Positions 1 to 64,000 of a DNA stretch of 64,000 bases are shown here, in pieces (positions within the stretch are counted from its first letter, which is position 1; every line of letters begins with the position of its first letter). The DNA is from Gemmatimonadota bacterium. Lineage in GTDB: Bacteria > Gemmatimonadota > Gemmatimonadetes > Longimicrobiales > Gaopeijiaceae. The translations under genes and the position numbers were made by a program. The stretch is from positions 62,001 to 126,000 of the forward strand of contig JAQBXY010000003.1 in assembly GCA_027623325.1 (NCBI GenBank). Direction: 5' to 3'. The notes under the pieces are model-generated. The model ran no database searches and was not told the DNA's origin. It saw only the letters and a program-made list of their open reading frames with translations.

Positions 1-1188
1 GGCGTCGAGCGGATCGTCACAGGGAGTCGGTGGCAGGAGCTTCGCCTCGAAAGCGCCGAGCACCTTGAGGAGACTGGCCACACCCGACGCGGTGATGGGA
101 TGGCCTATGTTGCCCTTGAGCGAGCCGATGGCAGGCTTGGGACCCGGGCCCCACATCTGCGCGAGACTCTCCAACTCCACGCTGTCGCCGCGCGGAGTCC
201 CCGTCGCGTGGCACTCGATGAAGCTCACGTCCTGCGGCTTCAGGCCGGCCTGCGCATACGCCGCCTCCATGGCACGGATTTGCCCGTCCGTGGAGGGAGC
301 CAGAAATCCGCTCTGCCGACCGTCATTCGACAAGCCCACGCCACGGATGACACCGTAAATGTGATCGTTGTCACGCACCGCATCATCGAGACGTTTGAGC
401 ACCACCAGTCCCGCCCCTTCAGCGGGGAGCAGTCCATCCGCTCCCTTGTGCAGGGGTCGCGAACGGCCGCTCGGACTGAGCGCCTGAAGGGCGGTGAAGC
501 CCAGATGGATGAAGAGCGGATCGGCCCGAGCGACGCCTCCCGCGAGCATCAACTCCGCTTCCCGATCCTGTAGACGTCTGCACGCGATCCCGAGCGCGTA
601 GAGCGACGATGCGCACGCAGCGTCGAGCGCGAACACGTCCCCTGTCAGACCGCAGGCCTTCGCGACGATGTGTGCGGGTGCTCCCGAAGAGAATCGATTC
701 CGAGGGTCCGATGTCACCCCTGCGCGGCCCGGCAGCGGCGCGCCCTCTCCGGCGCCAAGCCAATAGTCCTCGACGAACCGAGTGTGTCCGACCGTCGGGT
801 ACGAGAGATTCCCGACAATCAAGCCCGTGTTGGGAGGCGGTGTCTCGGCGCCGGCCTCTGCGAGCGCCACCGTGGCACAGTGAAGGAGCCACTTCGTCAG
901 CGGATCGAGGCGTTCCGGTTGAGGAATCCGATCCGCGAACAACTGAGCATTGAAGATCTCGTCGAAGCCACGGACGTATCCGCCGCGATTGCTGACGACG
1001 TACTCGGCTCCTGGCCCCGGCGACCGCTCCCGGATCAGGCGGCGAGAGTCGAGGCCCCATGCCCGATCGGGTGCCTCGTCGATGAGGACCCGAGCTTCCC
1101 GAACCGCTTCGAACAGGGCCTCCGGACTCAACGCGCCGGGCAACACACAGGAACGCCCTACAATCGCGATGGGCTCGAAACTACTCAT
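1..1188 (-). CDS. pfaC: PfaC-like polyketide/fatty acid synthase, N-terminal ketosynthase (3' end cut by window edge)
   Basis: This open frame runs off the left edge, so only about the first 396 residues are visible. They form a beta-ketoacyl synthase domain: an N-terminal PIAIVG strand, the active-site cysteine in DAACASS (Cys192), the first histidine in ECHATGTPRGD and the second in KGNIGH. Stretches such as the VGNLSYPT and DPLFIHLGF motifs resemble the first ketosynthase of PfaC rather than that of PfaA. In the family PfaC carries KS, chain-length-factor and FabA-like dehydratase domains and works with PfaA and PfaD on a long-chain acyl product. The ATG at 1188 has a GGAG six bases upstream and begins 23 bases after the pfaA stop, so the genes are almost certainly co-transcribed. 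PfaB is a possible alternative because the C-terminal domains lie outside the window. Confidence 0.85.
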   Translation of the reverse strand, partial: MSSFEPIAIVGRSCVLPGALSPEALFEAVREARVLIDEAPDRAWGLDSRRLIRERSPGPGAEYVVSNRGGYVRGFDEIFNAQLFADRIPQPERLDPLTKWLLHCATVALAEAGAETPPPNTGLIVGNLSYPTVGHTRFVEDYWLGAGEGAPLPGRAGVTSDPRNRFSSGAPAHIVAKACGLTGDVFALDAACASSLYALGIACRRLQDREAELMLAGGVARADPLFIHLGFTALQALSPSGRSRPLHKGADGLLPAEGAGLVVLKRLDDAVRDNDHIYGVIRGVGLSNDGRQSGFLAPSTDGQIRAMEAAYAQAGLKPQDVSFIECHATGTPRGDSVELESLAQMWGPGPKPAIGSLKGNIGHPITASGVASLLKVLGAFEAKLLPPTPCDDPLDA

Positions 1189-1211
1189 GCTGGACTCCGC
1201 TCTTGCTTCGA

Positions 1212-4200
1212 TCAGGCGCCACCGGTCTCGAACTGTACCTCGCGCAGTTCTGCCACCAGATCACCGTCCTCGGTAGCCAGGATGAAGTCGAACAAGGTGC
1301 CCTTCTCTGTGATGCGCGCCGTGAACGCGGAGCGGAGCCGTTCCGGGATCGTCTCCAAATGGTGCACCACCATGGTGCCCATGCTCGCGAGCTTCTCCAT
1401 GGCCCCGGCCTTGTGATGGGTCCAGAGTTCGCCCAACTGGAGGAGGCCTTCGAACGCGGCCGGATCAAAACCACGGGAGAAACCCTTCGCGGGCCAACCG
1501 AGACTGGCAGCACTGCGCAGCAAGGCCATGCCGCCCTCAGCGGATACCCCTTCCAGGTCGATGATCGAACGGTAATCGCTCTCGCTTCCCAAGACCGTTT
1601 CGTAGGCGGCTTCAGCCTGGTACGGCCAGGGTTCCAGACCTCCGGAGGGTACTGCGGGCGGCGGCGCCGACCCATTCTCCGAGTAGCGGACCGTGGTCTC
1701 GTGGTGCGCATTGCCCTTGGCATCCCGGAAGATGAGCCGGTACCCAGGAATGGCGGCCACGATGGGGTGGATGTCGACCGTGTTTCCTTCTTCAGAGCCC
1801 TCGCCGGCATCGCCGCGCATGGCGCTGACGAAGTCCTCGAGGTACGTGCGCATGGTACGAACGGGCTTCAAGGCCTGTCCGAGGCGGAGTGCGAAGTCCG
1901 CGACCAGTGCAGGCGCCATGCGGTTACCAAACGAACCGAGGCCGGAGCCCCGCTGGGCGCTGCCCGCCGAGAAGGTCAGGCGATGCGTGGCGGCCGGGAA
2001 CGACGGCGCCGCGAGGACCACCCGCTCGACGCTTCCTCCGCCGCGTGCCAGGTCATCGACGAAGAACTGCGCGCCTGTCTCGATGTCGAGGAGCGCGATC
2101 CCCTGCTTTTCAAAGTGAGCAGCGAGGCCGGCATCGACCATTCCACCCGCCCAAGGACCCCAGTTATAGGACCGGACCCGGCACCCGGGACCCCGCCGAT
2201 GAGCCTCCGCAGCCGCGACCTTGTTGAGGACCTCATTCGCGGCGGCGTACGCCGCCTGACCCGCATTGCCCGCCCGCGCCGCTATGGACGAGAAGAGGGC
2301 GATCACCTGAATTGGATCGTTCTTAGTCGCCTCCAGGAGTACCGACAAGCCCGCGACCTTCGGTGCGAACACGTCGGCCACACGATCCGGCGTGATTTCA
2401 GCGAGTGCCTTGTCCTTGAGAACACCCGCGCCATGGACGATGCCCGCGATCGGACCCCACTTCTCACGGACGTGGTCGAGTGCTGCGGCCACCTGCTGCG
2501 CGTCGGTCACATCGGCACTCAGATACATGGTCTCGATGCCCCGGGCGTCGAGCTCGGCGAGCGACATGCGAACCTCGGCGCTCGCGGCCAGGGATTGAGC
2601 TTCCTTCTGAATGCCGGCCAGATCGACGGTATCTCCCCGACGATTCGCGGCTGCGGCCAAGGCGCCCGTGAGCTTCACCGGGTCCGTGGACAGCGGAACA
2701 CCTTCGGGCCACTCCGCGAGCTTCGAACGTCCGAGAAGCGCGAGTCGCACGTTCCACATCTCGGCGAGCTTGGCCACCGAACTGGCGGTGACGCCTCGCG
2801 CTCCGCCGGAAACCACGACGACTTCGCCAGGGTCCAGCGCGGCCCTGCTCGGTCCGCTTCCGACGAGGGGTTCGATCTCGATGACGAAACGTTCGCCGTC
2901 CGCTCCGATGCCGACCTCAATCGCGGGACCGCCCAGGAACAGTTCGTCGAGGATCTCCTCCGCGGCCGTGGCCGGATCGGCAACGTCGATCGCCTTCAGG
3001 GACGCACCGGGCCACTCTCTCGCCGCTGTCTTCACGATTCCCGTGAGTCCAGCCGTCCACCCACGGTCACCGGGATCACTTTCCAGCGCGAAGTCTCCGC
3101 CCGTGGACTGAATGGTCACGAACATCCTCTCGGACGACTCCGGGTGCTGGGCGACCATGCGAGCAGCCTGAATGGCTCGCGTATGGACCGCCAGCGCCGC
3201 ATCCGCGCCCGGCTCGTAGTCGCCCAGACCGGCCAGCGAAATCACGGCCGAAGCAGACGCCGTCGGATCAGCCACGACCTCGGCGGCCACACCCCGTCGG
3301 GCTAACCCCTCCGCCAATTCGGCGGCGAGCGCAGGCGCTTCGTTGGTGATCTGAATTGCCACACCCCGGGAAAGCCCAGAAAGTCCGAAACCCGGTCTCA
3401 AGGTCGGCACGATACGTGGCGTGAACGCGGCCACCGGAGTGGCCTCCCTAACCGCCGCGATCGACGGCACCACCGTGTTTGCGACGATCGCAGGGGCTTC
3501 CACCGCAGGCGCGGCACCAGCGCCCAGCTTCTCCGCAACGTCACGAAGAGTCCGCAGACTCGCGAGCTCCGACGGGGAGATCTCGGGGACCCCGGGCAAA
3601 CGCTCCTGTAGCTCGGAGAGGATCTCGACCTGCTTGATGGAGTCGATGCCGAGGCCCGCTTCCATTTCCATGTCGAGGTCCAACATCTCGATCGGATATC
3701 CGGTCTTTTCGGCGACCACTTGGAGAGCCATCGCTGTGATGTCGACTCCAGCTGTCGTCGACGCGGCGAGCTGGGCTGCGGCTGGCTGGGCTGCGGCTGG
3801 CTGGACGGCGGCCGGCTGGACTGCGGCTGGCGGGGCTGCGGCAGGTTGGGTGGCGCCTGCCGCGGCTGCCACACCCCCCGACAGCTTGTCCGCTACATCG
3901 CGAAGCGTCCTCAAGCTCGCGAGTTCGGCCGGCGAGATCTCAGGGATTCCGGGCAGACGCTCCTGCAGCTCGGACAAGATCTCGACCTGCTTGATGGAGT
4001 CGATCCCAAGGCCGGCTTCCATCTCCATGTCGAGGTCCAACATCTCGACCGGATAGCCCGTCTTCTCTGCAACGACCTGGAGTGCCATGGCCGTAATGTC
4101 GACACTCGCTAACGGCGAGGCAGGTATCGAAGTCGTAGTCACTGGTGCCACGGCCGGCACAGATGCGGCAAGCGGGGTCACGGCGACGGCTGCTGCTATG

Positions 4201-7200
4201 CCTCCCGACAGTTTGTCCGCCACGTCCCTCAGGGTGCGCAGCGTCGCGAGCTCCGAAGGCGAGATCTCCGGAACTCCGGGTAGGCGCTCCTGAAGCTCAG
4301 ATAGGATCTCGACCTGCTTGATCGAGTCGATGCCGAGGCCAGCCTCCATCTCCATGTCGAGGTCCAGCATCTCGACCGGATAGCCCGTCTTCTCCGATAC
4401 CACCTGCAAGGCGAGCGCAGTCACGTCGGCTGCGGAAAACGCGGCTGCTGCCACGGATACCGTCTCAGGAACGGGAGCAGCGACCGGCGCTGTCACGGTC
4501 GTCGATCCGGCGGCCGGAAGGCCCTTGGAGAGCTTGTCCGCCACATCACGCAGTGTGCGCAGCGTCGCCAACTCGGAGGGAGAGATCTCCGGAATGCCTG
4601 GCAGGCGCTCCTGAAGTTCTGATAGAATCTCGACCTGCTTGATCGAATCGATCCCGAGGCCGGCCTCCATCTCCATGTCGAGGTCCAGCATCTCGACCGG
4701 GTAGCCCGTCTTCTCGGACACGACCTGGAGTGCCATGGCCGTGACGTCGACCTGTGAAGCAGCCGCTGCGGGCTGAGCGGCGGCGGGTTGAGCCGCTACC
4801 GGTGTCGGCACCGCGACTACGACGGGGGCGGGAGTCGCCGGCGCGGCGATCGGAGCAGCCACGACTGGCGCAGGGGCCACCGGGGCTTGAGCGACCACGG
4901 GCATAATGGCAGCGGGCGCCGGGGCTGCGATCGGGGTGGCGACCGGGGCTGCCACGGCTGGTGGCGCTACATACGCACCGGGCTGAGCCGCCACTCCCGA
5001 TAGCTGCGACAACGCACCGGACGCCATCGACAGGAAGGCACGATGACTCTCGGCCATCAGCTCCTGATAACGGCGGTGCGCCTCGATCGTGACCTGATGC
5101 ACCTGTGCCGTCATCGCCACGTTGGCTACCGGCGGCAGGGCCTGAGGAGCAACCGGAGGCGACGCCGAAGCGATGGGAGGCGCCGAAGCGGTCGTGGGCG
5201 CGGGCGTCGCGACCGGAGTCGAAGCGGCAGGAGCCGCCACGGACTCCGCGACTTCAGGATTCGGACCGGGAAGTCCGGCTGCGCCGTTCGCTGGGGGATA
5301 CGGCCTATCGTGGTTTGCGCCGGAAATCATGATCTCGAAAGGCTTCGCTTCGACGGGAAGATCGGGGACCCGATATCCCTCCGACAGCGTTGAAAGGTTC
5401 AGCTCGATGCCCTCAGCAGCGAGCTTGGCAAGACCACGCCACAACGCGCGCAGCCCGGGGATGTTCTTGTCGTCGAGGGACACCGCGACGTGCGGCCGAT
5501 CTCCAAGGCAACGGCCCACGAGCTTCGTAAGGACCCGACCTGGGCCGACCTCGACGAAGTGTGTGACACCTGCTCCGTACATGGCGTCGACCATCTCGCG
5601 GAACCGAACCGGGGACGCGAGTTGATCGGCGAGCAGACGCCGCCCGGCTTTGGCCGTTTTCGGGTACACATCGGCGCTCGTATTCGCGTAGACGTCGACG
5701 TCGACGTCGCCCGCACTCCATTTCACGGAGCCGAGATAGTCGTGGAACGGCTCACACCCGTCCGCGACGATGCTCGAATGGAACGCCGAAGCGACGGGAA
5801 GACGAATCGTCGTCAGCCCCGCCGTCTTCAGCTTCGCAGCAACGGCATCGATAGACTCTACCGCACCCGCGAGTACTACTTCGCTCGGTGCGTTGTCATT
5901 GGCGATCACCACGCCCGAGTCCTCGCCGATCAACCCCGCTACGGTGGTCGCATCGGAGGAAACGGCGATCATCGCGCCCGCCCTGTTCGCAGCGGCGGCC
6001 GCCATCAATTCGCCTCGCTTGCGTGCGGTCACGAGAAGGTCGGCCTTGGGGAGGCGTCCGGCCGCCGCGAGCGCCGACAACTCACCGAAGCTGTGGCCCG
6101 CGACCGCATCCGGCTTCAAGCCCAGCGTCCCCAGCAGACTCAGGTATCCGAGACTCACCGCAGCGATCGCAGGCTGCGCGGTCGCCATCTCGGTGACCTT
6201 CTTCGTTTGTGCGGCTCGCTGTTCGTCGTCGAACGCCGGTGGTGGGAACACCGCACGGTCCAAGCGGGCTCCAGCAAATTCTTCCAAGTCGGCTGCGCCG
6301 TCCCATACCTCACGGGCGGAGTCGAACGCCATCGCGGCCGCCGCTCCCATACCGACGTATTGGCTTCCCTGTCCCGGAAACACGAACGCGATCTTGCCTA
6401 CGGCGGAGTCACCGAATCCGAAGACGATGTCCGCATCCCGGAGGGAATCGGTCGCTCCGTCGGCGATCGCGGTCTTGGCCTTCTTCGTACGGACGGAGAG
6501 CTCTTCGAGGTCGCCCGCTACCAACGCGACGCGCACCCCGCCCTTCGGACGGAAAGCCTGCGCCGCAAGGTGGGCGATGCGTCCTAGAGGATGGCCGGCG
6601 TCGATCTGCTCTTGGAGCGCATCGAGGGCCTTACCCAGTTCAGCCGGCGAGTCCGCGGAGAGAGCGACGAGTTCCTCGGACCACGTCCGCAGGCGCTCCG
6701 GACGCTGGCCCGGCCCGACGTACTCCTCGAGGGCAACGTGGAAGTTGCTCCCGCCGAAGCCGAACGAACTCACCGATCCACGACGCGGATGGTCGCTGCC
6801 ACGGATCCACGGACGAGCTTCCGTATTGACGTAGAGCGGCCCGTCCTCGAGTCCGAGTTTGGTGTTGGGCCGAGTGACCTTCAGCGTCGGCGGCAGAATC
6901 TTGTGGTGGAGTGCCAACGCCACCTTGATGAGTCCCGCGGCTCCCGCGGCGGCCTTCGTATGACCGATCTGCGACTTCACGGACCCGAGCGCACACCACT
7001 GTTTGGCTTCTTCGTTGGCTGGCCCGAAGACCGACGTCAGGCCTCCGACCTCGGCTGCGTCGCCGGCCTTGGTCGCAGTCCCGTGGGCCTCGACCAGTTC
7101 GACCGTCGCCGGAGAATAGTTCGCTTTTTCGTACGCGCGTCGTAGAGCATTAGCCTGCCCCCCCGAACGCGGAGCGTACACACTGGAGCCCTTCCCGTCG

Positions 7201-8105
7201 GAGGAGGCCCCCAGGCCGCGAATCACCGCATAGATGCGATCACCGTCTGCCTCGGCGTCCTCGAGACGCCGGATGGCCAACATACCCACGCCTTCACCGA
7301 TCAACGTACCATCCGCTTCCTCAGAAAACGGGCGGCAATCGCCGGTGGGCGAGAACGCGGGCGTCTTCGAGAAACACATGTACATGAGGATGTCGTTGAG
7401 CGCGTCCACGCCCCCCGCGATTACCATGTCACTGTCGCCCAGGTAGAGCTCCGCGAGCCCGGCCTGGAGTGCGGAAATCGAACTCGCACAAGCGGCGTCC
7501 GTTACGAAGTTCGATCCACCGAGATCGAGACGGTTCGCGATGCGACCCGCCACCACGTTCCCCAACAAGCCGGGAAAGGTGCTCTCCCGCCACGGCTGGT
7601 AGTGGTCCTTGATCCGCTGGATGATCTCCTGAACCCGACTCTCCGGGAGGCCCGCGTCGCGCAGTGCCTTCTTCCAGATGGGGTGCTGGAGCCGCGCGCC
7701 CATCTGGACCACCAATTCCGTGGCCGACGCCACGCCGAGAATCACACTCGTCCGGCTGTGATCGACCTCACCGGGCCGGAAGCGCCCCGCATCGGCCAAG
7801 ACCCTCGTCGCCGCGACCAGTGCGAGCAGTTGCACGCTGTCGGTCGAAGGGATCGTCGTCGGGGGAAGCCCATACTCCATCGGGTTGAACGGAAGTGGGT
7901 CGAGGTACCCGCCCCGCTTGGAATACGTCATGTCCGGGGCTGTCGGATCAGGATCGTAGTAGTCCTCGATCAGCCAATGACCCGGGGGCACATCTGTGAG
8001 GCGATCCGTCGCAGAGACAATGTCTCGCCAAAAACCCATCAAGTCGTGGCTCCCCGCAAAAAGGGAGCTCATTCCGACGATGGCGATGGGAGGTGTAGTC
8101 GGCAT
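1212..8105 (-). CDS. pfaA: PfaA-like multidomain PUFA/secondary-lipid synthase (KS-AT-4xACP-KR-DH-like)
   Basis: A 2297-residue type I iterative synthase. Domains in order: ketosynthase (about 1-450) with Cys206 in DAACASS, His in [11 protein letters not shown] and His in KSQIGH; malonyl/acyl transferase (about 560-870) with Ser672 in GHSFGE; a Pro/Ala-rich linker (about 950-1110); four acyl carrier proteins with phosphopantetheine serines at 1154, 1261, 1370 and 1489 in GLGIDSIKQ; a ketoreductase (about 1750-2010) with an SGGARG nucleotide loop and a YAAANE active-site region; and a C-terminal dehydratase-like domain (about 2070-2297) as in other PfaA proteins. Family PfaA proteins are often longer, with five to nine ACPs, so four is at the low end. 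The gene starts eight bases after the pfaD stop. The product, a polyunsaturated or other specialised long-chain acid, cannot be read from sequence. A phosphopantetheinyl transferase (PfaE) is needed but not seen here. Confidence 0.95.
3530..4747 (-). repeat. Four tandem near-identical ACP-encoding units inside pfaA
   Basis: Four copies of a unit of about 73 codons follow one another, each encoding the same helix around [20 protein letters not shown] and a conserved ISPSEL/ISPAEL tail. Serine-to-serine spacing is 107, 109 and 119 residues. The copies differ mainly at synonymous sites and at a few residues (I/V after LPG, V/I in YPVEM). Ala/Pro-rich linkers of unequal length separate them. In PUFA synthases the ACP number is known to affect output, and such repeats expand or contract by recombination. 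Confidence 0.95.
3771..3850 (-). repeat. Short tandem repeat encoding an A-x-Q-P linker between ACP3 and ACP4
   Basis: A 15-base unit, roughly GCGGCTGGCTGGGCT on the plus strand, recurs about five times with decay. It encodes a linker of repeated [10 protein letters not shown] steps, which accounts for the longer 119-residue spacing before ACP4. This looks like slippage-driven length variation in a flexible linker. Confidence 0.75.
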
Positions 8106-8113
8106 CTATGGTC

Positions 8114-9772
8114 TCAGCGTAGTGGACGTGGTGAGAACTGACTGGCCCGATGTCCCAGGGGGACCCCCGCGAGTCGTAACTGATGCGCTCGCGTCACGTG
8201 GGCAGCGCCCTCCAACAAGTTGAGGGCAATTTGAACGACGGACCGACTCTCTACAGGCTCCAGAAAGCTTCCCTTTACCCATTCATTGAAGGCGCCCATG
8301 GCCGGTCCGCACCAGATCTGGTAGTCGGTCCGCCGATCGGTTTCTCCCGAACGCGCCCATTGGGCGCCCATGAACAAGTACCACCGGAAAACTAGCGCCA
8401 TCTTGTGCTTGGGGTCGCCTTCGGCCTTGCCGATTTGCGCCGGATCGCGACGCTCGAAGAACGCCCTCGTGTCGTTCCAGATGTCGTCGATCGAGCGCCC
8501 GAGAATCTTCTCCTCGAGCGCAGCCCGCTCGGCCGCGGGTATCGCATCCAACGACGGGTAGGCTCGAAAGACCTTGTAGAGCTCCTTGCCGCGCTGGGCG
8601 AACATCGTGCCCCTCTTGAGGACCTGGACCTCCACACCCATCTCGAACATGTCGGCGGCGGGGGCCATGGCCACATCGGTCATGGACGCCTGCGCGAGGA
8701 GCTTTCGGCCGTCCTCGGACAGCGCGGACTCGACGGTCGCCTGGTTCACGGACCCCGTCACGACGAAGGCTGCCCCGGCAGCGAACGCCGACGCCAACGC
8801 CGCCGGAGTACCCAATCCGCCGCCGACCCCGACCCTCGGAGGCTGAGCGTAGCCGAATTGGGCGGACACTTCGTCAGCCAGCGCGATGATCATCGGGAGC
8901 AGCACCGGCAGAGGTCGATTGTCCGTGTGCCCACCGGAGTCCGCCTCGACCGTGATGTCCTCAGCGACCGGTACCGTCGCCGCCAGCTGCGCCTCTTCGG
9001 CGGTCAGGAGGCCCGACTCCACGAGAGTCTTCAGCATGCCCTCGGGGGCCGGCGACAGGAACGGGCGGGCCACTTCGACCCGCGACACCTTGGCGAAAAT
9101 GTGCGTCACTCGGCCAACCGAGCCATCGGCGGCGCGGTGCAGGCCCTTTGCAGACAGATAGACGACCGAGGGTGCAAGACGCATGAAGGCGGAAGCCGAG
9201 ATATTACTCACGCCCCGGGCCAGCATCAGCTCGGCGAAGTCCATCTCCATGCGGGATTCCTGAGGGCTATGAATGAGATTCGCCCCCCAGTTCCGAATCT
9301 CCGGCCCGAGCGCACCTTGAATCTTGGTGATCGCTTCTTCGACGTCGGGAATCGCGAGACCGGCGCTCCCGAAGAACGTCATCAACCCGGCTCGAGCCGA
9401 GGCGATGACCATGTCGGCTGACGCAATCCCGCGTGCCATCTCTCCCACGACATACGGGAAGCGACAACCGTGCGCGCTCAAGAACGTGCGATCGCCCAAC
9501 CACTCGGGATACAGAGGTGGAAGCACCCCAACGAGCGCCTCCCCCGGCCCCATCGGCGTCAGGATCGAACCGTCGTCGGCGAGCGGGGCCGGACGAACGC
9601 CGCTCGGACCGGCCACGAGTCCGACAGGTACCCGAATCGGCACGCCGCCCGGTCCTGCAGGCGCCGCGGACGGCCCATCCGCCGCGCCGCTCATGCCGAG
9701 CAACTGCGGGCGGGTACTCGCTGGGTCCGAGCCGGAAATTGCGCCCGGACCGGCGGTAAGTCGTCCTTCCAT
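8114..9772 (-). CDS. pfaD: PfaD-like flavin enoyl reductase (nitronate monooxygenase fold)
   Basis: With the start at 9772 the protein is 552 residues, close to the usual PfaD length of about 540. It matches PfaD along its length: the ANLIHSP strand, EADSGGHTDNRPL, a GVGGGLGTPAA loop, GSVNQA, the APAADMFEMG segment and the C-terminal MDYQIW-type motif (here TDYQIWCGPAMGAFNEWVKG). PfaD is the FMN enoyl reductase that acts in trans with PfaA/PfaC. The frame is open upstream to a GTG at 9877, but that would add residues with no family counterpart and has no ribosome site. The ATG at 9772 follows AGAGGAG, with a short three-base spacing. The gene appears to head the operon pfaD-pfaA-pfaC; in the well-known marine loci pfaD is last. 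Confidence 0.93.
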   Translation of the reverse strand: MEGRLTAGPGAISGSDPASTRPQLLGMSGAADGPSAAPAGPGGVPIRVPVGLVAGPSGVRPAPLADDGSILTPMGPGEALVGVLPPLYPEWLGDRTFLSAHGCRFPYVVGEMARGIASADMVIASARAGLMTFFGSAGLAIPDVEEAITKIQGALGPEIRNWGANLIHSPQESRMEMDFAELMLARGVSNISASAFMRLAPSVVYLSAKGLHRAADGSVGRVTHIFAKVSRVEVARPFLSPAPEGMLKTLVESGLLTAEEAQLAATVPVAEDITVEADSGGHTDNRPLPVLLPMIIALADEVSAQFGYAQPPRVGVGGGLGTPAALASAFAAGAAFVVTGSVNQATVESALSEDGRKLLAQASMTDVAMAPAADMFEMGVEVQVLKRGTMFAQRGKELYKVFRAYPSLDAIPAAERAALEEKILGRSIDDIWNDTRAFFERRDPAQIGKAEGDPKHKMALVFRWYLFMGAQWARSGETDRRTDYQIWCGPAMGAFNEWVKGSFLEPVESRSVVQIALNLLEGAAHVTRAHQLRLAGVPLGHRASQFSPRPLR

Positions 9773-9999
9773 GTACTCCTCTAACCCCGAGGCTCGCATC
9801 CCCCGAACCGATCGTGTCCAAACCACAATGACCCCCGGAAACAGCAGGGCCCGTAAAATAACGGATTTGGCAGGCACGCGGGGAGTTACAACGTAAGACC
9901 GTAGTGTGCCGGGCCGACAGAGCGTTCGAGCCCGTGCCCCGCAACCCCCCTGGCGCTTAGCTTCCTCGAACCCCGTTTTCGATGAGGTGGAGCGGTGAG

Positions 10000-10120
10000 A
10001 TGATGACTACTCAGAGGGGCATGGTGGCTCAGCGTACCAGCCCTCGTCGGGACGGGTGCCCTGGGCCTGGGAGTGGCCATCGTGCTGGCCGCCCTGCTCC
10101 TCGAGGACGACTTCAACTGA
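10000..10120 (+). pseudogene. Possible 39-40-residue single-span membrane protein with a one-base frameshift
   Basis: Starting at ATGATG (10000), after GGAG eight bases upstream, the frame reads MMTTQR. If one G of the GGGG run at 10016-10019 is removed, it continues AWWLSVPALVG and then a textbook hydrophobic span (GALGLGVAIVLAALLL) ending EDDFN and a stop at 10120. Without that correction the hydrophobic frame has no ATG, GTG or TTG start. It could be a real small membrane protein with an assembly indel, a pseudogene, or chance. It sits alone between pfaD and the amidase gene (a stretch of about 400 bases), divergent from the pfa operon. I see nothing else in 9773-9999 beyond the presumed pfa promoter region, in which no clear boxes stand out. 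Confidence 0.35.
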
Positions 10121-10171
10121 CGGATTTCTTCGAACGGTTCCTCAGCGCCCGACCCGCGCGCGGGCTCTTGC

Positions 10172-11845
10172 TCACCGACCGATGACGTCTCCGCTCCGCA
10201 TGGGCGTCGTTGCGGGATCGCGGCGAGCCCGCGTCCTCTGCTCGAAGGCATAGCCGAGACCCAGCAGCGTAGGCTCGCTAAAGGCCGGACCGAAGAATGA
10301 GATCCCGACCGGGAGTCGGTCGCTCGTGAAGCCGGCAGGCACGATGAGATCCGGAAATCCGGTAAGGTTCGCGAGGTTGGTCGCCGATGGCGTGCCTCCG
10401 CCTCCGCCCGCGACGAGTTCCGGTCGGGTCGGGGACGTGGGGTAGACGATCGCGCTGAGCCGTTGGGACGCCATCAGCCCCTCGATCAGGCTGCGAACCA
10501 TGGGCAGGCCGTGATCACGCATGGCGACGTACTCGTGATCCGTGAGGAGCCCACTGGCTTCTTCCTGCTGGAAGAGCGTCCAGCGAGCTGGATTGGGTGT
10601 CCCGCCCTCGGGTGTCGTCGACATGATCGCCTGAGATCGCTCCACGAGGTCGGATAGCGTCTTGGGGTAGCTGGGTCCGATCGTTTCGAGATAGTCGGGA
10701 ATCTGGTCACGGAACTCACGCCAGCGGATCGTTGTGTACCAGTCGCCCTTCACGTCCACGAGCCACTGGGGGACCGCGACGTCGACCACGGTGGCACCCG
10801 CCTGTCGCATGCTCTCGATCGCGGCGTTCATGATCCAGTCCACTTCCTCGTCTCCGCCCATGAACTGCCGCGCGACGCCGATGCGGGCTCCGTTCAAGGA
10901 TCCTGCATCGAGAAACGTCGTGTAGTCCGCAGAGACTCTGCTCCGACTGTTCTCGGTCGCCGGGTCGGCCGGGTCCGGACCGGCGATCACGCTGAGCATG
11001 GCCGCCACGTCGTAGACACTGCGGGCCATCGGTCCTCCGGTATCGAACCTCAAGGCGAGGGGCACGATACCGTCTCGACTGACGAGTCCGAGGGTCGGCT
11101 TCAGGCCGACGATTCCGTTCGACGTCGAGGGGCCGCGAACCGACCCTCCCGTGTCCGTGCCGATGCCGAGTTGCGCGAACGAAGCTGCGATCGACGCACC
11201 CGTACCGCCCGAGGATCCGGAAGGAGAGCGTGCGATATCGTGGGGGTTCCGTATATACCCCCCGTTCGAACTCATCGTCGAGCCGGAAGCGAACTCGCTC
11301 ATGTTCACCTTGGCCAGGATGATTGCCCCTGCCGCTCGGAGTCTCTGGACGAGAAACGCATCGTCCGGCGGAATCGAACCAGCGAGAAGCACGGAACCCG
11401 CGGTGGTCGGCATGTCGGACGTGTCGACATTGTCCTTGAGGACAACAGGAATGCCGTGCAGCGGCGACCGGGGCCCACGGGAACGTCGTTCAGCGTCGAG
11501 GGCGCGCGCTGTCTGGAGCGCGTTGTCGTTCAACCACAGGACGGTGTTCAGCGCGGGGCCCTGTTGGTCGAAGGCCTCGATACGGGCCAGATAGAGTCCG
11601 ACGAGCTGCTCCGAGGTCAACGTGCCCGCATCGAATGCGGCGTTGAGGTCCGCGATGGTCGCCGAGGACAGCGCTTGGGCCGAGAGGACCACGGGTGTGG
11701 GGCCGCCGAGCATGAGCACGAAGGCGAGAAGGACCATCCACTCCTTGGGGCGCGCGACCGCGACGAACGGCCCGGCCATCATCGGTCTTTTCGCTCGGAG
11801 ACGATCGAGGAGCCGCATCTCTCGGCTGAGCCGGACTTCACTCAT
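10172..11845 (-). CDS. Amidase signature family hydrolase, exported or membrane-anchored
   Basis: 557 residues. The amidase signature triad is visible: Lys137 in GIPVVLKDN, serines 211/212 in GSSGG and nucleophile Ser235 in DTGGSVRGPS. These enzymes hydrolyse amide bonds (free amides, peptide amides or acyl amides); the substrate cannot be told here. A hydrophobic stretch at about 36-55 ending near an AQA-like site suggests export or an N-terminal anchor after an unusually long basic leader. The start is firm: ATG at 11845 lies five bases after GGAGG. It overlaps the end of the decayed DUF1028 gene as ATGAGTGA, so the two were once translationally coupled. It is not a GatA, because there is no Gat partner and the leader is wrong. 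Confidence 0.88.
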   Translation of the reverse strand: MSEVRLSREMRLLDRLRAKRPMMAGPFVAVARPKEWMVLLAFVLMLGGPTPVVLSAQALSSATIADLNAAFDAGTLTSEQLVGLYLARIEAFDQQGPALNTVLWLNDNALQTARALDAERRSRGPRSPLHGIPVVLKDNVDTSDMPTTAGSVLLAGSIPPDDAFLVQRLRAAGAIILAKVNMSEFASGSTMSSNGGYIRNPHDIARSPSGSSGGTGASIAASFAQLGIGTDTGGSVRGPSTSNGIVGLKPTLGLVSRDGIVPLALRFDTGGPMARSVYDVAAMLSVIAGPDPADPATENSRSRVSADYTTFLDAGSLNGARIGVARQFMGGDEEVDWIMNAAIESMRQAGATVVDVAVPQWLVDVKGDWYTTIRWREFRDQIPDYLETIGPSYPKTLSDLVERSQAIMSTTPEGGTPNPARWTLFQQEEASGLLTDHEYVAMRDHGLPMVRSLIEGLMASQRLSAIVYPTSPTRPELVAGGGGGTPSATNLANLTGFPDLIVPAGFTSDRLPVGISFFGPAFSEPTLLGLGYAFEQRTRARRDPATTPMRSGDVIGR

Positions 11846-12244
11846 TCAAGCCTCCAGGAGGAGCAGGACGCCTCGGGTCACCTCGGAAGCGCAGAGTATC
11901 GAACCGCGGACCTGTGCGCGAGGGCTCGATCGGAGCCGCCACGCGATCGACCACCTCCGTGCTCACCAGAGAGTTCCCCTGAACCGCGAAGGTCGAGCCC
12001 GTGCGCATCGCGACCCCGCAGCCCCGATCCCCGATCGAACCCACGGAACCGCGTTCCCCACGCAGGGACGGCGCGTGGTCACCGCCACGCCGGATTCACC
12101 GGTGCGTGGATCGATCGCGGCAATCGAGAAGGTGTGAAAGTCGAGGTCGGGGCCCCAGGCGACCGGCTCCTGCGCGTGGGCCGCCGCCGGGAGAACGAGG
12201 ACACTCGCGGCGAAGAGGGCGAGGGGATGCGTTCGATGAGGCAT
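11838..12244 (-). pseudogene. Decayed DUF1028 family gene
   Basis: The first part (12244 to about 12030) encodes a signal peptide followed by PVAWGPDLDFHTFSIAAID and GESGVAVTTRRPCVGN, nearly the same as the intact DUF1028 gene at 13593-14669. After VPWVRSGIGA the frame is lost. A second frame resumes at the equivalent of the later YATQGNVLVG segment (here FAVQGNSLVS) and runs to 11838. About 75 residues of the middle and all of the C-terminal domain are missing. Two frames plus a large internal deletion make a pseudogene much more likely than a sequencing slip. Its end still overlaps the start of the amidase gene. Confidence 0.8.
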
Positions 12245-12338
12245 GGGATTCACGTTAGTTGTAGGGGCACCGCATCGCGAGGGAGTGGCGGCGGGGACCG
12301 CGGCGCAGCCCTCCAACACGTCACGCATGACCTGCGGT

Positions 12339-12917
12339 CTACGTGCTGCTTCGGCCATCGTGGTAGGACGACTCTCCGAAAACATTGAGGTCCCACTTCA
12401 TCAGTTCGAGGCGAAGAGCGAAATCGTAGTCCTTGGAATTCTTGTCGACGGTGATGGGGGCCTCGTCCCGGTAGGTCACATGCAGGCATGACTGGGAGTT
12501 GATGCCCCACACCACTTGATCGAGAAGTTCCTTGATCGAATCCGTCGCCTTGATCATCAGCAAGATGCCGTCCGTGCCGACTTCAATCGTCCCAGAGCGG
12601 GTATGGTCTCGCCGGTAGACCACCGATAGCCACCAAGGCCGTATCCTCTGGTGCTTCACGGCCATGCGACCAAAATCATCGGCGGGCTCTCCCGTAGATA
12701 CGCCCTCGCTTGAGTAGCGTTCGGCCGTGGTGAGAACGCCCGCGGATCTCGCCTCGGACAAGAAGGTGAAATCACTCGGGACTTCGTGTTCACCCGAGTA
12801 GCCGTAGCGTTTGCAGAAGAACCTGCCGGTTCCCTTTTCGTATCGAAACAGCACCTCTTCGAACTCATACTCGATGAAGAGGTCGCCGGCCTGGAACGCT
12901 GAAAGCGGTATTCCCAT
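12339..12917 (-). CDS. Hypothetical protein, 192 residues
   Basis: I do not recognise this family. The protein is soluble, with alternating hydrophobic patterns and no signal peptide or membrane span. It starts MGIPLSAFQAGDLFIEYEFE and has a central basic-aromatic stretch (RIRPWWLSVVYRRD). ATG 12917 is preferred over the upstream ATG at 12950 because GGAG lies six bases before it. Codon use resembles the neighbours, so it is probably expressed. It is divergent from yaeQ, with a 125-base gap holding both promoters. Confidence 0.6.
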   Translation of the reverse strand: MGIPLSAFQAGDLFIEYEFEEVLFRYEKGTGRFFCKRYGYSGEHEVPSDFTFLSEARSAGVLTTAERYSSEGVSTGEPADDFGRMAVKHQRIRPWWLSVVYRRDHTRSGTIEVGTDGILLMIKATDSIKELLDQVVWGINSQSCLHVTYRDEAPITVDKNSKDYDFALRLELMKWDLNVFGESSYHDGRSST

Positions 12918-13042
12918 GATCACTCCGATTCGCGGATGATGGCGCTTCACGGGCGGCCGCGCACGCCAAGCCGAACGACGCTTACCTTGTCCTACCCCAT
13001 TCGCTCAGGGGATCGAGCCTCCGACACCCCCGGACGAATCCG

Positions 13043-13588
13043 ATGGCCCTCCCCGCGACCGTGTACAACGTCGAAGTCTCCCTCAGCCACATGGACCGCG
13101 GCGTGTACGAGCAGCTGAGCATCAAGGCGGCGCGCCATCCCTCGGAAAGCGAGGAGTATTTCTTGACGCGCCTGCTGGCATACTGCCTCGAGTATGGTGC
13201 GGGGATCACCTTCTCCAAGGGCGGCATCTCGGATCCCGACGATCCACCGATCATGATCAAGGACCTCACCGGGGCGTGGCAGAGTTGGATCGAGATCGGC
13301 GCCCCCGATGCCGCGCGCCTGCACCAGGCGAGCAAGGCGAGTCCGCGCGTGGCACTCTACACCCACAAAGAGCCGCGCATTCTGATGCGTGGCTACGAGG
13401 GTCAGCGCATCCACAAAGCAGAGGACGTCGAGATCTATGCAGTGGACCGCGAGCTCTTGACCGCATTGGCCGACCGCCTGGACCGCCGCATCGCGTGGGC
13501 TCTCTCGGTGAGCGATAGCCAGCTGTTCCTGGACGTAGGAGGCGTATCCTTAGGAGGCGCGATCGAGCGACTCTCGCTGCCGGGTTGA
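13043..13588 (+). CDS. yaeQ: YaeQ family protein
   Basis: 181 residues, the usual YaeQ length. It begins ALPATVYNVEVSLSHMDRGVYEQL and contains the family landmarks ESEEYFLTRLLAYCLEY, ITFSKGGISDPDDP, WIEIGAPDAARLHQASKA and a C-terminal ysdSQLFL-like strand. YaeQ has a PD-(D/E)xK nuclease-like fold. The E. coli protein has been linked to compensation for RfaH loss, but no catalytic role is settled. It stands alone, divergent from the hypothetical gene to its left and convergent with the DUF1028 gene four bases beyond its stop. Confidence 0.92.
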   Translation: MALPATVYNVEVSLSHMDRGVYEQLSIKAARHPSESEEYFLTRLLAYCLEYGAGITFSKGGISDPDDPPIMIKDLTGAWQSWIEIGAPDAARLHQASKASPRVALYTHKEPRILMRGYEGQRIHKAEDVEIYAVDRELLTALADRLDRRIAWALSVSDSQLFLDVGGVSLGGAIERLSLPG

Positions 13589-13592
13589 GCGC

Positions 13593-14669
13593 TCAGCGGC
13601 GAACCGCAGTCAACTCCAGGATCACGCGCCGCATCTCATCCGCCTTCCCTGCTGACTCGAGCTCGGCCCACATCAACTCCACGGCACGCGCATCGACCAA
13701 ACCGGGAGGGCTCCCGCCCGCGTTTCGGTTCGCGATCCCCTGGTCGGCCCGGAACGCATCAACGGCCGCGGCGATCTCGTCGTCGAGATACTGGGCTCCT
13801 TGGTCACGCTCGAGCGTAGGCTGGGCGCTGCGGTAATAGCCGAGCGCGTGCATGATGAGCTTCACCTGCCACACATCGTTTCCGGCGGGCTGGGAGAGCT
13901 CCCGATAGCCGAGCGTCCCCGACACCGTGTCGTAGATGCGACGCATCTCAGCCACGGGCGTCGGATGCTCGCAGACGTTGATGTGCACGGTCTGACCGTC
14001 GCTGCGCCGGGACATGCCTTCGCGCGGGTCGGCTACCACCACCGCGGCAGACTGCAGTCGACCCACCCTGCGATCCCCGCCGACTCGCTGACCCGCATCG
14101 AGCGCTTCGATGAGCCGGTCCGCCAGGTGACGGGGCGAACCCTCGCTCGCCTCGAAAGCCCGGGCGACAGCAGCGAGGACTTCTGGCCCGACCAACACAT
14201 TGCCCTGCGTAGCATAGTTCGGTCCCGACCGATGCCCGGCCCAGTCTCCCGGTCCGTCGCCGGTGTGCTGCGCGGACGTTCCGTCCAAGGCCACTACCCC
14301 CACCTGCCGTCGTTCGCGATCCGGGTCAGCCGCGGTGGCTCGGGCGAGGGCCGCCTGTGGCGTCATTCCCTGCGCGAGCATTTCGAGCAGCTCGAGGCCG
14401 TACTCGGTGCGCGTCGAAGCCTGTGTAGCGACAGCCCCCACGCCGGCACGCACCCAGGGCACGCCATTGCCGACACAGGCGACGCGCGTCGTAACGGCGA
14501 CACCCGACTCTCCCGTCAGCGCATCGACCGCAGCAATCGAGAAGGTGTGGAAGACGAGTTCATCGCCCCACGAGATGGGTTCCTGCGCGTGGAGGGCCGG
14601 GGTCGTCAGCGCCAGAGCGAAACACGCGGGCGCGAGGGCAGTTCGGCTCCAGGAACGTGCGTGGTTCAT
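13593..14669 (-). CDS. Secreted DUF1028 protein with C-terminal peptidoglycan-binding-like region
   Basis: 358 residues. A signal peptide (hydrophobic core then LHAQ) is followed by the DUF1028 domain (about 25-230), with HTFSIAAVD, GESGVAVTTRVACVGN and ATQGNVLVGPEV. DUF1028 has an Ntn-hydrolase-like fold of unknown activity. The last 100 residues (YLDDEIAAAVDAFRADQGI and following) resemble the peptidoglycan-binding-like tail often fused to DUF1028. ATG 14669 is chosen because GAGG precedes it by about ten bases and the signal peptide starts right there; the open frame extends to 14963 without support. It is a paralogue of the decayed copy at 11838-12244 and divergent from the SPFH gene. Confidence 0.88.
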   Translation of the reverse strand: MNHARSWSRTALAPACFALALTTPALHAQEPISWGDELVFHTFSIAAVDALTGESGVAVTTRVACVGNGVPWVRAGVGAVATQASTRTEYGLELLEMLAQGMTPQAALARATAADPDRERRQVGVVALDGTSAQHTGDGPGDWAGHRSGPNYATQGNVLVGPEVLAAVARAFEASEGSPRHLADRLIEALDAGQRVGGDRRVGRLQSAAVVVADPREGMSRRSDGQTVHINVCEHPTPVAEMRRIYDTVSGTLGYRELSQPAGNDVWQVKLIMHALGYYRSAQPTLERDQGAQYLDDEIAAAVDAFRADQGIANRNAGGSPPGLVDARAVELMWAELESAGKADEMRRVILELTAVRR

Positions 14670-14806
14670 CGTGATGGTTCCTCGTGGGGTAGGCCAGGCA
14701 GATGGCCAGGTTGCATCAGCGTCCCTCGGGCGGCAAGCGGCCGGATCGGTCCAGGAGCAGCGGGAGCCGGTGAAGGTGGGCGCGCCCCGTCGCGTATTGA
14801 TGCACG

Positions 14807-14830
14807 CGACTAGATGAACGCAACTAGTCG
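14807..14830. promoter_or_regulatory. Inverted repeat between divergent genes, operator candidate
   Basis: A perfect 7-bp inverted repeat, CGACTAG and CTAGTCG, separated by ten bases, lies in the roughly 200-base space between the DUF1028 gene (minus) and the SPFH gene (plus). The symmetry and the one-helical-turn half-site spacing suit a dimeric regulator. No clear -10/-35 pair was recognised around it. Confidence 0.4.
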
Positions 14831-14877
14831 AAGACCGGGGCTCCACCCTATGTTGAGACCCCAACGCACTCGTGAGC

Positions 14878-16002
14878 ATGGAGGGCCACGGCATAGGCCT
14901 GTTCGACAAGATCAAGGGCGAGTTCATCGATGTTATCGAATGGACGGATAGCAGCCCCAACACCCTCGTCTACCGCTTCCCGCGTCATAACAACGAGATC
15001 AAGAACGGCGCGCAGCTGACCGTCCGCGAAGGGCAGTCCGCCGTCTTCATCGACGAGGGCAAGCTCGCCGACGTCTTCGGACCGGGCATGTACACGCTCG
15101 AGACCGAGAATCTACCCATACTCTCTACGCTCAAAGGGTGGAAGCACGGCTTCGAGAGTCCGTTCAAGGCCGAGGTCTATTTCGTGAACACGCGTCAGTT
15201 CACGGACCAGAAATGGGGCACGAAGAACCCGGTCACCATGCGCGATCCCGAGTTCGGTCCGGTGCGCGTACGGGCGTTCGGTACCTACGTGGTCCGGGTC
15301 TCCGATCCTGGCAAGTTCATCCAGGAGATCGTGGGCACGGACGGGCATTTCACGACCGAGGACGTGACGGATCAGCTCCGCAACGTGCTCGTCGCGCGCT
15401 TCTCCGATGCCATGGCCTCCTCGGGTGTCGCGGTCCTCGATATGGCGGCCAACTACGACGAGTTGGGCGCCAAGCTCAGCGAGCGAGTCAAGGACGACAT
15501 GGCCGGGTACGGTGTCGAGCTCCGCACGCTGCTCGTCGAGAACATCTCTCTGCCACCCGCGGTCGAGGAAGCACTCGACAAGCGGACGAGCATGGGGGTC
15601 ATCGGCGACATGGCCAAGTTCACCCAATACCAAGCCGCGGAAGCGATTGGTGACGCTGCCAAGAACCCCGGGAGCGGTGGCATGGCCGCGGGTGGGATGG
15701 GCGCAGGCTTGGGCTTTGCGATGGCCAACCAGATCGGGCAGGCCATGAACCCACCGGCCGCGCCGCAGGGGGGTGCAGCCCCGCCTCCCTTACCCCAGGG
15801 ACCCCAGTTCTTCGCGGCGATCGGCGGTCAGCAGGCAGGCCCGTTCGATGCCCCGGCGCTGAAGAAACAGATCGAGGCTGGGAGCGTGAAGCCCGATACC
15901 CTCGTGTGGACCGAAGGCATGTCGGAGTGGACAGCGGCCGGAGAAGTTGACGCGGTCCAGCGTCTCTTCGGAGCGGTGCCGCCCCCTCTCCCGCCAGGCT
16001 GA
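14878..16002 (+). CDS. SPFH domain protein with C-terminal GYF_2 domain
   Basis: About 374 residues. The N-terminal 240 residues are an SPFH/band-7-like domain of the type annotated as virion core protein, starting GLFDKIKGEFIDVIEWTD with VREGQSAVFIDEGKLADVFGPG. There is then a Gly/Ala/Pro-rich linker (about 255-305) and a GYF_2 module (FFAAIGGQQAGPFD, then LVWTEGMSEWTAAGEV). No membrane span is seen, so membrane association would be peripheral. The start is either ATG 14878 or an in-frame GTG at 14872; neither has a clear ribosome site. The zinc-ribbon gene follows after 11 bases. This pairing recurs in many bacteria, which suggests a shared scaffold-type job, but the function is not established. 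Confidence 0.85.
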   Translation: MEGHGIGLFDKIKGEFIDVIEWTDSSPNTLVYRFPRHNNEIKNGAQLTVREGQSAVFIDEGKLADVFGPGMYTLETENLPILSTLKGWKHGFESPFKAEVYFVNTRQFTDQKWGTKNPVTMRDPEFGPVRVRAFGTYVVRVSDPGKFIQEIVGTDGHFTTEDVTDQLRNVLVARFSDAMASSGVAVLDMAANYDELGAKLSERVKDDMAGYGVELRTLLVENISLPPAVEEALDKRTSMGVIGDMAKFTQYQAAEAIGDAAKNPGSGGMAAGGMGAGLGFAMANQIGQAMNPPAAPQGGAAPPPLPQGPQFFAAIGGQQAGPFDAPALKKQIEAGSVKPDTLVWTEGMSEWTAAGEVDAVQRLFGAVPPPLPPG

Positions 16003-16013
16003 GTCGCCGACGG

Positions 16014-17101
16014 ATGGCAGAGGGGGTCCGTCAGTTTCCTTGTACGCAGTGCGGCGCGAAGGTCGAGTTCGCGCCGGGCACCGACGTACTCCAATGCCCT
16101 TACTGCGGCGACCAAACGCAGATTCCCGCGTCCGGCGACGGCATCGAGGAGCAGAAGTTCTTCGCGGCTGCGGCGGCCGAGCTGGGAGAAGGAGCCGAAA
16201 CCGAAGACGTCACTTCGGTTCAGTGTCAGTCCTGCGCCGCGTTGGTCGAGCCATCGCCGTCCCATGAGGCATTTCCCTGTCCGTATTGCGGTTCCAGCAT
16301 CGTCGCGACAGAGAAGTCACAGCGCCTCCTCAAGCCCCAGGCGTTGCTTCCGTTCAAGATCGACCGGCACAAGGCCACGGAGCTGTTTCGAGGTTGGATC
16401 AACAAGCTCTGGTTCGCGCCCGACGCGCTGAAGAAGTTGGCCCAGGTCGAGGGTCGTCTGCAGGGTTATACGCGCCGTACTGGACCTACGACGCCGAAAC
16501 GGTCAGTCGTTATGTCGGACAGCGCGGCGACAATTACACCGTCACGAAGACCCGCCGAGTAACCCGTGACGGGAAGTCGGTGACCGAGACATACCAGGAC
16601 ACCGAGATTCGGTGGCGCCCGGCGAGCGGCATGGTGTCGCGTGATTTCGACGACATGCTCGTCGTGGGGTCTAGCTCACTCCCACGAGAGCTGGCCGAAG
16701 AGCTCGAACCGTGGGATTTGGCCAGTCTGGTCACCTACGCCGACGAGTTCTTGTCGGGGTTCACGGCCGAGCGATATCAGATCGACGTGCGTGCCGGATG
16801 GACCCGCGCCAAGGAGCGCATGGAGCTCGTCATCCGGGGTGACGTGGAACGAGACATCGGCGGCGACCACCAGCGCATTCATTCGCTAGCCACGAACCAC
16901 GCCGGGATCACGTTCAAACACGTGTTGCTCCCCATGTGGATCTGCTCGTATCGCTACCGCGAGAAGATCTACCGCTTCCTGGTCAACGCGCGTACGGGCG
17001 AAGTGCAGGGTCAGCGGCCGTGGAGCTGGGTCAAGATCACTCTGACGGCGCTCGCCGCATCAGCCGTCATCTTCATGCTCTACACGTATTTCCACGGTTA
17101 G
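16014..17101 (+). pseudogene. Zinc-ribbon membrane protein, broken by one frameshift
   Basis: Read across the shift, the protein is about 362 residues. The N-terminal part has two zinc ribbons (CTQCGAKVEF with CPYCG, then CQSCAALVE with CPYCGSS), followed by a conserved LLPFKIDRHKA core. At about 16463 the frame moves by one: CAGGGTTATAC must read CAGGGGTTATAC to give LQGLYAPYWTYDAET, after which the second frame runs to a C-terminal transmembrane helix (ITLTALAASAVIFMLY). Both halves keep normal codon use and family-like sequence, so a missing G in a G run (assembly indel or very recent mutation) is likely. It lies 11 bases after the SPFH gene and its stop overlaps that of the M16 gene (convergent). 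Confidence 0.85.
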
Positions 17102-19938
17102 CGGATCGGCACTCCTTCCCGGTCCAACCTGATGGGCTCCCCCAAACCGAGAGCGCGCAGACGCGGCAGCTGGGTGAGGGCATCCCCGACCACGAGCCAC
17201 ACCATCCGCTCAGAATCGAGATAGCGGCCCGCGAGTTGGCGCACGTCATCGATCGTCAAGTCACGAACGATCTGCTCACGCTGTATCGTGTAGTCCGCGG
17301 GGAAACCGTACGCGCTCATGTCGCCGAGCAGATTCAGCTTTGCAGCCCCCGTTTCGAACGCACGGGCGTTGGCTCGCAGCAGAAAGCTCTTGGTAGCGTC
17401 GAGGTCGGTCTCGTCGAAATCAGGCCCGTGCGCCTCGATGATGCCCTTCACAAGTTCGAGCGCTTCGTAGGTCACATTGGATCGTACCGACGAAGTGATC
17501 TGGAACGGACCCGGCATGTCCGTCCCGCTGAAGCCCGATCCGATGCCGTAGGTGTAGCCTCTCTGCTCCCTCAATACCTGTGTGAGATCGGACGCGAATC
17601 CCCCTCCGCCGAGTCGGAAATTCATGACCGACGCGGCGTAGAACTCGGGATCGGACTCGGCGAGCGCCAGGTAGCCGATTCGTAGTACCGACTGGCTCGC
17701 GTTGGGCACATCAACGAAGTAGAGCCCGGCGCGGGAGTCATCCCAGGCAGCGGGCTCGGGTAACGTCGGCCGAGCACCCTGCCACCGGTTCGCGATCCCC
17801 GCGAGCGAGGCGACAACCTCCGCTCGGTCCACCGACCCACTCACATGAAACACCGCCAGTGTCGGGGTGAGCGCCGAGGCGTGGTAGCCGCGGAGGTCAT
17901 CGACCGTGATCTCGTCGATCGTTTCGATATCACCTAGGCGGTTCGTAGCGAGGATGTGCTGCCCGTAGAGCAGGCGCTGGAAGACGTCTCCCGCGACCGC
18001 AACCGGGCTCGCCGCACGCTGACGCAGGCCGTTGGCGACCCGTTCTTGGGCAAGCCCGAACTCATCGACGTCGAATCGGGGCTCGAGGAGGATCTCCTCA
18101 ACGAGCGCCATCGTCGCGGAATAGTTGCGCGCCAGTGTGCTGCCACGAATGGAGAATGACTCCGCCCCGGCGGTCACCCCGATCGACGCACCGAGCATGT
18201 CGATCGCCTGCTCGAGCTCGGCGGGGCTCTTCGTGGCCGTGCCCGCCAGCATGCTCTCGGCCAGGAGATTCGCCACACCGACTCGGCCCCGCTCCTCGAG
18301 GAGATGCCCACCCTTCATCCGCAGCTCGAATTGAACGAGAGGCACCTCGTGATCGACGATGCCTAGAATGGGCACACCATTGGCCAACTCCGCCTGCCAC
18401 ACCGTCGGCGCGATCAAGGACGGCGACGTCCCGTAGGGAGGCTCCGTCGCTCGATCGATGGCCGAGGCCGTTCTGGCGTCACCACGAATGATCTCGCCGA
18501 TCTCGTCTTCGGCGCCCATCACGATGGGCTCCTCCACGACCTCCGCCCGAACGGACCCCTCGAGCGCCAGCTGCGCTCCACCACGTGGAACGAAGCTCGT
18601 CACGATGTGGTGCCGATTCTTGATATAGCTGTCGTACACGCGCCGCACGTCGGACTCCGTGACGGCGAGAAACCGATTCAGGTCCTCGGTTGCGTATCCC
18701 GGATCTCCGGCGAATATGCTGTACTGGGCGAGTTGGAACGCCTTCCCGATGACCGATGCCAAGCCGCCGTAGAAGTCGGTCTCATAGCCCGCCTTGATCC
18801 GCTCGAGCTCTTCCGGGGGCACGCCCTCTTCTTCGAAGCGGGCGAACGCCTGCGTTATCGCCCGAGAGACATCGTCCAGGTCGGTCTCGGGGAACGCGCG
18901 AACGGACAGGTTCCAACGACCGGCGAGTTCGGCGTTGCGCTGGCCAGCCTCCACGGAAGGAGCGATCGCCTCTTCTTCGACCAAGACCTCGTAGAAGGGG
19001 GACGTCTTGCCGTCCGTGAGGACTTCGGCGAGCACATCGAGGGCGTAGGCATCTTCGTGATAGATCGGTACCGTCGGCCACGACATCGTGAGCATCGGCA
19101 CCCGCGCGTAATTGTCTTCGTGGAAGAAGCTCTTCGTTTCCGTCAGCACAACCGCGGGCGGAGAAACCGACTCGGGCATTTCGGCAGCCGGAATCTCCCC
19201 AAAGTACCGTTCGATCCATGCTTTGGTCTGAGTAACGTCGAGGTCTCCAGCAACCACGAGCGTCGCGTTGTTGGGCCCGTACCACCTGCTGTGAAAGTCG
19301 ACCACATCCGATAGCTCGGCGCTCTCGAGATCAGCCAGGGAACCGATGACCTGCCACTGATACGGATGACCATCGGGGTACAGCGCCTGGTCGATGACGT
19401 AGTTGCTGTGTCCATACGGCTGATTGTCGACGCTCTGCCGCTTCTCGTTCTTGACGACCTGCTTTTCCTTGTCGACCACGGACTCCGACACCGTGTTGAT
19501 GAAGAAGCCGAGCTTGTCAGCCTCCGCCCAGAGCGTCTTCTCGAGGCCGTCGATCGGCACGACTTCGAAGTAGTTCGTCCGGTCGTTGCTCGTCGAACCA
19601 TTCGTCGAACTCCCGACGCGAGTCATCAGGCGATCGAGCCCCCCCGGGCCGAGGTTCTCGGAGTCGAGAAAGAACAGGTGCTCGAACAGGTGAGCGAAGC
19701 CAGTCTTTCCCGCCACTTCGCGTGCCGAGCCAACGTGGAACGTCATGGCCACCGCAGCGATCGGGTCGGATCGGTCCAAGTGGAGAATCACCTCCAGCCC
19801 ATTCGCCAACTCGTAGCGCTCGAAGTCGATCGACACGTCGCCGTTGCCGTCCTCAGTAGCGCAAGCGCCCAGCAGGCCGACACCCACCCCAACCGCCACG
19901 CTTCCCAGCACCCGTGCCGCCCGCTTCGTCGTCCTCAT
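17098..19938 (-). CDS. M16 family zinc metallopeptidase, lipoprotein
   Basis: 946 residues with two M16 repeats. The first half carries the inverted zinc motif HLFEH (His83, Glu86, His87). The second half lacks HxxEH, as is usual for the inactive repeat. The N terminus has basic residues, a hydrophobic core and LLGAC with Cys26, a lipobox, so the mature enzyme is probably lipid-anchored in the periplasm or outer membrane. Such proteins degrade peptides. The ATG at 19938 is preferred over the ATGs at 19944 and 19959 because GGGAG is then eight bases upstream. The gene is convergent with the zinc-ribbon gene and probably co-transcribed with the minus-strand gene before it. Confidence 0.92.
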   Translation of the reverse strand: MRTTKRAARVLGSVAVGVGVGLLGACATEDGNGDVSIDFERYELANGLEVILHLDRSDPIAAVAMTFHVGSAREVAGKTGFAHLFEHLFFLDSENLGPGGLDRLMTRVGSSTNGSTSNDRTNYFEVVPIDGLEKTLWAEADKLGFFINTVSESVVDKEKQVVKNEKRQSVDNQPYGHSNYVIDQALYPDGHPYQWQVIGSLADLESAELSDVVDFHSRWYGPNNATLVVAGDLDVTQTKAWIERYFGEIPAAEMPESVSPPAVVLTETKSFFHEDNYARVPMLTMSWPTVPIYHEDAYALDVLAEVLTDGKTSPFYEVLVEEEAIAPSVEAGQRNAELAGRWNLSVRAFPETDLDDVSRAITQAFARFEEEGVPPEELERIKAGYETDFYGGLASVIGKAFQLAQYSIFAGDPGYATEDLNRFLAVTESDVRRVYDSYIKNRHHIVTSFVPRGGAQLALEGSVRAEVVEEPIVMGAEDEIGEIIRGDARTASAIDRATEPPYGTSPSLIAPTVWQAELANGVPILGIVDHEVPLVQFELRMKGGHLLEERGRVGVANLLAESMLAGTATKSPAELEQAIDMLGASIGVTAGAESFSIRGSTLARNYSATMALVEEILLEPRFDVDEFGLAQERVANGLRQRAASPVAVAGDVFQRLLYGQHILATNRLGDIETIDEITVDDLRGYHASALTPTLAVFHVSGSVDRAEVVASLAGIANRWQGARPTLPEPAAWDDSRAGLYFVDVPNASQSVLRIGYLALAESDPEFYAASVMNFRLGGGGFASDLTQVLREQRGYTYGIGSGFSGTDMPGPFQITSSVRSNVTYEALELVKGIIEAHGPDFDETDLDATKSFLLRANARAFETGAAKLNLLGDMSAYGFPADYTIQREQIVRDLTIDDVRQLAGRYLDSERMVWLVVGDALTQLPRLRALGLGEPIRLDREGVPIR

Positions 19939-19995
19939 CACCATTTCTCCCTGGATCATAACCGTTCAACCGGCGAGCAAGATGCTGCGAAAAGG

Positions 19996-20751
19996 TCAGA
20001 CCTCGCCAGTCGAGACCCGCCGAAAGACTTCGTACGCGGCTTCGACCTGAACCGGCGAAGCGCCGATCCAAGAATCCCACGCCTCCGCGTCGGCCACTGC
20101 CACCGGCGTCAGCACCTCCGTAACCCGCTGCAACAACTCCCGGAGGTCGGGCGCCGCCAAGTTGAGTCTCGGCCACATTCCCGCCACCACCTGCAATGAG
20201 TGAAGGCTTCGGCCGAGGCGCACACGCGACTCGTCGTCGGTCAGGAAAGGTCCGTGCGCCGCGGCGTGCAGGCACTTCCCCAGCACGTCGACGACGTCGT
20301 CGTCCAGCTTTCGCAACATGATCTTCTGCGATTGGAACTCGAGGACTCGGCCAAGGAACGTCATCAGGGGATACACTGCGGGACCCAGCTTGTCCAAGAC
20401 GATGGGTTGTGCATCTCTGGGATAGAGATAGAGTCGGTCGAAGTGCTGGTTTTTCAGCGCGACCTTCTCCGACATCTCGGGCGCGATCCAGTCGTACCCG
20501 ACGAGATCTGCGAAGACGACCAGGTCGTAGGCTTCGTCGCTGACGACGCGCGCAATGCGACGAGGGGTGACGACGAACGCCCCGCCGTCCGTGGCCTCGA
20601 GCCTCACAGCGGTTCCGGCGCCCGCCAACACCTCGTCTTCGCCGTGGGGGCTATGCGCTTCGAGCTCCGCGTTCAGGTCGGGCCGTTTCGCACGGGCCGC
20701 GCGGAATATCTCAACCAACTGCTCGGTTAGGAGCCAGTCGACCATCGTCAT
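19996..20751 (-). CDS. Hypothetical protein, 251 residues
   Basis: I do not recognise a family. The protein has no signal peptide or membrane span. It is rich in acidic residues and long alpha-helical-looking segments, with a first half that includes RRIARVVSDEAYDLVVFADLVG and a C-terminal half ending WDSWIGASPVQVEAAYEVFRR. It starts ten bases after the DUF2911 stop on the same strand, so it is probably read from that operon. Codon bias and the tight fit between neighbours support a real gene; its role cannot be inferred. Confidence 0.65.
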   Translation of the reverse strand: MTMVDWLLTEQLVEIFRAARAKRPDLNAELEAHSPHGEDEVLAGAGTAVRLEATDGGAFVVTPRRIARVVSDEAYDLVVFADLVGYDWIAPEMSEKVALKNQHFDRLYLYPRDAQPIVLDKLGPAVYPLMTFLGRVLEFQSQKIMLRKLDDDVVDVLGKCLHAAAHGPFLTDDESRVRLGRSLHSLQVVAGMWPRLNLAAPDLRELLQRVTEVLTPVAVADAEAWDSWIGASPVQVEAAYEVFRRVSTGEV

Positions 20752-20761
20752 GGCGAAACCG

Positions 20762-21649
20762 TCAGCGGGCCTTTTGTCCGATACCGAACACTCGCCCTTC
20801 CCAGCGCAGCTCGGCCCCCGTGCTGACGCCGCCTTCGGTCAGGACACGCAGAGTCATTTCGTCGCCAACATCGAAGAGCGCGCCGTTTCGGAGGAACCCG
20901 ATGCGGAACTCGGCCGGGCCCGCGGGAACGAGCGCGACGGGCGTGCGGCCCCAACGTCCGACGATCCTGCCATTCTCCTCGAGAACGGAGACCGTCACCT
21001 CCAGAGGCCCACCGGTCGTGGGGTCACTCGTGTCGAAGGCAAACGAGCCCAAATAGCTGGCCCGCTCAGCGGCAGTAAGTGGGCTCCAAGTAAACTCCTC
21101 AGTCTCGATGCGAACGGGGACGAACGTCGAACCCCAGTGCATGCGGAGCACCGCGCTCCTTGGGTCGATCGAGTGGACATACCAGTTCAACGCCTCCATG
21201 TGAGCCCCTTGCTCGGGGTTTACGTCGAAGGCGAGAACGAATCCTTCCGGGCGGACCGGCGCGTCGTGATAGAGGCGCCAGTCAAGGTTCAACGAAAGCC
21301 GCCACGGGCCCGCTTCGCGGGGCTGGAGCCACAGTGAGTATTTGCCAGGCTCGACGTGATGGCCATCCAAGATGATCGGTTTGTCGACCTCCAGGGTCGT
21401 CGCCCAGTTGGCACCGGGGGTCCATACTTCACCCCAATGCACGACGCCACCGAAGAGATTGTCGCGACCGCGCGCCACCGGGCGCGCGAAGTCCACCGTG
21501 ATCGTCGTTCCATTGACGACCTGGGTCATGGTGCTCCGTTCAGAGCCCCTCGGCTGCGCGATGGTCGGGGTCGGCGCCACGATGCAGAACGTGGCCAGAA
21601 CGAAAAGGCACTTGAACGCGTTCGCGCGCAGAACGGATCTCGGAGTCAC
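20762..21649 (-). CDS. Secreted DUF2911 protein
   Basis: 295 residues. A signal peptide (hydrophobic core ending near PTIAQ) is followed by the DUF2911 domain, recognisable from ITVDFARPVARGRDNLFGGVV, WTPGANWATTLEV and the GKYSLWLQP strand. The domain is predicted to be beta-rich; its function is unknown and it is common in Bacteroidota and Gemmatimonadota. It follows the decayed permease on the same strand after 42 bases and may be read through from the padR promoter. The false extension of the permease frame overlaps its first codons, which is one reason to treat that extension as spurious. Confidence 0.88.
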   Translation of the reverse strand: MTPRSVLRANAFKCLFVLATFCIVAPTPTIAQPRGSERSTMTQVVNGTTITVDFARPVARGRDNLFGGVVHWGEVWTPGANWATTLEVDKPIILDGHHVEPGKYSLWLQPREAGPWRLSLNLDWRLYHDAPVRPEGFVLAFDVNPEQGAHMEALNWYVHSIDPRSAVLRMHWGSTFVPVRIETEEFTWSPLTAAERASYLGSFAFDTSDPTTGGPLEVTVSVLEENGRIVGRWGRTPVALVPAGPAEFRIGFLRNGALFDVGDEMTLRVLTEGGVSTGAELRWEGRVFGIGQKAR

Positions 21650-21691
21650 AGGCAGGCTTCCCTTTGGATGGACATCGGTGCGAGCCTGAAT

Positions 21692-23936
21692 CTACTCCGA
21701 TCCCAACGCCTCCGCCGGATCCTTTTGCATGGCACGCAGCGCGGGGATCACAGCAAACGCTGGGGTCTCCCGTTGTAAGTACCGCCACCTCGACGTTGCG
21801 AGACGGGATCTGCCAAAACGAGAAGAAGACGTCGGGGCTGTTCGCTTCCACCATGAGCGAAGTCGTGAGGTTTCGGTACAGGACATCCTCGACGACCCCG
21901 ACGATCTCGACCTCGTTGGTCCCGTCCGGCCTCAAAGCCATCCGCTTTCCCACCGCTCTCTCACCCGGGTACACCCGGGCGGCCATCGCCGACGTGATAA
22001 TGATCACTCCCGGCGCCCCGTCGATGTCGTCCGCGTTGAAGAGGCGCCCCTCGGCCAACTTCATGCCGAGCGTTGCGAAGTAATCGCCCGTCACGGAGTG
22101 GCGATGATACCTGATCCTCGCGTCTTCACCCTCACCCTCTCGAAAGATGTAGCTCGCCGAGAAGCCGCCTCGGAACGGCAGGTCCGATGCAAGTGCAGCA
22201 CTCGAGACGCCGGGGAGCGACGAAAACTTCCGCTCCAACTCCGTGGCGAACGCCCAGATGGTTTCGTTCGAATCGTAGCGCCCCCCTGGGAGCCGGACGC
22301 GAAGCGCCTGCACGCCCTCGATCTCGGAGCCGGTGTCGACGGAGAGCTGTGCTCGAAAGCTCCGGGTCAGGAGGCCGGCGCCCACCATCAGAACGAGCGC
22401 GAGGGCCACCTGTGCGACGACGAACACATGCTGCGCGCGTAGGCGACGGCCGCCGCCGACCGCCTTGGCGCCCTCCCGTAGCCGCGTCGCGATGTCGAGC
22501 CGGGTGCTGGCGACAGCAGGCACCAACCCGGTGAGCCCGCCCACCATCGTCAGCACCGCGAGGGAGAAGGCGAACGCGGATGCGCTGAGCCGGGGCTCCA
22601 CGTAACCGGGCAGCACGCCGGCCGGAATCATCGGAGCCAAGACCAGCAACGCCCAGGCGGCCACTCCGAGCCCCGCGACCCCGCCCACCACCGCAAGCAC
22701 GAAACTCTCGGTCAGCAGCTGAGACACGATACGTCCCTTTTCTGCCCCGAGTGCCCTTCGAAGCACGATCTCGCGCGTCCGGCCGTGCGACCGGACCAGC
22801 AAGAGATTGGCCACGTTGGCCGACGCGATCAGCAGCAGGACGCCGCCCGCCCCCATCAGGATCCAGAGGAGGCCACCGGTGGTGCCGAGATACCCGTCCC
22901 GAAAGGAGACGATCTGCGCAAAACGATCTTCGTGCTCCCGAGGGAAGGCCTCTTGAAGATCCCGGGCGATCACATCCAGTTCGCCTTGAGCCGTGGCGAC
23001 GCTCGAGCCCGCCGTGAGGCGCCCGATCACGGTCAGGAAGCGTGAGCCCCTCTGTTCGAGAGCGTTGGCGCCCATCAACCCCTCGGGCACCCACAGGTCG
23101 GTGTTGAGGTTCGTTCCACCAAACCCGACCGGCATAATGCCGACGATTGTAAGCGGCCGGTCGTCGATGACGATGTCTCTTCCGAGCACTGCGGGATCGA
23201 GCCCGAACCGCCGCTCCCACAGGCCATGAGAAATGACGCCGACGCGGTGCGCCTCCGGTTCGTCGTGCTCCTCGGGCAAGAAAGTCCGACCCCGGACCGG
23301 GGAGTATCCGACGACCTCGAAGTAGGCCCCCGTGACCACTTCGGTCGCCAGCTGTTCAGCCTCGCCGTCTCCGGTCAACGCGAACGACATGCCCCCGACC
23401 GCGGCCATGGGCGACACGGCACGTGACCGATCGCGCCAATCGCGGAACTCGGGAAACGATGCACCACGAATGGAGATCTCGCCGTCTACGAGATGGTACC
23501 CGTTCAGGAAGACCAGCCCTTCTGACTGCTGAAACGGAAGTGCCCTCAAGAGCGCCGCATCGACGACGCTGAAGATTGCCGTGTTACCCCCGAGCGCGAA
23601 CGCGAGCGTGGCGACGGCCACGAGGGTGAAGCCCGGGCTCCTCCGCATGGTGCGGAACGCATACGCGAGGTCCTGTTTCAATCCACCCATCGTCATCGTC
23701 ATCTCCTCTTGGACCTGTCGACGTCTAGCCTGCTGGCGCAGCTTGCGCTCGATTTTCCCCGGATCCCCGAACCTTTCCTCGGCAAGACGTCGGGCTTCCT
23801 CGGGAGATATCCCTTCGTCCTCCAACTCCTTGGCCCGCAGTTCCAGATAGAGCGCGATCTCCTCATGGATGTCGTCGCCCGGATTCGCACGGACCTGACC
23901 GGGACGGAACGAACGGCGGAACGGCCAACGGCTCAT
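21692..23936 (-). pseudogene. ADOP-type MacB/FtsX permease with internal deletion of its C-terminal half
   Basis: The N-terminal 700 or so residues are normal for the acidobacterial-type duplicated permeases: a short cytoplasmic leader with EEARRLAEERFGD, a MacB-like periplasmic domain, FtsX helices around GAGGVLLLIASANVANLLLVRS, then the second periplasmic domain up to NVEVAVLTTGDP. There the sequence jumps, in another reading frame, to the family's terminal motif IPALRAMQKDPAEALGSE and a stop at 21692. The second set of FtsX helices, very roughly 150-200 codons, is absent. The original frame instead runs on to 21540 as unrelated residues. I therefore call it a pseudogene created by internal deletion. 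It sits behind padR, the usual partner of such permeases. Confidence 0.82.
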
Positions 23937-23942
23937 GATGGC

Positions 23943-24275
23943 CTACCGTTCGTCGGGCCCGAGAATGGCGGCCACCGCTCCGGAAAACTCGACCCAGCGA
24001 GCTGCTTCTCGACCGAGATGTTCGTGGCCGTCCTTAGTGACCTGGTAGAACTTCGCTCGGCGGCCGGTGTCGGTCTTTCCCCACTCCGCTTCGAGGAGCC
24101 CCCGGGCCTCGAGCCGGTGAAGCGCCGGATAGAGCGCTCCCTCTTCGACCGAGAGCACCCCCTCCGAGCCGTCGCGGATCGCCCGACCGATGGCGTAGCC
24201 ATGCAGCGGCGTGGGCGCGAGCGTCCGGAGAATCAGGATGTCCAGCGTCCCCGTGAACAGATCACTTCCACTCAT
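23943..24275 (-). CDS. PadR family transcriptional regulator
   Basis: 110 residues, the short PadR form. It has the winged-helix signature LDILILRTLAPTPLHGYAIG and then EEGALYPALHRLEARGLLEAEW. The ATG at 24275 is preceded by AGGAAGGGG at good distance; the upstream start at 24293 is not supported. PadR proteins repress the operon they head. Here that is padR followed seven bases later by the ADOP permease, a very common pairing. A promoter and symmetric operator candidate lie directly upstream (24299-24337). Confidence 0.93.
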   Translation of the reverse strand: MSGSDLFTGTLDILILRTLAPTPLHGYAIGRAIRDGSEGVLSVEEGALYPALHRLEARGLLEAEWGKTDTGRRAKFYQVTKDGHEHLGREAARWVEFSGAVAAILGPDER

Positions 24276-24298
24276 ACACCCCTTCCTGGCCAATGCCT

Positions 24299-24337
24299 CG
24301 TTCGCTTAGGTATACGAACGGACGCCTAACTGGTCAA
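24299..24337 (-). promoter_or_regulatory. Promoter and operator candidate for padR-permease operon
   Basis: On the minus strand TTGACC (24337-24332) and TATACC (24314-24309) are separated by exactly 17 bases, a good housekeeping promoter. An inverted repeat CGTTCG (24299-24304) and CGAACG (24315-24320) with a ten-base centre straddles the -10 box, as expected if PadR represses itself by covering it. The predicted start near 24302 gives a leader of about 27 bases. Confidence 0.65.
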
Positions 24338-24383
24338 GGGGTCGAGGGGCCCGGCCCACCCTTTCGGCCGAGGGGTGAGCGGA

Positions 24384-25439
24384 CTAGCGCCACTCCTTCT
24401 GGAGATCGGCGAGCGTCTGACTGCCGGGGCAAAGGGTCTCGTAGCCGAGATTCACCAGAGCAGTGTCCGTCGTGTTTGCGTGATCGTGCATGTCCAACCC
24501 GGCCTCTCCTACATAGAGCAGCCCGGTGGAGATCTCGCCACGCCTGGCCACCGATCCGAGATACTCGATGACGGCGGCGCGGTCCGTCGGGTCGTAGCCC
24601 TCCGCAACCTTCCGCAGCCGGATGACGCTTCCGTCGTGCATTCTCACGGCACGCGCGCTCCCCTCGGCGTACTCCGTCTTGATCTCGGCCCGCAACGGGA
24701 CGAAATCGGTCTCGATGACCTCGTGCATATGGCTTCGAGTGTGTGCGTAGCTCTTGGTCGAACCCTTGTGGTCGTTGAAGGTCACACAGGGTGAAATCAC
24801 ATCAACAAAGGCGAAGCCCTTGTGGCTGAACGCGGCCTTCAGAATGGGCACAAGCTGCTGCTTGTCGCCCGAGAACGAACGCGCAACGAACGTCGCGCCG
24901 AGCGTCAGGGCGACGTTGACCGGGTCGATGGGGCCCTGTCCGTTTACCTCACCGGTCTTGGACCTCGAACCCACGTCGGCCGACGCGCTGAACTGCCCCT
25001 TGGTCAGGCCGTACACCCCGTTGTTCTCGAGCACATACACCATGTCGACGTTGCGCCGGACCGCGTGACAGAACTGCCCCAACCCGATGGAGAGCGAATC
25101 TCCATCTCCCGAGATCCCGACATACAGCAGGTCCCGGTTCGCGGCATTCGCGCCGGCCGCGATCGCAGGCATTCGTCCATGCACCGAGTTGAATCCGTGC
25201 GCCTCGCTCATGAAGTACGCCGGCGTCTTGGACGAGCATCCGATACCCGACAGCTTCCCGACCAGGTGTGGCTGCACGTCGAGTTCGAAGAACGTCTGGA
25301 CCAACGCCGCGGTCACGGAGTCATGACCACATCCTGCACAAAGAGTGGACATCGACCCTTCGTAGTCTCTCGCCGTCAGCCCCAGCGCATTGACTGGCAT
25401 CTTGGGATGCCGCGCGGACGGCTTCGCGATGTAGCTCAT
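24384..25439 (-). CDS. korB: 2-oxoacid:ferredoxin oxidoreductase beta subunit
   Basis: 351 residues. It has the thiamine-pyrophosphate and Fe-S features of the beta subunit: CAGCGHDSV, GIGCSSK, GDGDSLSIG and the ENNGVYGLTKGQ loop. With the alpha subunit it oxidatively decarboxylates a 2-oxoacid to the acyl-CoA, passing electrons to ferredoxin. The KorB type (2-oxoglutarate) is likely from the overall pattern, but the substrate is not proven. ATG 25439 overlaps the alpha stop as ATGA; the frame upstream of it is only overlap with the alpha gene. It is the last gene of a three-gene operon and ends about 100 bases before the padR promoter. Confidence 0.92.
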   Translation of the reverse strand: MSYIAKPSARHPKMPVNALGLTARDYEGSMSTLCAGCGHDSVTAALVQTFFELDVQPHLVGKLSGIGCSSKTPAYFMSEAHGFNSVHGRMPAIAAGANAANRDLLYVGISGDGDSLSIGLGQFCHAVRRNVDMVYVLENNGVYGLTKGQFSASADVGSRSKTGEVNGQGPIDPVNVALTLGATFVARSFSGDKQQLVPILKAAFSHKGFAFVDVISPCVTFNDHKGSTKSYAHTRSHMHEVIETDFVPLRAEIKTEYAEGSARAVRMHDGSVIRLRKVAEGYDPTDRAAVIEYLGSVARRGEISTGLLYVGEAGLDMHDHANTTDTALVNLGYETLCPGSQTLADLQKEWR

Positions 25440-27265
25440 GACGCCACCTCGACTGGCACAAGTTCGACATACTCGGCGAGACCGTTGAGGACGTGTCCCT
25501 TGCTGAGAGGTTGACCACCGTAATAGGTGATCGAGCGGAGTTTCTGCTTCGGGCAATCGGTCTCCATTACGAGGAGCCGGAGCAATTGTGCGTCACGGTT
25601 CTGCTCGATGACGAAGATTTGGTCATGACTCGCCAGGAAGTCGTCGACCGCTTGATTGAAGGGGAACCCTCGCACGCGCAGGTAATCCGCGTTAATGCCC
25701 ATGGCAGCGAGTTCGTCGCGCGCTTCCAGCACTGCCCAATGGCACCCGCCGAGCGAGACGAGACCGAAGGACGCCTGGCCCTTCGACTGGAACACTTCGG
25801 GCGCGGGAACGTGGTAAGCTGCGGAATCGACCTTCTTCAAGAGACGGTCGACGACCTCGATGTACTCGGATGACCCCTCTGTGTAGCGGCCATACTTGTC
25901 ATGGCCCGACCCGCGGGTGAAGAAGGCCCCCTTGGGGTGAACGCCGGGCAAGGTTCGATGGGCGATATGGTCCCCATCGACATCTAGGTACCGATAGAAC
26001 TTCTCCATCCCCTCCAGTTCAGCGGCGGACAACACCTTCCCGCGGTCGGGCACATAGTTGTCGTCCCACTCGAGCTTGGGAATCATCCAATCGTTCATGC
26101 CGATATCGAGGTCGAGCATGACGAACGTCGGCGTCTGGAAGCGCTCGGCGAGATCGAATGCGGCGATCGCAAACTCGAAGCATTCCTTCGGATTGGCCGG
26201 AAAGAGCACCAAGTGCTTCGTGTCTCCGTGCGAAGCATACGCGCACAACATGATGTCACCTTGCTGCGTGCGCGTGGGCATGCCCGTCGACGGGCCTGTT
26301 CGTTGAACGTCGAAGAAGACGCTCGGAACCTCGGCGTAATACGCGAGCCCGATGAATTCGCTCATCAGCGAAATTCCTGGACCACTCGTCGGAGTAAAGG
26401 CTCGAGCTCCCATCCAGGAGGCACCGATCACCATACCTGCGGCCGCCAGTTCGTCCTCAGCCTGGATGATGCAGAAGTTATTCTTGCCTGTCTCGGGATC
26501 GACCCGGAATCGGGCGCAGAATTCGCCGAAGGCATCCATGAGCGAGGTCGAGGGCGTGATGGGATACCAGGCGCCGACGGTGGCTCCGGCATAGACACAG
26601 CCCAGAGCAGCGGCCGTGTTCCCCGTCACCATCACGCAGTTCTTCGTCTCGTCCATCGGCTCGAGGCGTATGGGAAGCGGACACTTGAAATGCTTCTTCG
26701 CGTAGTTGCACCCGATCTCGATGGCCTTGAAGTTCGCGTCCATCAGGTGCTGCTTGGCCGAGAACTTCTCTTCGAGCATGCCCTTGATGACGGCCATGTC
26801 GATGTCCAGGAGCCCAGCGAGCACTCCCACATACATGATGTTCTTCATCAGGATGCGGATTCGGGAACCCTCGAAATGTTCGACGCACATTTCGGCGAGC
26901 GGAACTCCGAGAAAGGTGACGTCGTCACGCCGGAATTCCTCGTCGAGCTCTCGCGTGTTGTCGTACAGGATCCAGCCGCCCGACACGACTTCCTGGATGT
27001 CACGCGCATAACTCTGCGGATTCATCGCCACCACGAGGTGGAAGTCGGGGCTGCGGGCGGTGTAGCCGTCCTTGTTCACCCGGATCTCGTACCAGGTCGG
27101 CAGGCCCTGAATATTCGACGGGAACACGTTCTTGCCCGTGACTGGAATCCCCATCCGGAACAGCGCCTGCAGTAGCAGTCCGTTCGCGCTGGCCGAGCCT
27201 GTTCCGTTGACGGTCGCGATCTTGAACGCGAAGTCGTTTACACCGTAACCGCTGTGGTCGGCCAA
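25436..27265 (-). CDS. korA: 2-oxoacid:ferredoxin oxidoreductase alpha subunit (gamma-alpha fusion)
   Basis: About 609 residues. The N-terminal 190 form the gamma domain (VNDFAFKIATVNGTGSASANG, GKNVFPSNIQGLPTWYEIR). The rest is the alpha domain with TGNTAAALGCVYAGATVGAWYPITPS and the GPGISLMSEFIGLAYYAEVP loop. The start is unusual: family members begin just before VNDFA. The only nearby start codon is a TTG at 27265, with AGGA eight bases upstream, inside the end of the preceding gene (28-base overlap). An ATG at 27316 is in frame but lacks a ribosome site and adds non-family residues. Its stop overlaps the beta start. Confidence 0.9.
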   Translation of the reverse strand: MADHSGYGVNDFAFKIATVNGTGSASANGLLLQALFRMGIPVTGKNVFPSNIQGLPTWYEIRVNKDGYTARSPDFHLVVAMNPQSYARDIQEVVSGGWILYDNTRELDEEFRRDDVTFLGVPLAEMCVEHFEGSRIRILMKNIMYVGVLAGLLDIDMAVIKGMLEEKFSAKQHLMDANFKAIEIGCNYAKKHFKCPLPIRLEPMDETKNCVMVTGNTAAALGCVYAGATVGAWYPITPSTSLMDAFGEFCARFRVDPETGKNNFCIIQAEDELAAAGMVIGASWMGARAFTPTSGPGISLMSEFIGLAYYAEVPSVFFDVQRTGPSTGMPTRTQQGDIMLCAYASHGDTKHLVLFPANPKECFEFAIAAFDLAERFQTPTFVMLDLDIGMNDWMIPKLEWDDNYVPDRGKVLSAAELEGMEKFYRYLDVDGDHIAHRTLPGVHPKGAFFTRGSGHDKYGRYTEGSSEYIEVVDRLLKKVDSAAYHVPAPEVFQSKGQASFGLVSLGGCHWAVLEARDELAAMGINADYLRVRGFPFNQAVDDFLASHDQIFVIEQNRDAQLLRLLVMETDCPKQKLRSITYYGGQPLSKGHVLNGLAEYVELVPVEVAS

Positions 27266-29037
27266 GATTCGAATCCTGCGTAAGGGTTCAAGAGGTCGAA
27301 CTGCATCATATCCCATGCGGCCGTCGGACAGCGCTCAGCGCAAAGTCCGCAGTGCACACACAGGTCTTCATCCTTGACCATGACACGGGCGGTCTGAGGG
27401 AGGCCCTCCGACACATAAAGCGCCTGGCCGAGATTCTCCGCGGGAGCCATGAGACGACCCCGCAGGTCGTCTTCTTCGCCGCCGGGAACGATACTGAGAC
27501 ATAAGACCGGACAGACGTCGACACACGCGTCACACTCGATGCACAGATTCGCCGTGAAGTCGGTCTGAACATCGCAGTTCAGACACCGCTCGACCTCCCG
27601 GGTCGTCTGCTTGAGATCGAAGCCCAACTCGGCCTCAACACCCATGTCGGAGAGCCGCTTTTCGAGCTCCTCGTACCGCATCGGCGTCCGATCGACCGGG
27701 TCGTAATCATTCGAGTAACGCCACTCGTGCAGACCCATCTTCGTCGAGACCAGGTTCATGCCATACGGTGGCCTGTCACCAACGGGAATTTGCTGGCAGT
27801 AATTGTGGATCGAGATCGCAGCCTGATGACCGTGCTCGACCGCCCAAATGATGTTCTCCGGTCCCCATGCGGCATCACCACCGACGAATACACCCGAGCG
27901 GGTCGTCATGAACGTCGCGCGGTCCACGACCGGCATGTCCCAGTCACCAAACTCGATACCGATGTCTTTCTCGATCCACGGGAACGCGTTGTCCTGACCG
28001 ATGGCGAGCACGACATCGTCGGCGGGAATGAACACCTCTTCCAGCGTCGTGCTGACCAGACGGCCCTTCTCGTTCTCCGCCCACTCGACCACATCGAAGA
28101 TCATCCCGGTCAGCCGCCCATCCTCCACTACGAACCGCTGAGGCGAGTGGTTGACTATGATCTCGATGCGCTCGTCCTCGGCATCCTCCAACTCCCACGG
28201 GGAGGCCTTGAAGTAGGGGCGCGGCTTCCGTGCCATCACCTTGATGTCCGTCCCGCCCATGCGCCGCGAGCTTCGACAGCAATCCATGGCGGTGTTCCCG
28301 ACCCCAATGACCAGCACACGCTCCCCGATCGAGTCGATATGGCCGAAGTGAATGGACTCGAGCCACTCAATTCCGATGTGAACGTTGGCGTCGGCCTCTT
28401 CCCGGCCGGGGATGTCCAATTCCTTCCCCTTCGGAGCCCCCGTGCCGACGAACACTGCGTCGAAGCCACCCGTGTCCAACAGCTCCTTCATCGAGTCGAT
28501 CCGGTGGTTGTACCGTACCTCGACACCCATGTCGAGGATCATGTCGATCTCTTCCTCAAGGACTTCCACCGGCAACCGGAAGGAGGGAATGTTCGTCCTC
28601 ATGAGGCCCCCGGCCTTGGGTAAGCCCTCGAAGATCGTGCACTCGTAGCCGAGCGGCATGAGATCGTTGGCCACCGTGAGCGAAGCCGGGCCAGCGCCGA
28701 TCAGGGCGATCTTCTTGCCGTTCTTGGTCTCGGGAGCCGTCGGGAGCAGATGTTGAACGTCGCCTCTGAGGTCGGCGGCGACGCGCTTGAGCCTGCAGAT
28801 CGCGACCGGCTCGTCCTCCACTCTCGTCCGTCGGCACGCCGGCTCACACGGACGGTCGCACGTACGACCCAAAATCCCTGGAAGAACATTCGATTGCCGA
28901 TTGAGCATGTACGACTCGGTGTACTTCCCGGCCGCGATCAAACGGATGTACTCAGGGACGTTCGTGTGGGCGGGGCACGCCCACTGGCAGTCAACGACTT
29001 TGTGGTAGTACTGCGGATCTCGAGTGTTGGTGGGCAT
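27238..29037 (-). CDS. GltD-like FAD/NAD(P) oxidoreductase with N- and C-terminal Fe-S domains
   Basis: 599 residues from ATG 29037, which has GGAG six bases upstream. The N-terminal Fe-S helical domain has CQWACPAHTNVPEYI and CDRPCEPACRR. The flavoprotein core has GAGPASLTVA (FAD), GVGNTAMDC (NAD(P)H) and GVFVGGDAAWGPENI. The C terminus has a two-cluster ferredoxin domain (CIECDACVDVCP, CVHCGLCAERCP). It resembles the glutamate synthase small subunit / NfnB architecture with an added ferredoxin. Placed directly upstream of, and overlapping, the KorA gene, it probably moves electrons between the KorAB enzyme and NAD(P)H. No glutamate synthase large subunit is present. It is the first gene of this operon. 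Confidence 0.92.
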   Translation of the reverse strand: MPTNTRDPQYYHKVVDCQWACPAHTNVPEYIRLIAAGKYTESYMLNRQSNVLPGILGRTCDRPCEPACRRTRVEDEPVAICRLKRVAADLRGDVQHLLPTAPETKNGKKIALIGAGPASLTVANDLMPLGYECTIFEGLPKAGGLMRTNIPSFRLPVEVLEEEIDMILDMGVEVRYNHRIDSMKELLDTGGFDAVFVGTGAPKGKELDIPGREEADANVHIGIEWLESIHFGHIDSIGERVLVIGVGNTAMDCCRSSRRMGGTDIKVMARKPRPYFKASPWELEDAEDERIEIIVNHSPQRFVVEDGRLTGMIFDVVEWAENEKGRLVSTTLEEVFIPADDVVLAIGQDNAFPWIEKDIGIEFGDWDMPVVDRATFMTTRSGVFVGGDAAWGPENIIWAVEHGHQAAISIHNYCQQIPVGDRPPYGMNLVSTKMGLHEWRYSNDYDPVDRTPMRYEELEKRLSDMGVEAELGFDLKQTTREVERCLNCDVQTDFTANLCIECDACVDVCPVLCLSIVPGGEEDDLRGRLMAPAENLGQALYVSEGLPQTARVMVKDEDLCVHCGLCAERCPTAAWDMMQFDLLNPYAGFESWPTTAVTV

Positions 29038-29196
29038 GCACCGCTCCGTCATGTGCTGGGGCATTCGTGGCCTGTTCGCGGACCAACCCGGCCGGAAGCG
29101 GGGCCGGCCCGGCAGAGAGTCACCGTCTTCCACCCGGACGAGCTCCCGGGGCTATCATGTGGACCGTCTCGACCAATACGCAAGAAGCCCTGTCTT

Positions 29197-29430
29197 ATGC
29201 GCCCGAGCACACCCCCTCCACCACGGCCTCTCGGGACCCACACCGCCCTTTCACTCGATCCTGATCGAATCGCGGCGTCCATCGAGACGCTCCACCGACG
29301 TATCGAGGAGCGTTTCAGCGATTCGGTGGTCCTTCAGGCGGGCGACGAGGTGGAGGCCCTCACGATGGGACTGAGTCGCAAGATCTGGCAGAAGATCATG
29401 ATCCTCGATGCCGCGTCCGGAAAACAGTGA
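29197..29430 (+). CDS. Hypothetical 77-residue protein, possibly truncated
   Basis: An ATG at 29197 opens a frame with a proline-rich leader and then an amphipathic helix (DPDRIAASIETLHRRIEERF) before an unremarkable tail. The helix looks like the N-terminal part of a longer protein, and the residues after ERFSDS may be out of place, so it could be a gene remnant. It fills the space between the divergent GltD-like gene and the convergent pilin cluster, ending one base before the stop of the PilX-like gene. No ribosome site is obvious. Confidence 0.4.
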   Translation: MRPSTPPPPRPLGTHTALSLDPDRIAASIETLHRRIEERFSDSVVLQAGDEVEALTMGLSRKIWQKIMILDAASGKQ

Positions 29431-29431
29431 C

Positions 29432-30474
29432 TCAGTTGCCCTCGAAGATCGTGTTCTCGATAAGCTCCAAGTAGGAGAGGGTCTCGTTGGCCGCGTAAAC
29501 GTTACACGAGTAGTAGCGAGCATCCGTGCGGAAGTCGACGGTCGAGTACATGTTCGGCCCCTCGAGTCCGGCCACCAGCATGCCGTTGATCCTGCCCTGA
29601 ATGATGTCGTCGACCTCCTTGGCCAGGACAATCCCGTCCCAGTCGAACGAGGACGTCGGGTCGAACACACCGTCGATAATCAGGACTCCGCGTCCGCTGA
29701 AGCTCGCGAACACCCATCCTGTGTAACGCACGAGTGGGAACGAGTCCGCCGGGAGTGAGCCAAAGTTGGAAGAGTGTTCTGGAACTCGACCGGAAAGTTC
29801 GGATCCGAGAGGACGTCCCAGCGCAGCCCGATCGAGTCGAGCATGGCCGACCACCCACCCGACCAGGTCTCCCACTGAGGGCTGCCCTCGACGTCGCTGC
29901 CGCTCGCCTCGGTGACGGTGGTCGTAGCGATCGCCCCGGTGATGTCTGATGCGCCACCACCCTGGCAGTCCCCGGAAGAATTCTGGTCGATTCCACGAGC
30001 CTGGCCACCGTTCGCGACATCGATCCGTGTCGCAGCGATCATGACCGCCGCATGGTGTGCGAGCGGACGCTTTCTGTGAATCGCATAAGCCCCCACAATC
30101 CGACGCGCCGGGGTATTCGGCGAGAAGATGTCGGCAACGGTTCCCTCGGCCCGAATGTAGTAGTAGTCGGTGACCGAATCTGCCGCGAATAATTTGCGAG
30201 TGGTCACGAGCGCGACACCATCACCGAGCGCATAGCTGACCGAGTCGCCCACGACGCCGATCTGTTCCGCGACGAAGCGCTCGAGACCTGCCCTGGCCAC
30301 GGTGAGCGCCTCGGCTCCCTGGGCGTCGTACTTCGACATCTGGAATTCGGAAGAAACGACGATGTACCCCGTCGCCCCCATGACCGATATCGCGAAGAGC
30401 ATGAACACCACAAAAATCACCACGAAACCGCCGCGTCTCTCGTCCGGAAGGGGAACCCGCGGCGGACGCCTCAT
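29432..30474 (-). pseudogene. PilX-like pilus assembly protein, one frameshift
   Basis: The first frame (30474 to about 29767) encodes a hydrophobic N-terminal helix after RRGG (FVVIFVVFMLFAISVMG) and a beta-rich domain, ending in FQNTLP. One base must then be added (CCAACTTTGG to CCAAACTTTGG) to continue NFGSLPADSFPLVRYTGWVF and on to a stop at 29432. Read this way it is about 347 residues. The N-terminal helix lacks the glutamate at position five, as in PilX-type minor pilins. The ATG at 30474 overlaps the upstream pilin stop (ATGA). Because each half has good coding character, an assembly indel is as likely as a real mutation. Confidence 0.75.
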
Positions 30475-31322
30475 CGGATGTTCCTGAGCGCGACGTTGAC
30501 CGACCACCCGAACGTAATGGCATCCTGACCACCCGTCGGGGCGGGTTTGCGCGCGTCGGCAACCAGTCGAACGGCGTTGATATTGGCCAGCCCACTCCCC
30601 GAGATCGTGTCCGAATAAGTCGACCCCGTGGTCCGGTATTGGAATTGGGCGGTGGTATCGATTCCCGTCGCGAATTCGATCAGTGCGGCGCCGTAGGTGC
30701 CGCGAAACAGGCCCAACGTCGTCGGGTCGAGCACCGACGTCTGAATCTTGTAGGTGGTCTCGCGGAACAACATCACGACGTCGCCCTCATTCGGCGAAGG
30801 CGAGAACAACAAGTTGAGGCGTCCGATACGGTGGAACTCCGAAGCCGCCCACGCCGTGTCGGCTCCATTATCCGCACAGTCCCGAGCGGAGTTATTGTCG
30901 TTTCCGTTGATGTAGCTCCACTCCGCGTTCCGGTAGGTCCACGACGTGCTCGTACGAATCGCGATGCCCGCTACTTCGACGGTGTCGAGGCGGGCCTGCC
31001 CGCCTTCGGTATGGATATCACCATCACCATCGGACGCCCACTGGCGGTTGCAGAAGACCCCCACGACGATCGGAGATCGGATGGTCAGGGTCCGCTTTCC
31101 CGCGACGATTACCCCGTTCTCGGCCGTGTTACGGATCTCTCGCGCCATCAACTCCGTGGCGACTCGCACGTTGTCCTGCGCGCCAGTCCGCAGCGTCTGG
31201 GTCGCGTAATACTGATTCTGAACGAGAAACGCGTGACTCACCAATCCGATAACGAACGTCGACAGGACCAGCGCGAACAGCGTCTCGACGAGCGTGAATC
31301 CCGCCCGGGCCGGCGCTACCAG
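30471..31322 (-). CDS. PilW-like prepilin; start codon unclear
   Basis: About 283 residues. The prepilin signature ARAGFTLVETLFALVLSTFVIGL is followed by a mostly beta domain with a central YINGNDNNSARDC segment. No ATG, GTG or TTG lies in frame close to the leader. The nearest one upstream, at 31691, would run 370 bases through the PilV gene in another frame. A CTG at 31322, overlapping the PilV stop as CTGGTAG, would give an eight-residue leader (LVAPARAG), so it is used here as an approximate start. A non-standard start by translational coupling, or a local indel, are the options. It belongs to the four-gene pilin cluster. Confidence 0.8.
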   Translation of the reverse strand: MVAPARAGFTLVETLFALVLSTFVIGLVSHAFLVQNQYYATQTLRTGAQDNVRVATELMAREIRNTAENGVIVAGKRTLTIRSPIVVGVFCNRQWASDGDGDIHTEGGQARLDTVEVAGIAIRTSTSWTYRNAEWSYINGNDNNSARDCADNGADTAWAASEFHRIGRLNLLFSPSPNEGDVVMLFRETTYKIQTSVLDPTTLGLFRGTYGAALIEFATGIDTTAQFQYRTTGSTYSDTISGSGLANINAVRLVADARKPAPTGGQDAITFGWSVNVALRNIR

Positions 31323-31711
31323 ACTGCGGACGTGTATGAGGTCACGGCGTGGGAGGGGCCCGAACTGTCGACCGTGGCGAGGGTGACCTCGATCCGTGCC
31401 AGGACCGGGGTGAGCGCCGTCACGACGACAGTCCGACGATAGCTCCAGCCCTGCACGACGACGGTATCCAGTTTCGTACCTGCGGTGATCGAATCGAACG
31501 GCGTCGCCTCGATCGAATCCAGCTGTTCGTTCGCGAGTGCCACGATCTGCGAACGGGCGCCCGCATACCGCGTCTGTGTCGACAGAGCCCCACCGACCTG
31601 CATGACCATCAAGACACCCACCGAAAAGATCACGAGGGCGCCGATCACTTCGATCAAGGTGAAGCCGACAACCCGGCGGTGGGTGGAGCATGAATGGGTG
31701 CAGGTGTTCAA
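31316..31711 (-). CDS. PilV-like minor prepilin
   Basis: 131 residues with a typical class III signal: HRRVVG then FTLIEVIGALVIFSVGVLMVM, cleavage after Gly16 and Glu at mature position five. A short beta domain follows. Minor pilins of this kind are inserted in a type IV pilus or pseudopilus tip. ATG 31711 overlaps the stop of the GspH-like gene as ATGA, and its end overlaps the PilW-like gene. No pilus motor or secretin is in the window. Confidence 0.88.
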   Translation of the reverse strand: MNTCTHSCSTHRRVVGFTLIEVIGALVIFSVGVLMVMQVGGALSTQTRYAGARSQIVALANEQLDSIEATPFDSITAGTKLDTVVVQGWSYRRTVVVTALTPVLARIEVTLATVDSSGPSHAVTSYTSAVW

Positions 31712-32199
31712 GTCTGGTCGATTTTCGAGGCTCCCATACCGTTGAACGATACAGTGTACGTCACCGCCCCGGAAGAAAACGATGCGGTCCCGACCGACCC
31801 GCCGGCCCCGCTCATGTCTGCGATCCCGCGGGGACTGAACACGAGTGAGTCCCCGGCCACGTTGAGATCGACGCCACTGAGGTCGATATCGGCGTCGGTC
31901 CCGAAGCGTCGTCGCGCGATCTCCGTCGCGGTCGTCTGGCTCTCAACTTCGTACCACAGGCTCGTCTCGAAGAATCGGATGACGACAGCCTCCTGCGACC
32001 GCACGGCAAAGCTGCGGGCCGCCGTGAGGTCCTGCGCGAAAACCTGGGCCGCTCGGCGAGCCGAGTTTCGCTGGAAGTACCGGGAGAAGCTGAGTCCCGC
32101 GAGCGTGAGGATGATGGCACTGACCATGACTACGACCGTCAACTCGATGAGCGTGAAGCCCCGTCGGCCGTAGGCCCCAGTCCGGATCAGCCCGTCCAT
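31708..32199 (-). CDS. GspH/FimT-like pseudopilin
   Basis: 163 residues. The prepilin motif YGRRG then FTLIELTVVVMVSAIILTLAG gives cleavage after Gly14 and Glu at mature position five. The body has the GspH/FimT pattern, with a helix carrying SARRAAQVFAQDLTAARSFAV followed by a beta-rich tail. It starts three bases after the glutamate dehydrogenase stop and is the first of four pilin-like genes, probably assembled as a minor-pilin priming complex. Transcription may come from the dehydrogenase promoter. Confidence 0.88.
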   Translation of the reverse strand: MDGLIRTGAYGRRGFTLIELTVVVMVSAIILTLAGLSFSRYFQRNSARRAAQVFAQDLTAARSFAVRSQEAVVIRFFETSLWYEVESQTTATEIARRRFGTDADIDLSGVDLNVAGDSLVFSPRGIADMSGAGGSVGTASFSSGAVTYTVSFNGMGASKIDQT

Positions 32200-32201
32200 C
32201 G

Positions 32202-35200
32202 CTAGCGACGGTCCTCCTGCCCGGGTCTACGACCCAGACGGTCGGCGACCCTCCCCAGTTCCCGGGCAGCAACGGATGCCGCGGCCAGCCCGATCGACTC
32301 CTCGAGCTTGAGTTCCTCGATGATCCCGATGTATCGACTCGCCTCGCGTCCCTTCAGCGAAGCGACGTCCTCATCGACTGGGCTCGCCGCGCCCTTCTCG
32401 GCGCTCGCCCTCACCAGGCCGACGGCGACCTTCCGATGCGCTCGTGACAGATCGTCCGAGAGCGCCTGGGCCGCTCGAACTTCCCATTGGTCGTTCTTCG
32501 CTGCCGAGAAGACGTGGCGACGCAGCCAGGGGACCTCGAACGCCTCGGACGCCTGATAGTACGCGTGGGCCGTCGCCACAGGGTCGGCGCCCGTCTCCCT
32601 CGCGATCTCGAGAATCTCGAGCAGCTGATCGAGGAACCTGAGCGTTATCAGCCGCCGCGAGAATCCGCCGTCGGCTCCAACCTCCTGAATCTCACGGACA
32701 CGGGCTTCGAAAAGGGTCCGCTCCTCTCCCCGCACGAAATCCCCGAACGCCTCACGAAGCTTCGCCAGTCCGCCGAGATTTTGGTCAACGATCCGTGCCG
32801 GTGAGGCTTCGGGCTCCACGTTGCGAAGCACCCAGCGTGTCGTGCGCTCGAGAACTCGCGCGAGGCCGAGAAGCCATCTATACGAGACTCGGGCATTCAA
32901 CCCGCTCGCCTGCTCGGCCATCTGACCGAGAAGCGCGCGGTGATCTCCTAGCCGTGACGCGACGAGCCAGGCTCGCACCACTTCTTCGGCTGTACGACCC
33001 GTATCCCGCATGATCCGGGTGACGAACCCCGCGCCCATCAACCCGACCAGATCGTTCGTGATCTGAGCGGTGATGATCTCACGCCGCAGTCGGTGCGAGG
33101 CCAGATTCGCCTGACCCGCCGCAATGGTCGCGGCGATTGGGAAATAGCCCAGCAAGTAGCTCTCCGTAACCGGATCGTCCGGGAGACTGCTCGCGAGCAA
33201 GCGCGTCTTCAGCGAAAGCTTCGAATAGGCCAGCAGGACACAGAGCTCCGGGCGTGCCATCGCCTGTCCTCGGTCCCGTCGCTCGAGGAGCACGTCCGTC
33301 GAGGGGAGTCCCTCAGCCGCACGGTCGAGCTCGCCCATCTTCTCGAGCGCGAACATCAGGTCTCGAAAGTCTTCGAGATTCTCCTTCGAACGAAGTTCGT
33401 CCAGTGAGATCGCGAGGCTCTGAGAGCGATTGTTGTCGAGCACCAGCTCGGCAACCGACTCGGTCAACTCCTCGAGCAGGACGTTGCGACGCTCCACCGA
33501 GATCTGACCGCTCGCCACAGCGGGTGCCAGCAGAATCTTCAGGTTGACCTCGTGATCGGACATGTCGACACCGCCGGCGTTGTCGATCGCGTCGGTGTTG
33601 ATTCGCCCACCGAGCAACGAGAACTCGACCCGCGCCCGCTGCGTAAAGCCGAGGTTGCCCCCCTCACCGACCACATCGCATCGGAGTTCGTTCGCATCGA
33701 CGCGAACCGCATCGTTCGATGGATCCCCCGCGGCTGCGTCGGTCTCGGTCCGGTGCTTCACATAGGTCCCGATTCCACCGTTCCACAGCAATTCGACCGG
33801 AGCTTTGAGGACGCTCCGAATCAGCGCCTCCCCATCGGTTGGCGCTTCGTCCGCCTCCGAGATTCCGAGCGCACGCAACGCTTGTGGAGTAAGTGCGACT
33901 TCCTTCGCCCCCCGGGAGATGATCATGCCTCCCTCGCTCAAGAGGGCCCGATCGTAATCGTCCCAACTCGATCGACCCAACGCGAAGATCCGGCTCCTCT
34001 CCGCGAAGGTGGTCGCGGGATCCGGATCCGGATCGATGAAGACGTGCCGGTGGTCAAAGGCCGCGATGAGCCGGATCTGCTCCGACAGCAACATCCCGTT
34101 GCCGAAGACGTCGCCGCTCATGTCCCCGATACCGGCGACGGTGAAGGGCTCGGTCTGAATGTCCTTGCCGTTCTCACGGAAGTGCCGTTTCACGCACTCC
34201 CATCCACCGCGCGCAGTGATTCCAACCGCCTTGTGGTCGTACCCGTTCGAACCACCCGACGCGAACGCATCGTCGAGCCAGAAGCCGTACTCGGCCGACA
34301 CGGCGTTCGCCATGTCCGAGAAGGTGGCAGTGCCCTTGTCGGCGGCCACGACCAGGTACGGATCGGGCGGGTCGTACGCGACGACATCGGGAGGCGCCAC
34401 GGTGACGCCAGCCTCGATATTGTCGGTGAGGTCAAGAAGGCCTCGGATGAGCGTTTGGTACTGACGTTTCGCTTCCTCGAAACGCTCCTCCGGATCGGAG
34501 GGAATCACCCTCGTAATGAAGCCGCCTTTCGATCCGCCCGGCACGATGACGGCGTTCTTCACCATCTGCGTGTCCACGAGACCGTGGATCTCGATGCGGA
34601 AATCGTCGGGCCGGTCACTCCACCGGATGCCACCACGCGCTACCGTCGAGCCCCGCAGGTGCACGCCCTCCATGCGCGACGAATGCACCCACACCTCGAA
34701 GAGCAACTCCGTCGGGCGAACTCGCTCGAGGTTACCGACGAGGAACTTGTACGAGATGTAGGGCACCCCTCCCGAACGCTGGTTCGGCTCGCGGCCACCC
34801 CTCCGGAAATAGTTGGTCCTTACGGAGATGCGGATAACCTCATCGAGGCGCCGGAGCGCACGGTCATCGGCTAGCAGCGAAACGCTGCGCAGTGATCCGT
34901 TGAAGGCCGCCCGGACATCGCTGATCGCGGCGAGCCGCTGCTCGCGAGACAAGCCTGACGCGGGGTCGAATTTCAACTTGAAGAGGTCGAAGAGTTCCCG
35001 CGCGATGCCAGGGTATTGAACGAGGGCGTTCGGCAGCGCCAGACGACTCGGCACCATGCCTACCTGGAACGCATAGCCCGCAAAGCCTCGCAACACATCC
35101 ACTTCACGCCAGTGGAGTCCGGCGCTTACGACCAGCGCATTCAGCGAGTCGCTCACCACATCGCCCGCTCTCGCCGCCAAGATGGTGTCGGAGAGCAGCG

Positions 35201-37142
35201 CTGCGCGGCGTTCGACATCGAGCGGCTGGGCAGCCTGGTCTTGAATGGCGAAGACGTAGATCGTCGCCTCAGGAACCCCGTTGTGGCCCACCTCATACGG
35301 CTTCATTGCGATGACCCGCAGCCCCGCGGCTTCAAGAATCGGCATGAAATCCGAAAGCACGAGGCGCTCGCCGTAGAGGAACAACTTGAGTTCGGTCACG
35401 CCGGTAACACCGGCGACCGCAACCTCCTCTCCACGATTCGTCAGGCGAATCGAGATCGCGCGATCCTCGACCGCCATGGCCTCGAGTTCACCGATGTCGG
35501 CGACCGCGACATCGGGCTCCGTCGCCGCTTGGTACTCCCTGCTCAACGCGTCGCCATAGTGGAGCGCGAGCTGGCGAGCCTCGTCGGCGGGCCAGATCTC
35601 CTCGAGCCCATCCTGGACCAGGTCGGCCCAGGTGCGGATGAGTTCCGCTACGGTCTGTTCGAGTTCCGGAACCGAAACCGATCGCACGCGATCCGCATCA
35701 GCGCTCAGGTAAAAGTGCAGACGGGCCTGGCTCCCCTCACCAAGCGCGAGGTGATAGTTGAGAACTTCGCCCTCGTACGACTCGACCAGCATGCGTTCGA
35801 TCGTCTTGCGCACAGTGCCCGAGAAGCGATCACGGGGGATGATGACCATGATCGACAAGCCCCGATGCAGCGGGTCCTCTCGCAGACTCACCCTGACATC
35901 GGTCGCGCTGAACGCGGTCAGGACGGTCCGGACGTCCTGCCCGACCTCTTCTGCCGAAGAGAGGAACAGCTCCTCCTTGGGCAGAGAGTTGAAGATCGTG
36001 ATGATCTCCTTGTAGTCGTGTGACCCCTGTCGCACTCCAGCCGCCGCCAACGTCATGGCAAGCTTCTGGCGCAAGATCGGGATGTTTTCGGCGGCCTCCG
36101 CGTAGGCCTTGGATGTGAACAGCCCAATGAAGCGGTGTTCGCCCAGGACCTTTCCTTCCGCGGACAGCTTCTTGACGCCCACGTAGTCCATACGTGCACG
36201 CCGATGGACCGTAGACTCGGCGTTGGTCTTGTTGATGATGAGGACCGGCCCGGTCAACGCGAGTTGCCGCATACCAACGTCTAGTTGCGAGACCGGCACG
36301 GGCTCGGCGAACCGCGAGTCTCCTTCATTACGCAGCAGACCGAGTCCTGAGCCTGGCTCGACCAAGACACTCTGTTCGTTCTCGGCCTCACCCTCGACGA
36401 GGTTGTACGCACGATATCCGAGGAAAACAAAGCCCCCCTCCTGAAGCCAACGCAGGAAGTGCTGGATCTCCTCGAACTCTTCTCTGCGGTCCGGAATTCG
36501 ATCCGCGTTCTCCCCTACCGCTTCGATCACGACCCCGACGGCCTCGATCATCGGCTTGAAGTCATCCGTAGCCCGCACGACGTCCTGAAGGCGTTCGGTC
36601 AGTTCACGCTCGACGAGAGCCCGCCTTTCGGGGTCATCGACGAATCCAACCTCGCAGTGGACGATGGACTCTTTTGATCCGCCGTCACTCGGGGGGCGCA
36701 CCGCCGTGACTCGTCCCTCGGAATCCCGCTCGACGTCGAGCATGGGGTACACCATGCGCTCCGTCGACAGGTCCTGTAGACCGAGGTAGGCACGAATCGA
36801 GTCGATGATGAACGGGCGCTCGCTCACATTCGTCCGAATCACCGTCACCGGGGCTTCCCACCCCTCGGAGTCCATGTCCGGGTTCGTAACAGAGACGTCG
36901 ACCCGATAGGGCCGCGACTGTTCGAGAAAACGGAACGTGCCGAGCGTCATCTGAGCCAGATCGGCCAACGTGCGCTTGCGAAACAACTCGTCCGGAGCCC
37001 GAGAGAGGAAGATTCGGGCGAAGGCGAGTAAGCGATCGGCTTCGGGACCGTCGATCAGCGTTTCCAGCTGTCGACAGACCGTGCCGACGTTCGGCAGGTC
37101 CTCGCGGACCCGGCGGTGAGCCGCTTCCGATACGTCACTCAT
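32202..37142 (-). CDS. gdhB: NAD-specific glutamate dehydrogenase, large (about 180 kDa) type
   Basis: 1646 residues, the size of the large bacterial NAD-glutamate dehydrogenases. It oxidises glutamate to 2-oxoglutarate and ammonia. Visible landmarks are the long N-terminal ACT-like regulatory half (FVFLGYRAY, about residue 240), the catalytic VPGGSKGGF loop near residue 865, SGDVFGNGMLLS, the GGIGTYVKHRTETD segment and NLGFTQRARVEF. The family is usually allosterically regulated; the large N-terminal region is consistent with that. The ATG at 37142 is followed downstream, with no gap, by the pilin cluster, and the gene is divergent from the YhaO-like nuclease. Confidence 0.95.
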   Translation of the reverse strand: MSDVSEAAHRRVREDLPNVGTVCRQLETLIDGPEADRLLAFARIFLSRAPDELFRKRTLADLAQMTLGTFRFLEQSRPYRVDVSVTNPDMDSEGWEAPVTVIRTNVSERPFIIDSIRAYLGLQDLSTERMVYPMLDVERDSEGRVTAVRPPSDGGSKESIVHCEVGFVDDPERRALVERELTERLQDVVRATDDFKPMIEAVGVVIEAVGENADRIPDRREEFEEIQHFLRWLQEGGFVFLGYRAYNLVEGEAENEQSVLVEPGSGLGLLRNEGDSRFAEPVPVSQLDVGMRQLALTGPVLIINKTNAESTVHRRARMDYVGVKKLSAEGKVLGEHRFIGLFTSKAYAEAAENIPILRQKLAMTLAAAGVRQGSHDYKEIITIFNSLPKEELFLSSAEEVGQDVRTVLTAFSATDVRVSLREDPLHRGLSIMVIIPRDRFSGTVRKTIERMLVESYEGEVLNYHLALGEGSQARLHFYLSADADRVRSVSVPELEQTVAELIRTWADLVQDGLEEIWPADEARQLALHYGDALSREYQAATEPDVAVADIGELEAMAVEDRAISIRLTNRGEEVAVAGVTGVTELKLFLYGERLVLSDFMPILEAAGLRVIAMKPYEVGHNGVPEATIYVFAIQDQAAQPLDVERRAALLSDTILAARAGDVVSDSLNALVVSAGLHWREVDVLRGFAGYAFQVGMVPSRLALPNALVQYPGIARELFDLFKLKFDPASGLSREQRLAAISDVRAAFNGSLRSVSLLADDRALRRLDEVIRISVRTNYFRRGGREPNQRSGGVPYISYKFLVGNLERVRPTELLFEVWVHSSRMEGVHLRGSTVARGGIRWSDRPDDFRIEIHGLVDTQMVKNAVIVPGGSKGGFITRVIPSDPEERFEEAKRQYQTLIRGLLDLTDNIEAGVTVAPPDVVAYDPPDPYLVVAADKGTATFSDMANAVSAEYGFWLDDAFASGGSNGYDHKAVGITARGGWECVKRHFRENGKDIQTEPFTVAGIGDMSGDVFGNGMLLSEQIRLIAAFDHRHVFIDPDPDPATTFAERSRIFALGRSSWDDYDRALLSEGGMIISRGAKEVALTPQALRALGISEADEAPTDGEALIRSVLKAPVELLWNGGIGTYVKHRTETDAAAGDPSNDAVRVDANELRCDVVGEGGNLGFTQRARVEFSLLGGRINTDAIDNAGGVDMSDHEVNLKILLAPAVASGQISVERRNVLLEELTESVAELVLDNNRSQSLAISLDELRSKENLEDFRDLMFALEKMGELDRAAEGLPSTDVLLERRDRGQAMARPELCVLLAYSKLSLKTRLLASSLPDDPVTESYLLGYFPIAATIAAGQANLASHRLRREIITAQITNDLVGLMGAGFVTRIMRDTGRTAEEVVRAWLVASRLGDHRALLGQMAEQASGLNARVSYRWLLGLARVLERTTRWVLRNVEPEASPARIVDQNLGGLAKLREAFGDFVRGEERTLFEARVREIQEVGADGGFSRRLITLRFLDQLLEILEIARETGADPVATAHAYYQASEAFEVPWLRRHVFSAAKNDQWEVRAAQALSDDLSRAHRKVAVGLVRASAEKGAASPVDEDVASLKGREASRYIGIIEELKLEESIGLAAASVAARELGRVADRLGRRPGQEDRR

Positions 37143-37285
37143 ATTTGTGCGGGCACAAGTGCCTGGCGGGGCACAAGGAGAGAGTAGAGAGACAAGTACT
37201 GTACGTTACCGGAGAACGGTTTGGCGGGGAACCGGATAGGCCCCCGATCGCGCTGCTTTTCATACTTCGGCTGCTATTTTGCCCC

Positions 37286-38536
37286 ATGCGCTTCGTCCAC
37301 GTCGCCGACATCCACCTCGACACCTCCTTCGCGGGCCGCTCGGAAGCGGTGCGCAGGCGCCTCCGTGAGGCCTCCCGGGAGGCCTTCGGCAGGGCGGTGG
37401 ATCTGGCAATCCGCGAGGACGTGAACGCATTCTTGATCGGCGGCGACCTGTTCGATGGAGATCGACTTTCTTTCCAAACCGAACGCTTTCTGCTCGAACA
37501 AACTGCCCGACTCGGCGATCACGGTGTCACCGTCGTCTACGCGACGGGCAACCATGATCCCGGTTCCCCCGAAAAGGGCCCCCGCCCTCTCCCCTGGCCG
37601 AAGTGTGTGCGCGTTGCACCGGACGCGACACCTCGGCGTTTCCTGATCCAGGACCGCTCGGGAGAGCCCGTCGGGTACGTGACGGCAGTGGGACACGCGA
37701 CCGCGCAGGAGAGGGACGATCTTTCGCGCACGTTGCCACGACCCGAGGGGGATCTGCCCGAGGTCGGCCTCCTTCACACACAGGTGCATTCGTCCATCGG
37801 CGCCCGCGACCACCACCCGTATGCCCCGTCCGAACTGACCTACCTACTTCGGGCCGGATACGACTATTGGGCGCTCGGCCACGTGCACGTGCGACAGGAA
37901 CTGTCTGCGGACCCGCCGATCTGGTACTCCGGCAGCCTGCAGGGCAAGAGTCACGCAGACCGCGGGGAGCGCGGGGCTCTCCTCGTCGATCTGTCGGCAC
38001 GGGCCGCTCCCGCCATCACGTTCCGATCGCTCGCCCCGGTGCGTTGGGACACCCTCGAGGTCGACCGGCTCGAGGGCATCACATCGCTCGACGAACTCGA
38101 ACGACACGTGCAAGTAGCGTGGCGCGCGGCCCGCACGGCCGACCCAGGCGGAAACGGAACGGAGTGGATGGCTCGCGTCGTATTGAACGGCCCCTGCCCA
38201 CTCTGGGCGGAGCTTCGTACCGCTGAAGACCGCAACCTGCTCGCTGGCGAGCTCCGCGAGATTCTCGGCGTCCTCGACGTCGCTTGCGTTACCGACGGAG
38301 TGCATCCGGTAGTGTCGATCGCCGAGCACCGACTGCGGACCGACGTTCTCGGCGAAGTCCTTCGACTGACGGAAGCAGTTCGCCAGGGAGACGAGCGGCT
38401 CTCGCAGCTAGATCGCAGCACCCTGGTCGGATTCACGTCAGACGACTCCGTCGAACTCGGAAGTTATGTGCGACGGCTCCTGGAAGGCGCGGAAGGTGAA
38501 CTCGCCGCTCGCTTGTTCGAGGATGGCTCTTCGTGA
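37286..38536 (+). CDS. YhaO-like (SbcD family) DNA repair exonuclease
   Basis: 416 residues. Calcineurin-like phosphoesterase metal motifs are in order: HVADIHLD, GGDLFDGD, ATGNHD, LLHTQVH and GHVHVR. A C-terminal domain of the kind that contacts the ATPase partner follows. The ATG at 37286 starts exactly at the family N terminus (MRFVHVADIHLD); the open frame to 37145 is not supported. It overlaps the YhaN-like ATPase gene by four bases, a pairing equivalent to Mre11-Rad50/SbcD-SbcC and likely to process DNA ends. Confidence 0.92.
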   Translation: MRFVHVADIHLDTSFAGRSEAVRRRLREASREAFGRAVDLAIREDVNAFLIGGDLFDGDRLSFQTERFLLEQTARLGDHGVTVVYATGNHDPGSPEKGPRPLPWPKCVRVAPDATPRRFLIQDRSGEPVGYVTAVGHATAQERDDLSRTLPRPEGDLPEVGLLHTQVHSSIGARDHHPYAPSELTYLLRAGYDYWALGHVHVRQELSADPPIWYSGSLQGKSHADRGERGALLVDLSARAAPAITFRSLAPVRWDTLEVDRLEGITSLDELERHVQVAWRAARTADPGGNGTEWMARVVLNGPCPLWAELRTAEDRNLLAGELREILGVLDVACVTDGVHPVVSIAEHRLRTDVLGEVLRLTEAVRQGDERLSQLDRSTLVGFTSDDSVELGSYVRRLLEGAEGELAARLFEDGSS

Positions 38537-41178
38537 AGATCGAGCGCATTCAAATCGGTGCTTTCGGGCGGCTGACAGATCTCGATTCGGGGCCCACACC
38601 CCTCGACTCACTCGTGGTCGTGGTCGGGCCGAACGAAGCGGGAAAGTCGACACTCTTTCGGTTCTTGACCACAGCGCTCTATGGCTTTCACCCGGCGTCT
38701 CGCGATCGGAACCCACACGTCCCGTGGGGTGCTGAGGAGGCCGGCGGCGAAGTTCATCTGAGGTTGGACGGGGGAAGCTGCGCCCGGGCAGAACGCCGCC
38801 TTCGCTCGACAGCGTGGGGCAGGCTCACGGTCGATGGGCATGCTCGAGACCTCCGGAATCAACCCCTCCCCTGGGTCGAGCACATTCCCCGTTCCGTTTT
38901 TCGACAGGTCTTCGCCGTGACACTCGCCGATCTGGCCGGCCTGGACGAGGAAACGTGGGCTCGCATCCAGGATCGTGTGCTCGGGTCGATGGGTGCGGCC
39001 GACCTGCGTCCGGCCCGTGTGGTCGCCGAGACACTCGAAAAGGAAGCCGCCGAGATCTGGCGCCCGTCCCGGCGCGGAAACCAGCGACTTCGCGACCTGC
39101 AGGAAGAAATTCGGGCGCTCAGGGCGCGCCGCACCGGTGCGCTAGAGCGTGATCGCTCGATCCGAGCCCTCATCGGGGAACGCGAGAATCTCGACGTGCG
39201 CCTGGGTGAAATGCGCGGCGAGCGACAACGAGATCGGGTCACGGTGGAGCGCGTGCAGGAATTGCTTCCGCTCAAGAGGCAGGTCGATCGGATCCAGGCT
39301 CTGCGCGTGGAAGGCGGTGAACGAGCAGCACTCCGCGATCTGCCCGACGACCCGAAGGGCCGGCTGGCGAGCCTCGAAGCCGATTCGGAACGGCTGGGGC
39401 GCAAAGTCGCGGCGCTCGACCGTGACCTTGCAGAGCCGATGGAGGTCCAGGCTCGCTTCGATGCCACGGCGAGGTCGATCCTCGCTCGGAGGGATCGGAT
39501 CGCACCCTTCCTGACCCGGGTGGAGAGTCTGGAGCCCGACCGACTGCGGGTGACCGAGCTGAGGAACGAACTCTCCGAACTCGAACACCGCCGGCGGGAC
39601 GCCGTGAATCAGATCTTGTCGGGTCCGTGCGACGAAGCCGTGCAAGGGGCGATCTCCGCGTTGTCCCTGGACCTTTTGAAGGACCGGATCAGCCGGCTCG
39701 GACGACGAGCCGGCGAGCACCCGAGGGCATCGAGGGCCCTCATCGGCTCGTGGAGGCCGGCTGCCCTGTTCGGGGCGCTTGGAGTCGGGTTGGTCGGCTG
39801 GGGTCTCTTCGGCGGCCCGGCCGGCGCGCTGATCGTAGGTGCCGCGTCACTGGCCGTCGGCTCTACCCTGGGACTTCTCCGCCTCCAGACGGCACGCGCG
39901 GCGCCCCCGGACCCCATGACGGAATCGACGGCTACCCTCGGCGGCCTTCAGGCGCAGGTCGTCTCCATGCTCACCGGTATTCCCGTTCGGGAGGAGTACC
40001 TGCAGCCTCCCGGCGACGCCGTGGCATCGGGCCTCGAGCGCATCCAAAGACTGCTCCACGACGAACGAGAGATGACCGGGGCACTTCGACGCGCCTCGGA
40101 ACGGCTCGCCGCATTGGATGTCGCAGCCGCAGAGATCGCCACGGAACTCGGCGAGCACGCACCCGTGGATGCACGGACGCTCTCCCTCCATCTGGATCGA
40201 GCGTTGAGGGAGGCCGAGCGGACTCGGGACGCGGCCGCTAGTGCAGCTCGCGAGCAAGCTAGACTCGGGAGAGAGCGGGAAGCCGTCGTCGCGGAAACGG
40301 CCACCGTACAGGACCTCACCCTGGCGCTCAGGGAACGGCTTGATGCCTTCCGGCAGCCAGCCGATCCAACGGGCCTCGAGACGGCTCAAAGGCGCCTCGA
40401 AGCACACGCCCGGGCAGACCGGATCGAGGAGGAACTAGAGAGGGCCCACTCCACTGTGCGCGACATTCAACAGCGACTCCTGGACGTAGAGCAGCAGGCG
40501 TCCTGGTCCGTGACGGAGGACGAACTCGCACGTACTCGCGTACGAATCGATGAGTACGAGACCGAGATCGAGACGCTCATCGCGCGCACCCAGGCACTCG
40601 ATCGGGATGCCGCCCACCTTCGCGAGATGGAGACCGTTGACGCGGTGGACAGCGAAGTCGCCAGCCTACAGGAGACCGAGAGCCAGCTCGCGTTTGAACG
40701 CGACCGCAAATGGCTACTGGCCCGTCTCGTTCGGGAGGCTGATCGTCGTTTTCGAGAAGAGCACCAGCCCGATCTACTTCGGCGGGCCTCTTCCTATCTC
40801 GAACATCTGACCGGCGGACGGTACGACCGTCTTTTCATCGACGAAGACGGAGACGCAGATCTCTTCCAAATCGTCGGACCAGGGATTCCGGCGCCGATCC
40901 CACTCGCCAGCCCCATCTCGACCGGTACCTTGGAACAGGCCTACTTGAGCCTGCGGCTGGCGATCGTGGATCACCTCGACCAGGGGAACGAGCGTCTTCC
41001 TCTGTTCATCGACGAAGCTTTCGTGAATTGGGATGATGAACGTCGAGATCGGGGACTCGAAGTGCTTGGACGCATTTCCGCATCCCGTCAGGTCTTCGCC
41101 TTCACCTGCCACCCCGAGATGGCCACCCGGCTCGAAGGACTCGGTGGCCGAGTCCTTCGGCTCGATCGGGACTCGTGA
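38533..41178 (+). CDS. YhaN-like (Rad50/SbcC-type) AAA ATPase
   Basis: 881 residues from a GTG overlapping the nuclease stop (GTGA). An N-terminal ATPase half has Walker A GPNEAGKST at about residue 34. Long coiled coils (about 190-330 and 500-730) flank a central hydrophobic hairpin (about 410-450, ALIGSWRPAALFGALGVGLVG onward) that could insert in a membrane. The C-terminal half has a STGTLEQAYLSLRLA signature and the Walker B LPLFIDEAF. It lacks a zinc hook between the coils, as YhaN proteins do. It works with the YhaO-like nuclease; the hydrolase that follows overlaps it too. Confidence 0.9.
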   Translation: MKIERIQIGAFGRLTDLDSGPTPLDSLVVVVGPNEAGKSTLFRFLTTALYGFHPASRDRNPHVPWGAEEAGGEVHLRLDGGSCARAERRLRSTAWGRLTVDGHARDLRNQPLPWVEHIPRSVFRQVFAVTLADLAGLDEETWARIQDRVLGSMGAADLRPARVVAETLEKEAAEIWRPSRRGNQRLRDLQEEIRALRARRTGALERDRSIRALIGERENLDVRLGEMRGERQRDRVTVERVQELLPLKRQVDRIQALRVEGGERAALRDLPDDPKGRLASLEADSERLGRKVAALDRDLAEPMEVQARFDATARSILARRDRIAPFLTRVESLEPDRLRVTELRNELSELEHRRRDAVNQILSGPCDEAVQGAISALSLDLLKDRISRLGRRAGEHPRASRALIGSWRPAALFGALGVGLVGWGLFGGPAGALIVGAASLAVGSTLGLLRLQTARAAPPDPMTESTATLGGLQAQVVSMLTGIPVREEYLQPPGDAVASGLERIQRLLHDEREMTGALRRASERLAALDVAAAEIATELGEHAPVDARTLSLHLDRALREAERTRDAAASAAREQARLGREREAVVAETATVQDLTLALRERLDAFRQPADPTGLETAQRRLEAHARADRIEEELERAHSTVRDIQQRLLDVEQQASWSVTEDELARTRVRIDEYETEIETLIARTQALDRDAAHLREMETVDAVDSEVASLQETESQLAFERDRKWLLARLVREADRRFREEHQPDLLRRASSYLEHLTGGRYDRLFIDEDGDADLFQIVGPGIPAPIPLASPISTGTLEQAYLSLRLAIVDHLDQGNERLPLFIDEAFVNWDDERRDRGLEVLGRISASRQVFAFTCHPEMATRLEGLGGRVLRLDRDS

Positions 41179-42029
41179 CCAGATCTCTACCCCTCTACGT
41201 CTCCGAGGTTGAGGCGTTCGGGGATCGAGCCCCGAAGGGGGCGCCGGGCGAGACCTTCCTGCTCCTCCATGGCTACGGCGGCTCGTCGTTCACCTGGAGA
41301 TTCTGGGCACAGGCACTCGCCGCGAGAGGGCGGGTCATCCTCGTCGACATGAAGGGATTCGGCGAGGCCCCAAAGCCAGATGACGGGCGCTACGGACCGG
41401 AGGAGTTGGCTGCACTTGTCGTCGAGTACCTCGAGCAGCACGACCTGCGTCGACTGACGCTGATCGGCCACTCCCTCGGGGGCGGCGTATCCCTGCTCGC
41501 GACGCTGGCCTTGATGGACCGCGGCAGCGGGCGGATCGAGCGACTCGTCCTGGTCGCCTCAGCGTCGTACCGGCAGCGCTTACCCCCCTTCGTGGCGTTG
41601 GCCCGTTGGCCGAGGCTCAGTGCCGTTCTGCTTCGGATCGTGGGGGCTCGCCGCGTGATACGTCGGGTCCTCCGAGCGATCGTCCACGATCGCAGGTCAG
41701 TCACGGAAGATCAGGTTCGAGCCTACGCCCGTTCGCTCGAGTCAGCCGATGGCGTCCGCGCAGCGCTCGACGCTGGTCGCCAGATCGTGCCGGCGTCGAT
41801 CGACGAGCTGGCCGCACGGTTCCGGGAGATCGACATACCGACACTCGTCTTGTGGGGCCGCCAGGATCGTGTGGTACCCCTCTCGAACGGCCGCCGTCTC
41901 GCGGCCGAGCTCCCCCAGGCCACCCTCACGATTCTCGACGAATGCGGGCACCTGCCTCCCGAGGAGCTACCGGAGGAGTCGCTGGCCGCGCTCGAGAACT
42001 TTCTGGACGATCATCCCTTGGCGGAGTGA
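41175..42029 (+). CDS. Alpha/beta hydrolase
   Basis: 284 residues with the canonical fold. Oxyanion region LLLHGYGGSS, nucleophile Ser100 in GHSLGG, acid in LWGRQDRVVPL and histidine in DECGHLPPEE. No signal peptide. The cap domain is a helical insert around residues 130-200. Substrate is unknown; MhpC-like esterase or C-C hydrolase chemistry is typical. The GTG start overlaps the ATPase stop (GTGA), so it is translationally linked to the YhaO/YhaN pair, though a functional link is not obvious. Its end faces the OsmC-like gene. Confidence 0.88.
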   Translation: MTRSLPLYVSEVEAFGDRAPKGAPGETFLLLHGYGGSSFTWRFWAQALAARGRVILVDMKGFGEAPKPDDGRYGPEELAALVVEYLEQHDLRRLTLIGHSLGGGVSLLATLALMDRGSGRIERLVLVASASYRQRLPPFVALARWPRLSAVLLRIVGARRVIRRVLRAIVHDRRSVTEDQVRAYARSLESADGVRAALDAGRQIVPASIDELAARFREIDIPTLVLWGRQDRVVPLSNGRRLAAELPQATLTILDECGHLPPEELPEESLAALENFLDDHPLAE

Positions 42030-42083
42030 CGCAGCCTCGACTCCACGCCGTGGGCCGAGGACGATGTCTGCCTCGTCGGCGTC

Positions 42084-42542
42084 CTACGCGAACTCCACCG
42101 ACCAGCTCACCGCCACCGAATCCTTGATCGACTGAGCCGTCGGACACTTGCTCACATGAGTCTCCAAAGCCCGATCGACCTTGTCCTTCGGGGCCTCCGG
42201 GGGTAACCGCAGCGTGTAGTGCACATGGATCTTCGTCAGCAGAATGATCCGGTCCACGACCTCGTTCGTGCCTTCCGCAGTGCAGCTGATGGCATCATTG
42301 GCCATCGGGATCCCGCGCACCTCCAGTGCGCCATTGAGAGTCCCGAGTAGTCAAGCAGCGGCGGCAGCCACCAGGTAGTCGACGGGAAGCGGCAGGTCTG
42401 GCGCCGAATCGAGGCCATAATGTGCCTTGATGGGGCCATGGACTCCGAAGTCGAGAGTTGTGCCATCCTCGAGGGTACCCCGGCGCTGGAGGCCATCGAC
42501 CTTCACTACGCTGGAGCGGGTGATATAGAGCGGATCACTCAT
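42084..42542 (-). CDS. OsmC-like protein with in-frame TGA: probable selenoprotein
   Basis: 152 residues if the TGA at 42353-42351 is read as selenocysteine (position 64). Before it: MSDPLYITRSSVVKVDG ... PVDYLVAAAAA. After it, in the same frame: LLGTLNGALEVRGIPMANDAISC ... CPTAQSIKDSV to a TAG stop at 42084. In OsmC/Ohr proteins this position, at the start of the central helix, is the peroxidatic cysteine; Cys133 (SKCPTAQS) is the second catalytic cysteine and is intact. So Sec64 and Cys133 would form the redox pair that reduces organic peroxides. A SECIS-like hairpin follows the TGA at the right distance. The ATG at 42542 overlaps the upstream small gene's stop (ATGAGTGA), fixing the start. 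The alternative is a TGC/TGT to TGA nonsense change or error. Confidence 0.75.
42306..42345 (-). promoter_or_regulatory. Bacterial SECIS-like hairpin downstream of the OsmC TGA
   Basis: Reading 5' to 3' after TGA, an outer stem CGGGA (bases +6 to +10) pairs with UCCCG (+41 to +45). The inner stem GCGCAC (+20 to +25) pairs perfectly with GUGCGC (+31 to +36), leaving apical loop UGGAG. A G in the first two loop bases and a loop 16-37 bases from the UGA are the known bacterial SECIS requirements, and both are met. The hairpin lies within the coding region, as SelB-dependent elements do. Confidence 0.65.
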
Positions 42543-42792
42543 GACGTTCTTCATCTCCTGAAGTCTCGGTGTCGGACGGTCCCTCCCCGTACTCGGCCCA
42601 GGGGTCAGCCGAGCGTTCATGTCCGGAGCACCGGATCACGGGTAACGGAGGATAGCGCCGGAAGTTAGAGTCGGTACTGGCCAGCTCACAAAGATAGAAG
42701 CGGGAGCCTCTTCGATTTCCGGTGAGCCGGTGATGCACGCAGTCGCCGCACAGCCCTGCGGGATGACCGCGCCCCTCGATGCGCGGGCTCAA
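42535..42792 (-). CDS. Small cysteine-rich protein, 85 residues
   Basis: An uncharacterised small family that I recognise by pattern only: GLCGDCVHHRL, then RGSRFYLCELASTD, then RYPPLPVIRCSG. The two CxxC-like cysteines and two later cysteines suggest a small zinc-binding or redox fold. The best start is a TTG at 42792 overlapping the TGA of the YfiH-type gene (TTGA); no ATG is available. Its stop lies inside the OsmC start (ATGAGTGA). Tight overlaps on both sides make it part of a three-gene operon. The acidic tail (after residue 65) is probably disordered. Confidence 0.65.
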   Translation of the reverse strand: MSPRIEGRGHPAGLCGDCVHHRLTGNRRGSRFYLCELASTDSNFRRYPPLPVIRCSGHERSADPWAEYGEGPSDTETSGDEERHE

Positions 42793-43571
42793 GATCGAAT
42801 CCCCACATACCCGACCTGACGGCCCGCGTCTCCGCCCCGGTGCGAGAATAGCGCGCTGTCCGAGCAACGTGTGCAGTGGGTCGAAACGCTCACTCTTTCG
42901 GCATCGACCCCAAGGGCGACAGCACGCTGGCCGAGAGCGGCGCGCAGGTCGATGGGCGTCGGACGATCCGGAGTCGACTGTCCGAGCGCCTCGAAGACTT
43001 CCGGCCCGACTTCATAACAGTCCCCGCAGATAGACGGGCCGAGATGGATATACACATCGGCCGTATCAGTACCGAACCTGGTGGCCATGGCTTCGATGCT
43101 ACGTTCCAGCACTCCTTCGGCCGCCCCGCGCCACCCCGCATGCACCGCGGCCACGGCCCGCTGGGAAGCGTCCACGACGAACACAGGCACACAGTCCGCG
43201 ATCGTCACGCCGAGCAGGACTCCCGGTTCCCGAGTCATGTGTCCGTCGCATGCGCCGACGATCGAGAGTCCGGTAGCGGTCCCACCATGCACCCGCACCT
43301 CCGAGCCATGCACCTGCCGGGAGTGCATGACGCACGTCGCACCGGTTGCCACCCGGAGCTCTTCCCAGTTGACGAGTACCTCCGCCTCGGCAGTCCCTCC
43401 GCTGAACAGTCCGAGATCGAAGGGACGGCCAGCCCCGCCGCGAGTTGTCGTCCCCTGTACGAGCCACGGGAACTCGTCGAGCCACCCCGGGTGCACGAGC
43501 GCGGGTGGGCGCGCGACGGGGATCTCCCGAATGCGGGCGAATGAGCGGGGCGGTAGGGAGTCAGTGGTCAC
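42789..43571 (-). CDS. pgeF: YfiH/PgeF-type multicopper-like (laccase-domain) protein
   Basis: 260 residues from the GTG at 43571. Family motifs: MHSRQVHGSEV, TIADCVPVFV, AVHAGWRGAAEGVLE and STHCTRCSDSALFSHR. The conserved Cys and His residues bind a metal. Relatives act on purine nucleosides (phosphorylase/adenosine deaminase) or edit peptidoglycan precursors, while older annotations say polyphenol oxidase. The start is uncertain: an in-frame GTG at 43613 is equally weak. It is divergent from the 2-oxoglutarate dehydrogenase gene and heads an operon with the small cysteine-rich gene and the OsmC-like gene. Confidence 0.88.
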   Translation of the reverse strand: MTTDSLPPRSFARIREIPVARPPALVHPGWLDEFPWLVQGTTTRGGAGRPFDLGLFSGGTAEAEVLVNWEELRVATGATCVMHSRQVHGSEVRVHGGTATGLSIVGACDGHMTREPGVLLGVTIADCVPVFVVDASQRAVAAVHAGWRGAAEGVLERSIEAMATRFGTDTADVYIHLGPSICGDCYEVGPEVFEALGQSTPDRPTPIDLRAALGQRAVALGVDAERVSVSTHCTRCSDSALFSHRGGDAGRQVGYVGIRS

Positions 43572-43717
43572 GGACCGTGATGCTACCGACCGGGCCCGCG
43601 CAGACGCAAACACACCCCCGCGGAGGTGCCCGAACCCTCCTGTGGCCGGGGAAGATGCGATAGCTTACCCTCCCCGAGGACGCCATCTATTCTGCCAGGA
43701 GCCTGGGCAACCGGACC

Positions 43718-46714
43718 GTGAGCGACGACACCCTTTTCGATAGCCAAAACGCCGCCTTCGCACAGGCGATGTTCGAAGATTACGCCAGAAATCCGGAGGC
43801 GGTCTCGCCGGAGTGGCGGCGGCTCTTTGAGAACGGGGGGTCTCTCGTCATCTCCGAGGGGCTGCTGGTCCCGGATCAACTGAAGGTCACACGGACCACC
43901 GTTCCGCAGACGAGCCCCGTAGTAGCCCCGAAGCCGACGCCCGCGCCCGCGTCGGCGGCAGCCGCGCCCCCCGCACCCGCTGCACCTCGTGCGCCTGCGG
44001 CGCCCCCGCCCACCGGACCGTCGGCTCCGCAGCCCGAGCCGTTTCCTACCGCGGCCCCTGCCGCGGCCGGGGCTGGGACTGGGACGCCTCCTCCACGCGC
44101 ATCGTCGGCACCGTCTCACCCTCTGCTCGACCTCCTTCCGGCTCTATCGAGAGCCAGGGCCCTCGTCCAGTCGTTCCGGGACCACGGTCACCAGCTCGCG
44201 CGGATCGATCCGCTCGGAAGCGATCCCCCGGGACATCCGCAGTTGTCACCGGCGTTCTACGGAACGTCGATGGAGGAGCTGAAACAGCTGCCAGCCTCGC
44301 TCATCCTCTTCGACGACGATGACGCAGGCGACCGGTCGGTGGCCGATGCGCTTACCGACCTCGGCAACATCTACGCGGGATCGATTGGATACGAATTCGA
44401 GCACCTGGACGACCACCTAAGGGTCGACTGGCTCTGGGATCGAGTAGAGGACGGCACACACCTCCCCGAACTCGAAGCGAGCGAGCGGCGTGCGCTGCTT
44501 CGGCGCATCAGCGAGACCGAAGGGCTCGAGCAGTTCCTCCATCGGACCTATCTGGGACAGAAGCGTTTCTCGATCGAGGGAAACGACATGCTGGTCCCCA
44601 TGCTCGACCTCATCATCGAGGAAGCGGCCAGATCCGGAGGACGCGAGGTTGTACTCGGGATGGCGCACCGGGGTCGTCTGAACGTCCTGACCCACACGGT
44701 AGGTGTCTCGTACGGTGAACTCCTCGCCGAATTCGAGGGACCGTCTGTCAAAGGCGGACAACTCGACGTCGGTGGCACGGGGGACGTGAAGTACCACCAT
44801 GGGGCCCGCGGCACCCGTATGGTGGATGGTGTCGAGGTCAGCATCACCCTCGCGCCCAATCCGAGCCACCTCGAGTTCGTGAATCCCGTCGTGATCGGCA
44901 TGGCCCGCGCCAAACAATTCGGCGGTCCATCGAAGAGCTCGCAGCCGAACTATGCTTCCGTGGTACCGGTGATCATTCACGGCGACGCGGCGTTCGCTGC
45001 CGAAGGTGTCGTTGCCGAAACGCTCAACATGTCACGGCTCGCGGGATACCGCGTGGGCGGGACGATCCACGTGATCGTCAACAACCAGGTGGGCTTCACA
45101 ACCGATCCCCGAGACGGCCGGTCGACACACTACTCGAGCGATCTCGCGAAGGGCTACGGGATTCCGATCGTGCACGTGAACGCGGACGACCCCGAGGCCT
45201 GCCTCGGTGCCGTTCGCCTAGCGATGTCCTTCCGAAGGGAATTCGAAGACGACTTCGTCATCGACCTAGTCGGGTATCGGCGGCATGGTCACAACGAAGG
45301 CGACGAACCGGCATACACCCAGCCGATGAAGTACGCCAAGATCGCGGCCCACCCGACGGTGCAGGAAATCTACTCCGACCGCTTGATCGCGGACGGTGCT
45401 GTGACGGACGATCACGTCGTGTCCATGCGCTCCGACATCATGCAGGCGCTGCGAGAAGTCCAGGATCGGGTTCGCGACTACGACCCCGTCGGGGACGATG
45501 TGCCCGACGTGGAACGAGAGGTGCCAGTAATGCCCGAGACGACGGGCGTGCCGCTCGGGACGCTCGAGATCATCAACAATGCCACCGTAGCGTTACCCGA
45601 CGGCTATACGCCTCACCCCAAGCTGTGGCGCCAACTCGGGCGACGCGCGAGCGTGTTCTCACCCAACCGGGACATCGACTGGGGCCACGCGGAGACCTTC
45701 GCGTTCGGCAGTCTCCTTATGGAGGGCATTCCCGTTCGACTCACCGGGCAGGACGTGCAGCGCGGCACGTTCAGTCACCGGCACATGGTTCTGCACGACG
45801 CAGAGAACGGGCAGGAGTTTACGCCGCTGGCCCACGTCTCGGACGCCCGTTTGGAGATCTTCAACTCGCCGCTCACCGAGACGGCGGTCATCGGTTTCGA
45901 ATACGGGTACTCGGTGGGGGCCGACACCGACGTCGTTCTCTGGGAGGCCCAGTTCGGCGACTTCGTGAACGTCGCCCAGGTAATGATCGATCAGTTCCTC
46001 TCGTCGGGACTGACCAAGTGGGGGCAGTACTCTCGGCTCACGCTGCTGCTGCCGCATGGCTACGAAGGACAAGGTCCGGAGCACTCGAGCGCGCGCTTGG
46101 AACGCTTCCTTCAGCTGTGTGCTGAAGACAACATGCGCGTTACCTACCCGACCACGCCCGCTCAGTATTTCCACATGCTCAGACGACAGGCGTTGAGACG
46201 ACCCGAGCGCCCCCTCATCGTCATGACGCCGAAGAGTCTGCTCCGGCATCCCGCGGCTACTTCGACGATTGCCGAACTGACGGAAGGCGGATTCCAGCAC
46301 GTACTGCCCGACCCAACGGTCGAAGATGTGTCCGAGATCACCCGCCTCGTGCTCTGCTCGGGTAAGGTGTACTACGACATCCAGGCCCATGAGCGCCGCG
46401 CGGCCGCGACGTCGGTTGCGGTCGGCCGACTCGAGCTTCTCTACCCCTTCCCGACCGCCGCCATAGAAGCGCTTCTGGGGAGTTACCCCAATCTGCGCGA
46501 GGTCGTCTGGGCTCAAGAGGAGCCCCGTAACATGGGCGGGTTGACCTTCGTCGGACCGCGGCTCCGCTCAGCGGTTCCACGCAAGGTCCCGCTCTCCTAC
46601 GCCGCTCGACCCGAACGCGCGAGCCCAGCCGAGGGGAAGGCATCGAAGCACGCGGAGCAGCAGGAAGCGGTGGCTCTCGAAGCCCTGGGGCTCAAGCCGG
46701 AGCCCGCCGCCTAG
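43718..46714 (+). CDS. sucA: 2-oxoglutarate dehydrogenase E1 component
   Basis: 998 residues from a GTG start. The N-terminal E2-binding region (FDSQNAAFAQAMFEDYARNPEAVSPEWR) is followed by an Ala/Pro-rich linker (about 65-130) and the thiamine-diphosphate catalytic region with GMAHRGRLNVL, GDAAFAAEGVV, VNNQVGFTT and the RRHGHNEGDEP loop, then the transketolase-like pyrimidine and C-terminal domains. It makes the TCA-cycle E1 step. The E2 (sucB) and E3 genes are not adjacent. The long linker makes it resemble E1 proteins with mobile N-terminal arms. The next gene begins 12 bases on. Confidence 0.95.
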   Translation: MSDDTLFDSQNAAFAQAMFEDYARNPEAVSPEWRRLFENGGSLVISEGLLVPDQLKVTRTTVPQTSPVVAPKPTPAPASAAAAPPAPAAPRAPAAPPPTGPSAPQPEPFPTAAPAAAGAGTGTPPPRASSAPSHPLLDLLPALSRARALVQSFRDHGHQLARIDPLGSDPPGHPQLSPAFYGTSMEELKQLPASLILFDDDDAGDRSVADALTDLGNIYAGSIGYEFEHLDDHLRVDWLWDRVEDGTHLPELEASERRALLRRISETEGLEQFLHRTYLGQKRFSIEGNDMLVPMLDLIIEEAARSGGREVVLGMAHRGRLNVLTHTVGVSYGELLAEFEGPSVKGGQLDVGGTGDVKYHHGARGTRMVDGVEVSITLAPNPSHLEFVNPVVIGMARAKQFGGPSKSSQPNYASVVPVIIHGDAAFAAEGVVAETLNMSRLAGYRVGGTIHVIVNNQVGFTTDPRDGRSTHYSSDLAKGYGIPIVHVNADDPEACLGAVRLAMSFRREFEDDFVIDLVGYRRHGHNEGDEPAYTQPMKYAKIAAHPTVQEIYSDRLIADGAVTDDHVVSMRSDIMQALREVQDRVRDYDPVGDDVPDVEREVPVMPETTGVPLGTLEIINNATVALPDGYTPHPKLWRQLGRRASVFSPNRDIDWGHAETFAFGSLLMEGIPVRLTGQDVQRGTFSHRHMVLHDAENGQEFTPLAHVSDARLEIFNSPLTETAVIGFEYGYSVGADTDVVLWEAQFGDFVNVAQVMIDQFLSSGLTKWGQYSRLTLLLPHGYEGQGPEHSSARLERFLQLCAEDNMRVTYPTTPAQYFHMLRRQALRRPERPLIVMTPKSLLRHPAATSTIAELTEGGFQHVLPDPTVEDVSEITRLVLCSGKVYYDIQAHERRAAATSVAVGRLELLYPFPTAAIEALLGSYPNLREVVWAQEEPRNMGGLTFVGPRLRSAVPRKVPLSYAARPERASPAEGKASKHAEQQEAVALEALGLKPEPAA

Positions 46715-46726
46715 GCTCGGCTTCTC

Positions 46727-48244
46727 ATGCCCGAGTCGCCGCTACTCGCCGCAATCGTCCTGGCTGGTACGGCGACCCTGCTCGGAAGCTGGCAATGGTA
46801 TAGAGCGAGTGGCCACGCGAGTCGGAATGACCGTGGATCTCTGACTTCGCGCAGGCGTCGGAGTCTGGTCGTGCTTCCCTTCGCCACGAAGGGGAGCGAC
46901 GGGCACTTCGCAGAGGGCATCACGAGAGAGCTGATCGGCATCCTTTCCCGGACCGAGGGCATCGACGTCATCGCGCCGGAGTCGGCCCTCGCGTGCAGCG
47001 GCGACATGCCGGCTCCGGAAGTTGCCGACCGGTTGGGAGTCGACGTCGTGCTCCGTGGTAGCGCCGAACGATCAGGCGCCGACCTGCGCATCACTGCCGA
47101 TCTCTCTGAAGTCGCGTCGGATTCGGCACTCTGGTCGACCGACCTCACCGCATCCATAGCCGACTTGTTCAGCATTCAGCTCGACATCGCTCGAGGCGTC
47201 GCACGGGCTCTGGGATCCACGCTCGTGGGAGACGAAGAAGAGCTGATCCATCGGGAGCCCACCTCGGATCTCGGTGCGTACGACGCGTACCTCAAGGGAC
47301 GCCACGACATGGCGCTCCAGAGCGAGACCGGCCGCCGCTCCGCGATCTCGCACTTCGAGACTGCGATCGAACGTGACTCCCTGTTCGCTTCGGCATGGTC
47401 AGCCCTCGCCGAATGCTACTCGGTCGTACTGACCGACCACAGCTCGAGCGGGACGCTGGAGGCCGCGAGCGGCGCTCGGTCGGCGGCCACACGGGCGCTC
47501 GAACTCGACAGCCAGATGGTGGCCCCCCTCGTCTCGCTCGGCTACGTCGAGCTGGATGCCTGGAACTGGCCACGCGCAGAGGCACACTTCAGACGAGCGC
47601 TCGCGGCTGCCCCGAGTCACGCCGGCGCACACCGGGGCTACAGCAGGTATCTCCTGCACACAGGTGATTTCGCGGGTGCGATCGCCTCCGCCGAGCGAGC
47701 CTTCGCCCTTGACCCCCTCTCCGACGCTGTCATGAACGAATCGGGTGTCCCCTACGCGTACGCCGGGCGGGTACACGAGGCCCGTGAGCGAGCGCGACAC
47801 GTCGTCGGCCGAGACCCGGAGAACATCACGGCGTACTTCAACCTGGGTTGCTACGCCACCGTGGCCGAAAAGCATGGCGAGGCCGTGACCTACTTCCGAG
47901 CCGCCGCGGAACTGTCCGCCCGCATGCCCTTCGTCACTGGATACCTTGGCATGGCCCTGGCGGGGTTCGGAGACTCGGACGAGGCCGAGGACATCGCGCA
48001 CGACCTCGGGCGGAAGGCGCGGAGGGGCTCTCGCATTGCTACCTGCCTGGCAGCGCTGCTCATTCGGCTGGGGCGTCCCGACGAGGGGCTGACCTGGCTG
48101 GAGACGGCGCTCGAAAGCCGCGAACCCCTCTTGATCTCCGCCGACACACATTGGCTCCCGCTCCCTGAAGTGCGCGATCATCCGCGCTTCAAGGCCGTAC
48201 TCGCTCGCCTCCCGCAGCCCTGCGCCGCGGGGCGCCGTCCCTGA
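46727..48244 (+). CDS. TPR protein with FlgO/TolB-like N-terminal domain
   Basis: 505 residues. A short membrane-anchor-like N terminus (LLAAIVLAGTATLLG) precedes a FlgO/adenylate-cyclase-associated type domain (about 45-165: RSLVVLPFATKGSDGHFAEGIT ... ELIGIL). The rest is tetratricopeptide repeats ending in the common ISADTHWLPLPEVRDHPRFKAVL tail. Proteins with this build are often the sensor part of transcriptional or kinase regulators whose DNA-binding or kinase half is separate or missing; here no such domain is present. It is probably read with sucA, 12 bases upstream. Confidence 0.85.
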   Translation: MPESPLLAAIVLAGTATLLGSWQWYRASGHASRNDRGSLTSRRRRSLVVLPFATKGSDGHFAEGITRELIGILSRTEGIDVIAPESALACSGDMPAPEVADRLGVDVVLRGSAERSGADLRITADLSEVASDSALWSTDLTASIADLFSIQLDIARGVARALGSTLVGDEEELIHREPTSDLGAYDAYLKGRHDMALQSETGRRSAISHFETAIERDSLFASAWSALAECYSVVLTDHSSSGTLEAASGARSAATRALELDSQMVAPLVSLGYVELDAWNWPRAEAHFRRALAAAPSHAGAHRGYSRYLLHTGDFAGAIASAERAFALDPLSDAVMNESGVPYAYAGRVHEARERARHVVGRDPENITAYFNLGCYATVAEKHGEAVTYFRAAAELSARMPFVTGYLGMALAGFGDSDEAEDIAHDLGRKARRGSRIATCLAALLIRLGRPDEGLTWLETALESREPLLISADTHWLPLPEVRDHPRFKAVLARLPQPCAAGRRP

Positions 48245-48259
48245 AGGAGGGGTCGACCC

Positions 48260-49066
48260 ATGCAATTGCCCTTCGAACTCGACCGTCCTCTCGTCTTCTT
48301 CGACCTCGAGACCACGGGTCTCGACCTGAAGAACGACCGCATCGTCGAACTCGCGTTCATCAAGATCACGCCGCTCGGTGATGTCCTGGAACGTGAGCGT
48401 CGATTCAATCCAGGCATGCCGATTCCGGCCGAGGCGACCGCGGTGCACGGTATCACGGATGCCGATGTGGCCGACGAGATGCCCTTCAGTCGCACGGCGA
48501 AGAGCCTCGCCGACGTCTTCGAGGGCTGCGACCTCGCGGGGTTCAATGTCCGGCGCTTCGACATTCCCCTGCTCGTGTGCGAGTTCGCCCGATGTGAGGT
48601 CGACTTCTCCCTCGAGGGGCGGCGAATCGTCGACATGCAGAACGTCTTTCACAAAGAAGAGCGGCGTGACCTCAGTGCGGCTGCCCGGTTCTACCTCGAT
48701 CGGGAGCACGAGGAGGCACACACCGCCCTTGGCGATATTCGTACGTCAGCGGCGGTCCTCGGCGCACAGCTCGCTCGCTACCCGCACATCCCGCAGGACC
48801 TCGACGGGCTCCACGAATACTGCGAAGAGTACTCACCCACTCGCACCGAGGTCGATCGGTGGTTCAGCGCTGAGGCGGACGGGCGGGTCTTCAGAAGAGG
48901 CAAGCACAAGGGACGGTCACTCGCCGAGGTGGTGGCCGACACACCCGACTACCTGCGTTGGATGATCGGCGCGGATGACATGGATCAAGACGTAATCGTC
49001 GTCGTGCGCACCGCTCTCGGACTCACGGATATCGAAGCCACCGCAACAACGGACGGATCACAATGA
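48260..49066 (+). CDS. DEDD-type 3'-5' exonuclease with C-terminal DUF3820-like domain
   Basis: 268 residues. ExoI FDLETTGLD, ExoII around GFNVRRFDIPLLV and ExoIII HTALGDIRTSA give the DEDDh-like catalytic set of DnaQ/epsilon exonucleases (about 1-175). The last 75 residues (RRGKHKGRSLAEVVADTPDYLRWM) form a DUF3820-like module, a small fold often added to such exonucleases. The start at 48260 has a strong AGGAGG-type site eleven bases upstream. It overlaps the next gene by four bases, so it is read with the propeller gene although the two have no obvious functional link. Confidence 0.92.
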   Translation: MQLPFELDRPLVFFDLETTGLDLKNDRIVELAFIKITPLGDVLERERRFNPGMPIPAEATAVHGITDADVADEMPFSRTAKSLADVFEGCDLAGFNVRRFDIPLLVCEFARCEVDFSLEGRRIVDMQNVFHKEERRDLSAAARFYLDREHEEAHTALGDIRTSAAVLGAQLARYPHIPQDLDGLHEYCEEYSPTRTEVDRWFSAEADGRVFRRGKHKGRSLAEVVADTPDYLRWMIGADDMDQDVIVVVRTALGLTDIEATATTDGSQ

Positions 49067-52053
49067 GGCACCTCGTTCGGGCGGCCGCCGCCCTGATGAC
49101 CGTCGGAATGGTCGCGTCATCCTTCGCGCCTGAAGCTCTTGACGCACAAGCGCCGATCACGACGGATGATATGCGATCTCTGTACCCGCGGATGATCGGC
49201 CCCGCGGTTACGGCGGGCCGGATTCATGACGTTGAGGCGTTGCCGCACGACCCCTCGACGATCTTCATCGGAGCGGCCTCCGGCGGTCTGTGGAAGACCA
49301 CCAATCGAGGCCAAACGTGGAAGAACGTCTTCGCGGACATGCCGGTCAGCACGTTCGGAGACATCGCGATCTCCCGCTCGCACCCCAACGTTCTCTATGC
49401 AGGCACGGGTGAGCAGAATAACCGTCAGTCCTCGTCCTACGGGAACGGCGTGTACCGGTCCGACGACGGCGGGGACAGTTGGCGCCACGTCGGCTTGGAG
49501 GGGACTCGCCACACAGGCAAGGTCCAGATTCACCCTACCAACCCCGATATCGTCTTCGTGGGGGCGCTCGGCAACCTTTGGGCTCCCTCGCAGGAGCGAG
49601 GCGTCTACAAGACGACCGACGGAGGTCGGAGCTGGGCGAAGGTGCTCTTCGTCGACGAGCACACCGGAGTCGTCGACATGGCTATCGACCCGACGGACCC
49701 GAATACCGTATACGCTGCGATGTATCAACGTCTACGTCGCACATGGGGCTTCAACGGGGGAGGCCCGGGAAGCGGCATCTACAAGACAACGGACGGGGGA
49801 CGGACATGGAACGAGCTGTCCGGCGGGATACCGGCCGGCGACAAGGGTAGGATCGGTATCGCGATTTCCGAATCGAACCCGCGCGTCCTGATGGCCCTCA
49901 TCGAGCACGCGGATCGCGATCAGCAAGGCACGTACCGGAGTGAGGATGGCGGCCTCACCTGGGAACGCGTGAACGCAGCAAACGGCCGCCCGATGTACTA
50001 CTCACACATCTTCATCGACCCGACGAACGAAGACCGCGTGTACACGCTCGCAACGGAATCCGCGGTGAGCGACGACGGTGGGCGATCGTTCCGGGGGATC
50101 GCGTTCTCGCCAACCTACGACGTCGCGATCCACGCGGATCACCACGCCCTCTGGGTCGATCCCACAGACCCGGAACACCTGTATCTCGGCGGAGATGCGG
50201 GGCTGAACGAAAGCTACGACGGAGGAGTCACCTTCCGTCGGATCAACAACCTCCCGCTGTCCCAATTCTACGCCATCGACGTGGATATGCGGGACCCCTA
50301 CTGGGTCTACGGAGGCCTCCAGGACAACCACTCCTTCATGGGGCCATCCGAGACTCGACGCTGGGCCGGCATCATCAATGACGATTGGATGCAGACCGGC
50401 TTCAGCGACGGAACGTATTGGCAGGCCGATCCGAGTGACGCCCGCTACAGCTACGGGAGTTCGAGCGGCGGGAACTACTTCCGCCACGACACCCGGACGG
50501 GGGACCTTCACGACATCACACCGCGCCCACCTCTCGGCGAGAGCTATCGTTTCGATTGGCTGTCTCCGATGATGCTGTCGCGGCACGACCCTAGCGTCCT
50601 CTACGTGGCCGGCAACCGCCTATTCACGTCCCACGACCGAGGGAGTTCGTGGGCGTCCACCCAAGACCTGAGTCGTCAGGTCGATCGCGACCAACTCGAA
50701 ATGATGGGCGTGCGGGGGAGCGATATCACGCTGTCCCGAAACGACGGCGCTACTTCCTTCGGAGAAGCGACGACGCTGGACGAGTCTCCACTCGACGCGG
50801 CGATCCTCTGGGTCGGCTTCGACGACGGAAACATTCAGGTGAGTCGCAACGGCGGCAGAGATTGGGTCGAGGTGTCGGGCAACGTGACCGGAATCGCCGA
50901 CGGCACCTATGTGAGTCGACTTACGGCGTCCGCGGCTGCAAGAGGCACGGCCTACGCGACCTTCGACGCGCACCAAGACGGCGATTTCCGGCCCTATGTC
51001 TTCCGCACGAGGGACTTCGGTCAAACTTGGGTCGCACTGCACCGGACGCTCCCCGAAATGGGAGTGGTCAATGTGATTGTCGAGCACCCGGACGCCCACA
51101 ACACACTCTTCCTGGGGACGGAGCATCACGCCTTCGCGACCACGGATGGGGGAGCGAACTGGGCACGCATTCCGAATCTGCCGACGACCCACTACGACGA
51201 CATGGTCATTCACCCCCGAGAGAAGGATCTCGTGCTCGGCACCCATGGGCAGGGCATCTGGATTCTGGACGACACCCGAGCGATCGCGGAGTGGAGCGCC
51301 GCAACCGCGCCCGTGACGGTCTTCTCAGCTGCGGTCGCCACGATCCAGATCTACAGAAAGGACACGTCGTACCGGGGGCAGGATCAGTTCGCGGGAACGA
51401 ACCCAGTCGATGGGGTCGAGATCACGTACAAGCTCGGCGCAGGGGATGGCGTAGCGACGCTCCGGGTCCACAACGCGGGAGGGTCGCTGGTTCGCGAGAT
51501 GGCGGTGCCAGCGACGAGAGGCACACACCGGGTGAACTGGGACCTCCGTCATAGGATGTCGGACGGGGCCGAGCGCTGGCAGCGTTTCGTGGACCCGAAC
51601 CTCGCGCGACCCATCGGCGATCGGGGACCGTGGGTGTCTCCCGGGACATACATCGTGACGGTCACGGCACGCGGGACAACAGCGTCGGCGCGCGTGGAAG
51701 TCCGGGGCGATCCGGACATGCCGATTACGCTCGCGATGTATGAGAGCCGTGAGCGATTCATGCTCGACGCGCTGGCCCTCACGGACGAGATCCAGGCCTT
51801 CAGCCGGGCGAACGGCTCGGCGGGTGGCGGTGGTCGTGGACGAGGCGGATTCGGTCGGGGAGGCGGAGGAATGCCGACGACCCCGCAAGCCAAATTGCAG
51901 GCCGCCGCGCGCGCCGTGCAGCAGGTGTACGGCTCCCTGAACGGAGGTGCGGTTCGCCCCGGGACGCTCTACCCTCCCACACAGACACAACGCGAGCAGG
52001 TACTCCTGGCGCGCCGGCTGTTCGAGGAGGCCCAACGAGAGATGGGTCGGTGA
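49063..52053 (+). CDS. Secreted BNR/sortilin-type beta-propeller protein
   Basis: 996 residues with a signal peptide (cleavage near ALDAQ). At least ten propeller blades bear Asp-box motifs such as GGLWKTTNRGQTWK, GVYRSDDGGDSWR, GVYKTTDGGRSWA and GIYKTTDGGRTWN, grouped into two propellers like VPS10/sortilin-type exported proteins. After residue 800 comes a beta-rich domain, then a Gly/Arg-rich linker (GGGRGRGGFGRGGGG) and a helical tail. The family is often labelled glycosyl hydrolase, but no catalytic acid is evident, so a binding role is equally likely. Its stop overlaps the cupredoxin gene (four bases), and its start overlaps the exonuclease gene. Confidence 0.9.
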   Translation: MRHLVRAAAALMTVGMVASSFAPEALDAQAPITTDDMRSLYPRMIGPAVTAGRIHDVEALPHDPSTIFIGAASGGLWKTTNRGQTWKNVFADMPVSTFGDIAISRSHPNVLYAGTGEQNNRQSSSYGNGVYRSDDGGDSWRHVGLEGTRHTGKVQIHPTNPDIVFVGALGNLWAPSQERGVYKTTDGGRSWAKVLFVDEHTGVVDMAIDPTDPNTVYAAMYQRLRRTWGFNGGGPGSGIYKTTDGGRTWNELSGGIPAGDKGRIGIAISESNPRVLMALIEHADRDQQGTYRSEDGGLTWERVNAANGRPMYYSHIFIDPTNEDRVYTLATESAVSDDGGRSFRGIAFSPTYDVAIHADHHALWVDPTDPEHLYLGGDAGLNESYDGGVTFRRINNLPLSQFYAIDVDMRDPYWVYGGLQDNHSFMGPSETRRWAGIINDDWMQTGFSDGTYWQADPSDARYSYGSSSGGNYFRHDTRTGDLHDITPRPPLGESYRFDWLSPMMLSRHDPSVLYVAGNRLFTSHDRGSSWASTQDLSRQVDRDQLEMMGVRGSDITLSRNDGATSFGEATTLDESPLDAAILWVGFDDGNIQVSRNGGRDWVEVSGNVTGIADGTYVSRLTASAAARGTAYATFDAHQDGDFRPYVFRTRDFGQTWVALHRTLPEMGVVNVIVEHPDAHNTLFLGTEHHAFATTDGGANWARIPNLPTTHYDDMVIHPREKDLVLGTHGQGIWILDDTRAIAEWSAATAPVTVFSAAVATIQIYRKDTSYRGQDQFAGTNPVDGVEITYKLGAGDGVATLRVHNAGGSLVREMAVPATRGTHRVNWDLRHRMSDGAERWQRFVDPNLARPIGDRGPWVSPGTYIVTVTARGTTASARVEVRGDPDMPITLAMYESRERFMLDALALTDEIQAFSRANGSAGGGGRGRGGFGRGGGGMPTTPQAKLQAAARAVQQVYGSLNGGAVRPGTLYPPTQTQREQVLLARRLFEEAQREMGR

Positions 52054-52688
52054 TCACGCGGAGACTTCTGATCGCGGTGCTCGCCGCGACCGTATCGAGT
52101 GCTTGCGATGGGGCTCCCCGGTCCGGCGACAACGGTGCGGAAGCGCCAGTGGAAGAGGGCGTATTCGGCACGGCGCCCGCCGCGACGGGAGGCGTGCCGT
52201 CCGTCGTCACGCTGACTCCGCTGACGGCTCCGACGCCCTCAGGACACGCTGTGGATCCATCGCCCCTGATGGACCAGTTCGGTCTCGCGTTTTCCCCCCG
52301 GCGACTCGTCGTTCCGCTCGGCAGCACAACACGGTTCACGAACAGCGAGGGTTCTCTGGCGCACAACGTTCGCGTGCGCTTCGCCGACGACGGGTCCCAA
52401 CTCTTCTCGGGAGACGCCAGCCCAGGCACAACCCTCGAAGTCGACTTCATGAAGGAGGGCGGCTACGACGTGCTGTGCGACATGCACCCCGGGATGACGG
52501 CTTTCATTTACGTGACCGCCGCACCATTCCACGTCTTCGCCGACGTCGACGGAGCGTTTCTGGTGACCGGAGTGCCGGAGGGTCAATACACGCTTGATGT
52601 GTGGAACGTGGACGCGGCGGCCCGGAGCAAGCAGAGTATAGTGGTCGGTCCGGGCGCCACAGAGATCGTGACCGGGCCTTCGCGCTGA
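52050..52688 (+). CDS. Cupredoxin-like lipoprotein
   Basis: 212 residues from a GTG that overlaps the previous stop (GTGA). A signal sequence with lipobox SSAC puts the mature protein on a membrane. The cupredoxin domain (about 75-155) contains AHNVRVRF and VLCDMHPGMTAFIYV, providing the His, Cys, His and Met ligands of a blue copper centre. The last 50 residues form a further strand pair (VTGVPEGQYTLDVWNVD) like a carboxypeptidase regulatory-type fold. It may transfer electrons in respiration. It is coupled to the secreted propeller gene. Confidence 0.87.
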   Translation: MITRRLLIAVLAATVSSACDGAPRSGDNGAEAPVEEGVFGTAPAATGGVPSVVTLTPLTAPTPSGHAVDPSPLMDQFGLAFSPRRLVVPLGSTTRFTNSEGSLAHNVRVRFADDGSQLFSGDASPGTTLEVDFMKEGGYDVLCDMHPGMTAFIYVTAAPFHVFADVDGAFLVTGVPEGQYTLDVWNVDAAARSKQSIVVGPGATEIVTGPSR

Positions 52689-52740
52689 CCCTCGCGCACG
52701 GTATCGTGCTCGACCTAACCCCCTGAATCAACGGCCGACG

Positions 52741-53124
52741 ATGCTCTTCTACGCCCACTCCGGATTGCGATATCTCGTCCTGCTCGCGGGAGTCGTCCTC
52801 GTTGCGCACTCGGCCTGGGGCATGGCCACGAAGCGTGCGTACGGCAAACAGGTGCGTGTCCTGTCCGCGATCTTCACGGGGCTCATTGACCTGACGGCAC
52901 TCCTCGGCCTCGGGCACCTGTTCACGGGAGTCTTCTATCCGCAGCTCGGCGGCCACATCGTCATGATGGTCTTCGCTGCCGTGGTGGCTCACGTCATCCA
53001 TCGGGTCATGAAACGCCGTCCCGCCGAGCAGCAAACGTATGCCCCTCACCTTATCGGGACATTGATCGTCCTCGGCCTGATCGCGACGGGCATCATGGCC
53101 ATCGGCAGGCCGATCGTCGGCTGA
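52741..53124 (+). CDS. Four-helix membrane protein, function unknown
   Basis: 127 residues with four predicted membrane spans (LRYLVLLAGVVLVAHS, VLSAIFTGLIDLTALLG, GGHIVMMVFAAVVAHVI, LIGTLIVLGLIATGIM). Histidines in or near the spans (HSGLRY, GHLF, HIVM, HVIHR) recall small heme-binding membrane proteins, but no family is assigned. Its stop overlaps the ATG of the patatin gene (TGATG), so the two are coupled; the cupredoxin gene ends 53 bases upstream. Confidence 0.75.
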   Translation: MLFYAHSGLRYLVLLAGVVLVAHSAWGMATKRAYGKQVRVLSAIFTGLIDLTALLGLGHLFTGVFYPQLGGHIVMMVFAAVVAHVIHRVMKRRPAEQQTYAPHLIGTLIVLGLIATGIMAIGRPIVG

Positions 53125-54326
53125 TGCCCGGGCTTCCACCGCTCCCGCTGCTACAGGCTCAGGCGGATGCAAACCGAACACACGGCCCCTCCGACCTCGG
53201 CCTGGTCATGGGCGGGGGGGGCGCGCGGGCAGCCTATCAAGTCGGGTTCCTTCGGCACCTAGCGAGCCGTTTCCCCGAGCTGCACTTGCCTTACATCACG
53301 GGCGTCTCGGCAGGCGCGATCAACGCCGCGCTTCTGGCATCGCATCACGGGACCTTTCTGCAGGCGGTCGGGGAGCTGTCGGAACTCTGGGGCAACCTCA
53401 CCGTTCGTGACGTCTTTCGGGTCGATTCGCGCACGCTCGCAGTGAGCAGTATGCGTTGGCTCAAGAAACTCGGATCCGGAGGCATGGGAGGGGCACGTAG
53501 TGAGGTCCGCGGCCTCGTTGACACCCAGCCCCTGCACGCTTTTCTCACGGAGGCCCTCCACGCGGTCGACGGAGAGTTGACCGGGATCCGATACAACCTG
53601 GAACACGGCCGACTCCGGGCCCTCGCGATCAGTACCACCAGTTACTCGACGGGCGCCTCGATGACGTGGCTCCAGGGTACGGACGTCGAGGAGTGGGAGC
53701 GCCCGCACCGACTCACCCATTGCGCTACGATCACCGTTGATCATGTCATGGCATCGGCGGCGCTACCGCTGCTCTTCCCGGCTGTACAACTCGGGAACGC
53801 CTGGTACGGAGACGGCGGCATCCGTCTCACGGCACCGCTCTCGCCCGTTCTCCACCTCGGAGCTCGGAGAGTGCTGGCCATCTCAACCCGTTACGACAAG
53901 ACGGCGGCAGAGGCCGAAGAGTCGACCATCTACGGCTACCCACCGCCGGCCCAGGTCGCGGGCGTCCTGCTCAACTCGATCTTTCTCGACCTGCTCGACA
54001 ACGACGCACACCGCCTCGAACGACTGAACCGCCTGCTCGAGAGTCTTCCCGAAGAGGATCGTGTCGGGCTGAACCCTGTGAAATTGCTGGTCCTCCGACC
54101 GTCCCGGGACCTCGGCAAGCTCGCCTCGCAGTTCGAGGCTCAGTTGCCCGGAGCGTTCCGCTTTCTCACACGCGGTCTCGGCACACGAGAGACGAAGAGT
54201 CCCGATATTCTCAGTCTGGTCCTTTTTCAACCCGACTACCTTCGCACCCTCATGGAGATCGGAGAGGCGGATGCCATGGCACGGAGCGACGAGATCGCGG
54301 ACTTTCTCCTTCTCGACCCTCCGTAA
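53124..54326 (+). CDS. Patatin-like phospholipase
   Basis: 400 residues. Glycine-rich oxyanion loop GGGGARAAYQVG, nucleophile serine in GVSAGA, and catalytic Asp in YGDGGIRLT make up the Ser-Asp dyad. The insert between them (about 90-180) is long and carries a Gly-rich GSGGMGGAR. No signal peptide is seen, so a cytoplasmic or inner membrane lipid acyl hydrolase is likely. The start overlaps the preceding membrane protein stop. Next comes the acyl-CoA dehydrogenase gene after 91 bases, consistent with lipid turnover. Confidence 0.92.
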   Translation: MPGLPPLPLLQAQADANRTHGPSDLGLVMGGGGARAAYQVGFLRHLASRFPELHLPYITGVSAGAINAALLASHHGTFLQAVGELSELWGNLTVRDVFRVDSRTLAVSSMRWLKKLGSGGMGGARSEVRGLVDTQPLHAFLTEALHAVDGELTGIRYNLEHGRLRALAISTTSYSTGASMTWLQGTDVEEWERPHRLTHCATITVDHVMASAALPLLFPAVQLGNAWYGDGGIRLTAPLSPVLHLGARRVLAISTRYDKTAAEAEESTIYGYPPPAQVAGVLLNSIFLDLLDNDAHRLERLNRLLESLPEEDRVGLNPVKLLVLRPSRDLGKLASQFEAQLPGAFRFLTRGLGTRETKSPDILSLVLFQPDYLRTLMEIGEADAMARSDEIADFLLLDPP

Positions 54327-54417
54327 CGATCCCGACGGTCCCGACGCCCTCGCGGTATTAGATTTGACGGCATACCCGGATCGATCTGGAAGCGAATGTT
54401 CAGCCGGATGGTGTCTC

Positions 54418-56352
54418 ATGTCGGAAAAGAAAAAGCTCGCGACGGAGCTTGAAGCCCGCGAAGTCGCGGAACACGCTCGCGAGCAGGACTGGGAGAAGCA
54501 CAGCTTCGCGCGTGCACTCTTCGAGGGTCGTCTCGACCTCGGCCTCGTGCACCCTCATCCTCGCCCCGATCCGGAAGAACAAGCCCGGGCGGCCGAGTTC
54601 ATGGAGAAGCTGACCGCCTACGCTCGAGACCACATCGATGGCGACCAAATCGATCGTGACGGCTGGGTCCCCCAGGAGGTGCTGGACGGCCTCGCCGAGC
54701 TGGGAGCCTTCGGCATCAAGACGCCCCGCAAGTACGGTGGCCTCGAACTCTCTCAACTTTCGTACAACCGCGCGTTGGCCATCGTCGCCTCCCGCTGTGG
54801 CGCCACCGGTGCGTTCCTTTCCGCTCACCAGAGCATCGGAGTCCCCGGTCCGCTCCTCAAGTTCGGCACCGACGAACAGAAGGACCGATACCTGCCCCGG
54901 CTCGCGAAGGGCGCCCTGTCCGCCTTTGCGCTCACCGAGAAGGACGTGGGATCCGACCCGGCCAACATGGCCACGACGGCCGAGCTCTCTGACGACGGCT
55001 CCCACTGGATTCTGAACGGCGAGAAGCTGTGGACGACGAACGGTCCGCGCGCAGAAATCATCGTCGTCATGGCTCGCACGGCGGCGAGCAAGGGCTCGAG
55101 CCGCAAGCCGATCACTGCCTTCATCGTCGAGACGGCGTGGGAGGGAGTGGAGGTCCTAAACGAGTGCTCCTTCATGGGACTGAAGGGTCTCTCGAACGGA
55201 AGCCTCAGGTTCACCAATGTCAGGGTTCCGGCTGAGAACCTGTTGTGGGGTGAAGGAAAGGGGCTGAAGCTGGCTCTGGTGACCCTCAACACGGGTCGCC
55301 TTGCTCTCCCGGCGTTCTGCGCCGCGGCGGGCAAAGGATGTCTCGAGATGCTGCGCGACTGGGCGAACCAGCGCGTGCAGTGGGGGCGGCCGGTAGGTAA
55401 ACACGATGCCATCGCTCAGATGCTCGGAAAGATGGCCGCCGACACCTACGCGATGGAGGCCCTGGTCGAACTGACTGCCGGTATGTCCGATTCCGGGAAG
55501 TTCGACATCCGCCTCGAGGCTGCAATCGCCAAACTCTGGGCGACGGAGACCGGATGGAGTCTGGTCAATGACGCGCTCCAAGTGCGGGGCGGGCGCGGCT
55601 ATGAGACCCACGAATCGTTGCAGAAGCGGGGGGAGACGTCCTACCCCATCGAACGCTACGTCCGCGACATGCGCATCAATACGATCTTCGAAGGATCGTC
55701 GGAGATCATGCGCTTGTTCATCGCACGGGAAGCCGTCGACCGCCACCTGAGCATCGCCGGGGACCTCGTGAATCCGAAGGCGCCGGTGGGCGCCAAACTG
55801 AAGGCTCTCGTCCGGGCCGGCCTCTACTACGCGTGGTGGTACCCGACGCGCTTCCTGGGCTGGAGCGCGTGGCCCAGATACAGCGAATTCGGCGGCCTCG
55901 CGCGGCATGTCCGCTACGTCGAGCGGACGTCGCGCAAGCTGGCCCGCGCGACGTTCTACACCATGGTCCGATTCGGACCCGGCCTCGAGAGACGGCAGGC
56001 CGTGCTCGGGCGTATCGTAGACATCGGCGCCGACCTGCTGGTCATGACTGCGTGTATCGTACGCGCCCAGATGTTGTCCGAGCAGAACGGTGCGGACACT
56101 CGTGGAGCCGCGGCACTCGCCGACGCGTATTGCCGACAGGCCCGCCGGCGCATCTCGGGCCGTTTCCGGTCCGTGTTCCGAAACGACGATGCCGCGACCT
56201 ACTCCGTCGCCATGCGCTTCCTGAAGGGGGAGTTCGACTGGCTCGAGGCGGGTGTCATCTCGCTGGAAGGGTATCGTCAGCAGCTGGAAGACAGCGAACC
56301 GCCCGTGACCCGTCCCGCTTCGACAAGGCGCGAGCCCGTCCCGGCGGGCTGA
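54418..56352 (+). CDS. Acyl-CoA dehydrogenase with C-terminal extension
   Basis: 644 residues. The core flavoenzyme (about 60-450) shows AFALTEKDVGSDPANM, WTTNG, a QVRGGRGYETHESLQ region and the FEGSSEI segment with the catalytic glutamate. An extension of about 180 residues (from about 470) resembles the C-terminal region of very-long-chain type dehydrogenases. This makes it longer than the usual 380 residues. It oxidises fatty acyl-CoA and needs an electron-transfer flavoprotein, not seen here. ATG 54418 is preferred over an upstream in-frame start at 54271, whose residues do not match the family. The downstream ctaA starts three bases after its stop. Confidence 0.92.
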   Translation: MSEKKKLATELEAREVAEHAREQDWEKHSFARALFEGRLDLGLVHPHPRPDPEEQARAAEFMEKLTAYARDHIDGDQIDRDGWVPQEVLDGLAELGAFGIKTPRKYGGLELSQLSYNRALAIVASRCGATGAFLSAHQSIGVPGPLLKFGTDEQKDRYLPRLAKGALSAFALTEKDVGSDPANMATTAELSDDGSHWILNGEKLWTTNGPRAEIIVVMARTAASKGSSRKPITAFIVETAWEGVEVLNECSFMGLKGLSNGSLRFTNVRVPAENLLWGEGKGLKLALVTLNTGRLALPAFCAAAGKGCLEMLRDWANQRVQWGRPVGKHDAIAQMLGKMAADTYAMEALVELTAGMSDSGKFDIRLEAAIAKLWATETGWSLVNDALQVRGGRGYETHESLQKRGETSYPIERYVRDMRINTIFEGSSEIMRLFIAREAVDRHLSIAGDLVNPKAPVGAKLKALVRAGLYYAWWYPTRFLGWSAWPRYSEFGGLARHVRYVERTSRKLARATFYTMVRFGPGLERRQAVLGRIVDIGADLLVMTACIVRAQMLSEQNGADTRGAAALADAYCRQARRRISGRFRSVFRNDDAATYSVAMRFLKGEFDWLEAGVISLEGYRQQLEDSEPPVTRPASTRREPVPAG

Positions 56353-56355
56353 TTG

Positions 56356-57237
56356 ATGCTCCACCCTCGGGCCTTCAAGGTCACCGTCGTCTGGACATTG
56401 TTTCTGCTGTACGTCGGTAGTGTCGTTCATGCCACCGAGTCGAGCTTGGCCTGTCCCGACTGGCCGACTTGTTTCGGGACCATGGTACCGGAAATGACCG
56501 GAGGTGTGTTTTGGGAGCACCTCCATCGGCTCATCGCGGGTGGGCTTGTTCTCATGTTCATGCTCGCCACCTGGCTAGCACGAAAAGAGACGCAGCACCG
56601 ACCCTGGATCTTGCGGGCGTGTGTAGCTGGACTGGTGCTGCTGGTGGTGCAGTCCGTGTTTGGTGGACTGACGGTGATCTACCAGTTGCCCGACATGGTT
56701 TCGACCACACACCTGAGCCTGGCCTTCGTCTTCCTGGCTCTCGCGACCGTGCTCGCGGCCGCGACCGCACAGCCCGCTGCATCCGGCGAGGACTTCGGCC
56801 CAGGCGTAGGTCGGAGACTCAGCATCCTCGCCGCGATCGGAGCGGGCGTGGTCTTCCTTCAGTCCGCGCTCGGCGCGCTCGTGCGCCACACCGAAGCCGG
56901 GATGGCGTGCCCGGATATTCCCCTTTGCCTGGGTCGGGTCGTACCTCCGCTCGTCAATCTTCAAATCACCGCCCACTTCACGCACCGGGTCCTGGCCATC
57001 ATCACGTTGCTGCTCGTCCTGTACCTGGTCGGCTGGGCCTATCGCGCCGAGGTGCCCGCATCGCTTCGAAAGCGGCTCGCTGCGGCGGCATTCCTGGTCG
57101 TCGCACAGGTAGTGCTCGGAGTCGCGTCCGTACTGATGGTGCTCGCGGTCGCGCCAGTATCGCTCCACACGCTATTTGCGGCTGCGCTCCTCAGCGTCCT
57201 CGTCTGGATCGCGACCGTTTCGAGGCAGGAACGATGA
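56356..57237 (+). CDS. ctaA: Heme A synthase (COX15/CtaA)
   Basis: 293 residues, eight membrane spans in two four-helix bundles. Each bundle begins with a cysteine pair (CPDWPTC and CPDIPLC), and histidines sit in WEHLHR, TTHLSL, TAHFTHR and SLHTLF, the heme ligands of the family. It converts heme O to heme A for aa3-type cytochrome oxidase. ATG 56356 is chosen; the TTG at 56353 is three bases earlier. It overlaps the DUF420 gene by four bases. No ctaB or oxidase subunit gene lies in the window. Confidence 0.92.
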   Translation: MLHPRAFKVTVVWTLFLLYVGSVVHATESSLACPDWPTCFGTMVPEMTGGVFWEHLHRLIAGGLVLMFMLATWLARKETQHRPWILRACVAGLVLLVVQSVFGGLTVIYQLPDMVSTTHLSLAFVFLALATVLAAATAQPAASGEDFGPGVGRRLSILAAIGAGVVFLQSALGALVRHTEAGMACPDIPLCLGRVVPPLVNLQITAHFTHRVLAIITLLLVLYLVGWAYRAEVPASLRKRLAAAAFLVVAQVVLGVASVLMVLAVAPVSLHTLFAAALLSVLVWIATVSRQER

Positions 57238-57671
57238 ATACCGCCGCGGTCGGTGATCTCCTCGCGGGCATCAACGCGACGCTGAACGCGACGAGCGCCG
57301 TCGCCCTTTGTGTCGGGTTCTACTTCATTCGCCGTAAGGTCATCGATCGCCACCGGCGGGCTATGCTGACCGCAGTCGGTGCGTCGGCGGTGTTTCTCGT
57401 TTTCTACGTGACGCGGGTCGCGCTCACCGGCACGCATGATTTCGCCGGCGAGGGCACCGCTCGGATCATCTACCTTAGCGTCCTGTTCTCGCACATGGTC
57501 CTCGCGGTTCTGGTCTTTCCGTTCGTGTTGCGGCTCCTGTACCTCGTGCGTCGCCAGCGATTCGACGAGCACAAGCGCTTGGCGCGCTTCGTCTTCCCGG
57601 TGTGGGCCTATGTGTCCATCACAGGGCTCGTCGTTTACATCCTCCTGTACCAGATCTACGGATACGCGTGA
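57234..57671 (+). CDS. DUF420 membrane protein
   Basis: 145 residues with four membrane spans, DUF420 family (CtaM-like proteins found near cytochrome oxidase assembly genes). Histidines at THDFAGEG, FSHMVLAV and DEHKRLARF are family features and may bind metal or heme. The start overlaps the ctaA stop (ATGA) and its stop overlaps the EamA start, so it is part of a cytochrome oxidase maturation operon that also carries a transporter. Confidence 0.9.
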   Translation: MNTAAVGDLLAGINATLNATSAVALCVGFYFIRRKVIDRHRRAMLTAVGASAVFLVFYVTRVALTGTHDFAGEGTARIIYLSVLFSHMVLAVLVFPFVLRLLYLVRRQRFDEHKRLARFVFPVWAYVSITGLVVYILLYQIYGYA

Positions 57672-58555
57672 ACCAGAAGCTCGTCGGCTATGCGGAGGCG
57701 GTAGCCGCGGCGTGTCTCTGGGGCTCGTCCGGGATCTTCGCGGTCCACCTCTTTCGACTTGGCGTCCCGCCGGCAAGCCTCGCGCTGCTCCGCCCGCTGG
57801 TCGGTGCGGTCCTGTTGCTCGCGATCCTCAGTGCTCGGAACGTCCGCGCGCTGGCGATCGACCGAAGTGGTCTGATTGTGCTGTTGCTCTGTGGTGGGGT
57901 CGCCGTGGGTATCTTTCAGATCGCCTACCAGATGTCGACCGACGCCGTCGGAGTTCCGTCGACCGTCGCCATGTTGTACGTCGCCCCCGCCGTTGTCGCC
58001 CTGGCATCCGGACCCCTGCTGGGTGAGTGGCCCGACCGTATGCGGATCGTCTTGTTGGTGATCACGCTGGCCGGCGTGTGGCTCTCGGTGCTCGGCGCCG
58101 ACGACGTGGTCACGACCTTCGGTGCGACTGGACTGGCCTGGGGCCTTCTCGCGGGCGTCAGCTACGCCGCGTACACACTATTCGGTCGCTTCGCATCCCC
58201 GCGGTACGGCTCGATCCCCACGGTGGTCTACAGCACGGTGGGATCGTGTGTCTTTCTCGCCATCGTCGTTCCCGTGGGGAGCGGGCCTGTCGTGTGGCCC
58301 GCGTCCGGCCCGGCGTGGGCCCTGCTGATCATGTTCAGCGCCCTGACGATCGCCGTCGCTCACTTCCTCTTTTTCGACGCACTGTCCCGCATCGAGGCAA
58401 GCCGAGTGTCCATCGCTAGTGCCATCGAGCCCGTGGTGGCAGCGATTCTGGCGACGCTGCTCCTGGGGCAAGGTCTGTCGAGCCTGGGCTGGGCTGGGAT
58501 AGGCCTCGTCGTGGTCGGCGTCGTCGGGGTCGGCCTACGCGCCTCGGACGGCTAG
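57668..58555 (+). CDS. EamA/DMT superfamily transporter
   Basis: 295 residues from a GTG overlapping the DUF420 stop (GTGA). Ten membrane spans in two EamA repeats: the first begins AEAVAAACLWGSSGIFAVHLF, the second GLAWGLLAGVSYAAYTLFGRF. Such transporters export amino acids, nucleotides or drugs; the substrate cannot be told. The longer frame from 57602 has no ribosome site and starts inside the previous gene. It is the last gene of this rightward run; a possible bidirectional terminator follows. Confidence 0.88.
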   Translation: MNQKLVGYAEAVAAACLWGSSGIFAVHLFRLGVPPASLALLRPLVGAVLLLAILSARNVRALAIDRSGLIVLLLCGGVAVGIFQIAYQMSTDAVGVPSTVAMLYVAPAVVALASGPLLGEWPDRMRIVLLVITLAGVWLSVLGADDVVTTFGATGLAWGLLAGVSYAAYTLFGRFASPRYGSIPTVVYSTVGSCVFLAIVVPVGSGPVVWPASGPAWALLIMFSALTIAVAHFLFFDALSRIEASRVSIASAIEPVVAAILATLLLGQGLSSLGWAGIGLVVVGVVGVGLRASDG

Positions 58556-58564
58556 GGGGCTGTG

Positions 58565-58585
58565 GCAGGGCCAGCGTTTCCCTGC
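58565..58585. terminator. Weak bidirectional terminator candidate
   Basis: GCAGGG and CCCTGC with a nine-base loop lie between the convergent EamA and histidine-kinase-like genes. There is no long T run on either side, so this may be only a weak or factor-dependent stop. Confidence 0.3.
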
Positions 58586-58601
58586 GTGTCTTGACGTCTC
58601 C

Positions 58602-59447
58602 CTAAGCCGAAAGGAACGACACCTCGACTTCTGCTCCACCATCGGGCACGTTGCGAAGCACGATTCGCCCTCCCATCTGCTCGATCACCTTCCGAACGTG
58701 GGGGAGCCCAAGCCCGAGGCCTTCGTCGGACGTGGAGTAGAACGGGTCGAACGCTCGAGCGAACGCTTCCTCGCTGAACCCCTTCCCACGGTCGCGCACC
58801 CGGATCGCCGCGCGTCCTCCGGAATCCTCGACCGTCAGGTCGATCGTCGTTCCCCCGCCGAATCGCCCGGCGTTGTGGAGGATCAGGTAGAGCGCATCCA
58901 TGAGAGCCGTCGGGTTCACCACCGCCCGCACCATCCCTCCGCCGAGTAGCAGACGGACGCCGACCGCCTGATCCGCCGCGAACTCACGAGAGACGCCCTG
59001 GGCGAGCTTGGCCAGGTCCGTCCCCTCGCGCGTCTCATCCATCTCCGAAATGAAGAAGTCGAGATCTTCCAAAGCCCCCAACGCGTGTTCGATCCCGTCC
59101 TTCAGATCCGCGGGACTCGCCTGGTCACCGAGACCCGAGAGCGGACCACGCACCCGCGTACGAAGGAAGGTGCTTACACGCCCGACGGCCTCGTGCAGTG
59201 CGGCTTCCCGCTCGGCCTCGCGAGGAGCCCAGCCTTCCTCGAGCGCTGCCTTCAGCTCCCCCTCGGCGCTTCCGGGTAGGATATCCGGAAATCGGCCACG
59301 CTTCACGGCGTCGATGAGCGACCGGAAGCGCCCGTCAGCTTCACCGCGGCCCTCGCCGGCCCCGGCGCTTCGACCCGTCGACCGCCCGATCGAGAAGCCG
59401 ATGACACCGAAGACGAGCGCGACAGCGATCGGGATGAGGTAATCCAT
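58602..59447 (-). CDS. Histidine-kinase-like ATPase (membrane-anchored) without a clear phosphoacceptor histidine
   Basis: 281 residues: one N-terminal membrane helix (YLIPIAVALVFGVIGFSIG), a helical region, then a HATPase_c domain (about 165-281) with N box LYLILHNAGRFG, G1 RVRDRGKGFSEE and G2 GLGLGLPHVRKV. The helical dimerisation stretch has RTRVRGPLSGL where kinases have a H-E-x-x-P-L box, so the histidine appears replaced by arginine. It could be a pseudokinase or an ATPase of another use. No response regulator gene is adjacent. It is convergent with the EamA transporter. Confidence 0.8.
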   Translation of the reverse strand: MDYLIPIAVALVFGVIGFSIGRSTGRSAGAGEGRGEADGRFRSLIDAVKRGRFPDILPGSAEGELKAALEEGWAPREAEREAALHEAVGRVSTFLRTRVRGPLSGLGDQASPADLKDGIEHALGALEDLDFFISEMDETREGTDLAKLAQGVSREFAADQAVGVRLLLGGGMVRAVVNPTALMDALYLILHNAGRFGGGTTIDLTVEDSGGRAAIRVRDRGKGFSEEAFARAFDPFYSTSDEGLGLGLPHVRKVIEQMGGRIVLRNVPDGGAEVEVSFLSA

Positions 59448-59543
59448 GGGGGCACCGAAGGAGAATATTCGTAACTAGGGAGGGGAAAAGATCTTCGCAC
59501 GGGCGCTCGGCAGGGGCAACACGGACGAGGGGTTCCTACGTGT

Positions 59544-60011
59544 TCAGGCTCCCAGCAGTTCGGCCAACATCTCCATGTGCCCCTTCGGGTCCACACTTCT
59601 CCAGACCCGTTGCACGACTCCCTCCTCATCGATGAGGAAGGTGCTTCTCGAAATCCCTCTTCGGGACTTGCCACCGACCATCCGGTCGGCCAGGACACCG
59701 TAGAGCTCCGCGACAGAACCGCCCACGTCGGCGAGAAGCGGGAAGTTGAGATCGAACTTCGAGCGGAACGCCCGATGCGACTCGACATCGTCTGCCGACA
59801 CCCCGAGGATCACTGCGTCGACCCCCTCGAAGCGGGCCCGCGAGTCCCGAAAGTCGCAAGCCTGGATCGTACAGCCCGGCGTATCATCCTTCGGATAGAA
59901 GTACAAAACGACGCGACTCCCTCTCAGTCGCGAGAGTGTGACGGGCCCATCGTCGTCGGACTCCAGCGTGAAGTCCGGTGCAGTCATTCCTTCTTTCACC
60001 CCATCGGTCAC
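59544..60011 (-). CDS. bcp: Peroxiredoxin of the BCP/PrxQ type
   Basis: 155 residues. Peroxidatic Cys in TPGCTIQAC with the resolving Cys five positions later, the PrxQ arrangement; YFYPKDDTPG is the family signature. It reduces hydroperoxides with thioredoxin. The GTG start at 60011 overlaps the upstream gene's stop (GTGA); GGAG lies eight bases before it. Cysteine is encoded normally here, so this peroxide-reducing protein is not a selenoprotein, unlike the OsmC-like one. Together the two suggest an oxidative-stress capacity, but they are not co-transcribed. Confidence 0.93.
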   Translation of the reverse strand: MTDGVKEGMTAPDFTLESDDDGPVTLSRLRGSRVVLYFYPKDDTPGCTIQACDFRDSRARFEGVDAVILGVSADDVESHRAFRSKFDLNFPLLADVGGSVAELYGVLADRMVGGKSRRGISRSTFLIDEEGVVQRVWRSVDPKGHMEMLAELLGA

Positions 60012-60682
60012 GGCTCATTCTCCTCGGATTTTGGCACATTCACAACCGTGGCCGGGGCCTGGACGAGGGCTCCCTCCCATCGGCACAGGTCGTCGCCGCG
60101 TCCCTGACACAGCGTATGCGATACCCGCGCCGCACCTCCCAAGGTCTGCTCTAGCACCTCTTCTGCGAATCCGGACAACAGGTGACAGGCATCACCCCCA
60201 GGATCGCTCTCTATGAACAACAGTGTGCGGCCCTCGATCACAAAAGGGGCCCGGCCGAATCCCCCGACCTGCCTCCCGAAGAGCTTCTTCAGCCGTTTCC
60301 GCGCCGTCGCCCGAGCGACTCGAAACTGTAGCCCTCGCGGCAGGACCCGCACCCAACGGCCGGATCGGTTGCCGTTCGCCAAGAGACGACCAACCTGGTG
60401 GAAGACCTCGGCCCCATCCGGCCGCCGAATCACGAAGCGGAAGAGGCCCTGGATTTCCTCGTCCGTAATCCGCAGGCGCTTCCGCACATCGTCCTTGTAG
60501 GTCCGAATCTGCCGCTCGACGACATCACTCAGGCCGAACCGGCGCGGAATGGTCCGCGTGGTATCCTCCGCTTCGAGCGTCTCGACGGGAAGGTCCATAT
60601 CCCTCATCACCTCCAGCAGTCGTAGTGCGACGACAGCCTGCACCCTGCGCGGGCCTGAGGTTGTGGAAGAGGGATCCGTCAC
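60008..60682 (-). CDS. Hypothetical protein with V4R-like C-terminal motif
   Basis: 224 residues from the GTG at 60682, which has GAGG four bases upstream; the open frame upstream to 60766 is not supported. The first part is helical (QAVVALRLLEVMRDM ... RFGLSDVVERQIRTYKDD). The last part (VIEGRTLLFIESDPGGDACHLLSG ... HTLCQGRGDDLCRWEG) has a C-x6-C region reminiscent of V4R-type small-molecule sensor domains. The family is not recognised with certainty. Its stop overlaps the peroxiredoxin start, so the pair is co-transcribed and may be involved in redox or ligand sensing. Confidence 0.65.
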   Translation of the reverse strand: MTDPSSTTSGPRRVQAVVALRLLEVMRDMDLPVETLEAEDTTRTIPRRFGLSDVVERQIRTYKDDVRKRLRITDEEIQGLFRFVIRRPDGAEVFHQVGRLLANGNRSGRWVRVLPRGLQFRVARATARKRLKKLFGRQVGGFGRAPFVIEGRTLLFIESDPGGDACHLLSGFAEEVLEQTLGGAARVSHTLCQGRGDDLCRWEGALVQAPATVVNVPKSEENEP

Positions 60683-60756
60683 CGGGCCTCGGCGGGTCGT
60701 GAGTAGGGAACCGAGTAATCTCCACGGCCTCGCCCTTGGGAGCAACGCGCAGATCC

Positions 60757-60776
60757 TTAGAATCACGAATTTCTAA
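60757..60776. promoter_or_regulatory. AT-rich inverted repeat between divergent genes
   Basis: TTAGAA and TTCTAA with an eight-base centre (TCACGAAT) lie in an unusually AT-rich patch of about 290 bases between the hypothetical gene 60008-60682 (minus) and the E1 alpha gene (plus). Such a symmetric site is an operator or promoter-proximal element candidate. No fully convincing -35/-10 pair was read on either strand. Confidence 0.35.
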
Positions 60777-60970
60777 AACGTACCAATATGAGAGTGACAC
60801 CCCTTGATGGCCGTCGTATGTAGTGGTGTCGACTTCGGTCGACTATTGAGCGGGGGAGTGTGAGGGTCATCTCGGCGGTCCACCCTGGGGGGGCTGGTTC
60901 TTCGTACCGCCGAGACCCTTCGCCTCCCCCGTTTCTTGTTCCCTTCGGCGCTTTCCCTACCTTTCGCGCC

Positions 60971-62089
60971 ATGAAGCGATACCCTGCGTTCGACCCGCCC
61001 GAATACGTGCAATGGTCCGCCGATCCCCAACTGGTCGAGGCCTTCGCGCAGACTCTCGAGCGGGACCCGGCTCGCGCCCGCGTCGTTGCCGACCTGACGC
61101 CCACGGATCTCCGCTCGATCTACCGGGACCTGCTCCGAACCCGCCTGCACGACATCGGCCTGAAACGCTGGGTGCGAACCGGCGTGATCTCAAAGGCCTG
61201 GCTCGGCACAGGCGAAGAAGCTGTCACCGTCGGCACGGTGCGCGCACTCGATCCGACATGCGACATCGTTTGTCCGATGATCCGCAACGCGGGCGCGCTG
61301 CACATGATGGGCATGCCGTTGGCCGACATGTTTCGCGGGTACCTGGCCACCTCCGACTCGCCTAGTGCCGGGCGAGATCTACACATCGGAGACCTCGAAG
61401 CCGGGATCATTCAGCCGATCAGTCATATGGGGACGAGCGTGACCGTCGTCGCAGGCGTCGCGTTGGCCTTCCGAAACCGAGGCGAAGCGCGAGTGGCCAT
61501 GACCTGGGTCGGAGACGGCGCCATCAAGACCGCTGCGTGCCACGAGGGCATGAATCTGGCGGCGGTCCAGAACGTCCCGGCGATCTTCGTGATTCAGAAC
61601 AACCGGGTCGCGCTCGGCACTCCTCTGGAGACCCACGGGGCCGGCGATCTGCATGCCTGGCCCGCGATGTACGGGATCGACTCCTGGGTATGTGACGGCA
61701 ACAATGTTCTCGACGTCTACGCGGCCGCCCATCTTGCCGCCGAACGTTGCCGCTCGGGCCAGGGGCCTGCTGCCATCGTGGCCGACACCTTCCGGATGGG
61801 CGGGCACGCGACCCATGATGAGCGCGAGGCTCGCGAGACGTTTGCGGATGAATTGTTCGCCGCGTGGGGAAAGCGGGACCCAATCGGCCTCTTCGAGGCT
61901 TACCTAGGTACCCAGGGGGTGGGAGACGACGACCTGGCGATGGTCGAGGAGGAAGTGACGTTGGAAATGGACCGTGCGGCAAATGAGGCGCTCGAGTCGC
62001 GACATCTGATTCCTCCTCCGGAGCAGGCGCTCTACGAGGGCTTCTCCGAGGGAAACACGCTGGTGGGCCTCACCAATCGGCCCATCTAG
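60971..62089 (+). CDS. Branched-chain/2-oxoacid dehydrogenase E1 alpha subunit (orphan)
   Basis: 372 residues. Thiamine-diphosphate region GDGAIKTAACHEGMNLAAVQN followed by VIQNN, and upstream WVRTGVISKAWLGTGEEAVTVG with GALHMMGMP, as in the E1 alpha of branched-chain 2-oxoacid or pyruvate dehydrogenase complexes. RMGGHATHDE is the phosphorylation-loop equivalent. The E1 beta, E2 and E3 genes are not adjacent, so it depends on genes elsewhere. ATG 60971 is the family start; the earlier open frame from 60860 does not match. It is followed by a hairpin terminator. Confidence 0.9.
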   Translation: MKRYPAFDPPEYVQWSADPQLVEAFAQTLERDPARARVVADLTPTDLRSIYRDLLRTRLHDIGLKRWVRTGVISKAWLGTGEEAVTVGTVRALDPTCDIVCPMIRNAGALHMMGMPLADMFRGYLATSDSPSAGRDLHIGDLEAGIIQPISHMGTSVTVVAGVALAFRNRGEARVAMTWVGDGAIKTAACHEGMNLAAVQNVPAIFVIQNNRVALGTPLETHGAGDLHAWPAMYGIDSWVCDGNNVLDVYAAAHLAAERCRSGQGPAAIVADTFRMGGHATHDEREARETFADELFAAWGKRDPIGLFEAYLGTQGVGDDDLAMVEEEVTLEMDRAANEALESRHLIPPPEQALYEGFSEGNTLVGLTNRPI

Positions 62090-62091
62090 TC

Positions 62092-62117
62092 CCTTCGGGG
62101 CGAACACAGCCCGAAGG
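62092..62117 (+). terminator. Hairpin after E1 alpha gene
   Basis: A perfect 8-bp inverted repeat, CCTTCGGG and CCCGAAGG with a ten-base loop, begins three bases after the stop codon. There is no T run, so termination may be factor-dependent, or the hairpin may protect the 3' end. Confidence 0.45.
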
Positions 62118-62238
62118 CGAGCGCGAGTAAGGCGCAAATTGGTGCCTTGAACGCCTCGTGTTCTTCGAACATCTTAATGGGTCAAGCATTTTTGCCCCTG
62201 CGAAGGCAGGCGGCGCTAAGAGCCTGGACGTTTGATTT

Positions 62239-62868
62239 ATGATCGACGCCAATCCGGAAAACGTGGCCCTGATGCTCGAGGATGAGCCTCTCGAGGATCT
62301 CACCGACGAGGAGCTGGTCACAGCGCACCTCGAGGGACGACCGGGTGCCTTTCAGCGCCTGTATGATCGCTACCGGGATCGCCTGATCCACTTCATCACC
62401 AGGAAGACGGGGGACGGCGACCGCGCTCAGGATCTCGTGCAGGAGGCGTTCATCCGGGTCACGCGACACCTTCACCGCTTCGACACGTCGAAGAAGTTCT
62501 CGACTTGGGTGTACACGATCGCGGGCAACCTGTCGAAGAACGAGCTGCGCAACCGCTCACGGAGTCCGGTCGTACTGTTTCAGCGCCTGACGGGGAACTG
62601 GGAGGACGATCATCGACCCATCCAGTTCGAGGACTTCTCCATGCGGCCGGACGATCTATACCGGAAGCGGTACCTCCGCCGCCTCGTCGAAGACACGGTG
62701 CAGACGCTCCCCGAACATCATCGGCTCGTTTTTCGCCTTCGCGAGTTGGAGGGCAAGAGTTACGAAGAGATCGCGGAGATCACGGGCGTGAACCTCGGTA
62801 CGGTAAAGAGTCGCCTTCACCGAGCCCGCAACTCGTTCGCTCAGCGGATCGAGCCCTTCCTGAACTGA
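62239..62868 (+). CDS. RNA polymerase sigma factor, ECF-like
   Basis: 209 residues. Region 2 (LVTAHLEGRPGAFQRLYDRYRDRL ... FSTWVYTIAGNLSKNELR) binds the -10 element and core polymerase; region 4 (LPEHHRLVFRLRELEGKSYEEIAEITGVNLGTVKSRLHRAR) binds the -35 element. There is no anti-sigma gene directly beside it. The ATG at 62239 is used. The upstream 150 bases contain a small hairpin (62197-62210) but no recognised autoregulatory box. A PspA-like coiled-coil gene follows 64 bases downstream, hinting at an envelope-stress link. Confidence 0.92.
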   Translation: MIDANPENVALMLEDEPLEDLTDEELVTAHLEGRPGAFQRLYDRYRDRLIHFITRKTGDGDRAQDLVQEAFIRVTRHLHRFDTSKKFSTWVYTIAGNLSKNELRNRSRSPVVLFQRLTGNWEDDHRPIQFEDFSMRPDDLYRKRYLRRLVEDTVQTLPEHHRLVFRLRELEGKSYEEIAEITGVNLGTVKSRLHRARNSFAQRIEPFLN

Positions 62869-62932
62869 AGCATCGTCCCCACTCTGTGCGTAGAGTGAAG
62901 AGACGATCCACGGTCCGAGCCGGAACTGCCAG

Positions 62933-63601
62933 ATGTTCGACGACCTTCGTGCCGCCTTCCGCGAGGCACTCGACAACTTCAACAAGGAGTTGAGTCGAGA
63001 TCAGGTGCCCGAGACGGTCGACAAGCTGCTCGCGGGCATGAAGCGGGAGATCGTCGACGAGAAGGCACAGGTCGCGGGCCTGGAGGATCAGCTCGAGAAG
63101 ACCCGAGCGCAGATCCAGCGCCTCGTGGACGAAACCGCCACTGCTCGGCGGCGCGAGGAAATGGCCCGCCGAATCGACGACCAGGAAACGGTCAAGCTGG
63201 CCGTTCAGTACGCCGTCAAGGCGGACGGGCATCGCGCCGTCTTGGAGAAGAAGGTGACCGCCCTCCAGGAGGAATGGGAGTTTCGTCAACGCACCGTCGA
63301 TGAGATGTACGCACAGTTCGACCTGGCGCAGGAGAAGAGGGACTCGCTCACCGCGACGACCGGACGTTCAGGCGCGCGGGAGTCACTTTCTGCGGCGGAC
63401 GACCTGTTCAGCGAACTCGACCGAATGGCGGACAAGATCGAAGGCAACAAGGCTCGCGGAGACGCGGCCGAAGCGTTCGATGCGTTGGATCTGGACGAAC
63501 CCAGTGAGTTTCACGTCTCTATGGACGAGGAGCCGCCGCGGGAGGAGCTCGATGTCGACGCGGCGCTCGAGGAATTGAAGCGGCGCATGCGCGACGGATG
63601 A
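62933..63601 (+). CDS. PspA/IM30-like coiled-coil protein
   Basis: 222 residues, nearly all charged heptad-like helix: FDDLRAAFREALDNFNKELSRD, then VAGLEDQLEKTRAQIQRLVDE and LEKKVTALQEEWEFRQRTVDEMYAQFDLAQ. The length and helical layout are like phage-shock proteins, and a short acidic tail follows. Similarity is not strong enough to be sure of PspA function (binding the inner membrane in stress). It lies just after the sigma factor gene, and its end faces the truncated gene at the right edge. Confidence 0.65.
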   Translation: MFDDLRAAFREALDNFNKELSRDQVPETVDKLLAGMKREIVDEKAQVAGLEDQLEKTRAQIQRLVDETATARRREEMARRIDDQETVKLAVQYAVKADGHRAVLEKKVTALQEEWEFRQRTVDEMYAQFDLAQEKRDSLTATTGRSGARESLSAADDLFSELDRMADKIEGNKARGDAAEAFDALDLDEPSEFHVSMDEEPPREELDVDAALEELKRRMRDG

Positions 63602-63617
63602 GGTAGCCGAGGACGCG

Positions 63618-64000
63618 CTATTCGTCCTCGCTCGGATCGGAGGCGTCCACAGCGTCTGCCAGATCCCTCAAGAAGAGCAGGCCGGCGCATTCTCCTGCCA
63701 GGAAGAGGATGTCTTCGCGTGCCCGTGCGCTGAGCGGGGTCGTGCGAGTAGAGCCCCCGTCCACGAGTAGCGTCCAGCTCCGACCAGCTCGTGCTCCGAG
63801 ATACACGACGAGACCCCGTGCATCGAGATCGAGCAGAGATGGAGCTTCGTCCACTCCGAACCTCGGAACGTCATTCGGATCTACGTCTGTCCGCGCGGGC
63901 TCATGCGCCAGGTCGAGAGCGACGAAGGGCGTCAGATCCTCAACGCCGCCCGGTTCCCTCCAGAGAATGAGGCCGCGCTCCGCGCCCGCGAGGTAGATGA
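63618..64000 (-). CDS. Hypothetical protein, 5' end outside window
   Basis: The frame is open from 64000 to a stop at 63618 (about 127 residues visible). It reads LILWREPGGVEDLTPFVALDL and later SLLDLDARGLVVYLGARAG, ILFLAGECAGLLFLRDLAD and an acidic end. The pattern is soluble and mixed alpha/beta. No family was recognised. The internal GTG at 63854 is not a good start because the frame and coding character continue to the edge. Confidence 0.6.
   Translation of the reverse strand, partial: IYLAGAERGLILWREPGGVEDLTPFVALDLAHEPARTDVDPNDVPRFGVDEAPSLLDLDARGLVVYLGARAGRSWTLLVDGGSTRTTPLSARAREDILFLAGECAGLLFLRDLADAVDASDPSEDE

Follow-up and report, generated by a model that had tools for sequence, protein, structure and literature searches.

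An OsmC-like gene of Gemmatimonadota with a conserved in-frame TGA codon is very probably a selenoprotein gene

Introduction

Does the TGA codon that interrupts an OsmC-like gene of a Gemmatimonadota bacterium encode selenocysteine (Sec), and what might the protein do with it? The gene, osmC, lies on the minus strand at positions 42084..42542 of the window (the whole 64,000-nucleotide stretch of DNA that was analysed), from an ATG start codon at 42542-42540 to a TAG stop codon at 42086-42084. An earlier note, based on the letters of the DNA, mentioned that OsmC-like proteins with Sec had been listed in metagenomic surveys. This is so: OsmC-like selenoproteins have been on record since 2005 and comprise three Sargasso Sea sequences with the motif UxxT (PMC1088965) and five sequences in the GOS data (PMC2398784), a 2026 inventory also including them (PMC13188914); the subfamily described here is distinct from the curated one. 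In the open-access literature we found no tie between OsmC-like selenoproteins and Gemmatimonadota, an absence that does not amount to proof. We report here that osmC almost certainly encodes a true selenoprotein belonging to the OsmC/Ohr/YhfA superfamily, as judged from its sequence and conservation.

Results

A TGA codon at the active-site position of an OsmC-like gene

The 152-residue OsmC-family frame has a single interruption, the TGA of codon 64 (42351..42353, minus strand), and is intact on both sides, as the earlier note had it. When the TGA is read as Sec, its flanks are PVDYLVAAAAA-U-LLGTLNGALEVRGI. The claim that these residues surround the catalytic cysteine of OsmC proteins was confirmed by alignment: in a profile of the subfamily of osmC (subfamily A) and a related one (subfamily B, see below), the Sec column is aligned with the cysteine of the solved OsmC-family proteins 1ukk, 1ml8, 2opl and 2onf. 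The second catalytic cysteine proposed in the note, Cys133, is present as well: its TGT codon (42144..42146, minus strand) lies in the context VSKCPTAQSI and is aligned with the CP cysteine of 1ukk, so that alignment and conservation make the cysteine of this KCPTAQS motif a candidate resolving cysteine. The assignment of the gene to subfamily A, with 152 residues including Sec64, relies on the frame, the conservation of the TGA and the score against PF02566 (OsmC), 51.5 bits for a gathering cut-off of 27.5. The AlphaFold2 model (pLDDT 95.2) was matched by Foldseek with a probability of 1.00 to the structures of YhfA (1ml8), Ohr and OsmC, the top match by E-value being YhfA 1ml8 with ~22% identity in the structural alignment.

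osmC appears to be the final gene of a small operon, in agreement with the tight embedding described in the note, because its start overlaps by 8 nt a small Cys-rich (zinc-ribbon-like) open reading frame (42535..42867, minus strand), itself preceded by a gene at 42789..43613 (minus strand) that is probably pgeF/YfiH-like on the basis of its sequence motifs. The next gene downstream (41175-42029, plus strand) is convergent with osmC. In 14 of 45 related loci (described below), both neighbours could be identified and the order is pgeF-like gene, small Cys-rich frame, osmC, as in the window; in the others the order differs or contig ends intervene.

Conservation of the TGA codon

Seen alone, a lone TGA in one metagenome-assembled genome (MAG) could be a sequencing error, TGC or TGT having been read as TGA, or the mark of a pseudogene. 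We therefore consider the codon in relatives. Peptide patterns that excluded the TGA codon were used to scan 84,980 species genomes, a search for close relatives that also covered other phyla. It yielded 45 loci, nearly all labelled Gemmatimonadota, and in these relatives from other genomes, whose identity ranges from 82 down to 54%, the aligned codon is TGA in 45 out of 45 cases, far above chance. A separate search of 298 Gemmatimonadota genomes (E <= 1e-10) identified the osmC selenoprotein gene or a paralogue in 89 genomes, and among the matches listed each has exactly one TGA. As the query carried Cys at codon 64, this search would, if anything, have favoured Cys forms. In a control search of the same kind with the NCBIfam model NF041052, dozens of Gemmatimonadota OsmC genes without internal stop were recovered. 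Because 45 further records share the TGA, a read error at codon 64 is very unlikely, and with the listed phylum matches added this conservation rules out sequencing error and pseudogene; the frame intact on both sides and the hairpin with frozen synonymous sites described below speak against them too, and we regard either as extremely improbable.

Three OsmC genes that seemed to have two TGA codons (in genomes G262, G076 and G111) proved to have one Sec codon and a normal TGA stop. We also noted a MAG labelled Deltaproteobacteria in which the Gemmatimonadota-type gene occurs twice (L045, L046), the two encoded proteins being identical; this MAG is likely mis-binned.

The TGA of osmC is read through, as would also be expected if TGA were reassigned genome-wide to Trp, Cys or Gly. 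However, TGA is the main stop codon in the window, terminating 22 of the 32 long open frames, which excludes such a reassignment; in addition, the genome has the full Sec machinery (see below) and the TGA lies at one functionally defined codon. The probability we attach to reassignment is vanishingly small.

A hairpin downstream of the UGA codon

A hairpin of sequence GCGCACU-GGA-GGUGCGC is located at 42315..42331 (minus strand), with a 7-bp stem that begins 19 nt past the UGA and a GGA loop 26 nt past it. The bacterial SECIS model comprises a loop of 3-9 nt opened by a G and a stem of 4-16 bp, at 16-37 nt from the UGA (PMC13188914); the osmC hairpin has every one of these elements. Codon identity at conserved residues in 48 distinct subfamily A genes was compared with that obtained after shuffling synonymous codons within each gene. 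Over codons 71-77, which coincide exactly with the hairpin, it was 0.96 for an expected 0.39 (sd 0.015; reached in 0 of 500 shuffles); it was partly raised over codons 65-69 and near expectation for most remaining codons. Ala72, for instance, is encoded by GCA in 47 of the 48 genes, GCA being a minor Ala codon elsewhere in these genes. The stem pair 26-34 is A-U in 48/49 subfamily A sequences, whereas 17/20 subfamily B sequences have G-C; in subfamily B the stem partner residue is Ala, not Val, and GCG is used as the Ala codon, making this compensatory change synonymous on one side. Judged by its fold, its frozen synonymous sites and this compensatory change, the osmC hairpin is a bacterial SECIS. 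A search of Rfam gave zero matches within the 64-kb window.

In one lineage of subfamily B (L098, L099 and L107), the stem does not form in the usual register; two of these three loci have an alternative GGGC-GGA-GCCC hairpin just upstream.

Sec machinery and its co-occurrence with the gene

The checks proposed in the note included a search of the genome for selA, selB, selC and selD. All were found: the same genome (3.35 Mb, 60 contigs) encodes selA (534 bits), selB (324 bits) and selD (382 bits), as well as a tRNA-Sec (70.8 bits) with a TCA anticodon. Its SelD is probably itself a selenoprotein: the selD gene (L018, G000:C8:257912-258832) has one in-frame TGA (HGAG-U-ACKL), and a hairpin comes after it.

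At the level of the phylum, SelA is encoded by 221 of the 298 genomes, namely 87 of the 89 with the TGA-containing gene vs 134 of the 209 without it (Fisher p = 1.2e-11, a value that is indicative only because the genomes are related and not independent). The two gene-bearing draft genomes in which a SelA match was not found are G212 (88% complete) and G147 (95% complete, 440 contigs); assembly gaps or something else may account for this, draft gaps being the likely cause.

A UGA codon followed by a stable hairpin can work either way, and the hairpin might instead regulate read-through so that the UGA terminates or tunes translation, a truncated form of 63 residues being the main product. However, the region past the UGA is conserved, with the invariant residues R124, C133 and P134, and the gene co-occurs with SelA; we consider programmed termination highly unlikely. 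Insertion of Sec is the reading that we retain: SelB with Sec-tRNA(Sec), directed by the SECIS hairpin, would place selenocysteine at codon 64, a reading that conservation supports.

Subfamilies and cysteine forms

The same genome carries a second OsmC-type selenoprotein gene, which belongs to subfamily B (L096:2953-3390, i.e., G000:C60:143455-143892) and has its own hairpin, GCGCGC-UGGAG-GCGCGC, and also one OsmC gene without TGA. Elsewhere in Gemmatimonadota a third, YhfA-like clade has Sec in some members (GAUTSMT) and Cys in others (SCMSMT, L136); its TGA forms include L108:943-1380 and L128-L134, and its Cys relatives are L135-L137. At L108, the YhfA-like Sec gene immediately precedes a subfamily B gene, which has a Sec codon as well. 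In the phylogenetic tree, subfamily A forms a single clade (99/97) and subfamily B is weakly supported, and the third Sec clade, with Cys forms mixed in, is distant from both.

No Cys orthologue was found in 25 relatives, picked mostly for absence of the gene and most of them without SelA, and the plasmids searched gave zero matches. Two weak TGA-free matches in these 25 genomes were rejected as Cys orthologues, being other OsmC members instead. Loss of Sec thus seems to have been accompanied by loss of the gene, on the evidence of one phylum and draft genomes.

The active site

Residues invariant in 37 sequences include R20, G33, H35, D55, Sec64, G67, T68, R124, C133 and P134. The two catalytic Cys positions of the Ohr/OsmC peroxidases are thus matched by two invariant residues, Sec64 and Cys133; R20 is only a candidate equivalent of the Ohr Arg. 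The catalytic Glu of Ohr/OsmC proteins, which is located 10 residues before the Cys and assists it (PMC8945050), is replaced by Val54, and by Val, Leu or Ile in relatives, so that hydroperoxide reduction is not assured. The note had called the codon 64 position peroxidatic: its alignment with the catalytic Cys holds, whereas the peroxidatic role is conjectural, given the YhfA-like replacement of Glu by Val54.

Most likely, the osmC product works as a Sec/Cys redox enzyme. In the modelled OsmC fold, Sec64 would sit in the central helix at the usual site of the catalytic Cys; its selenolate would attack a hydroperoxide or another oxidised substrate, the resulting selenenic acid would be resolved by Cys133 to give a selenenyl-sulfide, and this might be reduced by a thiol donor of the lipoyl or thioredoxin type. 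We give slightly better than even chances to organic peroxidase activity. The alternative, which concerns the enzymatic step only, is that the Sec protein is YhfA-like and has a different oxidised substrate (a persulfide, a disulfide or another electrophile). YhfA is the top structural match by E-value and has a non-Glu residue at the Val54 position too; YhfA proteins lack both the Arg and the Glu and are biochemically uncharacterised (PMC8945050). Invariance of Sec64, Cys133 and R20, by contrast, leaves an altered peroxidase site conceivable. We estimate the chance of a non-peroxidase as considerable but short of even.

Discussion

Our data suggest that, on sequence grounds, the Gemmatimonadota gene is a new subfamily of an already known kind, the OsmC-like selenoproteins. 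The Sargasso/GOS form is alike in belonging to PF02566/COG1765, in having Sec at the active-site Cys and in its downstream SECIS, but its published motif, UxxT, sets it apart from U-L-L-G-T here, with Gly at +3, and the accessible parts of its descriptions make no mention of Gemmatimonadota (PMC1088965, PMC2398784, PMC13188914). NF041052 (OsmC_like_Se, OsmC-related (seleno)protein) is likewise an OsmC family model that permits Sec; however, the osmC protein (P0001) scores 33.9 bits vs a cut-off of 95, subfamily B 19.6 to 22.9 bits or no score, and the cut-off was exceeded in 0 of the 298 Gemmatimonadota genomes. E. coli YhfA (1ml8) shares the fold, the two redox positions and the absence of the catalytic Glu, but has Cys where the osmC product has Sec, at ~22% identity. 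Finally, the Ohr/OsmC peroxidases (1ukk, 1qwi, 1n2f) share the fold, the active-site helix and the second cysteine in a CP motif, but have Cys in place of Sec and the catalytic Glu in place of Val54.

A more tentative proposal, which we think possible though rather doubtful, is that subfamilies A and B are obligate selenoproteins, in which Sec is never exchanged for Cys and the genes are lost with the machinery. The selenolate might then offset the missing Glu and enable chemistry beyond that of Cys-based OsmC proteins.

With these results, OsmC-like selenoproteins would no longer be limited to a few sequences from marine metagenomes but would form a set spread across Gemmatimonadota: two subfamilies with Sec only and a third that pairs Cys with Sec forms. 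In these organisms, standard annotation would break the osmC gene in two or cut it short at the TGA. The main interest lies in this phylum-wide and apparently Cys-free distribution in Gemmatimonadota: with subfamilies that appear to be free of Cys forms, whether Sec is capable, in the OsmC fold, of something beyond the reach of Cys becomes a testable question.
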